Shown here one piece after another: positions 1-64,000 of a DNA stretch of 64,000 nt. Below the pieces are notes generated by a model that worked only from the letters and a program-made list of their open reading frames with translations, was not told the DNA's origin and ran no database searches. How positions within the stretch are numbered: position 1 is the stretch's first letter; every line of letters starts with the position of its first letter. This stretch comes from Candidatus Hydrogenedentota bacterium. Lineage in GTDB: Bacteria; Hydrogenedentota; Hydrogenedentia; Hydrogenedentales; JAJRTN01. Where the stretch lies: positions 1 through 64,000 of the forward strand of contig JAJRTN010000005.1 of assembly GCA_024278275.1 (NCBI GenBank), given 5' to 3'. A program made the position numbers and the translations under genes.

Positions 1-1
1 G

Positions 2-1267
2 AAGAAGGACGGCACGCACTACACCGAGGAGGCGACCATTTCGCCCGTGCGCGACGCGTCGGGCGTGACGATCAACTATGTGGCCGTCAAGCGTGACATT
101 ACACGGGAGGTCAAGCTGGAGGCCCAGTTTCAGCAGGCGCAGAAAATGGAGGCCGTGGGGCAACTGGCGGGGGGCGTGGCCCATGATTTCAACAACCTGC
201 TGCAGGTCATCCTGGGCTATGGCGAACTGGCGTTGGATGTGATGGAGCCGGAAAGTTCCGCCTACGATTCCGTCAGGGAGATGCTGAAGGCGAGCCACCG
301 GGCCACAACGCTGGTTCGGCAACTGCTGGCCTTCAGCCGTCGCCAGGTGATGGAAATGAAAAACGTCGATTTGAACGACGTGGTGTCCGACCTGCTGAAA
401 ATGATTCGCCGGGTCATTGGCGAACACATTACCCTCAACGTATTGGTGGGCCACAAGCTCGGCAGGGTGCGTGTTGATCCGGGCCAAATCGAGCAGATCC
501 TCATGAACCTGTGCGTCAATGCCCGCGACGCCATGCCCGAGGGGGGGGCCATTACCATCGAGACCGAGAACGTTCAAATCGGCGACGAGTATTGCGAGAC
601 CCATCCATGGGTCAAGCCGGGGTGGTACGTACTCCTGAGCGTCAGTGATACGGGGTGTGGCATGGACGAAAAAACCCGCGCCAACATCTTCGAGCCCTTT
701 TTCACCACCAAGGGCGTGGGCGAAGGCACGGGGTTGGGACTCTCAACGGTCTATGGGTTGGTTAAACAGCACGAAGGCATGATCGACGTTTACAGCGAGG
801 TGGGCAAGGGCACGACTTTCAAGATCTACCTGCCTCACAGTGAACATTCCGCCGAGACCGAGGGCGGCGACCGGTCCGAAAGCAGCGTGCCCGGCGGCAC
901 CGAGACCATCCTGCTGGCCGAGGATGAAGAGACCATCCGGGAATTGTCACGGGTGTTCCTGGAAAGCGCGGGTTACACCGTGTTGACCGCCCGCGACGGC
1001 GAGGAGGCGATCCGCGTTTTCGATGAACATGCCGATGACATTGACCTGGCCCTGTTGGATGCCATCATGCCCAAGCTTGGCGGTCAGGCCGTCTCCGAAC
1101 ACATCGGAAAAACCCATCCCGAAACCCGCGTGCTTTTCGCCAGCGGCTACAGCATGAATGTCATAAACGCCAACATCATGCTTGACAAGTCCCTCGCCCT
1201 GATCCAGAAACCTTATCGTCGTGACGTCCTGCTGCGCAAGGTCCGCGATGTGCTGGATGGGAAGTAA
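2..1267 (+). CDS. PAS-hybrid histidine kinase with C-terminal receiver (5' end cut off)
   Basis: The frame is open from base 2, so the gene begins left of the window. The first ~30 residues are the end of a PAS/PAC sensor (KKDGTHYTEEA, then AVKRDITRE). Next come the H-box AHDFNNLLQVILGYGE, with His as the predicted autophosphorylation site, the N-box NLCVNARDAMPEGG, and the G-boxes DTGCGMD and GTGLGLSTVYG of a HATPase. A receiver domain starts near base 900 (ILLAEDEE); its phospho-acceptor Asp lies in LALLDAIMP and its conserved Lys in IQKPY. Hybrid kinases usually need an Hpt protein to pass phosphate onward, and one follows 127 bp downstream on the same strand. The signal sensed cannot be told, because most of the sensor region is missing. 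Confidence 0.93.
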   Translation, partial: KKDGTHYTEEATISPVRDASGVTINYVAVKRDITREVKLEAQFQQAQKMEAVGQLAGGVAHDFNNLLQVILGYGELALDVMEPESSAYDSVREMLKASHRATTLVRQLLAFSRRQVMEMKNVDLNDVVSDLLKMIRRVIGEHITLNVLVGHKLGRVRVDPGQIEQILMNLCVNARDAMPEGGAITIETENVQIGDEYCETHPWVKPGWYVLLSVSDTGCGMDEKTRANIFEPFFTTKGVGEGTGLGLSTVYGLVKQHEGMIDVYSEVGKGTTFKIYLPHSEHSAETEGGDRSESSVPGGTETILLAEDEETIRELSRVFLESAGYTVLTARDGEEAIRVFDEHADDIDLALLDAIMPKLGGQAVSEHIGKTHPETRVLFASGYSMNVINANIMLDKSLALIQKPYRRDVLLRKVRDVLDGK

Positions 1268-1394
1268 GCAATGAACTTCACGAAGCAGGGTTTAACGCCA
1301 CTGGCAAAAGGCGAAACCGGTTTTTTCGTCGTTTTGGGAAGCCCCATCCGGGTTGTTCGGGTTAGGTGATGAACGATTACAGGGAGGTTTGGCC

Positions 1395-1772
1395 ATGGAA
1401 GAGAAAGAAAAGGTCGCTGAGGATTGTGTTTTTGAGCGTGATGCCTTTATGAAACGCGTAATGGATGACCGCGAACTGGCCCTGGAGATCGTGGAAAGTT
1501 TCCTGGACGATGTGCCCGGGCGGCTGGAAAACCTGGCGAAGCTGATCAGCGCCCGCGAGGAGCAAGGCGTCGCACGGGAAGCCCACGCCGTTAAAGGTGC
1601 GGCCGCGACGGTCGGGGGGGAAGCCCTGCGGAAAGTGGCCGAGGAAATAGAGCGGGCCGCGCGGGAAGGACGGTTGTCCGAAACGGCCGCCCAGGTTCCC
1701 CGGATGGAAGCGTGTTTTGCCCGCTTGCGGGACGCCCTGCATGACTTCAGCGGGAAGGGGACCACGCGTTAG
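1395..1772 (+). CDS. Hpt (histidine phosphotransfer) protein
   Basis: A 125-residue single-domain protein. The Hpt motif AHAVKGAAATVGG sits at residues 63-75, with His64 as the phosphorylatable residue. Around it is the expected all-helical pattern (ALEIVESFLDDVPGRL before; ALRKVAEEIERAAREG after). The start at 1395 follows an AGGGAGG ribosome site at 1380-1386; an in-frame ATG at 1353 has no comparable site. It lies directly downstream of the hybrid kinase and probably takes phosphate from its receiver. A lone receiver protein at 6030-6407 is one possible acceptor, but that link is a guess. Confidence 0.85.
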   Translation: MEEKEKVAEDCVFERDAFMKRVMDDRELALEIVESFLDDVPGRLENLAKLISAREEQGVAREAHAVKGAAATVGGEALRKVAEEIERAAREGRLSETAAQVPRMEACFARLRDALHDFSGKGTTR

Positions 1773-1843
1773 GGCGCGCGGTGGTGCGCCACCCCGGCCC
1801 CCATTCCCGTTGTTATGTCGAAGCGATCCATGGCGGGAAAGGG

Positions 1844-2539
1844 CTAGCTTGCGGGAATCGTCTTGTATTCCTCGATGAAGGCATTGAGTCCGGTCGTCGT
1901 CAAGGGATGGGAGCACATGTCCTCGAACACCTTGAAGGGAATGGCCACGCTGTGGGCCCCGGCGAGAATGGCGCCGATAACCTGCTCCACGTCCTTCACG
2001 CTGGCCGCGATGAGGTTGGTCTTGTCCAGGCCGAAGGCATCCAGCAGTTGGCGCATGCGGCGGATGGTTTCAATCCCATCCTGCCCGGTGTCCCGTGCGC
2101 GGCCGATGAAGGGACTGATAAAGGGTGAACCGGCCAGCGCCGCCAGCAGGGCCTGCGTGGGGTTGAACATCAACGTGGCATTGGTCCGGATACCCTCGGG
2201 AACGAGTATCTTGACGGCGGCCAACCCGTACTGGTTGGCGGTTATCTTCACCGCGAGCAGCGGGTCGAGCTGATGAAGCCGCCGTGCGCACGCGCACACC
2301 TCTTCCGTACTCGTGCCGATGGCCTGCACCGCGATGGGGCCGTCGAAGACCTCCCGAATCTCCTCAATCACCTGCCGGTAGCTTTTGCCGCTTTGCGCCA
2401 CCTTGTTCGGGTTGGTGGCGATGCCGTCGATGAGTCCCGTGCTGACGGCATCCCGAACCTGGGCGATATCCGCCGTATCCAGGAAAATACGGTAATGGTG
2501 CATGTAGTATTCATCCGGAGCCTTTTTGTCTTGTGCCAT
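1844..2539 (-). CDS. transaldolase / fructose-6-phosphate aldolase family protein
   Basis: 231 residues, close to the ~220 of the small TalC/FSA-type transaldolases. The barrel begins RIFLDTADIAQVR, followed by IATNPNKVAQSG (the conserved TNP strand). The Schiff-base lysine is Lys98 in LLAVKITAN. Later blocks are EGIRTNATLMFNPTQALLAALAG and SPFIGRARDTGQDG. It would act in the cytoplasm on dihydroxyacetone or fructose-6-phosphate-type substrates; the sequence alone does not separate transaldolase from FSA activity. The N-terminal ~15 residues extend beyond the usual start, and Met13 is an alternative, but an AAAGGA site lies just before the chosen ATG. It is convergent with the Hpt gene. Confidence 0.85.
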   Translation of the reverse strand: MAQDKKAPDEYYMHHYRIFLDTADIAQVRDAVSTGLIDGIATNPNKVAQSGKSYRQVIEEIREVFDGPIAVQAIGTSTEEVCACARRLHQLDPLLAVKITANQYGLAAVKILVPEGIRTNATLMFNPTQALLAALAGSPFISPFIGRARDTGQDGIETIRRMRQLLDAFGLDKTNLIAASVKDVEQVIGAILAGAHSVAIPFKVFEDMCSHPLTTTGLNAFIEEYKTIPAS

Positions 2540-2664
2540 TTCTCGTATCCTTTCCGCCTTTCATATGGGCGTAGGGCGTTTTTTCAAATGCCCGGTTTTT
2601 TTCTCAAGGGTTCTCAATCTACCGTAAATCAAAAGTCCGCGCAACCATTTCCGAAGCATGCCGG

Positions 2665-2690
2665 TTACCCGGTTCGATTACCCGGTTCGA
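2665..2690. repeat. exact 13-bp tandem duplication
   Basis: TTACCCGGTTCGA occurs twice in a row (2665-2677, 2678-2690), followed by a third partial TTGAACCCG. It lies between the divergent transaldolase and DUF4091 genes, just upstream of the latter. It may be an operator or simply a slippage duplication. Confidence 0.6.
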
Positions 2691-2718
2691 TTGAACCCGC
2701 TTCACCCCGTCAAGGATA

Positions 2719-4761
2719 ATGAGCGCCATGTTGCCCGCGCTTCTGATCACCCTGCTGACCGCGTCCGGCGTGGAAGCCTGGTTGGCCCCCTCCTTAATCG
2801 ATCCGCTCGATTCCGAAGGCACCAGGCCGGTGGTGCCTGGCGACAACCCGCGCGTGCTGAAGTCCGGGGAGCGCCCCGATGTGGAGGCCGCCCTCGGCGA
2901 AGGTGAGTCGGTTCTGCTCTTCGTCCGTGCGGGAAAGAAGGCCCTGACGGAGCTTTCCGTCGAGGTTACGCCGGTCAATGATTCTATCCCCGCGCCCCGG
3001 GTGCGCGTTCCGGTTCCCGTCGCATCGGACTCCCCGGGCCGACCTGTTTCCCTCGATGCCCTGGTGCCCGCCCGTCCGCGAAGCCTTCCCGCGGGGAACA
3101 CGGCGGTTTACTGGCTTAGCTACGACATACCGCGCACGGCGTCACCGGGTCGTTTTCGCCACGACATCAACCTCATGAACGGCCGGAAACGGGTCGCGTC
3201 GGTCCAGGTGCGGATCCGTGTTTTCGGTTTCACCCTCCCGGAAACACCGCGTCTGCCGATCCTCTTCGGCCTGGACCGTGCCGCCATGAAACGGACCCTG
3301 GGCGTGGGTGAAACCGACCTGGAGGCGTGGAAGCCCCTCTACGACTTCCTCCTGCGCGAGCGCATTGCCCTTTCCCTGACCGACGGCGGGGCGCTCCTGG
3401 AGCCGGCCACGCTTCAGGCGCACCTGGCCTACGTCATGGAGACCCACCCCATGGCCGTGGTTGATTTGGGCGGTTTCGACGGGGCCACCCTCGGCCATTT
3501 TCCCGCGCCGGGCATTGGGCAGGTGCAGGACCCCATGCAGTTCTTCCTGCACGACGTGATGCGTTGGCTCGCCAAAGGGGGCTGGGAGGAGCGCGCCTGC
3601 CTGGCCCTCGGCCATACGCCGGTTCGCACGGGGTGGCCTGAGGCCAGGCGGGATTACTTTCGCGCCTACCGGGCTGACAAACGTATTCCCCGCCTGGTTG
3701 CGGGGGAGCCCCATCCCTTTTTCGACGATTACGCCGAATGGTGGGCACTGCCTTTCGCGCGCTATTCGCCCTCCCTGGTGTCGCGTCTCTCCAACGGCGT
3801 GGGCCTCACCACCTTCGCCACGCCGAAGGCCGTTTCCTGCGAGGTCTATTCGGGGCGTTTCCTACCCCCGACCACCCTGGATGATCCGTCCGTCGCCGAT
3901 ATTTGCGACGGGAGCTTGTTCACTCTCTGGAAAAGTCCCGCCGCGCCCACGGAAAAGGAACCCGTCACTGTGGGAATTCACTATTCCGCGCCTGTCACGG
4001 CGCGGACCCTTACGGTGATCTGGCAGGCAGGCGGCGAGGCCACCGACTTTGATGTGCGGACCGCTTATGACGGGCGCACCTTCGGCAAGGCCACCATCCG
4101 GTGGGAACACCGCGGTCCGGCGACTCCCTACGGCATGAGCGTCTCCACGGGCCGGCTGAAGTACGAGAAGACCTTCCAGGCCTTGCGTTTGCGCATCAAC
4201 AACAGCGTGGGGGGCGGGCGCGTCATGATCGCGGAGATCATCCCCGGCGAGCCCGAAGCGGCCGAAACCCGCGGTGCCACGCCCCTGTCGCCGTGGCTGC
4301 TGCTGGAGCAAGATCGCTTCCCCTCGTTGGCCTTGGGCGCCCATCCCGCCGAGAGCCGCGCCGCGCCCTGGCTCTGCTGGGGCCACGGCTTCAAGGGGAT
4401 CCTGGCCGGTCGCGTCAACGCCTGGTCCCGTGCCTGGCGTGGTCCGGTGACCCTGGCGGACCTGGCCGCCGGTCTTCCCGGAATCGCCGCGGGGGCGCTG
4501 GTCTATCCCGGCTCGGAAGGACTTATGAGCACGGTTCGCCTGGAGCACCTGCGCGATGGTCTCGAAGACTACGACTACATCCAACTCCTCGCCGACAGGC
4601 TCCGCGCCGCGCCGAAGGCCGATCCCGAACAACGCGCGTTATTGCGCCTTCCGTCCATGCCTCGAAATCCTTCCCCCAAGCAACTCAATGCCTGGAGCGG
4701 TCTGTTCCTTCAACGGCGCGCCGCCATCGGGGAAGCCCTCGAAGCGGACGGCGCCGGGTGA
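2719..4761 (+). CDS. secreted DUF4091-type glycoside-hydrolase-like protein
   Basis: A 680-residue protein with an N-terminal hydrophobic signal segment (MLPALLITLLTASGVEA). The C-terminal block LVYPGSEGLMSTVRLEHLRD followed by GLEDYDYIQLLADRL (about residues 594-628) is the signature end of DUF4091 proteins, which I know as glycosidase-like barrels common in Planctomycetota. A galactose-binding-like segment lies in the middle (about residues 390-500). The AAGGA ribosome site at 2712-2716 is very close to the ATG at 2719 and better spaced for an in-frame ATG at 2728, so the start may be three codons downstream. Substrate unknown; a role in breaking down polysaccharide outside the cytoplasm is inferred from family and signal peptide. 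Confidence 0.75.
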   Translation: MSAMLPALLITLLTASGVEAWLAPSLIDPLDSEGTRPVVPGDNPRVLKSGERPDVEAALGEGESVLLFVRAGKKALTELSVEVTPVNDSIPAPRVRVPVPVASDSPGRPVSLDALVPARPRSLPAGNTAVYWLSYDIPRTASPGRFRHDINLMNGRKRVASVQVRIRVFGFTLPETPRLPILFGLDRAAMKRTLGVGETDLEAWKPLYDFLLRERIALSLTDGGALLEPATLQAHLAYVMETHPMAVVDLGGFDGATLGHFPAPGIGQVQDPMQFFLHDVMRWLAKGGWEERACLALGHTPVRTGWPEARRDYFRAYRADKRIPRLVAGEPHPFFDDYAEWWALPFARYSPSLVSRLSNGVGLTTFATPKAVSCEVYSGRFLPPTTLDDPSVADICDGSLFTLWKSPAAPTEKEPVTVGIHYSAPVTARTLTVIWQAGGEATDFDVRTAYDGRTFGKATIRWEHRGPATPYGMSVSTGRLKYEKTFQALRLRINNSVGGGRVMIAEIIPGEPEAAETRGATPLSPWLLLEQDRFPSLALGAHPAESRAAPWLCWGHGFKGILAGRVNAWSRAWRGPVTLADLAAGLPGIAAGALVYPGSEGLMSTVRLEHLRDGLEDYDYIQLLADRLRAAPKADPEQRALLRLPSMPRNPSPKQLNAWSGLFLQRRAAIGEALEADGAG

Positions 4762-4880
4762 CGCGTTTAGGGCTTGGCATTGGGCCGGGTCGATGGTCTA
4801 TCATGCCGCGCACGTCTTGCGGAAGGCGAAACACAACAGCAGTGAGGCGGCGGGTTCATGCCGCGAAAGGAGCAGTTTTC

Positions 4881-5948
4881 ATGGCCAAGGCAAGCAAGAA
4901 GTTCAAGGTGGGCCTCATCGGAGCGGGAGGCATCGCCAATGCCTGCCACCTGTCCAATTGGCTGGAATTGGAAGGCGAGGGTCGGGTCGAGGTCGTGGGG
5001 ATCTGCGACATCGTGCGCGAACGGGCCATTAAAGGCGCCGACATGTTCCCCGGGGCCAAGCCCTGGTTCAACTACCAGAAAATGCTCGGGGAAATCGACT
5101 TCGACATCATCGACGTATGCACCCAGAACCGCTGGCACGCGCCCATTACCATCGACGCCCTCAAAGCCGGCGCCCATGTCCTGGTCGAAAAACCCATGGC
5201 CATGAACACCCGGGAATGCGAGGCCATGATCCGCGCCGCCAAGGCAAAAGGAAGAACCCTCATGGTCGCCCAGCACATGCGTTTCGAGGCGCCCCACGAG
5301 AAGCTGAAAGAAGTGGTCGAGCGCGGCGAACTCGGCGAGATCTACGCCGCCAGCGCCACCATGCTGCGCCGGCGCGGGGTTCCCGGATGGGGTAAGTTTC
5401 ATATCAAGCGGGAATCCCTCGGCGGACCGCTCATCGACATCGGTGTCCACGTAATGGACCTGTGCGTCTGGCTCATGGGTTGTCCCAAGCCCGTCGCGGC
5501 ATCGGGTAAAGTTTACCGCATATTCGGCGACCGGCCCGATTTCTTCAACGGCGACTGGGGCGTGCCCTACCCGCCCAGGCAATTCGACGTGGAAGACTAC
5601 GCCACGGCCCTCATCCGCTTCGAGAAGGGCATCACCATGCAGGTGACGGTGTGCTGGGCGGCCAACATCCCGGAAACATCGCACAACGTGCAGATTCTCG
5701 GTGACAAGGCCGGCATCGCCACCAACCCCCTGGGTGTCTATGGCGCCGATCATTCTTCCCTGACCAGCAGGAAGTTCGATCTCCTGCTCCCGCAAGAGGG
5801 ACATCGCATGGAGATTCGGCACTTCACCGAATGCCTGGAGCAGAACAAACCGGTGCGCGTGCAGCCCCGGGAATCCCTGCGCATCCAGAAAATCATCGAC
5901 GCCATCTACGAATCATCGAAGAAGAACAGGGAGATCGTCATCCGTTAG
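4881..5948 (+). CDS. Gfo/Idh/MocA family NAD(P)-dependent oxidoreductase
   Basis: 355 residues. The N-terminal Rossmann fold has GLIGAGGIANACH (dinucleotide-binding loop), then IIDVCTQNRWHAPI and the family signature AGAHVLVEKPMAMN. The C-terminal alpha/beta domain carries GGPLIDIGVHVMDL, where Asp and His belong to the usual catalytic set. These enzymes oxidise or reduce hydroxyls of sugars, inositols and related compounds. No signal peptide, so cytoplasmic. The start at 4881 is preceded by AAAGGAG. It follows the DUF4091 gene by 119 bp on the same strand, which suggests a shared sugar-degradation role. The exact substrate cannot be read from sequence. Confidence 0.9.
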   Translation: MAKASKKFKVGLIGAGGIANACHLSNWLELEGEGRVEVVGICDIVRERAIKGADMFPGAKPWFNYQKMLGEIDFDIIDVCTQNRWHAPITIDALKAGAHVLVEKPMAMNTRECEAMIRAAKAKGRTLMVAQHMRFEAPHEKLKEVVERGELGEIYAASATMLRRRGVPGWGKFHIKRESLGGPLIDIGVHVMDLCVWLMGCPKPVAASGKVYRIFGDRPDFFNGDWGVPYPPRQFDVEDYATALIRFEKGITMQVTVCWAANIPETSHNVQILGDKAGIATNPLGVYGADHSSLTSRKFDLLLPQEGHRMEIRHFTECLEQNKPVRVQPRESLRIQKIIDAIYESSKKNREIVIR

Positions 5949-5954
5949 GGCCAT

Positions 5955-5985
5955 GTGGGCGGGACGCCCGCGACAGGTATTCTCC
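5955..5985. repeat. half copy of hairpin repeat R1
   Basis: GGGCG-GGA-CGCCC forms a short hairpin (5957-5969). The flank GCGACAGGTATTC matches the reverse complement of the right half of the R1 element at 47614-47660. It lies between two convergent genes. Confidence 0.5.
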
Positions 5986-6029
5986 AGCTTGCCTGCGGGT
6001 GTTCCATCGGTCCCATAGGTGTCCCAAGC

Positions 6030-6407
6030 CTACGGCGCGAAGGGCTCCTCCAGGGTGATTGCCGCCACCAGGTCACGCAATTGATGGGCCTCGTGTGTCT
6101 TGGGGAAAACGCCCGCCGCGCCCACCCGTTCGCACAGGTGGGGTTCTATCGCCTCATCGGTAAGCAGATGAATCGGTAAGTGCGCGGGAATATCCGGGTC
6201 TTCCATCAGCATGGCGCAAAGCTCCGGTCCGCTGAACACGGGGAGCGCCATGTCCAACAGGACCAGGTTCGGCGTTTCGTCCACGGCGGTCGCGTAGGCA
6301 TCCTGCCCGTCACCGGCCCATATCACCTCGTGACCATGGCCCGACAGCTCGGCCGCCATGATTTCAAAGAGCCCACTGTCGTGGGTGGCCAAGAGGATAC
6401 GTGCCAT
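6030..6407 (-). CDS. single-domain response regulator receiver
   Basis: 125 residues that are only a CheY-like receiver: the N-terminal strand MARILLATHD, the phospho-acceptor Asp in NLVLLDMALP, and a Lys in GVFPKTH near the end. The acidic pocket is weaker than usual, since the first strand carries THD instead of an acidic pair. There is no output domain, so it must act through protein contact or as a phosphate sink. An AAAGGAG site precedes the ATG. It is divergent from the secreted protein at 6781. It could belong to the hybrid kinase-Hpt relay at the window start, but nothing proves that. Confidence 0.85.
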   Translation of the reverse strand: MARILLATHDSGLFEIMAAELSGHGHEVIWAGDGQDAYATAVDETPNLVLLDMALPVFSGPELCAMLMEDPDIPAHLPIHLLTDEAIEPHLCERVGAAGVFPKTHEAHQLRDLVAAITLEEPFAP

Positions 6408-6780
6408 TTTTTTGCTCCTTTCGGGATAAATACCAGCCGTAACCGATCGTATCTTTCAGAAACCGCCATCAGCGGGAGCATGGGTGACCATGATAATCCG
6501 GGTACACCCAAAAGACACTTCCGTACACCAGGTTGCCGCGTCACTACTGCTTCCGTATCGGCGCACTTTCCCTGTCGCGGAACCATTACCGTTCAGACCG
6601 TACCCGGGAACCATGGTAGCAGCACCGTGTCCCCACATCAATGATTCTTTATCAATGATTGTTCTTGTCAAGGATTGTTCTTTTCAAATCCCCGCTCCCG
6701 TGCTACAATGATTTCACGGAGTTCGTATTTTGGATGAGTGACGGGTCGGTCGCGGTAGTGGCCAGGGGAAGGGATGTACA
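6408..6780. other. gene-free divergent intergenic region
   Basis: 373 bp between the receiver gene (leftward) and the secreted protein (rightward), visibly more AT-rich than its surroundings. The stretch 6639-6686 contains repeated ATCAATGATT and GATTGTTCTT blocks. No open reading frame looks real and no clear promoter boxes stand out, though both neighbours must be transcribed from here. Confidence 0.5.
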
Positions 6781-7893
6781 ATGACATTGCAAACGGTATC
6801 GTGTCGGCCAAGCAGGGCGAGTGTATGGAGTGCCCTGGGCATGGTCCTCGTTCTGATGGGCGTGTTTGCCATGGCTGCGCAATGCGAGGTTACCCTTCTC
6901 TATGATGACGGGAACGATACCGCCGACGACTACAGGCAGGTTTCGGAGCCGGTTACGCACCTTGTACGTTTTTCCGTACCCACCACGTTGACGGGCAGTC
7001 AGCACCAGGTGACCAAAATTACGTGGTATCCGGGGTATTTCTATTTCATCAGTGACCCCAAAGTGGTGGCGCGTGTTGCTACCAACACCCTTGTTTTCGG
7101 GCAGAGCCAAAACTGCGTGGTGCAGGATGCCGTGCCGGAACCCACGGCGAGCGCCACCACGACCCCGACGCAATTTCGCTCCTACATGCTGAACCGGGTG
7201 GACATCTCCCAGAATGACTACCAGGTCCAGGTGGTGCCGGGCGATGATTTCTTCGCGGGCGTGGCCGCGCAGAAAATGCACCTGGGCATGGATGTGCTGA
7301 CCGCCGGGGCGACGGCCACCTTCCAGACCACCGTACCTTCCACCCAGTCATGTCCCACCTCTTTTCCCTCGTCACAGCGGCCCGCGCCGCCAACCCAGTT
7401 TACCGGCAGCATGGTGACGACCCCGACCTCGGGCGGCGCTTCCTTTGTGCAGACCCATTGGGCGGGGCGCAACTATGAACTGAAGGCCTCGGGCGTGCTC
7501 ACCCCCGCCCAACTCATCGAAACCGTCACCGTCAGCGAGGACTGTACGGGCTGGTTCGTGTCCACGCCCACCCCGGCCCGGCACTGCCAATGTAACGGGA
7601 ATTATAATTTCTTCGCCCAGAACTGGCTTATCCGCGCCACCCTGGCCGGGTCTTCCTCACCGGAATTGGGCTGTTACCGGGCCATCGTGTGGGTTAATCT
7701 CGATGCGACCACGGCAGGACAAGGCATTGAAACCGATCCCTTCAATGTGCTTGATGACGGCGTGGTGGCTGTTGGAACGGGGGGGCGGGTAAACATCTTC
7801 CCGAGCAGGGCGAGCGGCGCGTTCTCGATTACCAAGCCCCTGTCGCTTCACGCCGTGGGCGGCGTGGTCGTCCTGGGGCAATCGGCGGTCTGA
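6781..7893 (+). CDS. secreted protein of unknown family
   Basis: 370 residues. An N-terminal signal peptide is visible (basic residues, then ALGMVLVLMGVFAMAAQC). The mature part is rich in Thr, Ser and beta-strand-like segments, with cysteines in QNCVVQD, QSCPTS, SEDCTG, RHCQCN and LGCYR that could form disulfides. It has no catalytic motif I recognise. The Cys within AAQCEV is not a convincing lipobox. The start is supported by GGGAAGGG seven bases upstream. It may be a surface or extracellular structural protein; that is only an impression. Confidence 0.6.
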   Translation: MTLQTVSCRPSRASVWSALGMVLVLMGVFAMAAQCEVTLLYDDGNDTADDYRQVSEPVTHLVRFSVPTTLTGSQHQVTKITWYPGYFYFISDPKVVARVATNTLVFGQSQNCVVQDAVPEPTASATTTPTQFRSYMLNRVDISQNDYQVQVVPGDDFFAGVAAQKMHLGMDVLTAGATATFQTTVPSTQSCPTSFPSSQRPAPPTQFTGSMVTTPTSGGASFVQTHWAGRNYELKASGVLTPAQLIETVTVSEDCTGWFVSTPTPARHCQCNGNYNFFAQNWLIRATLAGSSSPELGCYRAIVWVNLDATTAGQGIETDPFNVLDDGVVAVGTGGRVNIFPSRASGAFSITKPLSLHAVGGVVVLGQSAV

Positions 7894-7976
7894 ACAGATC
7901 CTGCCGTGTCGGTGCGCGTGGCGCCCCTGATCCGTTTTTCCGGGCCATCTGCTCCCCCCAAAAGAGGTAACCCTTC

Positions 7977-9110
7977 ATGAAAACCTACAACATAGGCTTT
8001 GTCGGGTTCGGTTTCATCGGCAAGGTACACGCCTACGGTTACATCAATCTGCCCCTCTTTTACGACCCCGTGCCCTTGCGGGCGAAGATCACCCATGTCT
8101 GCACGAGCCGCATGGAAACGGCCCAGCGTGGCTGCACGCAAGTGGGGGCCGATCACGCCACCACCGATTATCGCGAGGTGACGGAGAATCCCGAGGTGGA
8201 CATTGTCCACATCTGCACGCCGAACCACCTGCACAAGGACGCCGTCCTTTCCGCCATGCAACAGGGCAAGCACATCTATTGCGACAAGCCCATTACCGCG
8301 ACCCTGGCGGAAGCGGAGGAAATCCGTGTGGCCCTGGAAGAATACTGGGGCACGGCGCAAATGACCTTTCAGAACCGTTTCTTTTCCTCCATCATGCGGG
8401 CGAAACAACTCCTCGACGAGGGGGTGCTCGGGCGGGTTCTGGAGTTCCGCGCGGCCTATCTCCACGCGGGCAGCGCGAACCCTGACGCCCCGCTCAAATG
8501 GAAGCTCTCCGCCGAGGCCGGCGGCGGAGTCATCGCCGATTTGGGATCCCACGTTATCGACCTCGTTCATTACCTGCTCGGGGACTACGAAACTATTCTC
8601 GCCGAGACCAAGATTGCCTTTCCCGACCGTCCCAGCGTGGCCGACCCCAGTGTCCGCGTCACGGTGGATGCCGAGGACTGCGTCATGATGCTCGCCCGGA
8701 TGAAGTCCGGCGCATTGGGGCACCTGGAAGCGACCAAGCTCGCCACGGGCACGGAAGACGAGTTCCGCGTGGAGATTCACGGCGAGAAAGGCGCTCTCCG
8801 TTTCAACAGCATGGCGCCCCATTTTCTGGAGTATTTCGATGCAACCGCCGAGGACCAGCCCCTGGGCGGTGTGCGCGGCTGGACCCGCATCGACGTGGGC
8901 CAGCGTTACCCCGCGCCCGCCAACGGTTTTCCCAGTCCCAAGAACAGCATCGGCTGGATGCGTGTCCACATGGCCTGCCTGGCGAACTTCCTGCAGGCCG
9001 TCGCGGACGGCGCCCCCGGTAATCCCGGTCTCGCCCAGGGTATCTACGTGCAGCGGATCATGGAGCGCGCACGCCAATCCGCCAAGGAGCGCGCCTGGGT
9101 GGATTGTTAG
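7977..9110 (+). CDS. Gfo/Idh/MocA family oxidoreductase (second copy)
   Basis: 377 residues, same family as the gene at 4881 but only distantly similar. The Rossmann motif is GFVGFGFIGKVHAYGY, followed by DIVHICTPNHLHKDAVL and KHIYCDKPITATL (the CDKP form of the family EKP signature). The catalytic region GGVIADLGSHVIDLVHYLLG carries the conserved Asp and His. Cytoplasmic, with no signal peptide. An AAGAGG site lies nine bases before the ATG. Several such enzymes often work in one sugar or cyclitol pathway; substrate unknown. Confidence 0.9.
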   Translation: MKTYNIGFVGFGFIGKVHAYGYINLPLFYDPVPLRAKITHVCTSRMETAQRGCTQVGADHATTDYREVTENPEVDIVHICTPNHLHKDAVLSAMQQGKHIYCDKPITATLAEAEEIRVALEEYWGTAQMTFQNRFFSSIMRAKQLLDEGVLGRVLEFRAAYLHAGSANPDAPLKWKLSAEAGGGVIADLGSHVIDLVHYLLGDYETILAETKIAFPDRPSVADPSVRVTVDAEDCVMMLARMKSGALGHLEATKLATGTEDEFRVEIHGEKGALRFNSMAPHFLEYFDATAEDQPLGGVRGWTRIDVGQRYPAPANGFPSPKNSIGWMRVHMACLANFLQAVADGAPGNPGLAQGIYVQRIMERARQSAKERAWVDC

Positions 9111-9137
9111 GGGGCGGTCTTTTGTAAGTGGCTTCTG

Positions 9138-9230
9138 ATGGGACCAATGGGACGAATAGGACGAATAGGACCTATGGGCTTCCACAGTCCCCACAGCTCC
9201 TATAGGTTCCATAGGTCCCATAAGTCCCAT
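9138..9230. repeat. imperfect long palindrome built from GGGAC/ATAGG units
   Basis: The left arm (9138-9178) is made of ATGGGACC, AATGGGACG, AATAGGACG and AATAGGACC units. The right arm (9199-9230), read on the other strand, gives ATGGGACTT, ATGGGACCT, ATGGAACCT and ATAGG. Together they can fold into an imperfect stem of about 30 bp around a ~20-base loop. It fills the gap between the oxidoreductase and the next gene. Confidence 0.7.
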
Positions 9231-9282
9231 CCCCCCCGACCAATGACGTGCTTCACGGCGAAATGCGTGGCATACTGACGCC

Positions 9283-10764
9283 ATGATGGATTGGCTTTCA
9301 TCCCGTTTGCTCTTGGCCTTGCTCTACCTGGGTGTTCTTTTCGCCGGCGGTCTGCTGCTGTTGGGCCAATTGCGTCTTGCCGAGGGGGATCTCTTGGTCG
9401 CCGAGGGCGCCACCGAGAGCGTGCTGGTCCGTGAAAGTACCGGCCGTCGCGGTTTCGGCGCGCTTCATGGTCTGCCCGCCGAGGCCATCCCTTTCGACAA
9501 TCCCCGTGTCGCCCTTCGCCGCCTTGACCGCAATGGGACCTACGACATGGTTCAACTGCCCTTCCATGTCCGTCTCAATGCCGTCGAGGTGCTGAAGACC
9601 CACCCGGCGCGCGATGCGCTCCGCGTCGGAAAGGACATGGAACTCGGCGTGGGGGAGACCGCCAATACGTCCATGGGTGTCCTTCGCTTCGTGTCTTCCC
9701 GGCCCTGGACGGGGCTGTTGCCGGAACCGGGCGGACAACCCGCCGTGCGGGTCTCCATCCGCGAAACAGCGGCCGGCCCGTGGGAAACGGTGGCACTCGC
9801 TGAATCCACCTGGACCCGTTGTGGCGAGGCCATCGTGCAAATGACCTGGTCCGCCGACGAAGCCGCCGCGCGGGCGGCCCTGCCCAGGGCGTATGACCCG
9901 CGCACCCTGGCCGAGTGGCGGGTCCGGGACGGTGACAAGGAGCAGCACTTCACCAGCCTGACCCCCGGAACGGGACTGACCCTTTCCGACGGAAGCGAGG
10001 CGCGGCTCATGCAATTTGACGCGGCGGGCGACCACGATCCCCAGGGGCGGCCCTGCATTCGGTTGCGATTCACCACCGGCGACACCCATGAAGACGTGTG
10101 GATCCCCGCCAACGACGGCACGGATCCGCGTGTCTTCTTCCGTTGTCCCACGGGTTCGGGGCCGGTCGTATTTGTTCGGGCCTTCGGCTACAACGAGGCG
10201 TGGGTGCGCGTGTTTTCCGATGGCGTCGTGTCGGGTACGCGTTTGTTCGCGGCCGGGGAGATCTGGCGTGTGGCCGGTATGGAACTGCGTCTTGACGAGG
10301 CCCTCGCCGGGGCCTTGATCATTCGGGCGGAAGACAAGGCGGTCTATGAAGCCGTGGTCGAGGTGGATGGCGAACGCCGGTTTCTCCGAGAAGGCGCGTC
10401 CATTGCGCTGGACGACGGCACGCCGCTGGTTTACCATCGTACCGACGTACCGCCCGAGGTGCGCCTTGACCTGACCCTTTTGTCGTCCGAGATGAACGAA
10501 CTGGGCACGATTCGCCTCGTTCCCGGCGCACGGCGACGTTTCGGCAACTGGCAATTCATCCAAGCGGAAAACACCCGGAACGTGCTGCACAGCGCCGTTA
10601 TTCACGTGTGCCGCACCCTGAATCGTCCCGCAGCCTGGGTGGGGCTGGCGTGTTTTGTCACCGGTGCCGTGGGTCTCACCATCGCCCGCCTGCGCCGTCC
10701 CCGGCGGAAGCGGCCACGCCGTTTGATGCCGCCCGTCGGCGAAAGCCATAATAAGGGAAGGTAG
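9283..10764 (+). CDS. two-TM periplasmic-facing protein, ResB-like topology
   Basis: 493 residues: one membrane segment at the N-terminus (LLLALLYLGVLFAGGLLLLG), a ~410-residue soluble middle rich in beta strands, then a second membrane segment (AWVGLACFVTGAVGLTIARL) and a very basic tail (RRPRRKRPRR), which suggests the ends are cytoplasmic and the middle periplasmic. The layout, and the phrase NVLHSAVIHVCRTLNRPAAW before the last helix, recall ResB-type cytochrome c biogenesis proteins, but I see no clear sequence signature and no ResC/CcsA partner nearby. Ribosome site weak. Function unknown. Confidence 0.6.
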   Translation: MMDWLSSRLLLALLYLGVLFAGGLLLLGQLRLAEGDLLVAEGATESVLVRESTGRRGFGALHGLPAEAIPFDNPRVALRRLDRNGTYDMVQLPFHVRLNAVEVLKTHPARDALRVGKDMELGVGETANTSMGVLRFVSSRPWTGLLPEPGGQPAVRVSIRETAAGPWETVALAESTWTRCGEAIVQMTWSADEAAARAALPRAYDPRTLAEWRVRDGDKEQHFTSLTPGTGLTLSDGSEARLMQFDAAGDHDPQGRPCIRLRFTTGDTHEDVWIPANDGTDPRVFFRCPTGSGPVVFVRAFGYNEAWVRVFSDGVVSGTRLFAAGEIWRVAGMELRLDEALAGALIIRAEDKAVYEAVVEVDGERRFLREGASIALDDGTPLVYHRTDVPPEVRLDLTLLSSEMNELGTIRLVPGARRRFGNWQFIQAENTRNVLHSAVIHVCRTLNRPAAWVGLACFVTGAVGLTIARLRRPRRKRPRRLMPPVGESHNKGR

Positions 10765-10821
10765 GGTGGGCCCTGGTCCATCCACAACACTTCGTCCGAG
10801 TCACAGGAAGGCCCCAAGCCG

Positions 10822-12975
10822 TTGAGCGACGAAACCTCTCAAACCGTTAAACCGTCGAGTGTTATCCAGGGCGACCAGGGCGCGGAGACCGCGCAGGTCT
10901 GGATCAGCGCCTTCCTTATCGTCATCCTGGGCGCCATTGTCTTCGCCCCGGCCTTCTCCATCCCCTTCCACGGCGAGGAACTGGCCCTCTTCGTCGATTC
11001 CACCGCGCTCCACCGGGTCGTTGCCTTCCCCGAGGCCGCGCCTCTCCTGCCCGGCGCGCCTCTCACGCTCCTGAGTTACGCACTCAACTACAACCTTCCG
11101 CCGTCGCCCGCCATCGCCTTGCATGGCTTCACCGTCCTCCTCCACCTCCTCAACGGCGTTCTTGTTTTTCTCTTCGCCCGCGCTCTCTTGCCCAAGGGCA
11201 CCGCCCCCTTCCTCTCTCTATCGGCGGGGGCGGCCTTCGTGGTTTTCGCGCCCCTGGCCGAGGTGGTCTGTTATCTTCCCGACCGTCCCGCCGTGTTGGC
11301 CGCCACCTTCGGCCTCCTGTCCATGCTGGCGATCCTTCGGGCCTTGCGAAGTGAAACCACCCACTATGGCTGGCTGGCGGTGGCCCTTGTGTTGCTGATC
11401 ATGGCCGCAGGGGCATCCTTCTTTGCCATTTCTCTCGCAGGCTTGTTGATCGTCCTCTGTTTTTTTGTGCGGGGGGGCGGCGTCTTCAAGACCCATGGCG
11501 CCATTCCCATGGCCATCATTGGGGTCGTCGTCCTGTTTTGTGCCGTGGTCATGCCCGGACCAGGCGACTGGTCAATGGGTGAAGGGGACGCGACACCCAT
11601 GGTGCTGGGCGTGGCCCTGCTGCTGCTGCTCATCCCCTTCCTGCTCAACGCGTTGAAGAACCCGTCCCTGCGCACGGGGGGCGGTATCGCGGTTGCCGTG
11701 GCGGTCCTGGTCTCCGCCTACTTTGCCAACAGCACGGCCTCCGCCATGACTGACCCCGTCTCCTGGTGGGCCGGGCGAACGCTTCCCATGGACACGATCC
11801 AGGCGGCCGGCCCCGATGTACGGGAAAATCAGGCGGCTTACCGCACCTACCAGGCGCGGGCCGTCATGGGCGCCGCGAACGCCATTCGTGACGCGAACAC
11901 CCGGTCAGGGTTGCTTGAAGCGGCGCGAGCGCCACTTCAAGAGGCCCTGGAACTGACGCCTGGGGATGCCCGGCGCGCGAAACTTCTCGGGGCCGTATTA
12001 CAGGACACGGGCCAAACCGATGAGGCCATCGCCGTGCTGGAGGAGGCTCTCCGGGCGGACCCCTGGGACCAGGAATCCACGCTGCGGTTGGGCGCCCTCA
12101 TGGATGGGCGTGCAAGGGGCGCCGCCAACGGCGAGGCCCTGCAACGTGCCCTGGACTACTTTGACCGCGCTGAAGCGCTCGGTCCGCTGCCGGGTGATTT
12201 CCCCCTGCGGGCGGCCATGGCGCACGCGTCGCTGGGTGATTTTGAAACCGCGCTGCCCGCGCTTCGGGCGGTCGTGGGGAAGGATGAGAAGCACCCCCTT
12301 GCGCCCGCGTTGAAGCAGTTCGAAGCCATGAACACCGCACTGGCGAATCTGCGCAAGCGCGAACAGGAAGCGCGAAAGAAGGATCCGGGTGGCGTGGAGA
12401 TGATATTGGCCCGGGCGGAAAGCGCGGCCATTCGCGGTCGCGTGATGGAAGCCTTCTACCTGCTTGACCTGGTTCTTCAACGTGCTCCCGGGAACCCCGA
12501 GGCTTGGAGCCGCATGGGGCTTACCTGTGCCCGCATGGATGACACGGCGGGCTTCCTGAAGGAGTGGGGGAGTGGCGCGGAGGTGAGCCTGGACGCATGG
12601 CAGGGGTTGGCCGCGCAGTGCGCCGCGTCGGGGATGTGGCAACCGGCACTGGCCTACCTGCGCCATGGGGCCGGCATGGTCCCCAACGCGCCCCTGCCCC
12701 TGGTCATGCTCGCCGACATCGCCCTGAAGCTCGGCCAGGCCCAACGCGCCCAGGCCATGCTCGAACAGGCCGCAAAGGACCATCCCGGCAGTCCGGAACC
12801 CTGGCTCAAGCTCGCTGACATCGCTATCGCGGCGAAGAACATGGCCCCCGTGGCCGGATGGCTGGCCGAGGCCGAAACCCGTGGAGCCGACCCGGAGGTC
12901 CTGAAGGCCCGCCGCGACCAGGCCGGGGTCACTCCCCAGGACGCGCAACGTCCCCAGCGGACCATCATGCGGTAA
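10822..12975 (+). CDS. multi-pass membrane protein with C-terminal TPR repeats (TMTC-like)
   Basis: 717 residues starting at TTG 10822, with GGAAGG ten bases upstream. Residues ~25-330 contain about eight to nine membrane helices. Residues ~345-700 are TPR-like helical pairs (EAIAVLEEALRADPWD, LDLVLQRAPGNPEAW, AQAMLEQAAKDHPGSPEPW). The phrase LHGFTVLLHLLNGVLVFLFA resembles the NxxxH-LL region of TMTC/GT-C glycosyltransferases, but the acidic first-loop motif expected there is replaced by FHGEELALF, so catalysis is doubtful. It could be an inactive scaffold. It follows the previous gene by 57 bp on the same strand. Confidence 0.7.
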   Translation: MSDETSQTVKPSSVIQGDQGAETAQVWISAFLIVILGAIVFAPAFSIPFHGEELALFVDSTALHRVVAFPEAAPLLPGAPLTLLSYALNYNLPPSPAIALHGFTVLLHLLNGVLVFLFARALLPKGTAPFLSLSAGAAFVVFAPLAEVVCYLPDRPAVLAATFGLLSMLAILRALRSETTHYGWLAVALVLLIMAAGASFFAISLAGLLIVLCFFVRGGGVFKTHGAIPMAIIGVVVLFCAVVMPGPGDWSMGEGDATPMVLGVALLLLLIPFLLNALKNPSLRTGGGIAVAVAVLVSAYFANSTASAMTDPVSWWAGRTLPMDTIQAAGPDVRENQAAYRTYQARAVMGAANAIRDANTRSGLLEAARAPLQEALELTPGDARRAKLLGAVLQDTGQTDEAIAVLEEALRADPWDQESTLRLGALMDGRARGAANGEALQRALDYFDRAEALGPLPGDFPLRAAMAHASLGDFETALPALRAVVGKDEKHPLAPALKQFEAMNTALANLRKREQEARKKDPGGVEMILARAESAAIRGRVMEAFYLLDLVLQRAPGNPEAWSRMGLTCARMDDTAGFLKEWGSGAEVSLDAWQGLAAQCAASGMWQPALAYLRHGAGMVPNAPLPLVMLADIALKLGQAQRAQAMLEQAAKDHPGSPEPWLKLADIAIAAKNMAPVAGWLAEAETRGADPEVLKARRDQAGVTPQDAQRPQRTIMR

Positions 12976-12991
12976 AGATCGGTTGTTGTCG

Positions 12992-13018
12992 CGTTCCCAT
13001 GGTTTTCCATGGGAATGC
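12992..13018. repeat. hairpin repeat R1 (CCATGG version)
   Basis: TTCCCATGG-TTTT-CCATGGGAA is a perfect 9-bp stem with a TTTT loop, followed by TGCACGAAAG. It matches the elements at 15025 and 47614 (TTCCCACGG...CCGTGGGAA) with paired base changes in both arms. It lies between two convergent genes and could help end transcription. Confidence 0.7.
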
Positions 13019-13063
13019 ACGAAAGACCGTGTGGAAGAGGGGAACGGCGCGCTGAAGCGCACT

Positions 13064-14995
13064 CTACTGCGTGAACGGCAGGCTCCATCGGAGCAGGCCC
13101 GTCTCGGTGGGGGTGAAGCGCAACCGGACAACCCGGCCCTCCCGCGTGATGACAGGCTCTCCGCTGGACACCCTGGCGGGACCCGCCGCCTGTGTTTCCG
13201 GCGCGAGGAAGGTGAGGGTGTACGCTGTTTCCGCCACGGCATCAAAGGCCCCCGCCATGCCCTTCGCGGCCGCGTCCCACCGTGCCGCTTCCGCATCCAT
13301 CGCCCCCTGGGCAAAATGGGCGTTGTTGGCCAGGAACATGGGCCGGTTCTCCAGGCGGCGAAGTGACAGCAGCCGCACCCCGCCGGGCGGCACGGAAACG
13401 CGCAGTACCTCCTTCGCCGTGCCCAGGTATTGTTGGCCCCAGCCATCATAGACCGTGTAATACGCCCCCGGCATGAGACCGGCGGCTTCAAGGAATACCG
13501 GTACCACGACGGCTTCATCGCCATCCAGGTTGAAGAGCCCGAAGAGATGGGCCTCCCCCAGCGACAGCGACCAGACGCGGGGGGCGTGGTTCTCGAAGAG
13601 ATCCATGGGCCGCGCGGGCCGCTTCGCCACGGGCAGCATCCGGCGCAACAGGTCGATCTCGTTCCGATCCATGGCCGCCGGGTCACCCGTCACCCGCACC
13701 GGACCGCCAAGCAGGGCTATGGCGGTGAGCCGGGTTTGCAGCCCGGGGCGCCGAAGGGGCGCCGCATTGAATTGCGGCAGCAGCAAATGGGGGATGAGGT
13801 AGAAGTTTCGCGCCCATGCGGTCATCTCGGCGCGCCAGTCCGCCTTATCCGGCAACACCAGCCCCACGCCATCACAGGTCAGCCCCAAAGACGACGGTGT
13901 TCCGTCCGCGGCGAAATAGACCGAGGCGGGCACCGGACGCTGCTTGAGCGCGATGTTCTCCACGTACAGGGCATCGGGCGCCACGCCGCCGTACCCGGCC
14001 TTTTCCATCGTCATCCCCACGCGCAGCCCCATGTGGTGCAGTGCCTTCACCCCGGCTTCATCCACGGCGTCCGGTGTCACCCACAGGGTGTCATAACCGA
14101 AGGGCGCCAGGGTCTTCTTGAGCCACCGGCCGGCTTCCACGGCGTCCTTCCCACTCGCCAGTACCAGCCCGTGGGGCACAAAAGGCCGCGCATCCCGAAC
14201 GCCATTCACCACGGCCAGGGCTTTACCAAAACGATCCAGGCCCAGCAGCATATCGGGTTCCGCCACCGCCAAATAAAGCCGTGGCGTTTCGACGCTTTGC
14301 CCCGGCGCCAGGATCAGGGGCGGGTCGAAGCGGACTGTCGCCGTGAACGTGCCGAAAACGTTCTCCTTACCCTTCAACTCCCGCGTCACTTCGAGGGTGG
14401 TCTCCGCAGCCGCCTCCTCCAGGAAACCCGCGATCAGCCCCCGGCCCGTTGCCGGGTTCACCAGGGCAATATGATGGTCGCTCGCCCATGTTGTCCCCGT
14501 GGCGATGACCGGCACCCCGTTTCGCTGTGCCAGTACGGGCGTTGTGTCGCTGCCCGGCCCAAGATCCAGTTCCCCCGTCCAGGGCTGAAGCAGGTCCAGG
14601 GTGATCGTTTTCCTGCCCCGGTTGGTGTAGATCAGCCGCACGGTAAAGAACGGTTTCGTCGCGTAGGTGTCGAGTTGCCACGTGCCGTTTTTCCCCTGAA
14701 CGACAAAGCCGTGCCCCTGCCCCAGGCGTGTTTTGTATTGCACCCGCGCGGAAGCCGTTCCGGTGAACGGCAAGGGGCGGGCCTTCTTGCCTTCCACGCG
14801 CGCCACGGCCCGGGCATTGTGGAAAGCGAAGCCTCCCGAAGGCAGCACCAGGTCAACCCGTCCGCTTCGCAGCAGCACCACTTCATAGGTGCCCGCATTG
14901 ACCGTGCGGTACTCCTTATCGGCGAAGGCCGGAGACGCGACGGCCAGGAAAAGAAGGCACAGAATCGGCGCCGCGGAAAGGGTCGTTCTTGGCAT
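13064..14995 (-). CDS. secreted alpha-galactosidase-like (GH27/GH36-type fold) protein
   Basis: 643 residues, starting at the ATG that opens a clear signal peptide (PILCLLFLAVASPAFA). The N-terminal ~270 residues look like the beta-sandwich of GH36-type enzymes. Next is a barrel-like part (APFGYDTLWVTPDAV, VKALHHMGLRVGMTM), and the end resembles the C-terminal region of melibiases (RRMLPVAKRPARPMDLFE, HLFGLFNLDGDEAVV). The usual catalytic KxD motif is not seen; the corresponding area reads PDALYVENIALKQ. It may be a divergent or inactive relative. Family placement is by pattern, so moderately sure. In-frame sequence upstream of 14995 has no ribosome site. Confidence 0.65.
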   Translation of the reverse strand: MPRTTLSAAPILCLLFLAVASPAFADKEYRTVNAGTYEVVLLRSGRVDLVLPSGGFAFHNARAVARVEGKKARPLPFTGTASARVQYKTRLGQGHGFVVQGKNGTWQLDTYATKPFFTVRLIYTNRGRKTITLDLLQPWTGELDLGPGSDTTPVLAQRNGVPVIATGTTWASDHHIALVNPATGRGLIAGFLEEAAAETTLEVTRELKGKENVFGTFTATVRFDPPLILAPGQSVETPRLYLAVAEPDMLLGLDRFGKALAVVNGVRDARPFVPHGLVLASGKDAVEAGRWLKKTLAPFGYDTLWVTPDAVDEAGVKALHHMGLRVGMTMEKAGYGGVAPDALYVENIALKQRPVPASVYFAADGTPSSLGLTCDGVGLVLPDKADWRAEMTAWARNFYLIPHLLLPQFNAAPLRRPGLQTRLTAIALLGGPVRVTGDPAAMDRNEIDLLRRMLPVAKRPARPMDLFENHAPRVWSLSLGEAHLFGLFNLDGDEAVVVPVFLEAAGLMPGAYYTVYDGWGQQYLGTAKEVLRVSVPPGGVRLLSLRRLENRPMFLANNAHFAQGAMDAEAARWDAAAKGMAGAFDAVAETAYTLTFLAPETQAAGPARVSSGEPVITREGRVVRLRFTPTETGLLRWSLPFTQ

Positions 14996-15022
14996 GTAAG
15001 AAGTGTTCTTCAACAGGTATCC

Positions 15023-15070
15023 CCTTCCCACGGTTCTCCGGGGGAATGCCAAATCCGGGCGTCCCCGCCG
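15023..15070. repeat. hairpin repeat R1 (third copy, imperfect)
   Basis: TTCCCACGG-TTCT-CCGGGGGAA (one mismatch) at 15025-15046 is followed by TGCC and a GGGCGTCCCCGCC block, as in the R1 copy at 47614. It sits in the 124-bp gap between the dynamin-like and galactosidase-like genes. Confidence 0.6.
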
Positions 15071-15119
15071 CGTCCAATGCGCGCCCCGACATTCATCCCC
15101 CCATGGCCTGAAGGGTTCC

Positions 15120-17426
15120 CTACGCGCTCGCCACGTCCGCATCGTCCTCGTCCAGGACCTGCAACGTGGGCGGCGTGCCGCCCGCAGGCTTGTAGAACCG
15201 GACGATTTCGGCGGATCGTTCGGCCACTTCCTTGAGACGCTCCACCTTCGGTTCCAGCCGGGCGATGGTATCCGCCTGTTTCCGGCGGATTTCCTCGGCC
15301 TCGGCCGCGATTTCCGCCAGCCGCGTGTTGATGTCGTCGATCACTTTTTCACATCCCCCGAGCAGCGCTTCGCCATAGGCCTCCCGCCGTGCCGTGAGTT
15401 GCTCCGTGTATTGCTGGTGAACCGAGGGGATCTCCCGGCCCTTCTCGTCGCGATACCCCCGCAGGAGCATGCGGTCGACTCGTTCGCAAACGCGCCTGGC
15501 CAACTGACGTTTCCGGGCGCCCATGCTGGTCACGGCCCGCGCCAGCCAGCCCAGCACCGCCCCGGCCAAGGCCCCCACGGCGGCCCCCGCCCCCGCCAGC
15601 AGGGGCTGGGAGAAGGGTTGCTGAATATAGGCCACCAGGTTCCCGTCGCCGCCGGTGAGGAGTACCCGCACCGCCTCGTACTGCTCCGGGAAACGCTGGA
15701 GTCCATAGGCCGCGCCCGCGAGGATGCCCGCGCCCGCGACGGCGCCCAACAGGGTAAAGGCCGCGTAGGATCCTTTCAGCCCGAGGGGGATGCCCCCGAA
15801 GGGATAGCGCGTCGCTTCGATCTTGTCCAGCACCAGTGCTTGCAGGGTCTCCCCCACGGGGCCGGCGTGGGCCAGGATGCGTTGCTCCACGAAATCGACC
15901 TGCTTGTTTATCTCGCCGTTCAAGCGCTTCAAATACGCCTCCAGGCGCCGTTCCAGCCCCATGGTCAGGGGCTTCAGATCGTTGCGCACGGCGTTCTTGT
16001 AGTTTTCGCCCTCCTGGATCCACGCGCGCAAGGGGCCCAGGAAAAGCTTCTGCACCGAATCCTTCCCCAGCAAGGTATCGACCACCCGCTCATAGCCGGG
16101 GTAGTGCGCGCCGTCCACGTCGCCGCCGGTGGTCATGGTCGCGTACTGCCCCGTCAGGTGCGCGAGACGCTCCCGTGCCTCTTCCAACTCGGATTCCAGC
16201 CGAACCCGTTCCTCCTCCAGGTCGTCCAGGCGCGGCACGTTCCGGGCCAGGTCGAGCTTCACGTCCAGGGGTCGCGCAAAACGCCAGGCCAGCCGTTCGA
16301 TGAAACTGCATACCGACTCGACGACGGCGCCCTCGCGGTTTTCCGTGTAAAGATAGCTCAGTAGACGATCCCGGAAGATATTGAAGCGGCTTTGTTCCAG
16401 CAGATACGCTGCGGCCGCCGCGTCGGGGTCCTCCGCCTCGCGAAGACGCTGTTGCACCTCGAAGGGAATCTTGACCTTGTTGTCCTTGTCTAAATCATCC
16501 AGTTTCAGCCGCCGTCCCAGTTGCGCCGCGTAAAGCGCGTAGAGGCTCGACATGAAGAACAGCTCGGGATTCGACACGATGCCCTCCAACCCCCGGAAGA
16601 GATCCTTCGCCGGTCCCCGGTGCCCCGTGGGATCGATCTCGTCCTCGTTGAGCTGGTCGGACTTGTTAACCAGGAAAAACATCTGGCGCCGCCGTTGGCC
16701 GACCACGTCCTGGATGAAATCCCGGTTGTGCTCGTTGCCCGCGTTCTGGCTGTCCAGCAGGCACACCACCAGGTGGCTGTGGGGAATGATGTCCTGGGCA
16801 ATGCGCGAATGGGTTTCCGAAATGCTGTGAACCCCCGGCGAATCCACCAGGGCGATGTCCTCCTCCAGCCGGTCACTGGGCACCGAAACCAGGATCTCCT
16901 CGAACTTGTCGCGCAGGGGCCGCATCTGCGGGAAATCCTCGTCCGCGCTCACCGTGCCCAAGGCGGCCAGTGTCTGACGGACCTTCCGCACCGTGAAGTT
17001 TTCGAAGAAGATGGTCAAGTCATTGTCGATTTCCGTGCGTTTCACCGTGGCATCGGTGCCATAGGCCTCCAGCAGGCGGTTCAGCGCATCGATTTCCGAC
17101 ACCGTCGCCGGATTGATCAGGCGCAGCACCACCTTCATCTCGTCGCCCCGCACCACGTGGGTGATCTTGGTCGTGCATTCCTCCAGCACCGTGGGCAGGT
17201 ACTCATCGCCCAGAAAAGCGTTGATCAACGTGGACTTGCCCACGTTGAAGGCGCCCACGAAGACCACGCGGTAGCGGCCATCCTGCAGTTCCTTCCGCTT
17301 CCGTTCGATGAGGAGACGTTCCTCCTCGCGGTCCGCCTCGAAATCGGGGTCATCCACGAAGTCCTTCAGGTGCTGCAGGGCTTCGAAGGCCCAGGTCCGG
17401 TTTTCCAGATGGTTGTTTACACTCAT
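15120..17426 (-). CDS. bacterial dynamin-like large GTPase
   Basis: 768 residues. G1 is GAFNVGKS (residues 58-65), a Thr-rich switch follows (EECTTKIT), G3 is VDSPG and G4 is NKSD. The G domain covers roughly residues 50-290, followed by long helices (EEERVRLESELEEARERLAH). Two glycine-rich membrane-inserting segments lie in the last third (FTLLGAVAGAGILAGAAYGL; LLAGAGAAVGALAGAVLGW). Such proteins remodel or fuse membranes in a GTP-dependent way. Bacterial versions often come as pairs; only one is seen here. The ATG at 17426 has an AAAAAGGA site upstream, whereas the longer in-frame start lacks one. Confidence 0.85.
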   Translation of the reverse strand: MSVNNHLENRTWAFEALQHLKDFVDDPDFEADREEERLLIERKRKELQDGRYRVVFVGAFNVGKSTLINAFLGDEYLPTVLEECTTKITHVVRGDEMKVVLRLINPATVSEIDALNRLLEAYGTDATVKRTEIDNDLTIFFENFTVRKVRQTLAALGTVSADEDFPQMRPLRDKFEEILVSVPSDRLEEDIALVDSPGVHSISETHSRIAQDIIPHSHLVVCLLDSQNAGNEHNRDFIQDVVGQRRRQMFFLVNKSDQLNEDEIDPTGHRGPAKDLFRGLEGIVSNPELFFMSSLYALYAAQLGRRLKLDDLDKDNKVKIPFEVQQRLREAEDPDAAAAAYLLEQSRFNIFRDRLLSYLYTENREGAVVESVCSFIERLAWRFARPLDVKLDLARNVPRLDDLEEERVRLESELEEARERLAHLTGQYATMTTGGDVDGAHYPGYERVVDTLLGKDSVQKLFLGPLRAWIQEGENYKNAVRNDLKPLTMGLERRLEAYLKRLNGEINKQVDFVEQRILAHAGPVGETLQALVLDKIEATRYPFGGIPLGLKGSYAAFTLLGAVAGAGILAGAAYGLQRFPEQYEAVRVLLTGGDGNLVAYIQQPFSQPLLAGAGAAVGALAGAVLGWLARAVTSMGARKRQLARRVCERVDRMLLRGYRDEKGREIPSVHQQYTEQLTARREAYGEALLGGCEKVIDDINTRLAEIAAEAEEIRRKQADTIARLEPKVERLKEVAERSAEIVRFYKPAGGTPPTLQVLDEDDADVASA

Positions 17427-17776
17427 GCCGCTATCCTTTTTCACGGAACGGGACCGCGTGTCGAACAAGGTTATGTATGGACCCGCAGTATACACAATGC
17501 TCCCTGTCCGGGCGAAGCCAATAAGACGGAGCCGGGGGGGCCGGGGTCCGCGGCATGGATCCCGTTTTTTCTGCCACCCGAGAACGTTTTCACGAGGGAC
17601 GTTGGCCTATCGCGAACCCAATACCGGTCGGCACGGACTTGTCGCATGGCTCGTTTGTGGGGGAGCCGGTTCGGAGTATCCTGGTCTTTTACGGGCGGAT
17701 CACGTTTTTTCGCCATGCAAGACGCGGGGAACGCTGTTCTTCGGCACGTTGACGAACACGGGACTTGCGGGTCGGG
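17427..17776. other. gene-free stretch
   Basis: 350 bp between the dynamin-like gene and the end of the PARG-like gene, both on the minus strand. It must hold the promoter of the dynamin-like gene. I see a G-run (17534-17540) and no convincing reading frame, repeat or terminator. Confidence 0.4.
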
Positions 17777-18784
17777 TTAGTTTCCGTCACTGACGCCCCA
17801 CTCGAAACCGATGTGGGCAAGGCGATCAGTCAGCTCCCTGGTTGTTTGGGGCATGTTGCCGGCGATCTCCGTGGCAAGCAGATTCCAGGCTTCGTCCAGG
17901 GCGGCCGTGCCCGCCGCGTCGAAGGTGTGGAAAACAAGGCGGTCGAGACCGGCCCAATGAGCGGCGAGGATTTGCAGCATGGCCATGAGGACACGATGGC
18001 CGCCGAAAGCGCCGCATCCCCAGAATCCCGTATGAACGGCTACCGGGCACGGTTCCCCAGCCATGCGGCGTGATTCCAGCATGGCGGCTCCGAAGCCGGT
18101 GTAGGCGGTCACCAGGATGTTTTCGATGGTTTCACGATCATATTTCCCATAACCACAGGCGGGTGCCGCCATGGCGATGAGGTTGGTGACGGTGGGCGGA
18201 TCAATGCTGCGGATGGCGCGCCGGACCACGTCGGGTGGGGCCTGGGCAAAGCGATTTCCGTACAGTCCGCGGGGCCGGCCCTCGGCGGCATTCGGCCCGG
18301 TTGCCATGGCGCACCTTCGTTCGACCCCTGCCACGAGGACGGGCGTGGGCATCCCCTGCTCGACTGTCAGCGTCACGTGGCCCCCCGCCTGGAGCGCTTC
18401 TTTCAATGCCCCCAGGGCCGGATGTTCACACACCTGCATCTCATCCTGGGCCAGGAGCGGCGAACGGTAGGCCACGAAGAGATGGGGGTCGGCGAAGTTG
18501 ACGTGCCATTCAACGCCCTTGGCATTCGTCAGGACCGGAGCGTAATCGTAAACATCCTCGCGGGCCTCCACCCGCCCGCCCGTATTTCGCGAGTCGATCT
18601 CCTTTGGCAGCGCCATGGCCTTCCACCGGCTGTAAACCAACCGCCCCTTATGAGAACACCCCGCCGGACAGCTCACGTCAAACACCACCTTCTTGTTGGG
18701 ATGTCCCCAAAGCGGCGGATGGTCGGTCATCAACCGTTGTGTGTCGAAGGTCAAACGTTGAAGAGGCTCGGAATTACTGATCAT
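17777..18784 (-). CDS. PARG / macrodomain-like protein with altered catalytic loop
   Basis: 335 residues. The clearest family sign is VHTGFWGCGAFGGHRVLMAM (residues 250-269), followed by LQILAAHWAGLDRLVFHTF. It matches the conserved block of poly(ADP-ribose) glycohydrolases (G.WGCGAFGGD..LK...Q..AA..AGR...FTF). Upstream, VNFADPHLF (95-103) and AQDEMQVCEHPAL (112-124) sit where PARG has its NFA...GGG...QEE catalytic loop; here the GGG is absent and the QEE reads QDE. So it may bind ADP-ribose and hydrolyse weakly or not at all. An AGGAG site precedes the ATG. It is the last gene of a three-gene operon, 112 bp after the HIRAN-ARPP-1 gene. The macrodomain call is pattern recognition, not a search result. 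Confidence 0.65.
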   Translation of the reverse strand: MISNSEPLQRLTFDTQRLMTDHPPLWGHPNKKVVFDVSCPAGCSHKGRLVYSRWKAMALPKEIDSRNTGGRVEAREDVYDYAPVLTNAKGVEWHVNFADPHLFVAYRSPLLAQDEMQVCEHPALGALKEALQAGGHVTLTVEQGMPTPVLVAGVERRCAMATGPNAAEGRPRGLYGNRFAQAPPDVVRRAIRSIDPPTVTNLIAMAAPACGYGKYDRETIENILVTAYTGFGAAMLESRRMAGEPCPVAVHTGFWGCGAFGGHRVLMAMLQILAAHWAGLDRLVFHTFDAAGTAALDEAWNLLATEIAGNMPQTTRELTDRLAHIGFEWGVSDGN

Positions 18785-18896
18785 GGTATTCTCCTGTTCC
18801 GGCCCCGCCGTGAACCCCGTCCCGTACCGCCATGGAAGCGTGGCACGGCCGTGGGCTCAAGTCAATTCCGCCGCCTCGTGGCCTGGTGACGCCGCA

Positions 18897-20372
18897 TCAT
18901 GCTCTCACCGTGTGGGCGGAGAGATGGCAAAGACGGTTGTCGTGCCAGAGGGCGTTGCCGCTGACGGTTTCGCCTTCGATGATGAATTCTTCCCCGTCGC
19001 CGACGGGCTTCTTTACGGGCCGGATCTCGTTGGCAAGCTGTCGCAGGAAGGCCCGCGCCGTCGTTTCGGACGTGGGCGGTGTTTCGCCCGGGGCCATGGA
19101 TGCCTGGAAGAAGTAGGCATCGGCCAACCGGGGCCAGATCATTTCCAGCGTGCGGGGGGTATCAAAGAGATCCACCCCCATGACCCGGTCACCGCTTGCC
19201 GCCAGCACGCCCGCCGCGGCACTGGGCAGACGCAGGCGTTCGCGGTATTCACGACGCCGGTCTTCCGTGCGGTCCATGCCTTCCGTGAGGGAGCCGGTAG
19301 GGGAATTCACGTTCATCGAGGAAAGCGTTTCGGCCACGTTTACCCAGACCCGCCCCTGGTCGGAGTGGACGGCCCCGGACGCCATTCGGCTCCGGTTGAC
19401 GCTTCGGCTTTTCGAGGCGCGCAGTTCGGGCGGGGCGTAATGGGTGGTGGAGAACTTCAAGCCCGTACGGTGCCACCGGCCCTGTTCGACGCAACTCACG
19501 GGAAGCACCAGTACCTCTTGGGGGGGCACCATGACGGTGATGTTCACCGTCCGATTCTGCTTCTCCCCGGTGAGTACCTCGCCCTCGGGCACCAGGATGG
19601 GCTTTTCACCCAGGTTCGCCAGGAGCAACTCCGGCACGCTGCCGCTTTCCGACATCTCGCGCACCTCCGCGTTTCCCGTGGCGAGGGCCTCCGCCAGCAG
19701 GAGGTATTCCGCTTCGTGTCCATTGGGCGTGTAGATCGGGAAAAGGGTCAGGTTGTGATGGTGAAGCGCTTCGCCCAACACCACGTTGGCGAGCATGTCT
19801 TTCAGATCTTCCAGGGCGCGGGCTTTACGTCGCGTTGACGCTTCGGCGGCTTTCCAGGGGAAAAGGGCCAAAAGCATATGCGTTTCCGGGAGCGCATCGT
19901 CTTGCCGCAGGGCCAGGAGATGCTCATGCACGTCCCGAATGACCTTCGGCAGCGTCCACTGATCCGCCATGCGCCACGTGGCCAGCACCATATTGTGGAA
20001 CGCTTCCGCCGTGTTCCCGGGATTCTCGCGTTGTTGCAGGATGGACCGGCCTTCGGCGGTCGGGTGTAAGCGGAGATCGAGCGGTATCAGCCCATGGCGC
20101 ACCCGCCGGTCGTCCGTGACCTTTCCCCGGATTTCCACCGCCCGACGGTCGAGCAATGGTCCCAGCCAACTTGCCACCCGCCGGGGAAGGTAGCCCACGG
20201 GCAGCGCCTCGCTGTTTTCAACCCGCACCGCGTTGGGATCCCGCCGGTTCTCCGGGTCACGATGGAATGCTACCCGATCTCTGGGCAAGATACGTGCCGA
20301 GCGGTGTAACCCAGTGATAACGGTTTCAATGACACCGAGCAGGTATTCTTGTTCGTTTGTTTGCATGGTCAT
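18897..20372 (-). CDS. HIRAN domain fused to ARPP-1 (DUF6569) domain
   Basis: 491 residues. Residues ~14-85 fit a HIRAN domain (FHRDPENRRDPNAVRVE, then LPVGYLPRRVASWLGPLL), a fold known from SNF2-type repair proteins that bind DNA ends or stalled structures. Residues ~205-490 fit ARPP-1/DUF6569: SVPELLLANLGEKPILVPEG, GEVLTGEKQNRTVNITVMVP and LPVSCVEQGRWHRTG. As I recall, ARPP-1 is named for association with ADP-ribosylglycohydrolases and rhodanese-phosphatase proteins. The neighbour is PARG-like, which fits. An AAGGAG site lies 11 bases before ATG 20372; a second ATG lies six bases inside. Middle gene of the sigma-54-type operon. Biochemical function unknown. Confidence 0.8.
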   Translation of the reverse strand: MTMQTNEQEYLLGVIETVITGLHRSARILPRDRVAFHRDPENRRDPNAVRVENSEALPVGYLPRRVASWLGPLLDRRAVEIRGKVTDDRRVRHGLIPLDLRLHPTAEGRSILQQRENPGNTAEAFHNMVLATWRMADQWTLPKVIRDVHEHLLALRQDDALPETHMLLALFPWKAAEASTRRKARALEDLKDMLANVVLGEALHHHNLTLFPIYTPNGHEAEYLLLAEALATGNAEVREMSESGSVPELLLANLGEKPILVPEGEVLTGEKQNRTVNITVMVPPQEVLVLPVSCVEQGRWHRTGLKFSTTHYAPPELRASKSRSVNRSRMASGAVHSDQGRVWVNVAETLSSMNVNSPTGSLTEGMDRTEDRRREYRERLRLPSAAAGVLAASGDRVMGVDLFDTPRTLEMIWPRLADAYFFQASMAPGETPPTSETTARAFLRQLANEIRPVKKPVGDGEEFIIEGETVSGNALWHDNRLCHLSAHTVRA

Positions 20373-20458
20373 GTTTTGTTCGGCTCCTTTGTTGTTTGCC
20401 CTTTTCCAACGGGAAGAGCATGTGCCCACCATTCCCGTGCCGTGGCGGCGTGCCCCCT

Positions 20459-20836
20459 TCAGGCCGCCGCCACGGCATCCGTGTTTGCCAGACGGTAATG
20501 ACGGGTCTGCTCGTTGATCCCGTAGGTCGTGAGCCACACGTACTCGCCCGGCTGTTCCCCTTGACCCACCACCGCCAGCATCTCCTCACCGAAGATGCGA
20601 AATGAAAAGTACCAGGTCGGTTCGCCTTCCGCCTTGCGTCCCCAGTATCGCGGCCGATACCCCAGCAGCATGACCTGTTCCGCGCGCAGGTGGCGGCTGT
20701 GCCGGAAGAGCACGGTGGCCAATCCGCGGGTAAGTCCAAAACCCGAATACTCCCGCACCCGGTCCAACGCATGCTGGCTGATTGTCAATCCCCGTGCTTT
20801 GCTCACCTTGAGAAACTTCCGGCCCGTGGTTGCCAT
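20459..20836 (-). CDS. small basic protein, first gene of the sigma-54 operon
   Basis: 125 residues, no membrane segment or signal. It begins with basic residues, then LTISQHALDRVREYSGFGLT, which recalls the SxHAxxRxxER start of DUF4258 and some BrnT/RelE-fold toxins. The rest alternates strands (TWYFSFRIFGEEMLAVVG, YVWLTTYGINEQTRHY). I cannot assign a family; a small nuclease or RNA-binding fold is a guess. The ATG at 20836 follows a GGGAG stretch, while a longer in-frame start would run into the predicted leader. It is 86 bp ahead of the HIRAN-ARPP-1 gene and first behind the -24/-12 promoter. Confidence 0.65.
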   Translation of the reverse strand: MATTGRKFLKVSKARGLTISQHALDRVREYSGFGLTRGLATVLFRHSRHLRAEQVMLLGYRPRYWGRKAEGEPTWYFSFRIFGEEMLAVVGQGEQPGEYVWLTTYGINEQTRHYRLANTDAVAAA

Positions 20837-20860
20837 GGTGTCCGTCTCCCGTCGTGTTGT

Positions 20861-20872
20861 GCCCCATGGGGC
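20861..20872. other. 12-bp perfect palindrome in the predicted operon leader
   Basis: GCCCCATGGGGC lies between the predicted transcript start (~20889) and the first start codon (20836) of the minus-strand operon. It could be a protein-binding site; its role is not known. Confidence 0.35.
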
Positions 20873-20900
20873 GTCCGCTGCTTTCACTGTAATTTATTAA

Positions 20901-20915
20901 GCATGGGACGTGCCA
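20901..20915 (-). promoter_or_regulatory. sigma-54 (-24/-12) promoter for the three-gene operon
   Basis: Read on the minus strand, 20915 down to 20899 is TGGCACG-TCCC-ATGCT. Consensus is TGGCACG-N4-TTGCT, so only one consensus base differs, and the key GG and GC pairs are exactly 10 bases apart. It points at the gene starting at 20836, leaving a leader of about 50 bases. The divergent neighbour is a GAFTGA-containing sigma-54 activator, which strongly supports the call. No clear upstream activator dyad was found. Confidence 0.8.
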
Positions 20916-20984
20916 AAAGGGTGAAGGATGCTAAACCATGGTGTGGTAACGACTTAAGCTGGGGGAGAATAGATTTTCAGCTAT

Positions 20985-21014
20985 TTGGAGTTCTCAAGGG
21001 TTGCGTGCTATGCT
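20985..21014 (+). promoter_or_regulatory. possible sigma-70 promoter of the activator gene
   Basis: TTGGAG (20985-20990), 18 bases, then TATGCT (21009-21014) preceded by an extended -10 TGC. It would start transcription near 21021, about 50 bases before the ATG at 21074. Both boxes are imperfect. Confidence 0.4.
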
Positions 21015-21073
21015 CAGGAAATGCGTACATGAAGCGCTTTCGCTGTACCAACCGTCACGCAGGGGAGTCGGCC

Positions 21074-22645
21074 ATGGCCCGCAAAAGCAAAGTAACCGTG
21101 ATCACCTACAACGGTGTCGATGGCGCGTGCGCGGCGGCGGCCGTGCTCCTTAAACACCCCCGTGCCGAAGTGCGGGTGAGCAGCGCCCGGGGTATTGCCG
21201 ACACCTTCACCGCGCTTCAAGACAAGCAGACGGGCTGCATCCACGTCTGCGGCGTGGGCGTCACGTGTCCCTGGGGTGCCCTTGCCGCCGCGCTGAGACC
21301 AGTGCAAAACAACGGCGTCAAGGTCTATTGGCACTGCGGGCGCGGTTATTTCACGGACGATCAGGAGGAGAACTTCGGCCGGCTGTGTCACACGCGTTTC
21401 ATGGATGCGGGCACCAACACGGCCGCCCTGGCGGAGCATTTCGGCGTTTCCCATACCCGGGAAGGACAATGGCTCGTCGAACTGTCCTGGCACGACCGGC
21501 ATGTATCGGGGCACAAAGGCCCCGCCGAACGCTCCAAGGAAGAAAGCGATTGGCTCGATCTCATCGATGCCTCCCTGGCGCAGTACTTCAAGTACCAGGA
21601 CCGGGACCCTTATTTGCGGTGCATCGGGAAACTCGCCCGACAGGACTTCACCGAGGACGACCATGTCGCCATCGAGGCCTTTCGCCGCACGGGCTACAAG
21701 TACCTGCTCCACGGCGGCACGCCCGCGGTGCGTCAGCTCAAGGAACGCATACAGCGGTGCGCCGACGCCAACCGCCACATCATCATCACCGGGGAATCAG
21801 GCACGGGGAAGGAACACGTGGCGCACCTGCTGTGGGAGCGAAGCCCCCGCGCCATGGGGCCCATGGTGGCGGTGAACTGCGCCCTTTACGCAGGCAGCGC
21901 CAACCTGGCCAACTCCGATCTCTTCGGTCACCGGAAAGGCGCTTTCACCGGGGCCGAGCGGGATCGGCAGGGGAAGTTCGTGGCGGCCCACCGGGGCATC
22001 CTCTTTCTCGACGAGATTGGTGAATTGCCGCCGGAAGTGCAGGCGAAACTGCTTCGCGTGCTGGAAGATGGACGGGTGACGCCGGAAGGGGCGGATCAAT
22101 ACGAGCAGGAGGTGGACGTGTGTGTCATCGCCGCGACCCACCGCGACCTGCCCCGCATGATTCGGAAAGGCCTCTTTCGTGCGGACCTTTACCACCGTTT
22201 GGCCACCCTGCGGATCCACGTGCCTCCCCTGCGCGACCGCGTTGCTGACATCGACATCATCGTCGCGGAACGACTCGAAATACTTGCCGAGGAGGGCCGC
22301 ACGCGCAAACTCAGCAAGCGCGACTTCGCCCGGCTGCGTGAATACGCCTGGCCCGGCAATGTGCGCCAACTCATCAAACTCATCGACCGCGCCACGTTGC
22401 TCGATCTGTCCATCAAGGAAGTTCTGGAAGAAGAACAGGCCCTTGGCGTCCTTGAAGAAGAGGAAGGGCAAAAGGGCGAAGTGCTCCTGCCCTCGTCCCG
22501 CGAAGACGTCCGTCCCCTGGAGGAAGTCCAGCGCCGATACGCCCGCCACGCCTGGGAACTCCACCACCGCCAACACCGCGCCACCGCCAATGCCCTTGGC
22601 ATCAGCGAAAACACCCTGCGATACAAATACCTGGCGGACGGGTGA
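21074..22645 (+). CDS. sigma-54 activator with DHH-phosphoesterase-like sensor domain
   Basis: 523 residues. The AAA+ core has Walker A GESGTGKE (240-247), GAFTGA (289-294, the sigma-54 contact loop), Walker B ILFLDEIGE (309-317) and sensor II WPGNVRQL (427-434). A Fis-type helix-turn-helix closes the protein (ATANALGISENTLRYKYL, 503-520). Residues 1-205 are not a receiver, PAS or GAF domain. They start VTVITYNGVDGACAAAAVLL, which matches the opening strand-loop-helix of DHH-family phosphoesterases (HNDxDG) with most metal ligands changed; Asp16 remains. So it may sense a nucleotide or oligonucleotide rather than cleave it. AGGGGAG supports the start at 21074. It is divergent from the operon it probably controls. 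Confidence 0.85.
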   Translation: MARKSKVTVITYNGVDGACAAAAVLLKHPRAEVRVSSARGIADTFTALQDKQTGCIHVCGVGVTCPWGALAAALRPVQNNGVKVYWHCGRGYFTDDQEENFGRLCHTRFMDAGTNTAALAEHFGVSHTREGQWLVELSWHDRHVSGHKGPAERSKEESDWLDLIDASLAQYFKYQDRDPYLRCIGKLARQDFTEDDHVAIEAFRRTGYKYLLHGGTPAVRQLKERIQRCADANRHIIITGESGTGKEHVAHLLWERSPRAMGPMVAVNCALYAGSANLANSDLFGHRKGAFTGAERDRQGKFVAAHRGILFLDEIGELPPEVQAKLLRVLEDGRVTPEGADQYEQEVDVCVIAATHRDLPRMIRKGLFRADLYHRLATLRIHVPPLRDRVADIDIIVAERLEILAEEGRTRKLSKRDFARLREYAWPGNVRQLIKLIDRATLLDLSIKEVLEEEQALGVLEEEEGQKGEVLLPSSREDVRPLEEVQRRYARHAWELHHRQHRATANALGISENTLRYKYLADG

Positions 22646-22684
22646 GGCGGATGGGGAGTGGGGCAAGTCCGTGGCGGAAATCTT

Positions 22685-23716
22685 TCACCATCGCACGATG
22701 AGCCGCGCCAGCGCGTCAACCCAGCGGGAATGGGCGTTGAGCGAAGGCACCAGGAGGAAGTCCCGGCCGCCATGTTCGAGGAAGGTGGCCCTGCCCGTGA
22801 TACCAATCTCCTCCAGGGTTTCCAGGCAATCGGTCACGAAGGAGGGAGAGAGCACGGCCAGGCGCTTCACCCCGCTTTGGGCCAGTTTCACGAGGGTCCG
22901 GTCGGTGGCGGGACCCAGCCAGGGCTCGCGTCCCAGCCGGGATTGAAACGTGATGGTGTAGCGCTTCGCTTCCAGTTTCAGCCGTTCCGCCAGGGCACGG
23001 GCGGTCTCCATGCAGTGGTGACGGTAACACCGGTGGTTCGCCGAAACGGAAACGTCGCAACAGTCTTCTCGGCGGAGGCAGTGCGCGCCCGTGGGGTCGC
23101 CCTTGTAAATGTGCCGTTCGGGAAGGCCATGGAAACTGAGAAGGACATGGTCGGGCCGAAACGTCTCCAGCGCGGGACCCGCCACGGCTTGCCACGCATC
23201 GAGAAACCCGGCGTCCCGGTGGAAAGGAGGCATGATGGACAGGGCGGGCACGTTCCACCGCCGGGCGGCCGACCGGTACACCGCCTCCGAGACGGAACCT
23301 GTCGTGGCCGAGGCGTACTGGGGGAACATGGGCACGACCACAATGCGGTCCACGTTCTGGTCGATGAGGCCGTCGAGCGCGTCCTCCACGCCGGGTTCGC
23401 CGTAGGCCATGCCGAGGGCGATGGGAAGATCGGGCAGGCGTGCGGCCAGGGCCTTGCGAAGATCCTCGCTGAAAGCGATGAGAGGAGAACCCCGCTCCGT
23501 CCAGATGGCCCGGTACGCCGCCGCCGTGCGCTTGGGGCGGAAGGGAAGAATAAAGCAGTGGACGATGAGCCAACGTTTCCAGGCCGCCGTGTCGATGATG
23601 CGGGGATCGGAAAGAAAGCGGCGGAGATAGGCCCGCGTCTCGGCCACCCCGGGCGCGGCCGGCGACCCCGTGTTTACCAGGAGCACCCCCGTTTTTTCAC
23701 CGTCCTGAATCGTCAT
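22685..23716 (-). CDS. hemH: ferrochelatase
   Basis: 343 residues, normal length for bacterial ferrochelatase, which inserts Fe(II) (or makes coproheme) in the last steps of heme synthesis. Visible signatures: GVLLVNTGSP near the start, VVVPMFPQYASATTGSV, the catalytic-His block LLSFHGLPERH, YTITFQSRLGREPWLGP and the conserved acidic SPSFVTDCLETLEEI. Cysteines in CLRREDCCDVS and HRCYRHHC could hold an iron-sulfur cluster, as in some family members, but this is uncertain. The ATG at 23716 is better spaced from AAAGG than the ATG at 23722. It overlaps the end of the upstream membrane-protein gene by 20 bases, so translation is probably coupled. Confidence 0.95.
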   Translation of the reverse strand: MTIQDGEKTGVLLVNTGSPAAPGVAETRAYLRRFLSDPRIIDTAAWKRWLIVHCFILPFRPKRTAAAYRAIWTERGSPLIAFSEDLRKALAARLPDLPIALGMAYGEPGVEDALDGLIDQNVDRIVVVPMFPQYASATTGSVSEAVYRSAARRWNVPALSIMPPFHRDAGFLDAWQAVAGPALETFRPDHVLLSFHGLPERHIYKGDPTGAHCLRREDCCDVSVSANHRCYRHHCMETARALAERLKLEAKRYTITFQSRLGREPWLGPATDRTLVKLAQSGVKRLAVLSPSFVTDCLETLEEIGITGRATFLEHGGRDFLLVPSLNAHSRWVDALARLIVRW

Positions 23717-24632
23717 GACCATCCTTTCTTTCCGTACCGGCCTGCCTCATGTCGAGCATACCCGCAAAAAACGACAGGTACAAGACCGCATTGATGATGG
23801 CCACTTCGACGGCAAAAGCGGCCACCAGCGTCTCCACCGGCATGCCGCCGTGGGTGTGCAGAAAATAACCCGCGGCGGCGAAGGGGATCCCCGTTGCGTC
23901 GGGCGTCACCGGGATGCCGCTCACGATGGCGTGCGCGCACCGGGCCACGCACACCAGCACGAAGGACACGGGATAACCGAAAGCACGGCAAAGGAATACG
24001 ACCCCCAGGATGTCGCTCACCTTGGCCAGGCTCGTGGTCAGGAGAATAACCGGGCTCTTCGCGCCAAGTTGCCGGAACTCACCCTGAAGCCGTGTCAGGA
24101 CACGGAGTACCCGTGCGAAGCGGTCCGTGCGTTCGGGGAGTTTCACGCCCGCCACGATCACGCCCGCCCCCGTCATCGCGGCGGCAAGAAGCAGCGCAAG
24201 CCACCAGGACACCAATCCCATGGCCGCCACGCCGAAGAGGCCGAAGAACAGGGTTGCGCTTATTTCAATGGCCCGGTCGGCCAGGATCCACGCGGCCAGA
24301 GGAGTGTTCCGATGGCGCCGCAAGAGAAGAGGTGACAACTCGCCTATGCGCCCCGGGGACCAGTGCCCCGCCATTTTCGCGATGAAGAAAAGCCCCACCG
24401 CTTGCCGGCCCCGGCCCAGAACATAACGCCACTTCCAGGCCCTAATCCAGAAACCGGCCCCGGTAAGCGCCACGGTCACCACGAGTGGTCCCGGCGCCGC
24501 CGACCGCAAGGCGGTGAGAACGATAGCGGGATCGAGGTACCACACCAGTACGCCGGCAAAAAGTATCCCGGCCACGAAAAATACATGGCGGGTCCGGATT
24601 CGGTGGCCGTTCTTGCCTGGCGCAGGTGTCAT
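23697..24632 (-). CDS. lysylphosphatidylglycerol-synthase-like / UPF0104 flippase-type membrane protein
   Basis: 311 residues with about seven or eight membrane helices (FFVAGILFAGVLVWYLDP; LVVTVALTGAGFWIRAWKW; TLFFGLFGVAAMGLVSWWLAL). The pattern WIRAWKWRYVLG, FFIAKMAGHWSPGRIGELS and SGIPVTPDATGIPFAAAGYF is that of the LPG_synthase_TM/UPF0104 family; GRIGE and the G.P.TP.G.G-like block are typical. Members move or modify lipids or polyprenyl-linked sugars. There is no soluble synthase domain, so flippase-like transport is more likely. The ATG at 24632 is preferred; an in-frame GTG at 24656 is possible. It is translationally coupled to hemH. Confidence 0.8.
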   Translation of the reverse strand: MTPAPGKNGHRIRTRHVFFVAGILFAGVLVWYLDPAIVLTALRSAAPGPLVVTVALTGAGFWIRAWKWRYVLGRGRQAVGLFFIAKMAGHWSPGRIGELSPLLLRRHRNTPLAAWILADRAIEISATLFFGLFGVAAMGLVSWWLALLLAAAMTGAGVIVAGVKLPERTDRFARVLRVLTRLQGEFRQLGAKSPVILLTTSLAKVSDILGVVFLCRAFGYPVSFVLVCVARCAHAIVSGIPVTPDATGIPFAAAGYFLHTHGGMPVETLVAAFAVEVAIINAVLYLSFFAGMLDMRQAGTERKDGHDDSGR

Positions 24633-24731
24633 GTTCCGCACTTTACAGGATGGCACGCAGGAAGATCCTCAATTTCGCCGATGCCGCTACCATTCGATCC
24701 TTTCCAGGGGAGGGGAAGGGTGGAAATGCCT

Positions 24732-26330
24732 TTACCGTGCCGGTGGGATGGCTTTGCCGGTGAAGTCCCATTCATATACGTTCACATCCGCGCTGCTCGC
24801 CTCGGGCAAACGCTTCATGTGGGCCTGAACCCAAGCGACCTCTTTGCCCAACACGTCACGCAAATCGCGATGGTCTCGCCACATTTCGAAACGGAAGTGT
24901 TCCGCAAGGAAGTACCCCTTCGGATGGGCGGCCAGAAAGGCACGAAGCGCCTCCAGCGAATCCAACCCCGCCAGGCCCGATTCCTGAACCTCCCAGGCGT
25001 TGTAACGGTTGGGAAACCAGTCATCCACCCGGCCCACGTAGTAGTACACGGGCAGGAAAGTGGTGGTGAGCACGGCATTTTCACCCAGGTGTTCCCGCAC
25101 ATAGGCGCAGGGCTTTTTCCATTGCGGATGCCGCCGCGCGAGGGTGGTGGAATCCCCCGAGGCCGCGTCGAGCGTGTCGCCCGTGAGCCGAACAAGCGAA
25201 ACCCCCAGGCGCCCCAGGAAAAGGATGCACCCCAGGGCCAGCCCCCCCGCAAGCAGTCCGCCGATACGGGACCGGCCCCGCGGACGCCGCAAGATCATGG
25301 CGCCCTCCAACAGCCCCATAATCCCATGGGCGAACAACATGCAGTAAACCGGGTAGGCGAAAAACATGAACCGGGCCCGCCGGTAGCCGATGAGGTAGGT
25401 CAACACCAGCACCGGAGCCCAGAAGGCGCACAGCACGAACACGCCCCGCCAACCCTGGCGGCACGCCAGCGCCGACCCCGCCAAGACCGTGAGGAACACG
25501 CCGGTGCTTAGATTAAGGTTGAGCCAACGGAAATACGCGTACCGGTCCGCACGCTGTAAATCGACCAAGGTGCCCCCGATGCCCGTGCTGAACACCGCCG
25601 CGCGATCAGCCTCATTGGGATTGAGGGCCAGGGCCGCCAACGTCAGTAGTCCGATTCCGCTAAAAACCACCACAACACCGACCCATTTACCATATAACCG
25701 ACGAATACCGATCCATCTCACCCCGGCGTATACGCCCGGTCCCGCCAAGAACAAAATCGAATGAAACGAAGCGAGCATACCCGCCACATAGGCCGAAAAG
25801 GCGCCCATGCCCGATACGATGGCAGGGCGGCGGTTTTCCGCCTCAAACATCCGCCAGAGGGCCGACAGGAAAAAAAGATACATGGTGACTTGAAAAGTGT
25901 ACAGCCGGGCTTCCCGCGCCCAGGCCACGCTCCAGGGGGAAAGGGCCAAGGCGAATGCCGCCACGAGGGCCGTTTCACGGCCGAGGAGACGCCGGGCCAA
26001 CCGGTAGACCAGCACCACATTCAGCGCCGAAAAAAGTACCGAGGGAAACCGAACCGCCGCGGCGTTATCCCCCCAAAAAGCGATGAAGCCCCCAAGAACG
26101 GCGTTGTAGGCCATGGAACTGGGGTAGAAGACCCCGCTCGGCAGGACGAAACGGCCCTGTTCGGCGAAAGCCCGCGCGACCTCCACATGGACCAGTTCAT
26201 CATGCCAGAGGCTGGGCACGCCCAGGTTCGCGGCACCAAGCACCAGCGCCAAAACGCCCGCCAGGGCCACCAGTCCCTCTTCCCAACGGGCACGAGGGAC
26301 TTCAAGTGATTTTGCCGATAGAGTTGACAT
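24732..26330 (-). CDS. GT-C (PMT/ArnT-type) membrane glycosyltransferase
   Basis: 532 residues. The first periplasmic loop has LWHDELVHVEVARAFAEQG, whose Asp-Glu pair is the catalytic signature of the GT39/GT83 superfamily. About 10-11 helices follow (VVLVYRLARRLLG; AFALALSPWSVAWAREARLY is a typical family block), then a ~130-residue soluble C-terminal part beginning near ARRHPQWKKPCAYV. These enzymes transfer a sugar from a polyprenyl-phosphate donor to lipid or protein in the periplasm. Acceptor unknown. The ribosome site before ATG 26330 is weak. It is upstream of the flippase-like gene and co-directional with it, with a 99-bp gap. Confidence 0.85.
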   Translation of the reverse strand: MSTLSAKSLEVPRARWEEGLVALAGVLALVLGAANLGVPSLWHDELVHVEVARAFAEQGRFVLPSGVFYPSSMAYNAVLGGFIAFWGDNAAAVRFPSVLFSALNVVLVYRLARRLLGRETALVAAFALALSPWSVAWAREARLYTFQVTMYLFFLSALWRMFEAENRRPAIVSGMGAFSAYVAGMLASFHSILFLAGPGVYAGVRWIGIRRLYGKWVGVVVVFSGIGLLTLAALALNPNEADRAAVFSTGIGGTLVDLQRADRYAYFRWLNLNLSTGVFLTVLAGSALACRQGWRGVFVLCAFWAPVLVLTYLIGYRRARFMFFAYPVYCMLFAHGIMGLLEGAMILRRPRGRSRIGGLLAGGLALGCILFLGRLGVSLVRLTGDTLDAASGDSTTLARRHPQWKKPCAYVREHLGENAVLTTTFLPVYYYVGRVDDWFPNRYNAWEVQESGLAGLDSLEALRAFLAAHPKGYFLAEHFRFEMWRDHRDLRDVLGKEVAWVQAHMKRLPEASSADVNVYEWDFTGKAIPPAR

Positions 26331-26704
26331 GGGCGCCCCATTGTACGGCGGCGCCCCCCGGGATTTCACGAAGCGACCCAGGTTCCGTTTGCGAAGAGGC
26401 GTTTTTCAGCACGACCGCCGCATGGGACATGTGTTAAGCTGATTGGGCAGTTTTGACGTGGGGGGGACGGTCGAATCAATGCGGCCGTGCTTCGTGGTGA
26501 AGGACGTCGGTCCGTGTCCGCGCCGTTTCCCACGAACACGGGAGCAAAGCGGGCACGGACATGGGTGAAGACAATCGGGATTGGAACTTGATCACGGCCG
26601 GGAGTACTCCTGGTGAAAAGCCCATTTTCAGCGAGACCGTCACGCTGTCCAGTGACCGAACGGGGCCCCGCGGATGGCACGGAAGAAAATCCTTGATTTC
26701 GCAA
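26331..26704. other. gene-free divergent intergenic region
   Basis: 374 bp between the leftward glycosyltransferase and the rightward GH5-like gene. The hydrolase frame is open through much of it, but no ribosome site supports a start here. There is a G-run at 26460-26466. Promoters for both genes are expected but not identifiable by eye. Confidence 0.4.
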
Positions 26705-28183
26705 ATGTCTTTGACTCGCCGCCAGATGTTGCAGGGCATGGTGGCCGTGGGGTCGGGGATGATACGCACCGGAGAGGAGGACACCGTGACCGGCTTCATA
26801 CGCATCGCGAAGGATAACTGGAACTTCAGCCACGGCGAGCATGGTACGCCGTGGCATCCCATGGGGTGCAACTATTTTGATCCGGAGGCCGGCTGGGCGC
26901 CCAAGGTCTGGCAGCGTTTCGACGAGAATCGCGTGGCCGCCCATTTCGCCAAGATGCAGGAAATCGGCGTCAACGCGGTACGTATCTTTCTGAGTTTTTC
27001 CAGCTTCATGCCGGAACCGGGCGCGATCCCTCGTGAAAGCATGGCCAAATGCCGGAAACTGCTTGAGATCGCCGCGCGCCACGACATGCGCGTCAACTTC
27101 GAGGGGCCTTGCGCGTGGGAGGGGACGCCCGAATGGATCAAGGCGCTCCTCACGGATCGCGGCGAGTATTTCGCCAACGCGAAATGGCTCCGGGAACTGA
27201 CGGCGTTCTGGGGCCGTTTCGCGGGCGCCCTGGGCGACGATCCGACCGTGTACGCTTACGACCTGCTTAATGAGCCTTACATGGGCTGGGACGCGCCAAG
27301 CATCCGCAAGCGCTGGAACGACCACCTCAAGGCCAGGTTCGGTTCCGAGCAGGCCATGAAGGACGCCATGAAGGGCGAGATGCCCGCCGGCTCCTGGGGT
27401 GACCTTGATGTGCCGCCCAACGAAAACCGCCTCGGCAGCCCGCTCATATGGGAGTTCCAGCAACTCCGTGATATTATCGCCGTGGATTTCTGCAAGCGCT
27501 GTGCCGAGGCCATCAAGGCCGTGGCGCCCAGGCAACTCGTCACCATTGGGCTCCATCCCGGCACGGTGCCCCTGGACGGCGGCACGCCGGAGCGCTATTT
27601 CGGTTTCATGCCCCACAAGATCGCGCCCTTCCTCGACTACATTGCCCTGCACTGGTACCCGTATATCCCCGGCATGTACCCCTTCGAAGCCCCGGAGAAT
27701 TTCGAGCGGGCCATGGCCTTTCAGATTGCTTCGTTGCGCTTCTGTTATGCCGGCAAACCTGTATGCCTGGAGGAGTTCGGGTGTTACGGCGGCGGCACGC
27801 CGCCTGTCTTCTGGGGCAACCAATTGCCCTATGTCAGCCAGGAAGACCAGGCGCGGTGGACCCTGGAGACCATCGAACGCACCGCCGCGTCCTGCTGTTC
27901 GGGCTGGCTCACCTGGTCCATGCAGGACACCGTGGAGGCCAGGGACCCCACCCGCTACCAGGGCTTTTTCGACGAGCACGGCAGGCCCAAGGAACTGGCC
28001 CGCCAGTACCCCGCCGTCGCGAAAAAGCTTTCCGGCGCGACCCTGCGCCATGTGCCCGGAACGGAGACCATCGAATTGAACATGCGGGAGTTACTCACTT
28101 CCGGCGCGAAGATGATCGAGGTTCGGGATCAACTTATTGAACGCTTCATGGTCAACCCGAATATCGACCTGGTGCAGGTATAG
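26705..28183 (+). CDS. GH5-like glycoside hydrolase, probably Tat-exported
   Basis: 492 residues from ATG 26705. The N-terminus SLTRRQMLQGMVAVGSG reads as a twin-arginine signal. The catalytic acid/base is Glu190 in YDLLNEP and the nucleophile is Glu357 in CLEEFG, as in clan GH-A cellulases and mannanases. Other barrel blocks are EIGVNAVRIFLS, RVNFEGPCAWEGTPEW and FLDYIALHWYPY. A GTG at 26786, with a much stronger ribosome site (GAGGAGG, five bases spacing), would give a 465-residue cytoplasmic form without the signal. The sequence does not decide between them. Substrate unknown. Confidence 0.8.
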   Translation: MSLTRRQMLQGMVAVGSGMIRTGEEDTVTGFIRIAKDNWNFSHGEHGTPWHPMGCNYFDPEAGWAPKVWQRFDENRVAAHFAKMQEIGVNAVRIFLSFSSFMPEPGAIPRESMAKCRKLLEIAARHDMRVNFEGPCAWEGTPEWIKALLTDRGEYFANAKWLRELTAFWGRFAGALGDDPTVYAYDLLNEPYMGWDAPSIRKRWNDHLKARFGSEQAMKDAMKGEMPAGSWGDLDVPPNENRLGSPLIWEFQQLRDIIAVDFCKRCAEAIKAVAPRQLVTIGLHPGTVPLDGGTPERYFGFMPHKIAPFLDYIALHWYPYIPGMYPFEAPENFERAMAFQIASLRFCYAGKPVCLEEFGCYGGGTPPVFWGNQLPYVSQEDQARWTLETIERTAASCCSGWLTWSMQDTVEARDPTRYQGFFDEHGRPKELARQYPAVAKKLSGATLRHVPGTETIELNMRELLTSGAKMIEVRDQLIERFMVNPNIDLVQV

Positions 28184-28234
28184 CCCTGGGAAAAGGGGCG
28201 ACGGCGACCCTGGTGTGATGTTTATGCCAAAACG

Positions 28235-28262
28235 TTGTCCCCGCGAAAGCGGGATTCCAGGA
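28235..28262. repeat. hairpin repeat R3 (short copy)
   Basis: CCCGC-GAAA-GCGGG (28240-28253) within TGTCCCCGCGAAAGCGGGAT. It shares the CCCCGCGAAAGCGG core with copies near 44821 and 56031. It lies in the convergent gap between the GH5-like gene and engB. Confidence 0.65.
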
Positions 28263-28452
28263 CAGGGACCACACCTTGACCTTTCCCGTGGATTCACGTG
28301 GCAGGGGTGGTGTTGCAATCGCACCGCACGGCGGTTTCTGCATACGGCATACCGGGATCGAAGGCGGTCCAACGAGGGCGCGCAATGAAGAGCCCCTGTT
28401 TCGAAAAGGCCGCTTGCGGGCGTACATGGTTACCGCGAAGGCCGTCCCCCCT

Positions 28453-29034
28453 TTACAGCATCTCTTCAATGATTTGCCAAAGTTCCCGGACGCCTTCCCG
28501 GGTGACGGACGAGAAGGGCAGCACCAGCCCGTCCTCGCCGATGTCGAGTTCGCGCCGGATGAGCGCCAATTGCCGGGTGCGCTGGCTTCGTTTGAGCTTG
28601 TCCACCTTGGTGGCCACGATCAGGGTGGGCACCTCGGCCTCCTCGAGCAAGTGGAGCATGTGGTGGTCGCGCTCGGTGGGGGCGTGGCGCGCGTCCACGA
28701 GGGCCGCCACCATGCGCAGCGGTTCCCGGTCCCGCAGATAGTCCACCATCACCTTGTTCCAGGCATCCTTCAGCGATTTCGGAACCTTGGCATACCCATA
28801 GCCGGGCAAATCGACGAAGTAGAAAGCCCCGTTGATGTCGAAGAAGTTGATGGTCTGTGTTTTTCCCGGCGTGGAACTGGTTCGGGCAAGCTCTTTACGG
28901 CGCAGCAGGGCGTTCTGCAACGAGGATTTCCCCACGTTGGAGCGTCCCACGAAGGCAAACTCAGGTCGGCGGTCGCGGGGGTACTGTTCCCGCTTGAGCG
29001 CGCTGATGATGAATCTGGCGGAGTTTATCTGCAC
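28453..29034 (-). CDS. engB: ribosome-biogenesis GTPase EngB (YsxC/YihA)
   Basis: 193 residues, standard length. G1 is GRSNVGKSS (30-38). The TSSTPGKTQTINFF block is the diagnostic G2 region of EngB. G3 is DLPGYGYAKVP and G4 is TKVDKLKR. It helps assemble the large ribosomal subunit in the cytoplasm. It starts only 6 bp after the lon stop codon, so the two genes form one transcript; the lon-engB order is common in bacteria. Confidence 0.97.
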   Translation of the reverse strand: MQINSARFIISALKREQYPRDRRPEFAFVGRSNVGKSSLQNALLRRKELARTSSTPGKTQTINFFDINGAFYFVDLPGYGYAKVPKSLKDAWNKVMVDYLRDREPLRMVAALVDARHAPTERDHHMLHLLEEAEVPTLIVATKVDKLKRSQRTRQLALIRRELDIGEDGLVLPFSSVTREGVRELWQIIEEML

Positions 29035-29040
29035 GGGGAA

Positions 29041-31374
29041 TCACTCGAACGCGGCGGCCAGCGCTTCGCTCGTATCGGCGATGAGCGTGAACTGAATATC
29101 GTCGCGCACTTCTTCGGGGATCTCGGGCAGATCCTTCTCGTTCTCCTTCGGGAGCAGGATGTTGCGGATGCCCGCCCGGTGTGCCGCCAGCACTTTCTCC
29201 TTGATGCCGCCCACGGGAAGCACGCGGCCGCGCAGGGTTACCTCGCCGGTCATGGAGAGGGAAGGCCGGGGGGCTTTGCCCGTAAGGGCGGAAAGCATGG
29301 ATACGAGGATCGCCACGCCCGCCGAGGGGCCGTCCTTGGGCACGGCGCCTTCGGGCACATGAACATGAAAATCGCTTTCCTTGTGGAAATCGACCGGCAG
29401 GCCCAAGGCTTCCGCGTTGGCCCGCAGGTAGGTATAGGCGGCCTCGGCGGATTCCTTCATGACATCGCCGAGCTGTCCGGTCAGCGTAAGCTTACCCTTG
29501 CCCCTCATGATACTGGTCTCGATGTTGAGCACATCGCCGCCCACCGACGTCCAGGCCATGCCGATAGAGACACCCACGCGGGCTTCCGCCTCGGAACGGA
29601 CTCCGCTGAAGGGCGGTGGTCCCAGCAGGTCCGGCACCAGCGTTGCGTCCACGCGAACGGGCTCTTGCAGATCCTCCTCCACCTTTCGGCGGGCTATTTT
29701 TCGGCACACATTCGCGATTTGTCGCTCCAACTCACGCACCCCCGCCTCGCGGGTGTAGCGCTGGATGAGTGTGTCGAGCCCGTCGTCCGTGAGGACCACA
29801 TCCCCCTTTTCCAGGCCGCAGGCCTCCGTTTGCCGGGGTACGAGGAAAAGCTGGGCTATCTGCTCTTTCTCCCGGATGGTATAGCCGGAAAGGCGTACAA
29901 TTTCCATGCGGTCATGGAGCGCGTGGGGGATGTTGCTCTCGTGATTCGCCGTGGCCACGAAGAAGACCTCGGAGAGGTCGAAGTCCACCTCCAGGAAGTG
30001 ATCGCTGAAGGCCTTGTTCTGCGCGGGATCCAGCACTTCGAGAAGGGCCGAAGAGGGATCGCCCCGGAAATCAGCGTTCATCTTGTCGATCTCGTCGAGC
30101 ATGAACAGGGGATTGCGCACCCCCACCTTCTTGATGTTCTGCACGATGCGGCCCGGCAGGGCGCCGATGTAGGTACGCCGGTGGCCGCGGATTTCCGCCT
30201 CGTCCCGCACGCCTCCCAGGGATACGCGAACGAATTTCCGCTTCATGGCGCGGGCGACCGACTGGCCCAGGGAAGTCTTGCCCACGCCCGGCGGACCCAC
30301 CAGGCAGAGGATGGGGCCCTTGGCGTCCTTGCGCAGCTTGCGCACCGCGAGAAATTCGAGGATGCGTTCCTTCACCTTGTCCAGGCCGTAATGGTCCTCG
30401 TCGAGCACGGTGCGGGCCTGCTTGAGGTCGATGGCGTCCTTGGTCCGCTTCCGCCAGGGCATGTCGCACAGCCACTCCAGGTAATTCCGGATCACCGCGC
30501 CCTCGGGACTCATCATGGGCATGCGCTCGTACCGGGCGAATTCGCGGTTGGCCTTCTCCATGACCTCCTTGGGCATCTTGGCCTTGCGGATCATTTCCCG
30601 CATTTCGCTGAACTCGTCGAGTCCCTCTTCGCGGTTGCCCAGCTCCTGGTGAATCACCTTGAGCTGCTCGTGCAGGTAATGTTCGCGCTGGCCCCGTTCC
30701 ATCTGCTCGCGCACCCGCTCGCGCACGTTCTGCTCGATCTCCATCAGCTCATTTTCGCGCATGAGCAACTCGGTGATACGTTCCAGCCGTTTAACCAGGT
30801 CCAGTTCTTCAAGAATCTCCTGCCGTTCCCGCACCGGAACCGGCAGGTAGGCACAGAGAGAATCGGCCAGCACGTCCTGCTCCGTGATGCCCTGAAGCAT
30901 GGTGACGATCTCGGGCGCGACCCGCTGGCTCAAACGGACATACTGCTCGAACTGGGCGAGGGCGGTACGAACCAGCCCCCGCGCGGCATCATCCTGGACA
31001 TTGACCGTATCCACCCGCTCCACAATCGCCTCAATCATCTCATCGCCAAAGATGAAACGGCGCACACGGCCGCGGCCCAGTCCCTCGACCACCACCTTCG
31101 TGGTGCCGTCGGGCATGCGGAGCGTATGAAGAATCGTGGACGCCATGCCCATTGTATGCAGGTCATCCTCCCCCGGTTCTTCCAGGCTGGCGTCCCGCTG
31201 GGTCACCAGGAAAAGAGGCAGATCCGTGGCGATGCTCTCGTCCATGGCCGCCAGGGAACCCGGACGTCCCACCAGCAGGGGCACCACCATGTGGGGGAAA
31301 ACCACCGCGTCCTTCAAGGGAAGAACCGGCAGCCGGACAATATCGCTTTCGCGGGCTTTTTTTTTGCGAGCCAT
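29041..31374 (-). CDS. lon: ATP-dependent Lon protease
   Basis: 777 residues, full length for LonA. The N-terminal substrate-binding domain starts [21 protein letters not shown] coiled-coil middle (210-300) precedes the AAA+ module with Walker [10 protein letters not shown] (360-368) and Walker [11 protein letters not shown]. The C-terminal protease has catalytic Ser684 in PKDGPSAG and Lys727 in [14 protein letters not shown]. It degrades damaged and short-lived regulatory proteins in the cytoplasm. The N-terminus is basic ([10 protein letters not shown]). No HAIR/CIRCE-type heat-shock operator was noticed upstream. Upstream lies the divergent rpsA region. Confidence 0.98.
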
Positions 31375-31489
31375 GGAATGGGGGTACTCCGGGGAACGTA
31401 GTGTCTCGGAACGTAGTGTCTCGGGAAAACCCCGATTATACCGCTTTGGTCCCGGACAGGGAAAGGGGAGCGTTTTTTTCGCAGGAGGT

Positions 31490-31519
31490 TTGACGGAGAA
31501 GCGCCCCGTTTGCTAAGAT
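31490..31519 (+). promoter_or_regulatory. sigma-70 type promoter for rpsA
   Basis: TTGACG (31490-31495), an 18-base spacer, then TAAGAT (31514-31519): close to consensus at both boxes. It would give a ~165-base leader before rpsA, long enough for translational control. The rest of 31375-31693 holds no convincing gene. Confidence 0.6.
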
Positions 31520-31693
31520 TTGCGAATGCTGTGCCCGGCGACGCGACGCCGGTCCACTCGCGCATGGGCAATCCTGGTGTTTCTTCCCTGTTCCGGCGGG
31601 CAGAGGGGCGTGGAATGACCAAGCGGGGGCATGTCGGTTCATCGCGGCATGGGCACGGTAAATCCAATGATGCAAAGGAGCATGTAACTTCTA

Positions 31694-33769
31694 ATGAGTG
31701 AACAACTTGAGGCCCAAACAACGGACGAATCGGTGATGACGGAGGTGATGGAGAACAGGACGGATGACCTGGAGCGCGAGCTGGAGGAACAGCTCGCATC
31801 GGAGAGCATGGACTCTCTCTTTGGGGAATCGGTACAGAACTTCAAGGAAGGGGAGGTCGTCGAAGTACGCATTGTCGAACTCAGCGACGACCGGATCCTG
31901 GTCGACATCGGTTACAAGAGCGAGGGCGTGGTCTCCACGCAGGAGTTTTCGCAGCCGGGCGAACTGAAAGTGGGCGAAACCTTCGACTTCTATATCGACG
32001 AACCGGAAGATGAGCAGGGCATGCCCGTCCTGTCCAAGATCAAGGCTGATCGGATCAAGAATTGGGAAAAGATCCAGACGATCTATGAGGAGGACGGGAC
32101 CATCGAGGGCGTGATCACGCGACGCGTGAAGGGCGGTCTCAAGGTGGATATCGGCATTGATGCGTTCATGCCGGCCAGCCAGCTTACCTTCCGTCCGAGC
32201 GGTGATCTCGAACGCTTCATCGGTGAAAAGATGGAGCTGAAAATCATCAAGTTGACCAAGCGCCGTCGTAACGTGGTGGTGAGCCGCCGCAAGCTGTTGG
32301 AAGAGCAGCGTGCGGGCGAGAAGGCGCGGCTCTTGGAGACCATCGCCATCGGCCAGGCGCTCAAGGGCGAGGTCAAGAATATCACCGATTTCGGCGCTTT
32401 CGTGGATGTGGGCGGTATCGACGGCCTGCTTCATGTTACGGATATGAGCTGGGGCCGGGTAAAACACCCGTCGCAGGTTGTCCAGGTGGGCCAGGAAATC
32501 GAGGTCATGGTGTTGAACTTCGATCCCAAGTCGGAGCGCATCAGCCTGGGGCTGAAGCAGATGACCGAGAATCCCTGGAAGTCCGTGGTTGAGCGCTACT
32601 CCGTGGGTTCGGTGATTCGGGGCCGGGTGGTGAGCATGACGGATTACGGCGCTTTCGTGCAGCTCGAGGAAGGTGTCGAGGGCATGGTTCACGTCAGCGA
32701 GATGAGTTGGACGCGCCGTGTGCGCCACCCCAACGAGATGCTCGAACTGGATCAGGAAGTGGACGTGATGGTGCTGAGCGTGGACGCCGAGGCCGAGAAG
32801 ATCGCCTTGGGTATCAAGCAGACGCAGCCCAATCCCTGGCGCCAGCTTCAGGAGACCTATCCGGTCGGCTCGATCATCAAGGGCGTGGTTCGCAACCTTA
32901 CGGATTACGGTGCCTTTGTGCAGATTGAAGAAGGCATCGACGGTTTGCTTCATGTGAGCGACCTCTCCTGGACGAAAAAGGTAAATCACCCTTCGGAGAT
33001 GCTCGAAAAGGGCCAGGAGATCGAGGTCAAGGTACTCAGCATCGATCCCGAGGTCGAAAAGATCAGCGTGGGGCTCAAGCAGCTCGAAACCGACCCGTGG
33101 ATGGCCGTGGTGGAGAAGTTGCCCCTGGGCACCATCGTGGAAGTCGAGATCGCCAAGCTGGTCAGTTTTGGCGCCTTTGCACGTCTTGAAAACGGGATCG
33201 AGGGCCTCATTCACGTGAGCGAACTCTCCAACGACCGCGTGCAGAAGCCGGAGGAAGTCCTTTCGGTAGGCGACAAGGTGGTGGCTAAGGTCATCAGCAT
33301 TGGCGCGGTAGAACGTAAGATCGGACTGAGCATCCGCGAGGCTCAGCGCGATATGGACAACCAGATGATGGAAGAACACGGCACTTCGAGTGGCTCCAGT
33401 GAGCCGGTGGATGTGCAGCGCGCCATGCAGGGCATGGTTCCCGGCGGCATGATTCAGGCCGGTAAGAGCCTTGCCGACGTGGCCCATGAAATGATGGCGG
33501 TGGTCAACGCGGGTGAGCAAGCGCGCCAGGAACAGGCCGTGGCGGATGCCAAGGCGCGTGAGGAAGCCAAGGCCGCGGAGGAAGCGCCTGTCGAGGAAAC
33601 GTCTGCGGAGGAAGCGCCTGTCGAGGAAACGCCCGCGGAGGAAGCGCCCGCCGGGGAAACGCCCGCGGAGGAAGCGCCCGCCGGGGAAACGCCCGCGGAG
33701 GACTCCCCGTCTGCTGTAACCGAGGCGCCCGCCGACGAGGCGGCGCCGGACGCGGAGCAGCCCGAGTAG
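31694..33769 (+). CDS. rpsA: 30S ribosomal protein S1 with long acidic tail
   Basis: 691 residues; six S1 RNA-binding domains are visible, e.g. EVVEVRIVELSDDRILVDIG, ITDFGAFVDVGGIDGLLHVT, MTDYGAFVQLEEGVEGMVHV and LVSFGAFARLENGIEGLIHV. S1 brings mRNA to the ribosome. The domains end near residue 550. The remaining ~140 residues are low complexity: an Ala/Glu-rich linker and a 10-residue repeat (EEAPVEETPA type) in four copies. Typical S1 proteins (~560 residues) lack this tail. AAAGGAG lies 13 bases before the ATG, a wide spacing. A strong terminator follows. Confidence 0.97.
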   Translation: MSEQLEAQTTDESVMTEVMENRTDDLERELEEQLASESMDSLFGESVQNFKEGEVVEVRIVELSDDRILVDIGYKSEGVVSTQEFSQPGELKVGETFDFYIDEPEDEQGMPVLSKIKADRIKNWEKIQTIYEEDGTIEGVITRRVKGGLKVDIGIDAFMPASQLTFRPSGDLERFIGEKMELKIIKLTKRRRNVVVSRRKLLEEQRAGEKARLLETIAIGQALKGEVKNITDFGAFVDVGGIDGLLHVTDMSWGRVKHPSQVVQVGQEIEVMVLNFDPKSERISLGLKQMTENPWKSVVERYSVGSVIRGRVVSMTDYGAFVQLEEGVEGMVHVSEMSWTRRVRHPNEMLELDQEVDVMVLSVDAEAEKIALGIKQTQPNPWRQLQETYPVGSIIKGVVRNLTDYGAFVQIEEGIDGLLHVSDLSWTKKVNHPSEMLEKGQEIEVKVLSIDPEVEKISVGLKQLETDPWMAVVEKLPLGTIVEVEIAKLVSFGAFARLENGIEGLIHVSELSNDRVQKPEEVLSVGDKVVAKVISIGAVERKIGLSIREAQRDMDNQMMEEHGTSSGSSEPVDVQRAMQGMVPGGMIQAGKSLADVAHEMMAVVNAGEQARQEQAVADAKAREEAKAAEEAPVEETSAEEAPVEETPAEEAPAGETPAEEAPAGETPAEDSPSAVTEAPADEAAPDAEQPE
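33578..33697 (+). repeat. four 30-bp tandem repeats inside rpsA
   Basis: Units at 33578, 33608, 33638 and 33668 each begin GAGGAAGCGCC and encode EEAPVEETSA, EEAPVEETPA, EEAPAGETPA and EEAPAGETPA. The last two units are nearly identical in DNA, which points to recent copying. Confidence 0.9.
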
Positions 33770-33797
33770 GGTCCCGCGTTTGCTGGAGATTGATTCC

Positions 33798-33838
33798 GGG
33801 CGCCGCTTTCGTATGTCGAAAGCGGCGCCCGTTTTGTT
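33798..33838 (+). terminator. intrinsic terminator after rpsA
   Basis: A perfect 14-bp stem GGGCGCCGCTTTCG / CGAAAGCGGCGCCC with loop TATGT, followed by GTTTTGTT. It begins 28 bases after the rpsA stop codon. Confidence 0.93.
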
Positions 33839-33952
33839 GACTACACGTTAAGAGAAGAACATTTTCATGAAAAACGCTGCATAACCCGGTTTATTGTATA
33901 TGGAGGATACCCGAGCCGTTTCCGGCCCGGTGGTTATTACGGAGAAATTGCA

Positions 33953-35773
33953 ATGTCCAAGGGAAAGAATACGAAGCACCCCCGGGCCGGTCAAGAGATG
34001 ACCGGCGCGGAAATGATGATCCAGGTGATTCACGACGAAGGCGTGGATACCATATTCGGATATAGTGGCGGGGCCATCCTGCCCACCTATGATGCCGTGT
34101 TTCAGTGGAACGACGAGTGCAAGGGGCAACCTGTCAACCTGGTGGTGCCGGCGAATGAACAGGGCGCGGGTTTCATGGCCGCCGGCTATGCCCGGGTGAC
34201 GGGCAAGGTGGGGTTGGCCCTGGTGACCTCCGGGCCCGGCGCGACCAACACGGTGACGCCCGTGCGGGACGCCATGGCCGACTCGGTGCCTATCGTTGTG
34301 ATTTGTGGTCAGGTTGCACGTACCGCCGTGGGCAGCGACGCTTTCCAGGAGGCCCCGGTGTTCAATATCATGAGCGCCTGCGCGAAACATGTTTTCCTGG
34401 TGAAGGACGAAAGTGAGCTCGAGGCCACGGTGCGTACGGCCTTTCACATTGCGCGCAGTGGAAGACCGGGGCCCGTTGTCATTGATGTTCCGAAAGATGT
34501 CCAGAATCACGTGGGCATCTTTCGCGGAGAGGGGCTGATTCCCCTGCGCGGATATTACCGGCGTCTTGAAACCCTTCAGGAAAGTCGCGTTTCTAAGGCG
34601 CAGTCGAAACGTTTTTTCCAAATGCTGAAGGCGGCGAAGCGTCCGCTCCTGTACGTGGGCGGGGGGGTGATCAACAGCAACGCCGGCGATGAACTGCGCG
34701 AATTCGCACGTACCTTTCAGATTCCCGTGGTCACCACCCTCACGGGCATCGGTGCGATGGACACCACGGATCCGCTGTGCCTGCACATGTTGGGCATGCA
34801 CGGCACAGCCTACGCGAATTATGCCGTGGATGACTGCGACCTGCTTATTTCCGTGGGCGCCCGCTTTGATGACCGCGTGGCCGGCGTGCCCGATCAGTTT
34901 GCCGCCAACGCCAAGATTGCTCACATCGATATTGACGGCGCGGAGATCGGCAAGGTCAAGGCCGTGGACTGGCATCACGTGGGCGATGCCAAGGCCGCGC
35001 TGACCGATCTCCTGGAGGCCGGGAAAAACATTGAAACGAATCATGCCGCCTGGCTGAAGCACGTGGCGAAGTTGAAGATGGATCATGCCCAGGACTTCAA
35101 TCGGGACGCGGAGCTCATTCAGCCGCAGGAAGTGTTGGAGGAACTGAACAGGATCACCCAAGGCGACGCCATCATCACAACGGGCGTCGGTCAGCACCAG
35201 ATGTTCGCCGCCCAGCACCTTGATTTCAAACGACCGCGAACGTGGCTCACCTCGGGAAGCATGGGTACCATGGGCTACGGTCTTCCCTCGGCCATCGGTG
35301 CCCAGATCGGCGCGCCCGGAAAACTTGTGATCGACGTGGACGGCGACGGAAGCATCCGCATGAACCTGGGTGAGTTGGAGACATGCACCACCTACGGTGT
35401 GCCCGTGAAAGTGCTGCTTCTCAACAACCTGGGCGACGGCATGGTGGTGCAATGGCAAAGCAAGTACTTCGGATCGCGTTTTTCCGGTTCCGACAAGTCC
35501 CTGCGGAAGAAGGACTTTGTCATGGCGGCCAAGGCCGATGGTTTTGAATTCGCCCGGCGCGTGGAAGAGCGCGAGGATCTGAGTGAGGCGTTGAAGGCCT
35601 TTGTTTCCTTTGAAGGCCCGGCCTTCCTGGAGGTCCGCGTGGACAAGTTTGCTTTCGTGTACCCCATGGTGGGCCCCGGCCAAAGTTACGCTGAAATGCA
35701 GACCGGCCCCCACATTTCCTCTCGCGACGGCGGGGACTCGGAAGCAGCGCTGGATATCTCCGACGCGTTTTAG
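33953..35773 (+). CDS. ilvB: acetolactate synthase large (catalytic) subunit
   Basis: 606 residues. It joins two pyruvates, or pyruvate and 2-ketobutyrate, in the first common step of branched-chain amino acid synthesis. The activating Glu69 lies in VPANEQGAGFMAAG. The ThDP/Mg motif is VDGDGSIRMNLGELET followed by LLLNN. The FAD-type middle domain includes ISVGARFDDRVAG, and TSGPGATN is also conserved. This favours anabolic acetohydroxyacid synthase over catabolic AlsS. No regulatory subunit gene ilvN follows; the next gene is unrelated. GGAG lies nine bases before ATG. I see no attenuator-type leader rich in Ile, Leu or Val codons. Confidence 0.95.
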   Translation: MSKGKNTKHPRAGQEMTGAEMMIQVIHDEGVDTIFGYSGGAILPTYDAVFQWNDECKGQPVNLVVPANEQGAGFMAAGYARVTGKVGLALVTSGPGATNTVTPVRDAMADSVPIVVICGQVARTAVGSDAFQEAPVFNIMSACAKHVFLVKDESELEATVRTAFHIARSGRPGPVVIDVPKDVQNHVGIFRGEGLIPLRGYYRRLETLQESRVSKAQSKRFFQMLKAAKRPLLYVGGGVINSNAGDELREFARTFQIPVVTTLTGIGAMDTTDPLCLHMLGMHGTAYANYAVDDCDLLISVGARFDDRVAGVPDQFAANAKIAHIDIDGAEIGKVKAVDWHHVGDAKAALTDLLEAGKNIETNHAAWLKHVAKLKMDHAQDFNRDAELIQPQEVLEELNRITQGDAIITTGVGQHQMFAAQHLDFKRPRTWLTSGSMGTMGYGLPSAIGAQIGAPGKLVIDVDGDGSIRMNLGELETCTTYGVPVKVLLLNNLGDGMVVQWQSKYFGSRFSGSDKSLRKKDFVMAAKADGFEFARRVEEREDLSEALKAFVSFEGPAFLEVRVDKFAFVYPMVGPGQSYAEMQTGPHISSRDGGDSEAALDISDAF

Positions 35774-35785
35774 GAGACCATGACC

Positions 35786-35870
35786 GTACACGGACGGACA
35801 CGGACCTGCATGGACGAGCACGGACGAACGCCCGTTGTCCCTGTCCGTTCGTGCCGTGCCGTGCCCGTCC
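35786..35870. repeat. CACGGAC-rich inverted repeat
   Basis: The left part repeats CGGAC units (CACGGACGGACACGGAC, then CACGGACGAACG at 35819-35830). The right part has CGTTCGTGCCGTG (35847-35859) and further CCGTG units. The two can pair with one bulge. It lies directly after ilvB and overlaps any early start of the next gene. Confidence 0.6.
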
Positions 35871-35893
35871 CTTTCCCGGTAACCCTGTGCGGG

Positions 35894-37096
35894 GTGACGC
35901 GGGTCATACTCGTGTGCCTCTGCCTTTTGGCCCTTTTCACCACGTCCCACGCCGATGAACTCGACGACGCCTTCGCGGATCTCGAGGCCCTGGAGCGGCT
36001 GGATGCCTTGGGCTATGCGGGGGGATACGTGCCCGCGCCCGCCGAGACGGGGGTCCTGCTCCACGATCCATCCCGTACGCAACCGGGAGTAAACCTGGTG
36101 CTTTCATCGCACCGGCTGGGCGCGTCCGTACTCGACGCGGACGGGAAACTCATCCACGAGTGGGCTTTTGACCCGTGGGTGGATATACCCCTCGAAAAGA
36201 TACCGTCATTCGCCTTTCGGGCGCGGCGCAAAGGCTGGAACTACTGGAGTCGGGCGGAGCCGCTGGCCGATGGCGGCTTGCTCTTCATCCAGAAGGGCTG
36301 TGGTGTTTTTCGCATCGATCGGGCCTCAAGGCTGGTATGGGCCAAGTGGCTTCCCGCGCACCACGACCTGCAAATCCAGCCCGATGGGCGCATTTTTGTA
36401 TTGGCGCGGACCGAGCAGCAGGGAAACACCACTCCCGACGACGATTTCATCGTCACCCTGTCGGCAACCGGTGAGGAGCAGGGCCGTATTTCCATCGTCC
36501 ACGCCATCCTGAACTCAGCCTGCGCGCCCCTGCTTCAGTGCTACGGCGGGAACCGTCCTTACCTGCACACCAATAAGATCCACGTGCTCGATGGCAGGTG
36601 GGCCGATCGTGCGCCGGCTTTCAAGAAAGGAAACATTCTTCTGTCCTGCCGCGATATTGATACGATCCTCGTCATCGACCCGAAGGCCGTGCGCGTTGAG
36701 TGGACCTTGAGCGGCATGTGGCGGCGTCAGCACGATCCACGTCCCCTGGCCAACGGCAACCTTCTTATTTTCGATAACCGTGGCAACAAAGGCTACTCCC
36801 GTATCCTGGAGATTAATCCTTTCACACGGGAAATCGCCTGGATCTACGAAGGCACGCCGCCATCCTCCTTTAACAGCCAGGTAGGCGGTGTGTGCGCCCG
36901 TCTTGCCAACGGCAACACCCTCATCACCGCATCCACCCAGGGCCGCGCTTTCGAGGTCACGCCGGACAAGACCGTGGTTTGGGAATACGTCAACCCCCAC
37001 CGAAATGGTGAACACATTGCCCCCCTTTTCGAGGTGCGCCGTATTCCCCAATGGCCACCCCCACGCGTCGTGCCTGTTCATCGCTCGTCCGGGTAG
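35894..37096 (+). CDS. secreted arylsulfotransferase-like beta-propeller protein
   Basis: About 400 residues from the GTG at 35894, opening with a signal peptide (RVILVCLCLLALFTTSHA). The mature part has propeller-type repeats: TGVLLHDPSRTQPGVNLVL, HHDLQIQPDGRIFVL, YLHTNKIHVLDG and RRQHDPRPLANGNLLIFDN. Spaced His residues in these blocks resemble the arylsulfotransferase (ASST/Arylsulfotran_2) family, which moves sulfate between phenols in the periplasm; activity here is inferred only. An upstream ATG at 35780 follows AGGAGA, but the added ~38 residues come from the inverted repeat, so I prefer the shorter form. Confidence 0.7.
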   Translation: MTRVILVCLCLLALFTTSHADELDDAFADLEALERLDALGYAGGYVPAPAETGVLLHDPSRTQPGVNLVLSSHRLGASVLDADGKLIHEWAFDPWVDIPLEKIPSFAFRARRKGWNYWSRAEPLADGGLLFIQKGCGVFRIDRASRLVWAKWLPAHHDLQIQPDGRIFVLARTEQQGNTTPDDDFIVTLSATGEEQGRISIVHAILNSACAPLLQCYGGNRPYLHTNKIHVLDGRWADRAPAFKKGNILLSCRDIDTILVIDPKAVRVEWTLSGMWRRQHDPRPLANGNLLIFDNRGNKGYSRILEINPFTREIAWIYEGTPPSSFNSQVGGVCARLANGNTLITASTQGRAFEVTPDKTVVWEYVNPHRNGEHIAPLFEVRRIPQWPPPRVVPVHRSSG

Positions 37097-37272
37097 GGGA
37101 ATGCTCTCGCTCAACGTTTGAAATGAGGGGGGGAAGAGGCGCTTTACCCGGATGAACCGAAATGGGCAACCCTTCACGAGTTGCTGCGCCAATAGGAGCA
37201 ACGCTCACGCCAGTTTGCACCACCCCGGGTTGCCGGGGCATTATATCCACGGAGAAAGGGAGGAACCGCGGA

Positions 37273-38829
37273 ATGCGAGGTGGGTTGTTATTGTCGTTGT
37301 TGGCGCTGGTATTGTCGGGTTGTCCCGTGCAAATTCAATCGTTCCCGGGAACGGTACAGCAGGGGGAGATTCACTGGTTGCGGCTGGGGGTTGTCTCCGA
37401 TACACACCTGCTGGACGAAGAGAGTCCGGCGCGGGCGGTGCGTCTTGACCCTTTCCTGGCACCAGCCTGGCGACCGCAGGATGGTTACACGGCGCAGGTG
37501 CTGGACGCCACGCTTCAGCGCTTTAACACGATCCACGAAGAAGAGCGTCCCCTGGACTTTGTCCTCGTCACGGGTGACTTGACGGACAACGCTCAGTTTA
37601 ACGAGTTACGCTGGTTCATCGACGTGATGGATGGTCAAACCGTTCTTACCGATTCGGGCCGGGAGGACGGCGCGTTGCGGGACATGCCCGCCGAGGATAA
37701 CCCGAAGCTGCCTTATGCCGCGGTGGGCCTGGCGCCGGGGATTCCCTGGTACGCCGTGCATGGCAACCATGACGGCCTGGCCGTGGGTAATTTCGGCATC
37801 CAGCGCGATGAAGCGTATCCCGCGCAGTGGCGCGCGCCCATGTTGCCCCCGGCGGCCTGGTTCCTGGGGCTCTACGACACCTCGCCGCCCCTCGCCTCGC
37901 TCTGGCCCACGGTGGACGTGAGCCCGGCCGTCATCGAGGCGCGGGAGGAGCCCATCGATCCGGTGACGCTTCAACTGCTTCTGGATGATCTTCCCGCGGG
38001 CCCCGTCACGCCCGATACCCGGCGTCATTTCCTTTCGGACGCAAGCTTCGTGGAGGCCTTTTTTGACACGACATCTTCGCCCGTCGGACATGGCTTCACG
38101 GCGGCAAACCGGGCCGCGGGCACCGTGCGCTACACCGTGCGCCCCGTTTCGGATGTGCCCGTTCGGCTCATCGTCATGAACACCGTGGCGCCGGACCTGC
38201 CCTTCGGGATCCCCGTGGACTACGGTGTCATGACCCGCGAACAATTTGAATCGTTCGTTGTTCCCGAGGTAAAGGCCGCCAGGGCCGCGGGCGAGTATGT
38301 CATCATGGTGTCGCACCACCCCGCGCAGAGTTTCAACAAGCCCTATCCGGGCGACACGGTAAAGGCTTTTGAATTCCGCGCCTTTCTTTCCAGCCAGGGC
38401 AACGTGATTGCCCACCTCGCGGGTCACGAACACCGCAACTTCGTATCGCTCGTGCGTGGTACTTTCCCCTACGTGGAAATCGAAACATCATCGCTCATTG
38501 ACATGCCCCAGGAAGCGCGTTTACTCGATGTCTTCTACAACGCGGCGAAGAAAACGATTCGCCTCGAAAGCCGGATGGTGTCCCACGCCGACGCGCCCAC
38601 CCGTCTCTCGGCGGAAAGTTATCGCCGTGCCACCATCGATCTCGTCGAAGGTAAGACGGAGGCGGATGGGCCGACGTTGGAGACCGTGTTCGGGCCGGAG
38701 ACGGGCCGGCCGATCACCGCGCCCCGCGGCTGGGGCAAATACTCGGTTGACAGCGCGGGCGAACCCGTCGACCGTGATTTCTCCATTACACTTCAGTTCA
38801 AACAATCCTGCCCGAAGGGATCAGCCTGA
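37273..38829 (+). CDS. metallophosphoesterase lipoprotein
   Basis: 518 residues. The lipobox LVLSGC after a hydrophobic stretch makes it a probable lipoprotein. All calcineurin-like metal motifs are present in order: VVSDTHLL (DxH), LVTGDLTD (GDxxD), VHGNHDG (GNHD), VSHHPAQ and LAGHEHRN (GHxH). So it should be an active two-metal phosphoesterase in the envelope, possibly a nucleotidase or phosphodiesterase. A large insert (about residues 160-310) separates the second half and may form a lid. AGGGAGG precedes ATG 37273. The stop TGA shares its last base with the ATG of a small downstream frame. Confidence 0.85.
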   Translation: MRGGLLLSLLALVLSGCPVQIQSFPGTVQQGEIHWLRLGVVSDTHLLDEESPARAVRLDPFLAPAWRPQDGYTAQVLDATLQRFNTIHEEERPLDFVLVTGDLTDNAQFNELRWFIDVMDGQTVLTDSGREDGALRDMPAEDNPKLPYAAVGLAPGIPWYAVHGNHDGLAVGNFGIQRDEAYPAQWRAPMLPPAAWFLGLYDTSPPLASLWPTVDVSPAVIEAREEPIDPVTLQLLLDDLPAGPVTPDTRRHFLSDASFVEAFFDTTSSPVGHGFTAANRAAGTVRYTVRPVSDVPVRLIVMNTVAPDLPFGIPVDYGVMTREQFESFVVPEVKAARAAGEYVIMVSHHPAQSFNKPYPGDTVKAFEFRAFLSSQGNVIAHLAGHEHRNFVSLVRGTFPYVEIETSSLIDMPQEARLLDVFYNAAKKTIRLESRMVSHADAPTRLSAESYRRATIDLVEGKTEADGPTLETVFGPETGRPITAPRGWGKYSVDSAGEPVDRDFSITLQFKQSCPKGSA

Positions 38830-38939
38830 TGTTTGAAACCGCCGACATACTCTGGGTCCTGCTCGGACAGGTTTTCATGCTCTTCATGCCCCTGGTCCAG
38901 GAATGGCTGGGAATTGTCCTCGCATGGATGGGCTTCTGA
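38829..38939 (+). CDS. possible small single-TM protein (36 residues)
   Basis: The frame starts within the stop codon of the metallophosphoesterase gene (TGATG) and encodes MFETADILWVLLGQVFMLFM, then PLVQEWLGIVLAWMGF: an amphipathic to hydrophobic peptide able to span a membrane. The stop-start overlap suggests coupled translation. It has no known family. It could be chance, as only 36 codons are involved. Confidence 0.4.
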   Translation: MFETADILWVLLGQVFMLFMPLVQEWLGIVLAWMGF

Positions 38940-39077
38940 TCGCCCCGAAAAGCGTCCCATCTTTCATCGCCAACAGCCGCCGGCGGCGGTCGCATGATAT
39001 GGGGGGCGCCTTCGTGCTACCATCCGGGCACGCACCTTTACACGGACAATCGGCGCGCATGCCGGGAGGAGAACGTC

Positions 39078-39392
39078 ATGATCCGCAATGCATTTACCAT
39101 GCAGCTCAAGCCGGGGTTTGAAGAGGAATACAAGAAGCGCCACGACGAAATCTGGCCGGAGCTGTCCCAGTTGCTCAAGGAAGCCGGCGTGTCGAATTAC
39201 TCCATTTTCCTCGACCCCGAGACCCTCGTGCTCTACGGCTACCAGGAATTGAGCGACGATAATACGGCGGACGACCTGCCGAAGCATGACATCATGAAGA
39301 AGTGGTGGGCTCACATGAAGGACATCATGGATTCCAACCCGGACAATTCTCCCGTGGTCAAGCCGCTCACGGAAGTCTTTCACGCCGACTGA
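39078..39392 (+). CDS. rhaM: L-rhamnose mutarotase
   Basis: 104 residues, exactly the family size. The family pattern is clear: MIRNAFTMQLKPGFEEEYKK, RHDEIWPELSQLLKEAG (with the active-site His), NYSIFLDPETLVLYGYQE and MKKWWAHMKDIMDSNPDNSP. It speeds interconversion of alpha and beta L-rhamnose in the cytoplasm. No rhamnose isomerase, kinase or aldolase gene is in the window, so it stands alone here. A GGGAGGA site precedes the ATG. Confidence 0.95.
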   Translation: MIRNAFTMQLKPGFEEEYKKRHDEIWPELSQLLKEAGVSNYSIFLDPETLVLYGYQELSDDNTADDLPKHDIMKKWWAHMKDIMDSNPDNSPVVKPLTEVFHAD

Positions 39393-39414
39393 TTATTCCG
39401 GTAGTTTTTGCAGG

Positions 39415-39442
39415 GAGTGCGGCGGTCTGCCGCCGCACTCCG
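39415..39442. terminator. hairpin between convergent genes
   Basis: GGAGTGCGGCGG-TCTG-CCGCCGCACTCC is a perfect 12-bp stem centred between rhaM and the heptosyltransferase. Neither side has a U-run, so termination efficiency is uncertain; as a symmetric stem it could serve both directions. Confidence 0.5.
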
Positions 39443-39465
39443 AAGGCCATGTCTACCGAACAGGG

Positions 39466-40484
39466 TTAGTCGGGCAGGTGCCGAAGCGCGGCTTCGAGGA
39501 CCCGCTCGACGGAGATGCCGGTCATGCAGCGGTGGTCGGTGGCGCATACGGGCTCTTGGCACGGGCCGCAGTCCACGTCGATCCGAACCACTTCGCCCTT
39601 CTCCCAGGGGCCGTCTGAATAGCGCGGGGAGGTGCTACCCATGACGCAGACCACCGGCTTGCCGAAGGCCACGGCCACGTGGCGGGGGCCGCTGTCGTTG
39701 CCCACCAGCAGATCCACCCTGGAAAGGACGGCCTTCAGCCGGGCGATGGTGGGTTGCTTCGTGTGGCACTGGACCAGGGGGTATTTCGCGGCCCGCAGCA
39801 CGGCGTCCCGCGTGTCCTTCTCATCCGGCCCCGTCAACAGGATACAATGGGCGCCCCGTTGTTCGTGCAGCGCGTCGGCCACGGCGGCGAAACGCTCGGG
39901 GGCCCACCGTTTGCTTGGCCCGAAGGCCGCCCCCGGCGCCAGCGCCACAATCGGCCCGCTGTCCGGCAGGAACGCCTGCACCCGCGCCACGTCCGCCTCC
40001 GGAGCGTGCAGTTCCAGGCCCCGCCCGTCATCCTCGCAGCCAAGGCCCGCGACGAGGTCCAGGTATTCCGTGGCCATGTAGACCGGAACGATTTTGCCAT
40101 GCTCCATGTGGGGCCGGACGGCATCGGTCAGCATGGGCGAACGCCACATGCGGCGATAGCCCACCCGTCGGCGCGACCCGGTAAGCCAGGCCAGCAGGGC
40201 GGCGCGGATGGAGTGGGGGAAAATGACCGTCAAATCCCGGGCGTGGGTTCGAAGGCGCCGGCTGAGGGGGAGCATTTTCCCAAACTAAGCTGCGAGGGCA
40301 CGGGGATAAGGTGGTCAATCCAGGGCAGCCCGTCCAGCAACTGACACGCCCCCGCCTTTCCGGCCACGCTGAAAAGGGCATCGGGGTAGCGTGTGCGCAA
40401 CGCCCTCAACGCCGGGGTACACATGGCCACATCCCCCAGCCAGTTGGGTGCGATGGCCAATACGCGCACTTTCGATTCCGTCAT
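39466..40484 (-). CDS. ADP-heptose:LPS heptosyltransferase (GT9), reading frame interrupted
   Basis: Two minus-strand frames together make one ~339-residue GT9 enzyme. The first (from ATG 40484, GGAAG seven bases upstream) has VLAIAPNWLGDVAMCTPALR. The second has RVGYRRMWRSPML, VALAPGAAFGPSKRWAPERF, LLTGPDEKDTRD, and LLVGNDSGPRHVAVAFGKP with VCVMGST, the nucleotide-sugar site. The shift is -1 and falls near 40275-40281, between DHLIPVPSQLSLGK and LPLSRRLRTHARDLTVIF. Apart from the shift nothing is missing. It may be a programmed frameshift, a sequencing error or a fresh mutation. The enzyme would add heptose or a related sugar to lipid A-core in the cytoplasm. Confidence 0.8.
40275..40281 (-). 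other. candidate -1 frameshift heptamer G GGA AAA
   Basis: On the minus strand the zero frame reads TTG GGA AAA TGC. The heptamer G-GGA-AAA fits the X-XXY-YYZ slippery pattern. Slipping back one base gives ATG CTC CCC, exactly the frame of the second half of the heptosyltransferase. No convincing stem or internal ribosome site was found beside it. Confidence 0.4.
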
Positions 40485-40525
40485 GTGCATGCTTCCGGCA
40501 AGAGAACCGCGCCCACACACGGTCC

Positions 40526-40891
40526 TCACTCCTCCCTGTCCGATGGTTTTTTGGGCCTGGTCAGCGTGGAAATAAAGTCATGATCGCCCAGGGTGTCGCG
40601 ATAGCTGTCGCGCTGTTCCTGCAGATGTTTTCGTCCAATCTCGAAAATATCCATCACGGCCCGTACCAGGACCACCCCGAAAAAGATCACCAGCAGAATC
40701 AGCCCGGCGGCGAAGCGCCTGGGTTCGTCACGGTGGGCAAGCAGGTCCACGGCCAGGAAAAGCACCACGGGCGTGACCACCAGCATGTAGAAACTCGCGG
40801 GCCGCCGGCGATGAGCCCGCTTCAGGGCCTCCATGAATTGGCGGCGCAGCGACAAGGCCGGCTTGGGATCGCTGGGATTGTGGTGACCCAT
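40526..40891 (-). CDS. small two-TM membrane protein
   Basis: 121 residues: a basic N-terminus (LRRQFMEALKRAHRRRP), two helices (FYMLVVTPVVLFLAVDLLA and FAAGLILLVIFFGVVLVRAV), and a charged cytoplasmic tail. No family recognised. It lies 41 bp upstream of the heptosyltransferase and 22 bp downstream of the FmdB-like gene, so it is probably in one transcript with both. The start at 40891 has only a weak ribosome site. Confidence 0.6.
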   Translation of the reverse strand: MGHHNPSDPKPALSLRRQFMEALKRAHRRRPASFYMLVVTPVVLFLAVDLLAHRDEPRRFAAGLILLVIFFGVVLVRAVMDIFEIGRKHLQEQRDSYRDTLGDHDFISTLTRPKKPSDREE

Positions 40892-40913
40892 GGAAAAACA
40901 CCCCGGCCCGTGG

Positions 40914-41132
40914 TTAGTTGTAGGGGCAGCTCCCCTGGGCGGCGCAGCAGCTTGGCGCGCCGCAGGGCACGGGCGCGTCATTCCCCGGTGAACCACTCAC
41001 AGGCGCGAAATGGCTCATTTGTTTTTCAAGCCGCTTTGACCCGCACTCCGGGCACAAAGGGGGCGAATCATCTCGAATCAGTATCTCACTGTGCGCGTGG
41101 CAATCCGCGCAGGCATAGACAAAAAGGGGCAT
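40914..41132 (-). CDS. FmdB-type zinc-ribbon protein
   Basis: 72 residues. MPLFVYACADCHAHSEIL followed by PPLCPECGSKRLEKQMSHF is the CxxC...CxxCGS zinc ribbon of the FmdB/CxxC_CXXC_SSSS family. A second Cys cluster (VPCGAPSCCAAQGSCPYN) ends the protein and is not typical of the core family; it may bind another metal. Its role is unknown, possibly regulatory. An AGGAAG site precedes the ATG. It is first in the short operon with the two-TM protein and the heptosyltransferase. Confidence 0.85.
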   Translation of the reverse strand: MPLFVYACADCHAHSEILIRDDSPPLCPECGSKRLEKQMSHFAPVSGSPGNDAPVPCGAPSCCAAQGSCPYN

Positions 41133-41377
41133 GTCTCTTCCTCCCTGGGGGCTGGAACAAAGCGAAAATACGTCTCAAACAACAGGGATTCTGCTTTCCG
41201 ATCTTATCAGGCAGGGCCGGATAATGGCAAGAATACGGGACAGGGCGCCTGTGTGAAATCGCGAAAAGACCTTTTTCAGAGGGACCGCCACATAATTTCC
41301 TCCGTGGCGTGGAGCTGTCGTCGCCCATGATCGCACGGGAGCGTGACCCATAGCGTGAACGGTTGCTGCTTTTCCCT
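41133..41377. other. gene-free stretch
   Basis: Together with the repeat and hairpin listed next, this makes a 376-bp gap between the porin stop codon and the FmdB-like gene, both on the minus strand. It should contain the promoter of the FmdB-like operon. I see no reading frame or clear boxes. Confidence 0.4.
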
Positions 41378-41410
41378 GGAACCACGGTGCTCCGTGGAGA
41401 CGAAGCTTGG
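41378..41410. repeat. hairpin repeat R2
   Basis: CCACGG-TGCT-CCGTGG (41382-41397) inside TGGAACCACGGTGCTCCGTG, followed by GAGACGA. The reverse complement closely matches 44728-44760, so these are two copies in opposite orientation on either side of the porin and trpB genes. Confidence 0.7.
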
Positions 41411-41449
41411 TTCCGGTTATGCCGTGCCAAGTTCCCGGGCTGAAAGTGA

Positions 41450-41486
41450 CAACGCCCCGGTCCGCATGGGTGGGCCGGGGGCGTTG
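41450..41486 (-). terminator. hairpin after the porin gene
   Basis: CAACGCCCCGG pairs with CCGGGGGCGTTG with one bulged G; the loop is about 14 bases. It begins 22 bases after the porin stop codon (minus strand). The following minus-strand bases are GTCACTTTC, a weak U-tract. Confidence 0.55.
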
Positions 41487-41508
41487 CGTGTTAACCGTTG
41501 GCTACAGC

Positions 41509-43062
41509 TTAAAACTTCAACGTGAACTCGCAGTTCAGGTAGTGGACCGGGTCGTCGTCGGTGCCGCCGGCGAAGAGCAGACCGTTCCAACCGTTGAAGC
41601 TGCCTTCCTGCAGACCGTCGTCCACGAGGAGCAGGCTGTAGTGGGCCCAGAAGGTGAGATCTTCCGTGAAGTTGTAGATCCCGGCCACATCCACGGCCCA
41701 CCCCAGATTGTCATCGGCGTTGTCCGTCATGAAGGGGAAAACACCGAAGCGGCTGGGACGGTCAAACGTTTTGTCCGCCAGGAAGTAGGTCAGGTCGAGA
41801 ATCAGGTGGAGATTCGGCCTGGGGTGGGCCATGCCGCCGATGCGGAAAATATGCACGTTTGACAGATCGTTATGCAGGTCAAAACTGCCGTTGTACATCT
41901 GGTTCGAGAAGAGCCGATTGAAGCTCACGCTGGCCTGGGGCTTGTGGAAGGGATTGAGCCATTCACCAAGGGTGATGTCGCGGTTGTCCTCGCCGCCGTA
42001 GTAGCTGTAATCGGCGTGAATACGGGGTGCCCAGGGCGCGTCGAAGGTATAGCCCAGGACAATCTTCGCGCCGAATACGTCGAACTTGGCGTCATCATCA
42101 CCGTAACGGTAAGGCTTGAAACCAAAACCTTGCTGGCCTGCATCGCCAAACTGGTACGCGCCCTGGACGGAGTAATCAAAGGCGGCGTAATGACCAGCGG
42201 CACGGAACCCCACGGTGTTGAGATTGGTGGTGTCATAATTGTCAACGCCGAGAAGACTTTCGGCCCATTCCAGCGCGGGCGTGCCCACGGTATCGTTTAG
42301 GGGGCGGTCGTCGCGAAGGAGGAACCAGTAGACATCGAAGGTCACGTTTTCCAGGGCGGTGCAACTGGCGTAGACACCGTAAAAATCAACGTCGTTGTCG
42401 CCAAAGTCACCAAAGTTTTCGGCCAGCTTGCTGGCGAAGGCATCAATGCTGTAGGAATCACCAGCGTAGGTGAGCCGGACGGCGTCGAAGGAACGGCCCA
42501 CGAAATTCGGACCGAAATCTTTCGGTCCCACAAGCCACTGGTCACCGAAGGAAAGCTCCTGGCGGCCCACCCGCAGCGTGAGGGGCGTGCCCCACATGTT
42601 ACGGGCCTCGATGTAGGCCTGGTTCAACTCCACATCATCCACGGAAGCGGCGCGGCCGTCCACGCCGGTAACATAGTTGGAACGGAAGTCCTCGCCCCAG
42701 ATGTCGTAGCTGTCGAACTCGATGAAGGCGGTGACTTCGTCGGTGAAATCAGCCTTCACGTGGAGCTTGGTTCGCTGCTCAACGAAGTTCAGGTCGCCCC
42801 CATCGGAATCCCAGGAGTAGAAGCTCAGAATGCCGGGGCCGTTGAAAGTCGGCGGGCCATTAAATATACCCACGGGCCGGCCCAGGATACGTCCTGCCGG
42901 GATCCTCATGACCATACCCAAGGGCTTGTTGTAGTTATTGAGGATGGCGTTGAAACGCACACGTACCTCGCCACCGACTTCCACGTTCTGGAGCTCGGCG
43001 AATGCGGGTGTAATTGCGGCCGCCATGAGGACGGCCAATCCCACTGCCACTGCCTTCTTCAT
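41509..43062 (-). CDS. outer-membrane porin, alginate-export-like beta-barrel
   Basis: 517 residues with a clear signal peptide (MKKAVAVGLAVLMAAAITPAFA), alternating aromatic beta strands throughout, and a C-terminal Phe (CEFTLKF) as expected for barrel insertion. The segment TPLTLRVGRQELSFGDQWLV is typical of the alginate-export/AlgE-like barrel family. It should let anionic or sugar-like solutes cross the outer membrane. It is flanked by hairpins on both sides, so it probably forms its own transcription unit. Substrate not predictable. Confidence 0.85.
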   Translation of the reverse strand: MKKAVAVGLAVLMAAAITPAFAELQNVEVGGEVRVRFNAILNNYNKPLGMVMRIPAGRILGRPVGIFNGPPTFNGPGILSFYSWDSDGGDLNFVEQRTKLHVKADFTDEVTAFIEFDSYDIWGEDFRSNYVTGVDGRAASVDDVELNQAYIEARNMWGTPLTLRVGRQELSFGDQWLVGPKDFGPNFVGRSFDAVRLTYAGDSYSIDAFASKLAENFGDFGDNDVDFYGVYASCTALENVTFDVYWFLLRDDRPLNDTVGTPALEWAESLLGVDNYDTTNLNTVGFRAAGHYAAFDYSVQGAYQFGDAGQQGFGFKPYRYGDDDAKFDVFGAKIVLGYTFDAPWAPRIHADYSYYGGEDNRDITLGEWLNPFHKPQASVSFNRLFSNQMYNGSFDLHNDLSNVHIFRIGGMAHPRPNLHLILDLTYFLADKTFDRPSRFGVFPFMTDNADDNLGWAVDVAGIYNFTEDLTFWAHYSLLLVDDGLQEGSFNGWNGLLFAGGTDDDPVHYLNCEFTLKF

Positions 43063-43127
43063 GCTGTTTTTCCCCTTCCGGTTGATTTGGGCACTCCCCC
43101 GGGAGTACCTGCTTTACCCTTCCACCA

Positions 43128-43153
43128 GACCGCCCCGCCCATGCGGGGCGGTC
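43128..43153 (-). terminator. hairpin after trpB
   Basis: A perfect 11-bp stem GACCGCCCCGC / GCGGGGCGGTC with loop CCAT, 21 bases after the trpB stop codon on the minus strand. No U-run follows, so it may only slow polymerase or protect the 3' end. Confidence 0.5.
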
Positions 43154-43174
43154 CATTGAAACACGCATTGAACC

Positions 43175-44533
43175 CTAAACCTTGGGCACTTCGGCCACGG
43201 CCTGTTCGATGATCTTCTGCTCAAGATCATAGTCCGTCAGCCCGCCGCTGAAATAGGCCGCGTAGGAGCTCATGTCAAAGTGGCCATGACCACTGAGGTT
43301 GAAGAGAATCGTCTTGCCTTCGCCCGATTCCCTGCACGCCAGTGCCGCGTCGATGGCGGCCTTGATGGCGTGACAACTCTCGGGCGCGGGCACGATACCC
43401 TCCGCCTGGGCAAAGGTAAGGCCGGCCTCGAACACGGGGTTTTGGTGGTAGGCCTCCGCCCGAACATCGCCACTCTTGACCAGGTGGGCCACCAGGGAAG
43501 CGACGCCGTGGTAGCGCAGCCCACCGGCATGAATCGCCGGTGGCACGAAGTTGTGGCCCAAGGTATATTGGATGAGGAGGGGCGTGAGTTCGCCCGTGTC
43601 ACCGAAATCATAGGCGTAGACGCCGCGCGTAAGGGTCGGGCAAGCCGTGGGCTCCACGGCGACCACGTCGATATCCTTGCCCTGCGTCAGCTTGTCCTGC
43701 ATGTAGGGGAAGGCAATACCCGCGAAATTCGACCCGCCGCCGCAACAGCCAATGACCACGTCAGGATAGGCGCCCACGCTTTCCATCTGCATCTTGGCCT
43801 CTTCGCCGATAATGGTCTGATGCAAAAGCACGTGGTTCAACACGCTCCCCAAACTGTATTTGATCTTGCCGCCGCTCGTCGCGGCAACCTCCACGGCTTC
43901 GCTGATCGCCATGCCGAGAGACCCCGTCGAATCCGGGTACTTTTCAAGGAAAGCGCGGCCCGCGTTCGTGGTGTCACTGGGGCTGGGCGTCACGTCGGCG
44001 CCATAGGTTTGCATGAGCGTCCGGCGGTAGGGTTTTTGCTCGAAACTCACTTTTACCATGTAGACCGAGCATTTCATGCCGAACATGCTGCAGGCAATGC
44101 TGAGGGCCGTGCCCCACTGGCCGGCACCCGTCTCGGTGGAAAGCGCTTCCACCCCGGAGACCTGGTTGTAATACGCCTGGGCCACCGCCGTGTTGAGCTT
44201 GTGGCTGCCCGAGGGACTCACGCTTTCATTCTTGTAATAGATTTTGGCGGGTGTATCGAGCGCCTTTTCGAGGCGGTAGGCGCGGCGCAACGGCGTGGGA
44301 CGCCACAGACGGTATGCGTCCATGATTTCCCCCGGGATCGAAATGTGCCGTTCCTGGCTCATTTCCTGCTCAATGAGATTCATGGGAAAGAGCGCCGCGA
44401 GATCGTCCGGTCCAAGCGGTTGATGGGTCCCCGGATGCAATGGCGGGGGAACGGGCGTGGGCAAATCCGCTGCCACGTTGTACCAGGCGTCCGGCATTTT
44501 CGCGCCATCAAGAAGGATATTGTACTGGTTCAT
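43175..44533 (-). CDS. trpB: tryptophan synthase beta chain, TrpB2 type
   Basis: 452 residues, longer than TrpB1 (~400) and typical of TrpB2. The PLP lysine is Lys112 in [16 protein letters not shown]. Other TrpB2 marks: [44 protein letters not shown] (phosphate loop) and [17 protein letters not shown]. It condenses indole or indole derivatives with serine. No trpA or other trp genes are near, consistent with TrpB2 acting alone, for example to salvage indole. Confidence 0.93.
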
Positions 44534-44727
44534 GATTACACCTTTTCTGGTTTGAGGAAGCCCGGTCTCTCATCCGCCACTCCCCATTCCCCATGACGAT
44601 GGAACCGAAGCCGACACCCGACAACACCGCTCCATCCTGGAAGCTTAACAGCATAATGCCAAAATGTATCCGGGATTTCCAGTCGGACCGAATTACCATG
44701 CTGGCTCCTTTAACCCGGCCCGGCCGG
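44534..44727. other. gene-free start of a 616-bp intergenic region
   Basis: The gap between trpB (leftward) and the SDR gene (rightward) runs to 45149. This first part should carry the trpB promoter. The rest holds repeats R2 and R3 (listed separately) and, from 44851, sequence in which I see nothing definite. Confidence 0.4.
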
Positions 44728-44760
44728 AATCGTCTCCACGGAGCACCGCCGTGGTTCCGC
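44728..44760. repeat. hairpin repeat R2 (opposite orientation)
   Basis: CGTCTCCACGGAGCACCGCC followed by GTGGTTCCGC; the reverse complement of the copy at 41378-41410 with a CCG insertion in one arm. The inner stem is CCACGG / CCGTGG. Confidence 0.65.
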
Positions 44761-44770
44761 GGGAAGGTAG

Positions 44771-44850
44771 AAGAGGCTTCCAGCCTCTTTAAAGCGGCTG
44801 GACGCCGCTTCTATCTTACCGTCATCCCCGCGAAAGCGGCGGAGAATCTC
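44771..44850. repeat. hairpin repeat R3 (long copy)
   Basis: Three adjacent stems: AAGAGGCT-TCC-AGCCTCTT (44771-44789), AAGCGGC...GCCGCTT (44792-44810), and GTCATCCCCGCGAAAGCGG (44821-44839). The first stem equals the one at 56085-56103 except for a paired C-G to A-T change. Confidence 0.75.
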
Positions 44851-45149
44851 AGTGAAGCTCCCTCACAGAGCGGTGTGCAATGGTTCAACCGGGCCGTAAC
44901 CAAGAGGTCGTCATGGCGAGGGGGAGCCCCAGGGATAGCCGCGCATGTGACAAAGCAGGCTCTGAATGGTAATCTCCCCGTGAATACGATACGTTGAATC
45001 CCATGGGACAACATGATAGAATAACCCCGCTGGTGGGATGTCTCTGTCTAACCCCGCGCAGTATAACAACTTACACTGATGCTATCCCTTTGGGAACAAG
45101 AAGTCGGTGGCTGCACCCAAGGCGGCTTGGGGCGCGAAAGGACATGTGG

Positions 45150-46337
45150 ATGAGTTCTGTGGACGTCACGAAGGAAGTTTTTATTACGGGCGCCACGGGA
45201 ATACTGGGGGGGTGGATTCTTCGGGAAGCACGCAAAAGAGGGTTCCGGGTCTCCGCGCTCATGCGTGATCCTAATCCGGCCGCCGCGAAACGTCGTTTGC
45301 AAAAGGTGGTGAACCTCGTCTGTGGCGACGCGAATCTCGACGGCATACGGATCATGCTGGGCGATGTTTCCGAGCCTGGTCTGGGCCTTTCCCCCGAGGA
45401 TTATGGAGCCCTTCGAGAACGCACCGGCCGGGTTATTCATTGCGCGGCCAGTGTCAGTTTCGAACCCCGCCAGGAGGAGATGATCCGCCGCACCAATGTC
45501 AACGGCGTTCGGCACATGTTGGCTTTTGTGTCTGGAAAAGACATTCCCTTCTACCACGTGAGCACGGCCTACGTCAGTGGCGACCGCACCGGGGTCTGCC
45601 GCGAGACCGAGCTGGACATGAACCAGTCCTTCAACAACGCCTATGAACGCTCCAAGGTGGAAAGCGAGAAGTTGATCCAGCAGGCCTTTCATTCGGGCGC
45701 GGCGCATGGCGCCATTTTCCGGCCGAGCATCATCGTGGGGGCAAGCGGCAGCGGTAAAATTGCACAATTCCTCAATTTCTACGGATTCCTGAAGGTCATG
45801 GACGCCGCGCGCTCGGGCCGGCTCCTCAAGGACGGTTTTTTCCGCGTGGCGCTTCACCCCGAATGCACCAAGAACCTGGTGCCCGTGGACTGGGCCGCGG
45901 CGGCCATGTGGCATATCATCGAAGAGGAAGGCCCCAGTGGGGACACCTACCACCTCACCCATCCCAAACCGATCTTGCAGCGATCCCTTCTCGAATGGGC
46001 CAACAAACGCCTCGACGGTCACCAGGTTCGGGTCAAGTTCGTGAACGAAATCACCGAGGAGCACTCTACCCTGGAGCGCATGGCGAAAGTCTGTTTGCGC
46101 CATTATGAGCCTTACCTCACCACCGAGGCCTACTTCGACCGCACCAACACGGACCGGGCGCTCAAGGGCAAATTGCCCTTCCCCGTAACAGACCACGCCT
46201 TTTTCGACATGCTCTACGACTACGCCCGCGAGAACAAGTGGCAGAGCATCTTCGCCGCCAACGGTCAAAACGGCAAACGCCGGCCCGCCGCGGCGAGCGG
46301 AGCCATGGGCGGCGGCGTCTGCGCCCGCGAGGCATAG
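45150..46337 (+). CDS. extended SDR, fatty-acyl-reductase-like NAD(P)-binding protein
   Basis: 395 residues. The Rossmann signature is EVFITGATGILGGWILREA. FYHVSTAYVSGDRTG and the catalytic YxxxK in NAYERSKVESEKL follow, then GAIFRPSIIVG. The pattern belongs to NAD_binding_4 (Male-sterility-type) proteins, which reduce acyl thioesters or act on sugar nucleotides. No membrane segment. The ATG at 45150 has GAAAGGA seven bases upstream; ATG 45144 is too close to it. Substrate unknown; a role in lipid or wax precursor reduction is possible. Confidence 0.8.
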   Translation: MSSVDVTKEVFITGATGILGGWILREARKRGFRVSALMRDPNPAAAKRRLQKVVNLVCGDANLDGIRIMLGDVSEPGLGLSPEDYGALRERTGRVIHCAASVSFEPRQEEMIRRTNVNGVRHMLAFVSGKDIPFYHVSTAYVSGDRTGVCRETELDMNQSFNNAYERSKVESEKLIQQAFHSGAAHGAIFRPSIIVGASGSGKIAQFLNFYGFLKVMDAARSGRLLKDGFFRVALHPECTKNLVPVDWAAAAMWHIIEEEGPSGDTYHLTHPKPILQRSLLEWANKRLDGHQVRVKFVNEITEEHSTLERMAKVCLRHYEPYLTTEAYFDRTNTDRALKGKLPFPVTDHAFFDMLYDYARENKWQSIFAANGQNGKRRPAAASGAMGGGVCAREA

Positions 46338-46532
46338 AACCCTTTTCCGTGGGCACATCCCGAATCCACGGTCCGGGGGGCGGCCTCCCGTTTTTCCAGG
46401 GACGTAGTGGACCGAGTGGACGGTTATTCCCGGCCACAACCATGCAGCCTTTGCGCTTCCCTTGCACCCCGGTCCGGTGTCCTCGTATACTTCGGCGCCT
46501 ATTCTTGTGACCACCGTCAGCAGGGAAACGCC

Positions 46533-47480
46533 ATGCCTTCATCCGATATCCTCGCCACGCTGCATACCTTTTCCATGGCCCTGTCGTTCATACTGGGCTG
46601 CCTCGTGGGCAGTTTCTGCAACGTTTGCGCCAGCCGCTGGCCTGCCGGCGAATCCGTCGTCAGCCCCCGGTCGCGTTGTCCCAAATGCCGCAACGCCATC
46701 GCCTGGTACGATAACATCCCCCTCATCTCCTGGCTCATTCTCGGCGCCAAATGCCGACACTGCGGCAAATCCATCAGTTGGCAATACCCTCTCGTCGAGG
46801 CCCTTACCGGCCTGCTTTTCATGCTTGTCTTCCTGCGCTTCGGCTACGTGGCCGCCACCCCCGTCTACATGGCCCTTTGCGCCGCGCTGGTCATCGTCAC
46901 CTTCCAGGACCTCGCCGACTGGACCATTCCCAACGAGATCACCTTCCCCGGCATTCCCATCGGCCTGGCCCTGGCTCTCGTGGGCATGGTCTATCCCGAC
47001 AGCATGCTCCGCGTCACCGATCCCATCAACGCGGTCATCGGCATGGCCCTCGGCGGCGGCTTCCTCTACGCCCTCGACCGCGTCACCGTGCTGCTCCTGA
47101 AGAAACCCGGCATGGGCTTCGGCGACGCCAAACTTCTTGCCATGCTCGGCGCTTTCTTCGGCTGGAAAGGTTTCCTTCTCATCCTCATGCTCGGCGCCAT
47201 CACCGGCAGCATCGTCGGCGGACTCATGATCGCCTATTTCAGGTTTCGCGGTGAAAAGGAAGAAAGCCCGGCCCCCGAAGCCGACGAAGCCACGGACGAC
47301 GAATCCGGCGAAGAAGCGGCCGGCAGCGATGACGAGATCACCCTCGAAGGCCACTACCTTCCCTTCGGTCCCTACCTGGCCCTGGGCGGTTTGCTCTATA
47401 TGTTCTTCGGCCCCGAGTTAATCGACTGGTGGCTCGGTCTTACCAGCGCCCCCATTAACGGCGGTATGACGTTGATGTAG
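46533..47480 (+). CDS. pilD: prepilin peptidase / N-methyltransferase with acidic insert
   Basis: 315 residues. The cytoplasmic zinc-type cysteines CPKC (49-52) and CRHC (74-77) mark the methyltransferase loop. The two catalytic aspartates are Asp126 (FQDLADWTIPNEIT) and Asp198 (MGFGDAKLLAMLGAF). About eight membrane helices. It cleaves leader peptides of type IV pilins or type II secretion pseudopilins at the inner membrane. An acidic stretch of ~32 residues (about 240-272, EKEESPAPEADEATDD...) sits before the PFGPYLALGG helix, where family members usually have a short loop. No pilin genes are adjacent. AGGGAA precedes the ATG. Confidence 0.93.
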   Translation: MPSSDILATLHTFSMALSFILGCLVGSFCNVCASRWPAGESVVSPRSRCPKCRNAIAWYDNIPLISWLILGAKCRHCGKSISWQYPLVEALTGLLFMLVFLRFGYVAATPVYMALCAALVIVTFQDLADWTIPNEITFPGIPIGLALALVGMVYPDSMLRVTDPINAVIGMALGGGFLYALDRVTVLLLKKPGMGFGDAKLLAMLGAFFGWKGFLLILMLGAITGSIVGGLMIAYFRFRGEKEESPAPEADEATDDESGEEAAGSDDEITLEGHYLPFGPYLALGGLLYMFFGPELIDWWLGLTSAPINGGMTLM

Positions 47481-47613
47481 CGCCCCGGGGGCGTCAACCG
47501 CTTGATTGGCACCCAACGGCCCACTTGAGACATTCCCCGCCAGATAGCGGAGACGGCCACTGTGTCCACTATGTCCATCCTGCTCCCCCCCCTCCCACGG
47601 TTTGCCACGCTCG

Positions 47614-47660
47614 TTCCCACGGTCCTCCGTGGGAATGCCTATCGCGGGCGTCCCGCCCGC
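47614..47660. repeat. hairpin repeat R1 (complete copy)
   Basis: First stem TTCCCACGG-TCCT-CCGTGGGAA (47614-47635). Second stem GCGGGCG-TCC-CGCCCGC (47644-47660). This is the best example of the family. It lies between pilD and the KAP ATPase gene. Confidence 0.8.
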
Positions 47661-47706
47661 ATCGTCGCGTTACGGCCTGGATTCCAACGCGACATGTTCC
47701 TTACGC

Positions 47707-50376
47707 TCATTCCTCACCATGTTCCTTTAGCCAATTCTCCGCGAACTCCCGAGCAGCCACCAACGAGGCTTGGGCCTGAGGGGACTCTGGTTCTGTTTGC
47801 AGGTCACGTAACAGCGTCCGGGCAAGACGATCCAGGTCGTCGCCAAAAATGCCCTTCGTCCGCTCCTCATCAACACTTGCGCGCCATCCAACGTCGGGGA
47901 TATCCTGGTGCTCGGTTAGAAGACAGGCCAGTTGCGGAACGACCTTATCGGGGGCCATTGCCGCAGCATCAAGCATAGTCTGCGCAAGAGGCTTCCATTC
48001 GTCGGGTTCAAAGCCCGTTCCACCACTCTGCGGGCGGTCAAAGTCAACCAAGAAGCGAGAAAGACCTTGGGGAAAGTCGGGGTCAAGCGCTTTCGCAAGG
48101 ACTTCAGGCTTGCCACGATACGCGTCGTTGAAGGCCTGTATGGCCTTACTTCTTATTTCCGGAGTTGGTTGGCTGCGGTTTTTTGAAGGACTTAGCCAAT
48201 ACCAGAATAGTTCGTTGGCGAAACGAAGGTCCGTCTGGAGTGCCTGTGCTATACAGCCAACTATCCAATCTTGCCACTCCTCATTTTCTTGGCATTTGTC
48301 GGCGGCAAGCCTACGCAGTTCAATGAAACCGGGGTAGACTTCCGGATTTTCCAGCGGTCGATGCGGTTGACGCTCACCACGGCCCTGCAAGATGAGCGTA
48401 AAATAGTCGGAAGCAAGTTTGCGCACCTTCTTTCCGTCCAACAGCCCGCCGAACTGCTCAACCTTCTCAACGAAGCCTTCTTTTTCCAGGACCAATTCAG
48501 GAAGCGTCTTGGCGTTGTCTTTGGTGTTGTCTGCACCGTTCTGCCAAGCGCGAATTACACGCAACACATGTTGATCACGAATCTCTTCCGGCGCGATCTC
48601 TTCTGCGTGCAGACGAGCCCAGTAGTCCGTCGGTTGTGCAATGCGTACGGACTGAGGCCATGTTCCGGCCTCGCCCTCTCCGACCCGGAACAAGCGCATG
48701 ATGACTTCTCTAGCCGCAGAGACATCCCATGTGATTTCTTCCGTCGCTTGCTCCCAACCCTCGGCAAGTTTTCTTTCATCAGATGGCGTGTCCAACGCCA
48801 ATTCGTTTCTACTTGGCCAGTTCTTAGCAGTTCTCAGGCTGCCCAAATGATTCGACACAAAAGCATAAGCCTCGGGAACGCATTCACGGAGCACATGAAC
48901 AAGCAGCAAGTCATCGCAATCGACCTCGTCCTTGAGGCTTTCCCACGCAAATCGGCAGCGACGCAGGACATGCTTCAGGCGCCTTGGTACCCCCAATAGG
49001 CCAAGCAGGTCATACATAAATCCATCCGATCTTGGGGTCTCGCGGAATCCAAGTTGAAACTCACGATCTTTATGTGAGACAGCCTGAGTGACATCTGAGT
49101 CGTTCAGAAATTGGTTTCGAATAATGCCCAGGAGTTCTGCCCCGGCAGGCTTATCCATGCCAGACACATACTCAGTATGCTCAAGGACCTTGATCAGTGC
49201 GTTAGACTGGATTGATTCTTGGCCAAAGGCAGCCACGAAGGTGATGTTATCAAGGTCCTTGAGCCGGTCGAGCAGCGCGCATAGCTGTGCCATGACCTTC
49301 TCATATTCTGGATTTCGGTCCATATCCTCCAAGGCAATGACAAGCCGCCGGTTCACGCACAGAAGCGCCGTGTCCAGCTTACGCAGAACATCCTCCGGCG
49401 TACCATCCTGCTTTAGCAAGGACGCCAATACGGCCCCCGCAGTGTGGACCTCCTTGAGCGCCTGACCATACGATTCAGGAAGATTGGCGAAAGGCACGAC
49501 ATCCAAGGCATCGGCGGCCCTGTTCAACGCTTGCCGCAGTATGAACGATGGCACATCCTCCTGCCCTACGCCCCAAGATGCAATGCGACACCAGACCAAA
49601 TGCTTGGGACGCATACGCATGTTACCGGGATCTGGATACGCCTTGTCAATGTCATCGGGGTGGTCCAAGTAATGCTCAACAAGATTGAGAATGCTAGACT
49701 TTCCGCAACCATACTCGCCAACGAGTCCAATGGTGCCTATGTTAGGTTCAAGTAGTTTTCGCGCTATCCGCCTGGCGTTCTGGTAGTGGCCGAAGCGATC
49801 ATCCTTGGGGTGTTTGATTGGTTCGTCCCGATCAAGCCATTCATCAAAAGCATCGGGATCGGACAGCAGGTCGGACACAGTCTTGCGGTCCCCGGTGTTT
49901 TCATCTTTTTTCTTCCCGCATTTTCCCTCCACCCAGATAAACAGATGGCGTATGTTCGGCACACCGAAGGCCAGCAGCATTCCGATTGGAAGGCATAATA
50001 GGACCAACGAATCAGTCGTGATCCCCCTTCTCAAGTCACCTGCCAGGAGGATGTAGAGCGCACATCCTGCCAACCCGGACATCCATGTGGGTGGAAAGGC
50101 GAAAAAGCATTTAGGACGCAGTTGCCCCACACGGAATCCCCCAAGGGCGGTCAGCCAGAAGAAAGGCAGGGATATGAGCACCGAGGCGAGGATGAATATA
50201 AGCCATTGCGGATCGGTTTTCAGGGAAGCATGAAACCAACCTTCCATGATTCTGAGCAAAGGACGGAGCAGGAGAGTTACGGCCACCGCGAAGCACGTGA
50301 GAAAGAGGAAATCCCACCAGCGTAAGCCAATGGCTTTCCACTTTCCCGTCGGTGCTGTTTTGCCACCCACCCCCAT
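47707..50376 (-). CDS. KAP-family P-loop ATPase with N-terminal membrane domain
   Basis: 889 residues. Four membrane helices in the first ~150 residues (FLFLTCFAVAVTLLL; WLIFILASVLISLPFFWLT; WMSGLAGCALYILLAG; LVLLCLPIGMLLAFGV). The P-loop GLVGEYGCGKSSILNLVEHY lies near residue 220 and the Walker B RLVIALEDMDRNPEYEKV near 345, the KAP pattern. A ~400-residue helical C-terminal region has no motif I know. KAP ATPases are membrane-linked and several occur in anti-phage islands. Base composition is clearly lower in GC than the flanks (28 of 60 in 49081-49140), suggesting transfer. A strong AGGAGGG site precedes the ATG. No partner gene is seen. Confidence 0.85.
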   Translation of the reverse strand: MGVGGKTAPTGKWKAIGLRWWDFLFLTCFAVAVTLLLRPLLRIMEGWFHASLKTDPQWLIFILASVLISLPFFWLTALGGFRVGQLRPKCFFAFPPTWMSGLAGCALYILLAGDLRRGITTDSLVLLCLPIGMLLAFGVPNIRHLFIWVEGKCGKKKDENTGDRKTVSDLLSDPDAFDEWLDRDEPIKHPKDDRFGHYQNARRIARKLLEPNIGTIGLVGEYGCGKSSILNLVEHYLDHPDDIDKAYPDPGNMRMRPKHLVWCRIASWGVGQEDVPSFILRQALNRAADALDVVPFANLPESYGQALKEVHTAGAVLASLLKQDGTPEDVLRKLDTALLCVNRRLVIALEDMDRNPEYEKVMAQLCALLDRLKDLDNITFVAAFGQESIQSNALIKVLEHTEYVSGMDKPAGAELLGIIRNQFLNDSDVTQAVSHKDREFQLGFRETPRSDGFMYDLLGLLGVPRRLKHVLRRCRFAWESLKDEVDCDDLLLVHVLRECVPEAYAFVSNHLGSLRTAKNWPSRNELALDTPSDERKLAEGWEQATEEITWDVSAAREVIMRLFRVGEGEAGTWPQSVRIAQPTDYWARLHAEEIAPEEIRDQHVLRVIRAWQNGADNTKDNAKTLPELVLEKEGFVEKVEQFGGLLDGKKVRKLASDYFTLILQGRGERQPHRPLENPEVYPGFIELRRLAADKCQENEEWQDWIVGCIAQALQTDLRFANELFWYWLSPSKNRSQPTPEIRSKAIQAFNDAYRGKPEVLAKALDPDFPQGLSRFLVDFDRPQSGGTGFEPDEWKPLAQTMLDAAAMAPDKVVPQLACLLTEHQDIPDVGWRASVDEERTKGIFGDDLDRLARTLLRDLQTEPESPQAQASLVAAREFAENWLKEHGEE

Positions 50377-50596
50377 GAATCGCCCTCCTGCCTTGAACGT
50401 GACCGGGGCATTCCGGCCATATCACCGGAGATGAGTCTAACACCACTAATCATGGCACGCAAACAGGGAAGTTATCTCGTGCGCGGCAGTGGAGGATAAA
50501 GGATGCAATTACCCTTTGTTTAAGGCCGGCGCCGGTGTAGACTGTTGCAAAAGGCCTGACGGCCCGATGGCGGCCGGGCCGTACCGGAGAGCGTAC

Positions 50597-53500
50597 ATGC
50601 GATCAAGACTGTTGGTTCTGTTTGTAACGGTTCTGTGCTGCGCGCGGGGCTTTGGCGCGGACGCGCACCCCGCCTTGGATGTCCTCTGCAGGGATGCGGG
50701 GGTGACCGGCGGTATCCTGGTGCTCATGGGAAGCGGGGAGTCCGGGGCGTTGGCGACGTTCGCACGGGACGGGCGCTTCCTGGTGCGCGTGTTCGACGCC
50801 GACCAGGACCGGGTAAATCGCGCGCGGCGGTTCCTGCAGGCCCAAAACGCCTATGGCCGGGTCTCCGTGGCGCACCTTTCGGACGGGACACTCCCGCTGC
50901 GGAGCAACCTGGTCAACATCCTTATCGCGCCGGAGGACATGGGTATTCCCGAAGCGGAGTTCCTGCGCGTGCTTCGGCCGGGCGGCGTGCTGGTGCGGGG
51001 CATCGGACCGGACCGGACGACGCGGCGAAAACCCGACGCGGCGAACACGGATGACTGGACCCACTTCCTTTATGACGCCAGCAATAACGCCGTCTCGAAA
51101 GACCGTGTGGTGGGGCCGGTGGACACGCTGCAATGGGTCGATAACCCCCGGTGGAGTCGGTCCCATGATTACCTGAGTTCCTTCACCACGGGCGTATCCC
51201 AGGGGGGGCGCCTGTTCTACATCGCCGATACCGCGCCGAGCGCCTCGATTCTTCTTCCGCCCCAATGGCGTCTCGTCTGCCGCGACGGCTACAACGGGAT
51301 GCCGCTTTGGAGCCGTGATATCCCGGAATGGTTCGACCAACTGCACTGGTTCCGCAGTGGGCCGAACTACCTGTTGCGGCGGCTGGTGGCGGTGGAGGGC
51401 CGGATCGCGGTGACCCTCGGCTGGCAGGCCCCGGTCAGTATTCTCGATGCCGTGTCGGGGAAGACCTTGTTGACCCTGTCGGGGTCGGAACGAACGGAGG
51501 AGATCCTCTGGCGCGATGACACGATCTACGTGGTGATCAACAACGAAATGGCGGACGACGCGGCACGGTACTACCGGCGCCACGCCCCGCGCGACGCCCT
51601 TCCGCCGGAAGTTCCCCGCCATGGCAAGGCCATCGCGGCCTACGCCGCCGGTACGGGGGAACTTCGCTGGCGCGTGGAGGACACGGTACAGGAAATGACC
51701 CTGGCCGCCGATGGCGGGCAGGTCTGTTACCTGGGCGCGGACAGCGTGGTTTGCCGGAACGCCGAAGACGGGTCGCTCACGTGGCGCGTGGATCGCCCGA
51801 GTGTTCAACGCCGTCCCAATTGGTCCGTGCCGACGCTGGTGCTGTACAAGGACGTGGTGTTCGTGGGCGACCGGGGCCGGACCATCGGCAACGATACGGA
51901 CATCACCATGCGCGACCTTAATGATGGGGGTGTCTCCGGCGTACTCACGGCTTATTCCAGGCTGGACGGCCGCCGGCTCTGGGAATGTCCGGCGGAAGAC
52001 GGTTTCCATACGCCGGTGGAGATCTTCGTCATGAGGGACCGGGTGTGGACGGGCAGCATCGCCGACAAGGACCGTCCGGGCTTCACCCGGGCGCGTGATT
52101 ACCGGACGGGCGAGGTCGTGTTTCAGCGGCCCCCGGACCAGGACTTCCGAGATTTCAACGCCGGTCACAACCGGTGCTACCGCAACAAGGCCACGGAAAA
52201 ATACATTATTACCGGGCGCAGCTACATCGAGTGGATGGATGTGCAAAGCGGCACCCTGGTGTCCAACATCTTCACGCGGGGGACCTGCTCCTTTGGCGTC
52301 TTGCCGGCCAACGGCCTGCTCTATGTTCCCGTGAGTTCCTGCATGTGCGCCTGGGACCGCAAACTCAACGGGATGATGGCCCTGGCGGGCTCCGCCACGC
52401 CCGGGACGCCGCCGCGTTGGCCCACCCCTTCACCGGAGCGCCCGCACCTCGCCGCGCACAAGTCTCCCGTGGTGACGGCCGAAGATTGGCCGACCTACCG
52501 CCACGACCCGCGGCGCAGCGGGGTCACGCCGCTCACCCTGCAACTGCCCCTGGAACAGGCGTGGCGCAGTCCCGTCCGCGGCACGCCCCTCACGGCGCCC
52601 ACCGCGGCTTGGGGCGGAATCTATGTTGCGTCTCCCGGAAGCCATGCCGTGGAATGCCTCGACGCGGCCACGGGGGAACTCCGCTGGCGTGTCACGGTGG
52701 ACGGACCGGTCGATTCGCCGCCCACGCTTTACCAGGGCACGGCCTGTTTCGGTTCGCGTGACGGCGTGCTCCATGCCGTGGATGCCCAATCCGGGGAGAC
52801 CGTGTGGCGCCTTCGTCTTGCCCCGCGGCGGGAACTGATCCCCGCCTTCGGATCCCTGGAATCGCCCTGGCCCGTGTCCGGCGCGGTGCTTCTGAAAGAC
52901 GACTTTTTCTACGCGGTGGCCGGACGTTCACCCTTCCTCGATGGCGGGCTGTGTCTCTTCAAGGTCGATGCGGCCACGGGGGAAGTGGTCCGGAAACGTC
53001 CCCTCATGGGCGTGGTCAAGCGGCGGGGCGAGGACAACAGCCTTTTACCCGACCTGCTTTCCGCGGGCGGGGAAGGCTTCTACATGGGACGGAACGGCTT
53101 CCGCTACGACACGCTGGAGCCGCTGAAGAACACGGAGAAGCACCTCTGGAGTCCCACCGGCTTCCTGGACGACAACTGGATGCACCGCACCTACTGGCTC
53201 TACGGACGGGATTACGGGCGGACCTGGACCCTGAACGAGCCGGAAATGCCCGTTGCCGCAGGACGGCTCATGTGCATCGACCGGGCCGCGAAACTCGCCT
53301 TCAGTTTCGGGAGAAACCGCTTCGAGTGGATGGTGCTGCCCAAGAACTGGCGTTCCGGCGAAAAACGCTACCAGGTCCGCGCCACCGCCCTCACGGACAG
53401 CGTGTCCAACACCCTGGCCGGGCCGGAGGCCGCGAACATTCGCCGGGGCACGGCCCTCGCCCGCCACGCCGTGTGGGCGGCCGAATCGACCATCGAGGCC

Positions 53501-53752
53501 CGCGCCATGGCGGTGACCCGGGAACACATCCTTCTCGCCGGGCCCGTGGGGGACGTCATGGACAACCTCGCCGCTTTCCGGGGCGAGGCGGGCGTCGAAC
53601 TCCACGTGCTTGACCGCGCCACCGGCGCCCTCGTCCAGTCCTTGCCCATTCCAGCCATGCCCGCCTTTGACGGCCTCATGGTGGCGAACGGGCGGGTTTA
53701 CATGGCGTTGCGTGATGGCAGTGTTTTGTGTTTTCGCGCTTCTGCCCGGTAG
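50597..53752 (+). CDS. secreted PQQ-type beta-propeller protein with methyltransferase-like N-terminal domain
   Basis: 1051 residues. A signal peptide (LLVLFVTVLCCARGFGADA) is followed at ~40-140 by a Rossmann-like part (GGILVLMGSGESGALATFA, VFDADQDRVNRARRFL, EFLRVLRPGGVLVRG) that looks like a class I SAM methyltransferase core. Then come PQQ/WD-like repeats, e.g. DDWTHFLYDASNNAV, VAVEGRIAVTLGWQ, YAAGTGELRWRVED and VDAQSGETVWRLRL. This architecture is one I know from Planctomycetota. A methyltransferase fold after a signal peptide is odd and may only be structural. Start at 50597 with GGAGAG upstream. Function unknown. Confidence 0.75.
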   Translation: MRSRLLVLFVTVLCCARGFGADAHPALDVLCRDAGVTGGILVLMGSGESGALATFARDGRFLVRVFDADQDRVNRARRFLQAQNAYGRVSVAHLSDGTLPLRSNLVNILIAPEDMGIPEAEFLRVLRPGGVLVRGIGPDRTTRRKPDAANTDDWTHFLYDASNNAVSKDRVVGPVDTLQWVDNPRWSRSHDYLSSFTTGVSQGGRLFYIADTAPSASILLPPQWRLVCRDGYNGMPLWSRDIPEWFDQLHWFRSGPNYLLRRLVAVEGRIAVTLGWQAPVSILDAVSGKTLLTLSGSERTEEILWRDDTIYVVINNEMADDAARYYRRHAPRDALPPEVPRHGKAIAAYAAGTGELRWRVEDTVQEMTLAADGGQVCYLGADSVVCRNAEDGSLTWRVDRPSVQRRPNWSVPTLVLYKDVVFVGDRGRTIGNDTDITMRDLNDGGVSGVLTAYSRLDGRRLWECPAEDGFHTPVEIFVMRDRVWTGSIADKDRPGFTRARDYRTGEVVFQRPPDQDFRDFNAGHNRCYRNKATEKYIITGRSYIEWMDVQSGTLVSNIFTRGTCSFGVLPANGLLYVPVSSCMCAWDRKLNGMMALAGSATPGTPPRWPTPSPERPHLAAHKSPVVTAEDWPTYRHDPRRSGVTPLTLQLPLEQAWRSPVRGTPLTAPTAAWGGIYVASPGSHAVECLDAATGELRWRVTVDGPVDSPPTLYQGTACFGSRDGVLHAVDAQSGETVWRLRLAPRRELIPAFGSLESPWPVSGAVLLKDDFFYAVAGRSPFLDGGLCLFKVDAATGEVVRKRPLMGVVKRRGEDNSLLPDLLSAGGEGFYMGRNGFRYDTLEPLKNTEKHLWSPTGFLDDNWMHRTYWLYGRDYGRTWTLNEPEMPVAAGRLMCIDRAAKLAFSFGRNRFEWMVLPKNWRSGEKRYQVRATALTDSVSNTLAGPEAANIRRGTALARHAVWAAESTIEARAMAVTREHILLAGPVGDVMDNLAAFRGEAGVELHVLDRATGALVQSLPIPAMPAFDGLMVANGRVYMALRDGSVLCFRASAR

Positions 53753-54003
53753 CAGGATTGCCGCCTTTAGGACCATCCACAAAGCGACTGGCGCAAGGAG
53801 CACGAAATTTGGGCACGGACGTGCGTGACGGCCCCTTTTTCTTGCCTTTTTACCCCCCTGTTTTTTGCAAATCAGCGTTTTCCATGTATAATTTAGCGGG
53901 GTGTTTAGGACTCGTGGGGTAAACGGTGGATTGAGACGTGGCGAAAGTCTGACCAGGAGGCCGGTTTTTCTTCCAGGAGAATAAGAGCCGGGGAGCGGGC
54001 ACA
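53753..54003. other. intergenic region, nothing definite
   Basis: 251 bp between two rightward genes. It becomes AT-rich near 53850-53900 (TTTTTTGCAAATCAGCGTTT, then TCCATGTATAATTTAGCG); a promoter for the downstream kinase may be here with -10 TATAAT at 53886, and -35 unclear. Confidence 0.4.
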
Positions 54004-55956
54004 ATGCAACAATATGTGGTGGTGGCCTTTCGAGATGGCGAGCCGGACCGGCAGTGCGTCCTGAAAGAAGCGGGGTGTGTCGTGGGGCGCATTCCAGAAG
54101 CCGACCTGGTGTTGTCCGACACCACCATTTCCCGGCAGCATGCCGTGCTGCGTATAGCCAACGGGCGAGTCCGCATTCAGGATCTGAGTTCCACGAACGG
54201 TGTTTTTGTCAACGGGGAGCAGGTGCAACAGTCCGTGGTGCATGAAGGGGACTTCATGTCGGTAGGCGCTTACACCGTGGTTATCCGCTCCCTGGAAGAG
54301 ACCGATCAGGAGGCCCAGCCGCGGGGGAAAACTTTCTGTATCGGGTACGACGCCGCCCGCCGGCTCCACGAGGAGTCACTGGAGAAGCAGGGTTCGAAAC
54401 AATCCGTCGCCCTCTACAAAGCGGCCTTGTTGCTTGGACAACGGCTTCCCCGGGCGGACTTCCTGCGTGAGGTGCTTGGCCTTGTTTCCCACGCCTTGCC
54501 GGCAAGAAATGGCTCCGTGGTGCTTTGCACGGAAGATCTCTCCAGACAAGAGGTTGCGGGTTCTTTCTCGCTGGATCAATCCTCCAATTCCCTGCCGCCG
54601 AGCCGCACCCTGGTGGACTACGTGCTGCGCACGCGAACGGCCATGCTCACCGAGGACGCCCAGACCGACCCGCGTTTTTCCAGCGCCGAGACCGTGATTC
54701 GCCGCCGTATTGGTGCCGCCATGTGTGTTCCCCTTTGCGGTTCGCGCCAATCGGCGGGTGCCTTCTACGTGGATGCGGGCAAGGAGAAAGGGCGTTTCTC
54801 GAAGCAGGATTTGGGCTTTCTCACGGCCATCGCCCATGTGCTGGGCGTGGCGGTGGAGAACCAGCTTCTCGATGAGCGCAATGCCAAGCAGCAGCAACTG
54901 GTCGAGTTGGGGCGGGCGGTGGCCGAGATCAGCCACGATATGCGGGGTATTTTCACGGCCATCCTGGGGGGCGTGGATTTACTCGGAAATTCATTGCGCG
55001 ATGGGGATCAAAAACGCGCTATCCGTTCCTACGAGATGGTGCGTGCCGGTGCCGAGCAGGCGGAACGCTACATGGCGGACCTGTTGCTCTTTGTAAAGAA
55101 GACCGAACTCCAGCGAACCCCAACCCACATCAATGGCTTGATTCGTGACGTGCTGGAGTTGACCCGTCCCCTGGCACGCCAGCGGGGCGTGGAACTCGCC
55201 TTCCGAGGCGGGGGGTTCGAGCGGGCCAACCTGGACGGCCAACAGGTCCATCGCGCCCTCGGTAACATCATAAAGAATGCCGTCGAGGCCTGCCCCGAAG
55301 GAAGTGGCAAGGTAACGGTCTCCGTCAGCCGACAGGGTACCACCCTCGTGATCCAGGTGCGTGACACGGGGTGTGGCATTGCCGCCGAGGATCTTCCCCG
55401 TTTGGCGGCCCCCTTTTTCAGCGAAAAAGGAAGCGCCGGTACCGGGCTGGGGCTCGCCATCAGCTACCGAATTGTTGAACAACACGGCGGAAGGATAGTG
55501 GTTGACAGTCGTGTGGGCGAGGGGACGGTGTTTACCGTGTTTTTCCCCGAGGTTGCCGACGGTCTCGATTCGACGGGCCTTGTCTCCACACCGGTCCCTT
55601 CAAGCACCGTGGGGTTCAAACGGTGTCCCGGATGCAGCACGGCCTGGGCTACCCAGGATGACTTTCTGTCGGACCCGGCCGTCGTGGTTTCGGGCTACCA
55701 GGTTTTTCCAGATGATCTGGCGAAGGGACTCTTCCTCTTTGATCACACGTGCGGAACCACACTGGCCGTGCCCGCCGGGGATTTCAGGCATCTCTACGAC
55801 GGCCCCATCTACAAGCAATGCCTCGCCGGCACGGAAAACTGCCCCCGCTATTGCGAACAGATGGACGAGTTTCGGCCCTGCACCGAAAAATGTGAACGTG
55901 CCCACATCCGCGAAGCGCTTCAGATCGTGCGCAATTGGCCCAAACAGAAACAGTAA
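54004..55956 (+). CDS. FHA-GAF histidine kinase with Cys-rich C-terminal domain
   Basis: 650 residues. FHA domain at 1-95 (GR at 28-29, ISRQHAVLRIANG, SSTNGVFVNG), which binds phosphothreonine. GAF-like at ~145-290 (TEDAQTDPRF, GAAMCVPL). Kinase from ~296: the H-box AEISHDMRGIFTAILGG with His311, N-box NIIKNAVEACPEG, DTGCGIA and GTGLGLAISYRI. The last ~110 residues hold about nine Cys (RCPGCSTAW, HTCGTT, QCLAGTENCPRYC, PCTEKCERAH) and probably bind metal. No transmembrane helix, so it is a cytoplasmic sensor linking Ser/Thr phosphorylation to a two-component relay. No receiver gene is adjacent. Confidence 0.88.
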   Translation: MQQYVVVAFRDGEPDRQCVLKEAGCVVGRIPEADLVLSDTTISRQHAVLRIANGRVRIQDLSSTNGVFVNGEQVQQSVVHEGDFMSVGAYTVVIRSLEETDQEAQPRGKTFCIGYDAARRLHEESLEKQGSKQSVALYKAALLLGQRLPRADFLREVLGLVSHALPARNGSVVLCTEDLSRQEVAGSFSLDQSSNSLPPSRTLVDYVLRTRTAMLTEDAQTDPRFSSAETVIRRRIGAAMCVPLCGSRQSAGAFYVDAGKEKGRFSKQDLGFLTAIAHVLGVAVENQLLDERNAKQQQLVELGRAVAEISHDMRGIFTAILGGVDLLGNSLRDGDQKRAIRSYEMVRAGAEQAERYMADLLLFVKKTELQRTPTHINGLIRDVLELTRPLARQRGVELAFRGGGFERANLDGQQVHRALGNIIKNAVEACPEGSGKVTVSVSRQGTTLVIQVRDTGCGIAAEDLPRLAAPFFSEKGSAGTGLGLAISYRIVEQHGGRIVVDSRVGEGTVFTVFFPEVADGLDSTGLVSTPVPSSTVGFKRCPGCSTAWATQDDFLSDPAVVVSGYQVFPDDLAKGLFLFDHTCGTTLAVPAGDFRHLYDGPIYKQCLAGTENCPRYCEQMDEFRPCTEKCERAHIREALQIVRNWPKQKQ

Positions 55957-56024
55957 CCATATTAGGTCTTTATCCGCGAAGTTCTGTACAAATGGTTACG
56001 AAAAGTGTCTTTGCCTCACCTTTC
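55957..56024. other. start of a 315-bp convergent gap
   Basis: The gap between the FHA kinase and the DUF4832 gene runs to 56271 and contains repeat R3 at 56025-56103. No reading frame or U-tailed hairpin was recognised in the remaining sequence. Confidence 0.4.
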
Positions 56025-56103
56025 CGTCACTCCCGCGAAAGGCCAAGGGGTTGCCCCACTTTCGCGGGGATGACGAAAATGTAGAAGCGGCTTCCAGCCG
56101 CTT
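56025..56103. repeat. hairpin repeat R3 (long copy)
   Basis: CGTCACTCCCGCGAAAG (56025-56041) pairs with CTTTCGCGGGGATGACG (56059-56075) with two mismatches. A second stem AAGCGGCT-TCC-AGCCGCTT follows at 56085-56103. It matches the elements at 44771-44850 and, in part, 28235-28262. Confidence 0.75.
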
Positions 56104-56271
56104 TGAGCCTAAAAAGGGTCCACCGCCCGGCCGGGTACGGGAATGCACCGGGGCAGCCTTCAGAAATGACAAGGGGGATAAAGTGTGCCATGCAGACCGG
56201 TTAATCCCGCGTTACATGCGTCACCCCAGGGGGAAACGGGTTCGGGCGGTGTTTTATCCGAATGAACCAGC

Positions 56272-57828
56272 TTATTGGTCATTTTTCGGAGTTTTGCGCG
56301 AATGCCTCTCTGGGGCGCAGCGGCCAAGCAGAGGCCGAAAGCGACTGGAGTTTAACAGAAGCAGTACGCCGGCAAGCACTGCCATAACACCACCAGGAAT
56401 GGGGCGTTCCCCGTTGGCGAAAGGGGCACACCCAACGCCTTCTCCTTCTCCTTCTCCTCCTCCCTCGCCTTCGCCGCCATCGGCCGCGATCACCATGGTT
56501 CCCAACGTGAGCGTGTCCGCCTCCTGGGTTGCGTTGGCGAAGCGGAGGGGCATGCCCCCGGCCATGGGATTCACCACCCGGAGCCGGACGCGGTAGGTGC
56601 CCGCCGGAACGGTCAAGGTGTCGGCGTGATACCAGAATTCGTGGGCTTCCTCGCCCGGCAAGACGGTACTCAACCGCCAGTCCGTGTTGAAAACCTGCTC
56701 GTCTTGCCCCACCAGGAGCAGTTGGACGGGCCAGTCATAATAGAAGGGCGCGACGCCCCGGTTTTCCATGCGCACCCCCACGTGGAAACCACCATCCCTG
56801 GTGGTGTCGTCCAGGTTGACCGCGGTGACGGTGAGTTCGTAACCCATTTGTCTCGCGGCGGCTTCCGCCCGGTCGAGCTTCGCGGCGCTCCAGGTATTCC
56901 CCTCGAAAACGAGGTGGTTAAGCAACCAGGATACATGCGTCGTGGCCACCGCCGTCCCGTAGTCTTCCGGCGCGCCGGAGGGAAGATCGAAGAGGACCTC
57001 CTGGTAGTCCGGTTGCACCTCACCGCCCACGGGTTGCGTGCGCCACCAGCCGCCCAGCCCGGCGGACAGCATGTGCTGCCAGAACTGGTCCTCCTCGAAT
57101 CCCGTCTCGTCAATCGAGTTGTTGGTGAAATCGTCGTCGTGATAGCCCATGCCCCGGCCCTGGAAGTCCGGTAGGGAATCCTGTCCCAACATATCCTGCG
57201 ACACCAGGAAGCGGGTGGTATTGAAAGCATCGTCATAGGCCGTCAGCACCCGGTTCTGCGTCGCCACGCTCGCGAAAAGATCCTGCCGGGGATAGGTGTG
57301 CCATTCTCCCCAGTGTCCCAGCAGCCCTATCTCGATAAAGGCGATACGGGGGTCGCCATCGCAGGCCGCGCCAAAGGCCGCGATGAACGACTCCAGGGCG
57401 ACCACCAGGTTCTCGTCTTCGTAGTCGGGGCTGACCCCGCCGCCATAGCTGCTGTAGTGCGTGGTCTCCAGCCCGCCGTCGAGGAGGAAGCGGGGAATGG
57501 CGGAACGTTCGCCCGGATAATCCAGGAAGACGCGGATAATCACCTGGTGGCCCCGTGACGCCACCTCGGACAACAGCGGTTCAAGGCCCGTGTTGAAGGT
57601 GAAGCTGTCGGGACCGTCCATCAGGTCGTCCAACCCGATATAGTCGAACTCCATGCTGTGGGGGAAATCATATTCACCGGGATAGGGGACGAAGCCCTTC
57701 AATGGGTTGTCGGCGGGCGCCGCGTCCGCGTCGTAGGCGAGGGCCGTCCACTCGGCCCCCTGCGCACAGGCCCCGCAGAGTAACGCCAACGCCAACAGCC
57801 CGCATCCAAGACGCGCGGTTCGTTCCAT
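56272..57828 (-). CDS. surface-anchored DUF4832-type protein with Gly-Glu linker
   Basis: 518 residues from ATG 57828 (GGGAGACG upstream). Signal peptide (LGCGLLALALLCGACAQG), then ADNPLKGFVPYPGEYDFPHS, the typical opening of DUF4832/DUF4874 glycosidase-like barrels, with HQVIIRVFLDYPG and LLGHWGEWHTYP. A beta-rich domain follows (about 340-450). Then comes a low-complexity GGEGEGGGEGEGEGVG linker, a hydrophobic segment (GGVMAVLAGVLLLLNSS) and a basic tail, which together look like a C-terminal sorting or anchoring signal. Likely polysaccharide-related at the cell surface; substrate unknown. It lies 76 bp after the MFS-HEAT gene start-side neighbour on the same strand. Confidence 0.75.
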   Translation of the reverse strand: MERTARLGCGLLALALLCGACAQGAEWTALAYDADAAPADNPLKGFVPYPGEYDFPHSMEFDYIGLDDLMDGPDSFTFNTGLEPLLSEVASRGHQVIIRVFLDYPGERSAIPRFLLDGGLETTHYSSYGGGVSPDYEDENLVVALESFIAAFGAACDGDPRIAFIEIGLLGHWGEWHTYPRQDLFASVATQNRVLTAYDDAFNTTRFLVSQDMLGQDSLPDFQGRGMGYHDDDFTNNSIDETGFEEDQFWQHMLSAGLGGWWRTQPVGGEVQPDYQEVLFDLPSGAPEDYGTAVATTHVSWLLNHLVFEGNTWSAAKLDRAEAAARQMGYELTVTAVNLDDTTRDGGFHVGVRMENRGVAPFYYDWPVQLLLVGQDEQVFNTDWRLSTVLPGEEAHEFWYHADTLTVPAGTYRVRLRVVNPMAGGMPLRFANATQEADTLTLGTMVIAADGGEGEGGGEGEGEGVGCAPFANGERPIPGGVMAVLAGVLLLLNSSRFRPLLGRCAPERHSRKTPKNDQ

Positions 57829-57904
57829 GGTCGTCTCCCGTTTCCGGTTACTCACGTTCGTTTCCTCCATCCTGCCGGTGTTTCCCCGGAATGTCATTCG
57901 CGCG

Positions 57905-59782
57905 CTACCGAATCGGGGAGGGGCCGGGGGGACGGCGGGCGTTCAGCAGGTCCAGCACCTCGCTCAGTTCCTCGGTCTGGCTCATGCGTCCCAGGGCGGC
58001 AGCGATATGGAGGCGAAGCTTCTCGTCCTCCACGTCATGGAAGAGACCGATGAGGGGCAGGTAGGCGGCGTCATGATTGAGCCGGGCCAGGGCGTCGATG
58101 GTTTCGCCCAGGGCTTTCGAGTCCCGATGGCGGAGGTTTTCGAGCAGCGCCTTGAGTGAATCCATGCCGCCGATTCTTCCCAGCGCCCGGGCCGCCCGGC
58201 GCTGTATGCCCGAGGCGGGGTCGAAGAGGGCCCGCGAAAGGGGTTCAACGGCCTCGGAAACGCCAATCTCGCCCAAGGCGTTCGCCGCCGCCTTGCGAAC
58301 GTCTTTCTCTTCATCACGCAGCGCGCTGATTAATTCACCCATGGCCAGGGGATGGCGAATCGCGGCAAGTTGCTCCGCCGCCGCCATGCGTTGAGCGGGG
58401 GTCCGTGATTCACTCAGTCGATAGACAAGCCGGACGGTGCGCAGGGTGCCTCTTGTCCAAAGTTGCCGAATCACCTCGCCCATGGAGAGGCCGCCGGGCT
58501 CCTCCATGCGGGAGACCATGTAAAAAGCGCCGAAGCGGATAAACGCGCTCAGGGCGAAGGCGGCGTGGAACCCGGTGAGCGTGAAGATCCCCCGGCTATA
58601 GTGCATTCGGGGCGCCAGGAAATCGACCAGGTGACCGGAGAAGATGGCGCCCAGGGTGGCCATGATGCCGACGGACAGGAAACTGCTGGCCGCGATATAC
58701 ATGCCGCGGTTGTGGCGCGGTGTCGATTTGAGGAGAACCCCTTGCGTTGCCAGCATCATCCCGGCATTCAGAGCGCCGTCGTAGAACATGAACAGAGTGA
58801 GGAAAGGCACGGCGATCCAAGGTTCATGGGGCACCACGAAAAACGCGAGGGGCGGCACGATTTTTCCCAGGGTAAGAAACTGCAATGACGGGCGGAAGCC
58901 GTAGGTGTCGCAGACCAGTCCCCAGAAACGCGAGGTCAGGGTTACGCCCAGGGCGGAAGCAATGCCCATGAGTTGCACCGTCAGCACGCGCAGGCCGAGT
59001 TCATCAATCATATAAAGCCCGAAGAAGGGGGCGGCAACGCTCACCGCCAGGGTCCAGTAGGCGCGGTAGAAGAGGAAAGGACGAAACGCCTTGTCCCGAA
59101 GGGGTTGCAGCAGGACATCACGAAGTCTTATGTTCTCGACGCGGGCGTGGTCGGGCTCGGGCACGCCCGTGAAAAGCAGGATGTCCGTAACCCCCAGCAC
59201 CACCCCCACCCCGGCGATGATGGAAAATCCTTCGAGAATGAGCCCCCGGGTTTCGAAATAGTTGAAGCCGAAGCCGATGGCCGCCATGACGAACATGTTG
59301 GCGATGGTGATGAAACGCTGCCGCGTGGCCCAGTGCCGGTTGAGCGATTCCCGCGGCAGGAGGTCCGCCATCCACGACATGAACATGGGGCCGGACGTTT
59401 GAGCCAGCATGTCGTGGAAGAAGAGGACCAGGATAATCCAGAACATGCGGAACGACGGGTCCATGACCACCATGGGAACCACCAGTACCCCAAGAAAGAG
59501 AAGCCGGTGCGCAATGACCATGGCCATCCAGAGGGATTTACGGTGGCGGATCCGGTTGCCGATCACCCCCCCCGCGATTTGGAACACGATGGCAAAGGAA
59601 GCCAGCCCCGAGATCAGGCCGAAGTCGGCCGCGGTGGCATCCAGCTCCGTGAGGAACTTCACGCGGGGTATGCCGTTCACGCAGATGGTGTAATACGTGC
59701 TGCCAAGCACACCGGCCCATGTCACCAGCCGCCAGGCACGGTGCAGTTCACCCTTGGTCAATTGCTTGGTGGGGTCGCGCAT
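57905..59782 (-). CDS. MFS transporter fused to HEAT-repeat domain
   Basis: 625 residues. Residues ~15-440 form about 12 membrane helices of the major facilitator type (LVTWAGVLGSTYYTICVNG; VFQIAGGVIGNRIRHRKSLW is the loop 2-3 motif, G..GNR.RHRK). Residues ~460-610 are HEAT/PBS-lyase-type repeats (HPLAMGELISALRDEEKDVR, KAAANALGEIGVSEAVEPL, QRRAARALGRIGGMDSL). Transport substrate unknown; the cytoplasmic HEAT part may bind a partner that gates or locates the transporter. Fusion of these two modules is uncommon. Same strand as its neighbours at 56272 and 59966. Confidence 0.88.
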   Translation of the reverse strand: MRDPTKQLTKGELHRAWRLVTWAGVLGSTYYTICVNGIPRVKFLTELDATAADFGLISGLASFAIVFQIAGGVIGNRIRHRKSLWMAMVIAHRLLFLGVLVVPMVVMDPSFRMFWIILVLFFHDMLAQTSGPMFMSWMADLLPRESLNRHWATRQRFITIANMFVMAAIGFGFNYFETRGLILEGFSIIAGVGVVLGVTDILLFTGVPEPDHARVENIRLRDVLLQPLRDKAFRPFLFYRAYWTLAVSVAAPFFGLYMIDELGLRVLTVQLMGIASALGVTLTSRFWGLVCDTYGFRPSLQFLTLGKIVPPLAFFVVPHEPWIAVPFLTLFMFYDGALNAGMMLATQGVLLKSTPRHNRGMYIAASSFLSVGIMATLGAIFSGHLVDFLAPRMHYSRGIFTLTGFHAAFALSAFIRFGAFYMVSRMEEPGGLSMGEVIRQLWTRGTLRTVRLVYRLSESRTPAQRMAAAEQLAAIRHPLAMGELISALRDEEKDVRKAAANALGEIGVSEAVEPLSRALFDPASGIQRRAARALGRIGGMDSLKALLENLRHRDSKALGETIDALARLNHDAAYLPLIGLFHDVEDEKLRLHIAAALGRMSQTEELSEVLDLLNARRPPGPSPIR

Positions 59783-59965
59783 GAGAGAAATCCAGGGGGC
59801 CTGTTATAGCACACCGTTCAAGGGCGGCGAAAGCGTCATCCCCGCGAGGCGCAACCTGGGTATTATTGTCCGAGCAGATTGCCGCGTCACTTCGTATTGC
59901 CAATGCCCCAAGAGGTCCCTCGCGGGCATCCGTCCCCCGGTGAGCCTCTTTCACGGGGTCCTTCC

Positions 59966-62095
59966 TTACGGCAACCGCCCCAGTCCTTCCCAGCGCACCG
60001 TCCACGTCCCGTCCTGTGGAAATCCGGGCGCGCTGATCGACGGTGCGCCATCCCACCCGGCGGCCATCATCGCCACGGCTGTCAGCAAAGCGCCATTTCC
60101 GGGGAGATAGAGGGGGAGGCCGTCGTGCTGGTAGTTGTGACCGTTCTTGAGATAGGTGTTCTTCTGAACATCCATCATCAACGCGTCGATGGCCAGGGCC
60201 GGTTCGCCCACGCGGGCGGCGGCCATGGCGATCATGGGGAAGTCCCATCCCCAGGTGGAAGCCCAGTCCCAGGTCTTGAGAACCCGCTTGAGGGTGGCGC
60301 GCATGACCCCCGGGTCAACCTTCGGTCCGGGTATCATGCCGTAGGCCATGAGCATGGCCGGGTGATCCTTGCGTGGGCCGGCCGTGCCGAAGGTATCGGG
60401 CGCCGACTCGGCGTTCACGTAGAGGCCGTCTTTCTCCGGCATTGGCGAAATGTGTTGAAGAACACGGTCCCATTGGGCCTCCCGGGGCAGGCCAAGCCGT
60501 TCCCGCCACTGTTGGGCGATTTCCAAGCCGTAGGGCCAGTAGGCCAGCTCGAAGGCCGGGTTCACGGTCTTCTCGGGCGCGAAGCGCTCCTGGGCCGGTA
60601 TGAGGGGCGGCCCTAGCACGTAGCGTCCGGATATTTCGTCCCAGTGGGCGTATGACGCCATGAACGCGGCTGATTCGAAAACGATTTCCCGGTATTTTTC
60701 CAGCGTTTCCCGGTCCGGATGCAGGCGGTAAAGCAGCTCGGCGTAGTAGATGGGATGGGGCTGCTGCCAGATCAGGAAGACGGCAATGCCCGATGGGCCT
60801 TCGCGCCCATCCGGACCGACCATCTTGGGCCAGCGCGCGCCTTTGTAGCCCTGGAACGCGGCGGTCGCCCGGGCCATGGGCAAGATGGACTGGTACCAGG
60901 GCAAACTTTCCTCCAACAGGCCCGGGTGTCCCCACAGGGCGAAATGCACGCCATGCCACCAGTGCATCTCCAAATGGGGCTTTCCGTACCAACTGTTACA
61001 GGTCAGGCCGGTTTCCGGCGTGGGTCGTCCCCCCGCACTGTTGATCCCCACCAGGTATTGTGAAAGTACGATGCGCCGCTCCAATTCCCTCGCCCGGGGA
61101 TCGGTGCTTCCCGACAGGTCGATAACGCCGCCTTCGGTCCAATAGGTACGCCAGTGAGCCGCCGCCGATGCCCGGACCTCTGCCGCCGTGGGCAACGCGC
61201 CGGACAAAGGATTCTTCCCAAAAGCGCACGTGAAGGCGAAATCCCCTTCTCCAGTGGGAGCCAGCACGAAGGTGTGTTTCGCCGTTTCAACAAAGTGGCC
61301 GTCTCCCGTCCAGGCGACACGAACATAGTACGTGTCGGCGTCCAAGACGCGCTTCAGAAGGACATACCGTTTACCCCGATTGACCACGGCCGTTTCATGA
61401 CGATCCGGATGCGTCCAGTCTGCCGCGCTCAGTCCCCAAGCCTGGGAACCGTAGGGAAAGGCGAAACGGACGGCCAACCGGCCGCTTTCCACCAGGGGAC
61501 TCACCACGCGCACGCCAATGGCATCCAGGCTGCCGTGGCAGGCCGTCTCAACGTGAACCGGTTGGCCCTCGATCTCAAAATCGCTGGTGACGCGTCCGGT
61601 CCACAGGTCCAGCGTTTGCGCGGCGTGGGCCACGTCCTCCACCACGACCTCCGAACCATCCTCCCGTTTCAGGATAAAGCCGATACGACCCAAATGGAGC
61701 CGGTGCGGATTGCCGCGAAGCCAATTGGCGGCAGGCGTTCCCGTCACGGATGCATAGCCCACCGGCCGCCCATACGTGTCGTAGTACTTCATGGCGTCTT
61801 CTAGGCGGTAGCCTTCCCTGTTCGGGACCGTGTGCCATCCCCAATAGGACAGTGTGCAAAGTGGTATTCCCCTGGCGTAGCTTTCCGTGAACGTCTGGAG
61901 TCCGGTGATGCCGACCGTGAAAGCCAGTTGCCCGTTTCCCACGGAAAGCGGCGACAGTCGGTCCATGGTACGGATGGTGGGGTTATGGCGTTGCACCAGC
62001 GCCCGGCGATCAATGCCGGAGGATTCCGCGGAGCAAGGGGGGAAAAGCAACAGGGCAGCCAGGAAGAACAGGGAAGCAGGCGGGATGTGATCCAT
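59966..62095 (-). CDS. secreted GH65-like glycoside hydrolase
   Basis: 709 residues. Signal peptide (ASLFFLAALLLFPPCSA). The N-terminal beta-sandwich begins with VQRHNPTIRTMDRLSPLSVG, then NGQLAFTVGITGLQTF, and is followed by a helical barrel (HWWHGVHFALWGHPGLLEES; HPAMLMAYGMIPGPKVD; WDWASTWGWDFPMIAMAAAR). This is the GH65/GH95-like layout. The region where GH65 has GPDEY reads GPPLIPAQE, so the mechanism is uncertain. The ATG at 62095 is nine bases from AAGGA; ATG 62104 directly abuts it. A role in breaking down glycans is inferred, in line with its neighbours. Confidence 0.75.
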   Translation of the reverse strand: MDHIPPASLFFLAALLLFPPCSAESSGIDRRALVQRHNPTIRTMDRLSPLSVGNGQLAFTVGITGLQTFTESYARGIPLCTLSYWGWHTVPNREGYRLEDAMKYYDTYGRPVGYASVTGTPAANWLRGNPHRLHLGRIGFILKREDGSEVVVEDVAHAAQTLDLWTGRVTSDFEIEGQPVHVETACHGSLDAIGVRVVSPLVESGRLAVRFAFPYGSQAWGLSAADWTHPDRHETAVVNRGKRYVLLKRVLDADTYYVRVAWTGDGHFVETAKHTFVLAPTGEGDFAFTCAFGKNPLSGALPTAAEVRASAAAHWRTYWTEGGVIDLSGSTDPRARELERRIVLSQYLVGINSAGGRPTPETGLTCNSWYGKPHLEMHWWHGVHFALWGHPGLLEESLPWYQSILPMARATAAFQGYKGARWPKMVGPDGREGPSGIAVFLIWQQPHPIYYAELLYRLHPDRETLEKYREIVFESAAFMASYAHWDEISGRYVLGPPLIPAQERFAPEKTVNPAFELAYWPYGLEIAQQWRERLGLPREAQWDRVLQHISPMPEKDGLYVNAESAPDTFGTAGPRKDHPAMLMAYGMIPGPKVDPGVMRATLKRVLKTWDWASTWGWDFPMIAMAAARVGEPALAIDALMMDVQKNTYLKNGHNYQHDGLPLYLPGNGALLTAVAMMAAGWDGAPSISAPGFPQDGTWTVRWEGLGRLP

Positions 62096-62289
62096 GGGTA
62101 CCATTCCTTTTTTCGCGGCAGTTCATCTACTGTCACAACAGCGTGTCACAGTTTTCCTGCTTCTTTCAAAGCGACCGCAGCATGCCTTCCGGGGAAGCCG
62201 TTCTGTCCGCACCGTTGCGCCGGGTCTTCAAAGGCAAGTAAGCTGCCTCCCGACAAATGCCGGGTCGAGATCGCCGGCGGCAGGGTGAA

Positions 62290-64000
62290 ATGTTGACTTC
62301 TTTACACAGGAAAACGGCGGGGCCGGGGGCTTCGGTCCATGACTTCACGGTGCAGGCCGTGTTGCTGCTCCTGTTGCTGGCGGCGCTTTTTCCCGGCGTG
62401 TTCTTGCGGGGGGAGAGCATTGCGCCGGGGGACATCCTGTTCACGGCCCTTCCCTGGGCCGACCATGCGCCCCATGGCTTCACGCGTCCCGGGAATCCCC
62501 AGGCGGTGGACCCCGTGGCGGCTTTCCTGCCGTGGTACGCGCTCTCCACGGAGGCCCTCCGCCGGGGAGAACTACCCCTGTGGAACCCCCTTTGCTTTGG
62601 CGGCATGCCCTTGCTGGCGAACTACCAATCCGCCGTGTTCTACCCGCCCCGAATGCTGCACCTCATCTTCGGGCTGGCCTGGGGCACCACTTTACTAATC
62701 CTGTTCAAGCTGTGGTGGTGCGGCATGGCGGCGTACTGGTGTGGGCGCGGCCTGGGGCTGTGCCGGGGTGCCGCGCGCTTTCTCTCCATCGCCTGGATGC
62801 TCTGTGGCTACAACGTTACCTGGTGCAACTGGCCCCTCACGGATGTGGCGGGGTGGCTCCCCGTTCTCCTGCTGGGAACGGAGCAGGTCTTGTCGCGCCG
62901 TTATCGAAAGGGTTTCCTGGTCCTCGTCCTCGGCGGTACCATGGCGCTCCTCGCGGGGCATCCGGAAACCGCCTTCGCCCTGGCCGTTCCCCTCGCGCTC
63001 TATTTCCTCCTTCGGCTGGTGCTGGCGCGCCCGGGCCGGCACGATGCCTTCACCCAAACGGGGGTCTGCGCGGGCGCGGCGGTATTGACCCTGGGCCTCT
63101 GCGCCGTGCAGCTTTTCCCTTTCCTGGAATACCTGCGAAACAGTGCCCATTTTCTCGATCGGCCCGGCATGGATTCCAACTACGCCATGCCCTTCTCCGC
63201 GCTCGTGGGCTATTGGGTGCCCCGTTTTTTCGGCGCGGCGCCGGACGGAAACTATTTTGGCGACCTCGATTCCAGCGTATACGGCATGATGTACCCCGGT
63301 ATCGCCGTGTGGCTGGGGATATTCCTGATGAACGGTTTCCGCCGTATGGAAGCGGTTCAACGCCATCGTATCGCGGCGCTGGCCGCGACCGCGGGCCTGG
63401 GAATGGGGCTGGCCTGGGGGCTCCCCGGCCTGTCCTGGATACACGGTCTTCCCCTGTTCAATACCATGCTCCGGTGCCACCACCTCGTCTTCCCTGCTTT
63501 CGCCCTGCCCCTGCTTGGGGCCACGGGGTTGTCACCGCTGACAGAACGCACCGTCTCGCGCCGTTTGATAATACGTGCCGGGTTGCTCTCCGCGTTGGCC
63601 GCCGGATTCGTCCTGGTCCAATACCGGTTCCATGGCGGGGTGATTGCCGCTTTGGGCATGCGTCCTTTCGTGGCGACCCAAATGGCGGTGGCGGGCACCC
63701 TGGCGCTGGTGGCCTTGGGCCTGGTGGTGGTCCATGCCGTGCTGCCACGCCCGCGTTTACTGCTGGGGGCGCTGACGGTGATCCTGGCCGTGGACCTGCT
63801 TTACGCCGCCCGCGGCATCAACCCCACCATACCGCCCGGGCAGCTTTACCCGCCCACGGAACTGACGGACTACCTGCGGTCCATCCAGCCTCCGCCCCGG
63901 GTCAACACCGCGTCGGCCAACATTCCCGCGGGATTCAACATCCCCTACGGTATCGAGCAGTGGGGCGCGTACGACGGCCTCTATCCCGAGCGGATGATGA
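62290..64000 (+). CDS. YfhO-like multi-pass membrane protein (3' end beyond window)
   Basis: The frame is open from ATG 62290 to the window end, giving 570 residues without a stop. It begins with a helix (FTVQAVLLLLLLAALFPGVF), then a loop with PLWNPLCFGGMPLLANYQSA and VFYPPRMLH, the hallmark of YfhO/GT-C-like membrane proteins (W.P...GG.P..a......fyP). At least ten further helices follow. YfhO proteins are thought to transfer sugars to lipids or lipoteichoic-type polymers using polyprenyl donors. Ribosome site weak (AGGGTG). Divergent from the GH65-like gene. Confidence 0.8.
   Translation, partial: MLTSLHRKTAGPGASVHDFTVQAVLLLLLLAALFPGVFLRGESIAPGDILFTALPWADHAPHGFTRPGNPQAVDPVAAFLPWYALSTEALRRGELPLWNPLCFGGMPLLANYQSAVFYPPRMLHLIFGLAWGTTLLILFKLWWCGMAAYWCGRGLGLCRGAARFLSIAWMLCGYNVTWCNWPLTDVAGWLPVLLLGTEQVLSRRYRKGFLVLVLGGTMALLAGHPETAFALAVPLALYFLLRLVLARPGRHDAFTQTGVCAGAAVLTLGLCAVQLFPFLEYLRNSAHFLDRPGMDSNYAMPFSALVGYWVPRFFGAAPDGNYFGDLDSSVYGMMYPGIAVWLGIFLMNGFRRMEAVQRHRIAALAATAGLGMGLAWGLPGLSWIHGLPLFNTMLRCHHLVFPAFALPLLGATGLSPLTERTVSRRLIIRAGLLSALAAGFVLVQYRFHGGVIAALGMRPFVATQMAVAGTLALVALGLVVVHAVLPRPRLLLGALTVILAVDLLYAARGINPTIPPGQLYPPTELTDYLRSIQPPPRVNTASANIPAGFNIPYGIEQWGAYDGLYPERMM

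Follow-up and report, generated by a model that had tools for sequence, protein, structure and literature searches.

A conserved, probable sigma-54 promoter with a predicted tandem enhancer between a HIRAN-ARPP operon and a divergent activator gene in Candidatus Hydrogenedentota

A -24/-12 promoter between two divergent genes in a 64,000-nucleotide stretch of Candidatus Hydrogenedentota DNA (the window) is very probably a real switch, judging from its retention in related bacteria together with paired, predicted activator-binding sites. The promoter itself (TGGCACGTCCCATGCT, 20900..20915, minus strand), identified by sequence match and by conservation in relatives, is an ordinary kind of element; new here are the conserved tandem enhancer upstream of it and the DHH-like sensor of the adjacent activator. 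We consider it highly likely that sigma-54 genuinely acts at this site to transcribe the operon ORF125 - HIRAN-ARPP-1 - PARG-like, and that this operon would be activated through the upstream dyads by the divergently encoded, DHH-like-gated sigma-54 activator (bEBP). Regulation by sigma-54 and a bEBP is well supported by the comparative sequence data, and we infer in addition a ligand for the sensor and a repair function for the operon.

An earlier note on this DNA had described minus-strand TGGCACG and ATGCT boxes separated by TCCC, with exact GG-N10-GC spacing and one mismatch to consensus, all of which was present on reading the sequence. The location was also right, except that the limit of 20899 lay one base too far and the 16 nt of TGGCACGTCCCATGCT run from 20915 to 20900. 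Both the exact spacing and the flanking consensus of a sigma-54 promoter were found, and the only mismatch to TGGCACGN4TTGCW falls on the first base of the -12 box, where A replaces T; the resulting ATGCT instead of TTGCT counts against the promoter reading. Box geometry predicts +1 at 20889, the same position as proposed earlier, giving a leader of 53 nt; the start codon, an ATG at 20836, has GGGAGA in front of it. The cognate sigma factor is encoded by a single rpoN copy in the source genome. An RNA family search of the region found no RNA families, and terminator and sigma-70 consensus scans returned matches at no more than chance level.

Apart from TGGCACGTCCCATGCT, the window contained no match that kept GG/GC intact and had fewer than two mismatches. 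However good, the match taken alone is weak evidence, and only its location makes it unlikely: dinucleotide-model shuffles of the whole window gave an average of 0.73 equally good matches per 64 kb, compared with P ~0.0012 for a match inside the 237-bp divergent gap on the correct strand. The earlier view that such a match beside an activator gene is unlikely by chance thus holds for the gap, whereas the match alone is weaker evidence than had been implied (~0.7 expected per 64 kb). Across the whole genome, TGGCACGN5TGCW occurred at 22 sites, versus 13 for the reversed control pattern. Such frequencies would suit an explanation by chance resemblance, with the operon transcribed from another promoter. 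We hold this to be extremely improbable in view of the boxes found in every intact gap of the relatives and at two unlinked operons, accompanied by tandem dyads at fixed spacing; it is because of this conservation, and not the TGGCACGTCCCATGCT match itself, that chance resemblance is excluded.

Relatives recovered by the search were Candidatus Hydrogenedentota metagenome assemblies, with 12 related activators in 11 other genomes of the phylum; the search found none in viral contigs. Absence of the boxes from close relatives that keep the operon had been named beforehand as a refuting outcome, and the promoter passed this check. Nine related loci have an intact divergent gap, and in every one of them a box scan identified a -24/-12 GG-N10-GC pair at a distance of 42-95 nt from the start of the divergent gene (L015, TGGCATGGATTGTGCT; L017, TGGCATACCGATTGCT; L018, TGGCACGTCTCATGCT; L019, TGGCACGATACGTGCT; L021, TGGCACGATACCTGCT; L023, TGGCACGAGGTGTGCG; L024, TGGCATGGGGCATGCT; L025, TGGCATGAAACATGCT; L026, TGGCACGGCAGTTGCG). 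Left out of these nine were L022, which begins at a contig end, and L016 and L020, which have no divergent operon and where no site passed the box scan before the activator genes. The box was also kept where operon and activator are unlinked, namely in genome G065, with an ORF125-GGCT-HIRAN-ARPP operon and the activator on different contigs, and in genome G021, with a lone ORF125 gene on a contig other than the activator's. At the unlinked operon L083 the box (TGGCACGTGTCCTGCT) lies 91 nt before the gene, and at the unlinked locus L084 (TGGCATGCGGGATGCT) 63 nt before it. The chance of a box was 0.0005-0.012 per locus. The product of these values is extremely small, but relatedness among the loci and their discovery via the activator mean that it is not a formal probability. 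No box at operon-promoter distance was present upstream of the gene in the seven non-HIRAN ARPP loci searched. A Myxococcota relative (L034) was not counted as a conserved case, as its TGGCACGGATGTTGAA has no GC and no convincing dyad pair was seen; there (4941-7664, minus strand), the activator relative and a 908-aa protein that matches DnaB_C face each other, and TGGCACGGATGTTGAA lies between them. In L020, a perfect TGGCACGAGGATTGCT (3749-3764, minus strand) lies directly downstream of the activator gene and is directed back into the 3' end of that gene.

Most boxes are preceded, at a distance of approximately 80-135 bp, by another conserved element, which consists of two 15-bp dyads of the RCTC-N7-GAGY type. 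In the window, dyad 1 (ACGCATTTCCTGAGC, 21012..21026, minus strand), the predicted activator-binding half of an enhancer, is situated 111 nt upstream of the T of the -24 box and matches 7/8 arm positions, and dyad 2 (ACGCAACCCTTGAGA, 20992..21006, minus strand; 6/8 arm positions) follows at exactly 20 bp. Neither copy in the window is a perfect dyad. Both candidate binding sites lie at enhancer distance. Perfect RCTC-N7-GAGY was present at gap 7 in six of ten clade A upstream regions and at no other gap from 0 to 15. A dyad weight matrix built from five sites with left-out testing, clade B being excluded from training, recovered tandem pairs, which in clade A are spaced 20 bp apart; in the untrained, divergent clade B the spacing is 21-22 bp. 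The model was derived from the same loci, though left-out and untrained loci were tested. Pair tests (200 shuffles each) gave P <= 0.005 in 13 of 14 regions, the exception being L018 (P 0.065), where the dyads are weak. At L026 the pair sits farther off than elsewhere. When the 22 sigma-54-like sites of the source genome were used as a control, a dyad pair was seen only at 20900..20915 (score 13.4; next 2.8).

The earlier proposal that the promoter ties the activator to the operon is supported by both box conservation and the tandem upstream dyads, and because the dyads are shared the tie is more direct than mere adjacency. Gene adjacency does not prove regulation, and the source genome has several sigma-54-type promoters and other bEBP-like genes, so that a different bEBP could in principle activate a real sigma-54 promoter here while the adjacent one acts elsewhere. 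This is very unlikely given that the bEBP gene itself carries dyads (as it does in L016 and, more weakly, in L020, both without an intact box pair), and that dyads are also present at the L083 and L084 operons, which have no adjacent bEBP gene and whose genomes encode the bEBP. Several sigma-54-like sites of the source genome (G000; L040, L049, L054, L056 and L058) are located before genes of flagellar basal-body-like, rpoN-like and type IV pilin-like type, and likely represent a sigma-54 regulon.

Upstream of the activator gene, a possible sigma-70-type promoter (20985..21014, plus strand; TTGGAG-18-TATGCT with a TG extension) was read from the sequence; it was not returned by the consensus scan, and its core (TGAGCATA) is common to L019-L021. 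Because the probable -10 box of this gene (TATGCT) is overlapped by dyad 1, autoregulation of the activator is suggested. The same overlap, together with dyad-like sites at the bEBP gene of L020, where the operon box is lacking, would fit dyads that mainly control the bEBP's own promoter by autorepression and are not an operon enhancer. We judge this quite unlikely: at L083 the first dyad, at -108 from the box, is clear (a second dyad at 20 bp is not), and L084 has dyads at -112. Since both carry the dyad without an activator gene, the predicted enhancer appears separable from the activator's promoter.

The first gene of the operon encodes ORF125 (20459..20836, minus strand), a 125-aa orphan protein with a weak, fold-level likeness to RelE/HigB toxins (E 0.02). 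It is followed by the HIRAN-ARPP-1 fusion protein (18897..20366, minus strand) and, as the last gene of the presumed operon, by a PARG-like macrodomain protein (PARG_cat_C; 17777..18784, minus strand). The PARG-like gene was found only at the locus of the source genome; several relatives carry a GGCT-like gene in its place, and in clade B the genes opposite the activator, as far as they are identifiable, encode AAA ATPase or GGCT-like proteins. Downstream, after a 281-bp gap and on the same strand, lies a gene for a dynamin-like GTPase similar to LeoA/LeoBC models (15120-17495, minus strand). As the terminator scan was no better than chance, this gene was left out of the presumed operon. ARPP is predicted to act on ADP-ribose-derived sugars and has been seen beside ADP-ribosylglycohydrolases and in a two-gene neighborhood with HIRAN, a DNA 3'-end binding domain (PMC9503650). 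Similarly, ARPP adjoins a PARG-like protein here, which fits an ADP-ribose theme; in contrast to the systems of that NAD+-ADPr network, HIRAN forms a fusion with ARPP, and a dedicated activator is predicted to place the operon under sigma-54 control. Neither sigma nor DHH is mentioned in the main text of that study (PMC9503650). A role of the operon in repair or conflict is plausible.

The activator (21074..22645, plus strand) consists of a predicted DHH-like fold (aa 1-205), an AAA+ domain with GAFTGA and a C-terminal, Fis-like HTH, whose HTH_8 match is below the Pfam cut-off. Its AAA+/HTH core is of the PspF/RtcR type and scored best with PADLOC RtcR_PspF2 CARF_AAA_HTH (302 bits). On this basis, the N-terminal domain could be a divergent CARF and the protein an ordinary RtcR-PspF-type CARF activator. 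Several results make this unlikely. The PADLOC match is confined to residues 216-517, and the RtcR model (NF038308) gave 267 bits, again for the AAA+/HTH part only, versus a cut-off of 650 bits, which places the protein outside that family. Pfam and profile searches with residues 1-205 returned no family match and no CARF match. An AlphaFold2 model of this domain (pLDDT 88, 12 sequences) gave mostly DHH proteins as top Foldseek matches, with probability 1.00, E from 3e-5 and modest TM-scores of about 0.5-0.55; these included 6mtz, a functionally uncharacterized H. pylori protein, as well as a PAP phosphatase and RecJ enzymes. The 14 matches at E <= 0.001 were almost all DHH-family proteins, and no CARF structure was named among the best 50. 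On the combined profile and fold evidence, we reject a CARF identity for the N-terminal domain.

By its modeled fold, the domain resembles the DHH superfamily. Pfam and hhalign against RecJ/NrnA of related genomes were negative, and because this sequence-profile link failed with shallow profiles the DHH assignment stays a fold-level claim. While the predicted fold resembles that of the DHH phosphoesterases RecJ, NrnA and PAP phosphatase, their acidic and histidine motifs are largely replaced and their sequence profiles fail to recognize the sensor. The catalytic motifs (DxDxDG, D, DHH), placed by eye, were not found intact: relative to RecJ of the source genome, DYDVDG reads YNGVDG, VDNG reads VCGV and DHH reads HCG (HCGR), and most metal ligands are therefore gone. 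Clade B activators lack the last Asp as well. Based on the model, the sensor is probably a non-catalytic ligand-binding domain that is DHH-like by fold. In the G021 activator, an in-frame TAG is present at codon 6 from the homologous ATG (L017:2530-2547), representing a sequencing error, a later start or a broken gene.

The closest parallel is RtcR, a divergent sigma-54 activator with a related AAA+/HTH core and a ligand-sensing N-terminal domain that controls a repair operon (rtcBA; rsr-yrlBA-rtcBA) and whose sensor binds damaged tRNA ends (PMC7790460). Unlike RtcR, the activator described here has a DHH-like domain instead of CARF, and its operon contains no rtcA or rtcB, comprising instead HIRAN-ARPP-1, a small orphan and a PARG-like or GGCT-like protein. 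The best reading of these features is an RtcR-like, ligand-gated sigma-54 stress/repair circuit with a new activator subfamily. In such a circuit, the RpoN (sigma-54) promoter at 20900..20915 would drive the operon, and the divergent bEBP would bind the two tandem dyads, whose centers lie ~110 and ~130 bp ahead of +1, and would remodel the closed RNA polymerase-sigma-54 complex through ATP hydrolysis. Gating would be exerted by the catalytically degenerate DHH-phosphoesterase-like domain, whose most likely ligand, by analogy with CARF in RtcR, is a nucleotide or a signal derived from nucleic acid, and with dyad 1 placed over the probable -10 box the bEBP probably limits its own synthesis as well. 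The probable targets of the induced proteins are nucleic acids or proteins that have been damaged or ADP-ribosylated. More tentatively, and with somewhat less than even confidence, the new subfamily may use its dead DHH/RecJ-like domain to sense nucleotides or nucleic-acid ends and induce an operon (HIRAN-ARPP-1, RelE-like, PARG- or GGCT-like) for ADP-ribose-linked damage repair or for defense against phages. If true, this would be a second RtcR-like circuit with different chemistry. No DHH-type sigma-54 activator was found described in the open-access literature; if confirmed, the DHH-like sensor would add a kind of input domain for these activators and provide a handle on the role of ARPP and HIRAN-ARPP proteins. 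From a single promoter-like match, an entire regulatory circuit has thereby been predicted for an uncultured phylum, including an enhancer sequence open to direct testing.

PspF has no N-terminal domain, and that of NorR is GAF. The activator shares with bEBPs of this type the AAA+ domain with GAFTGA, the C-terminal HTH and upstream sites within enhancer distance, and differs from them in its N-terminal domain and its dyad. The GAFTGA sigma-54 contact loop is altered in two clade B activators, reading GAYTSA in L023 and GAYTGG in L026.
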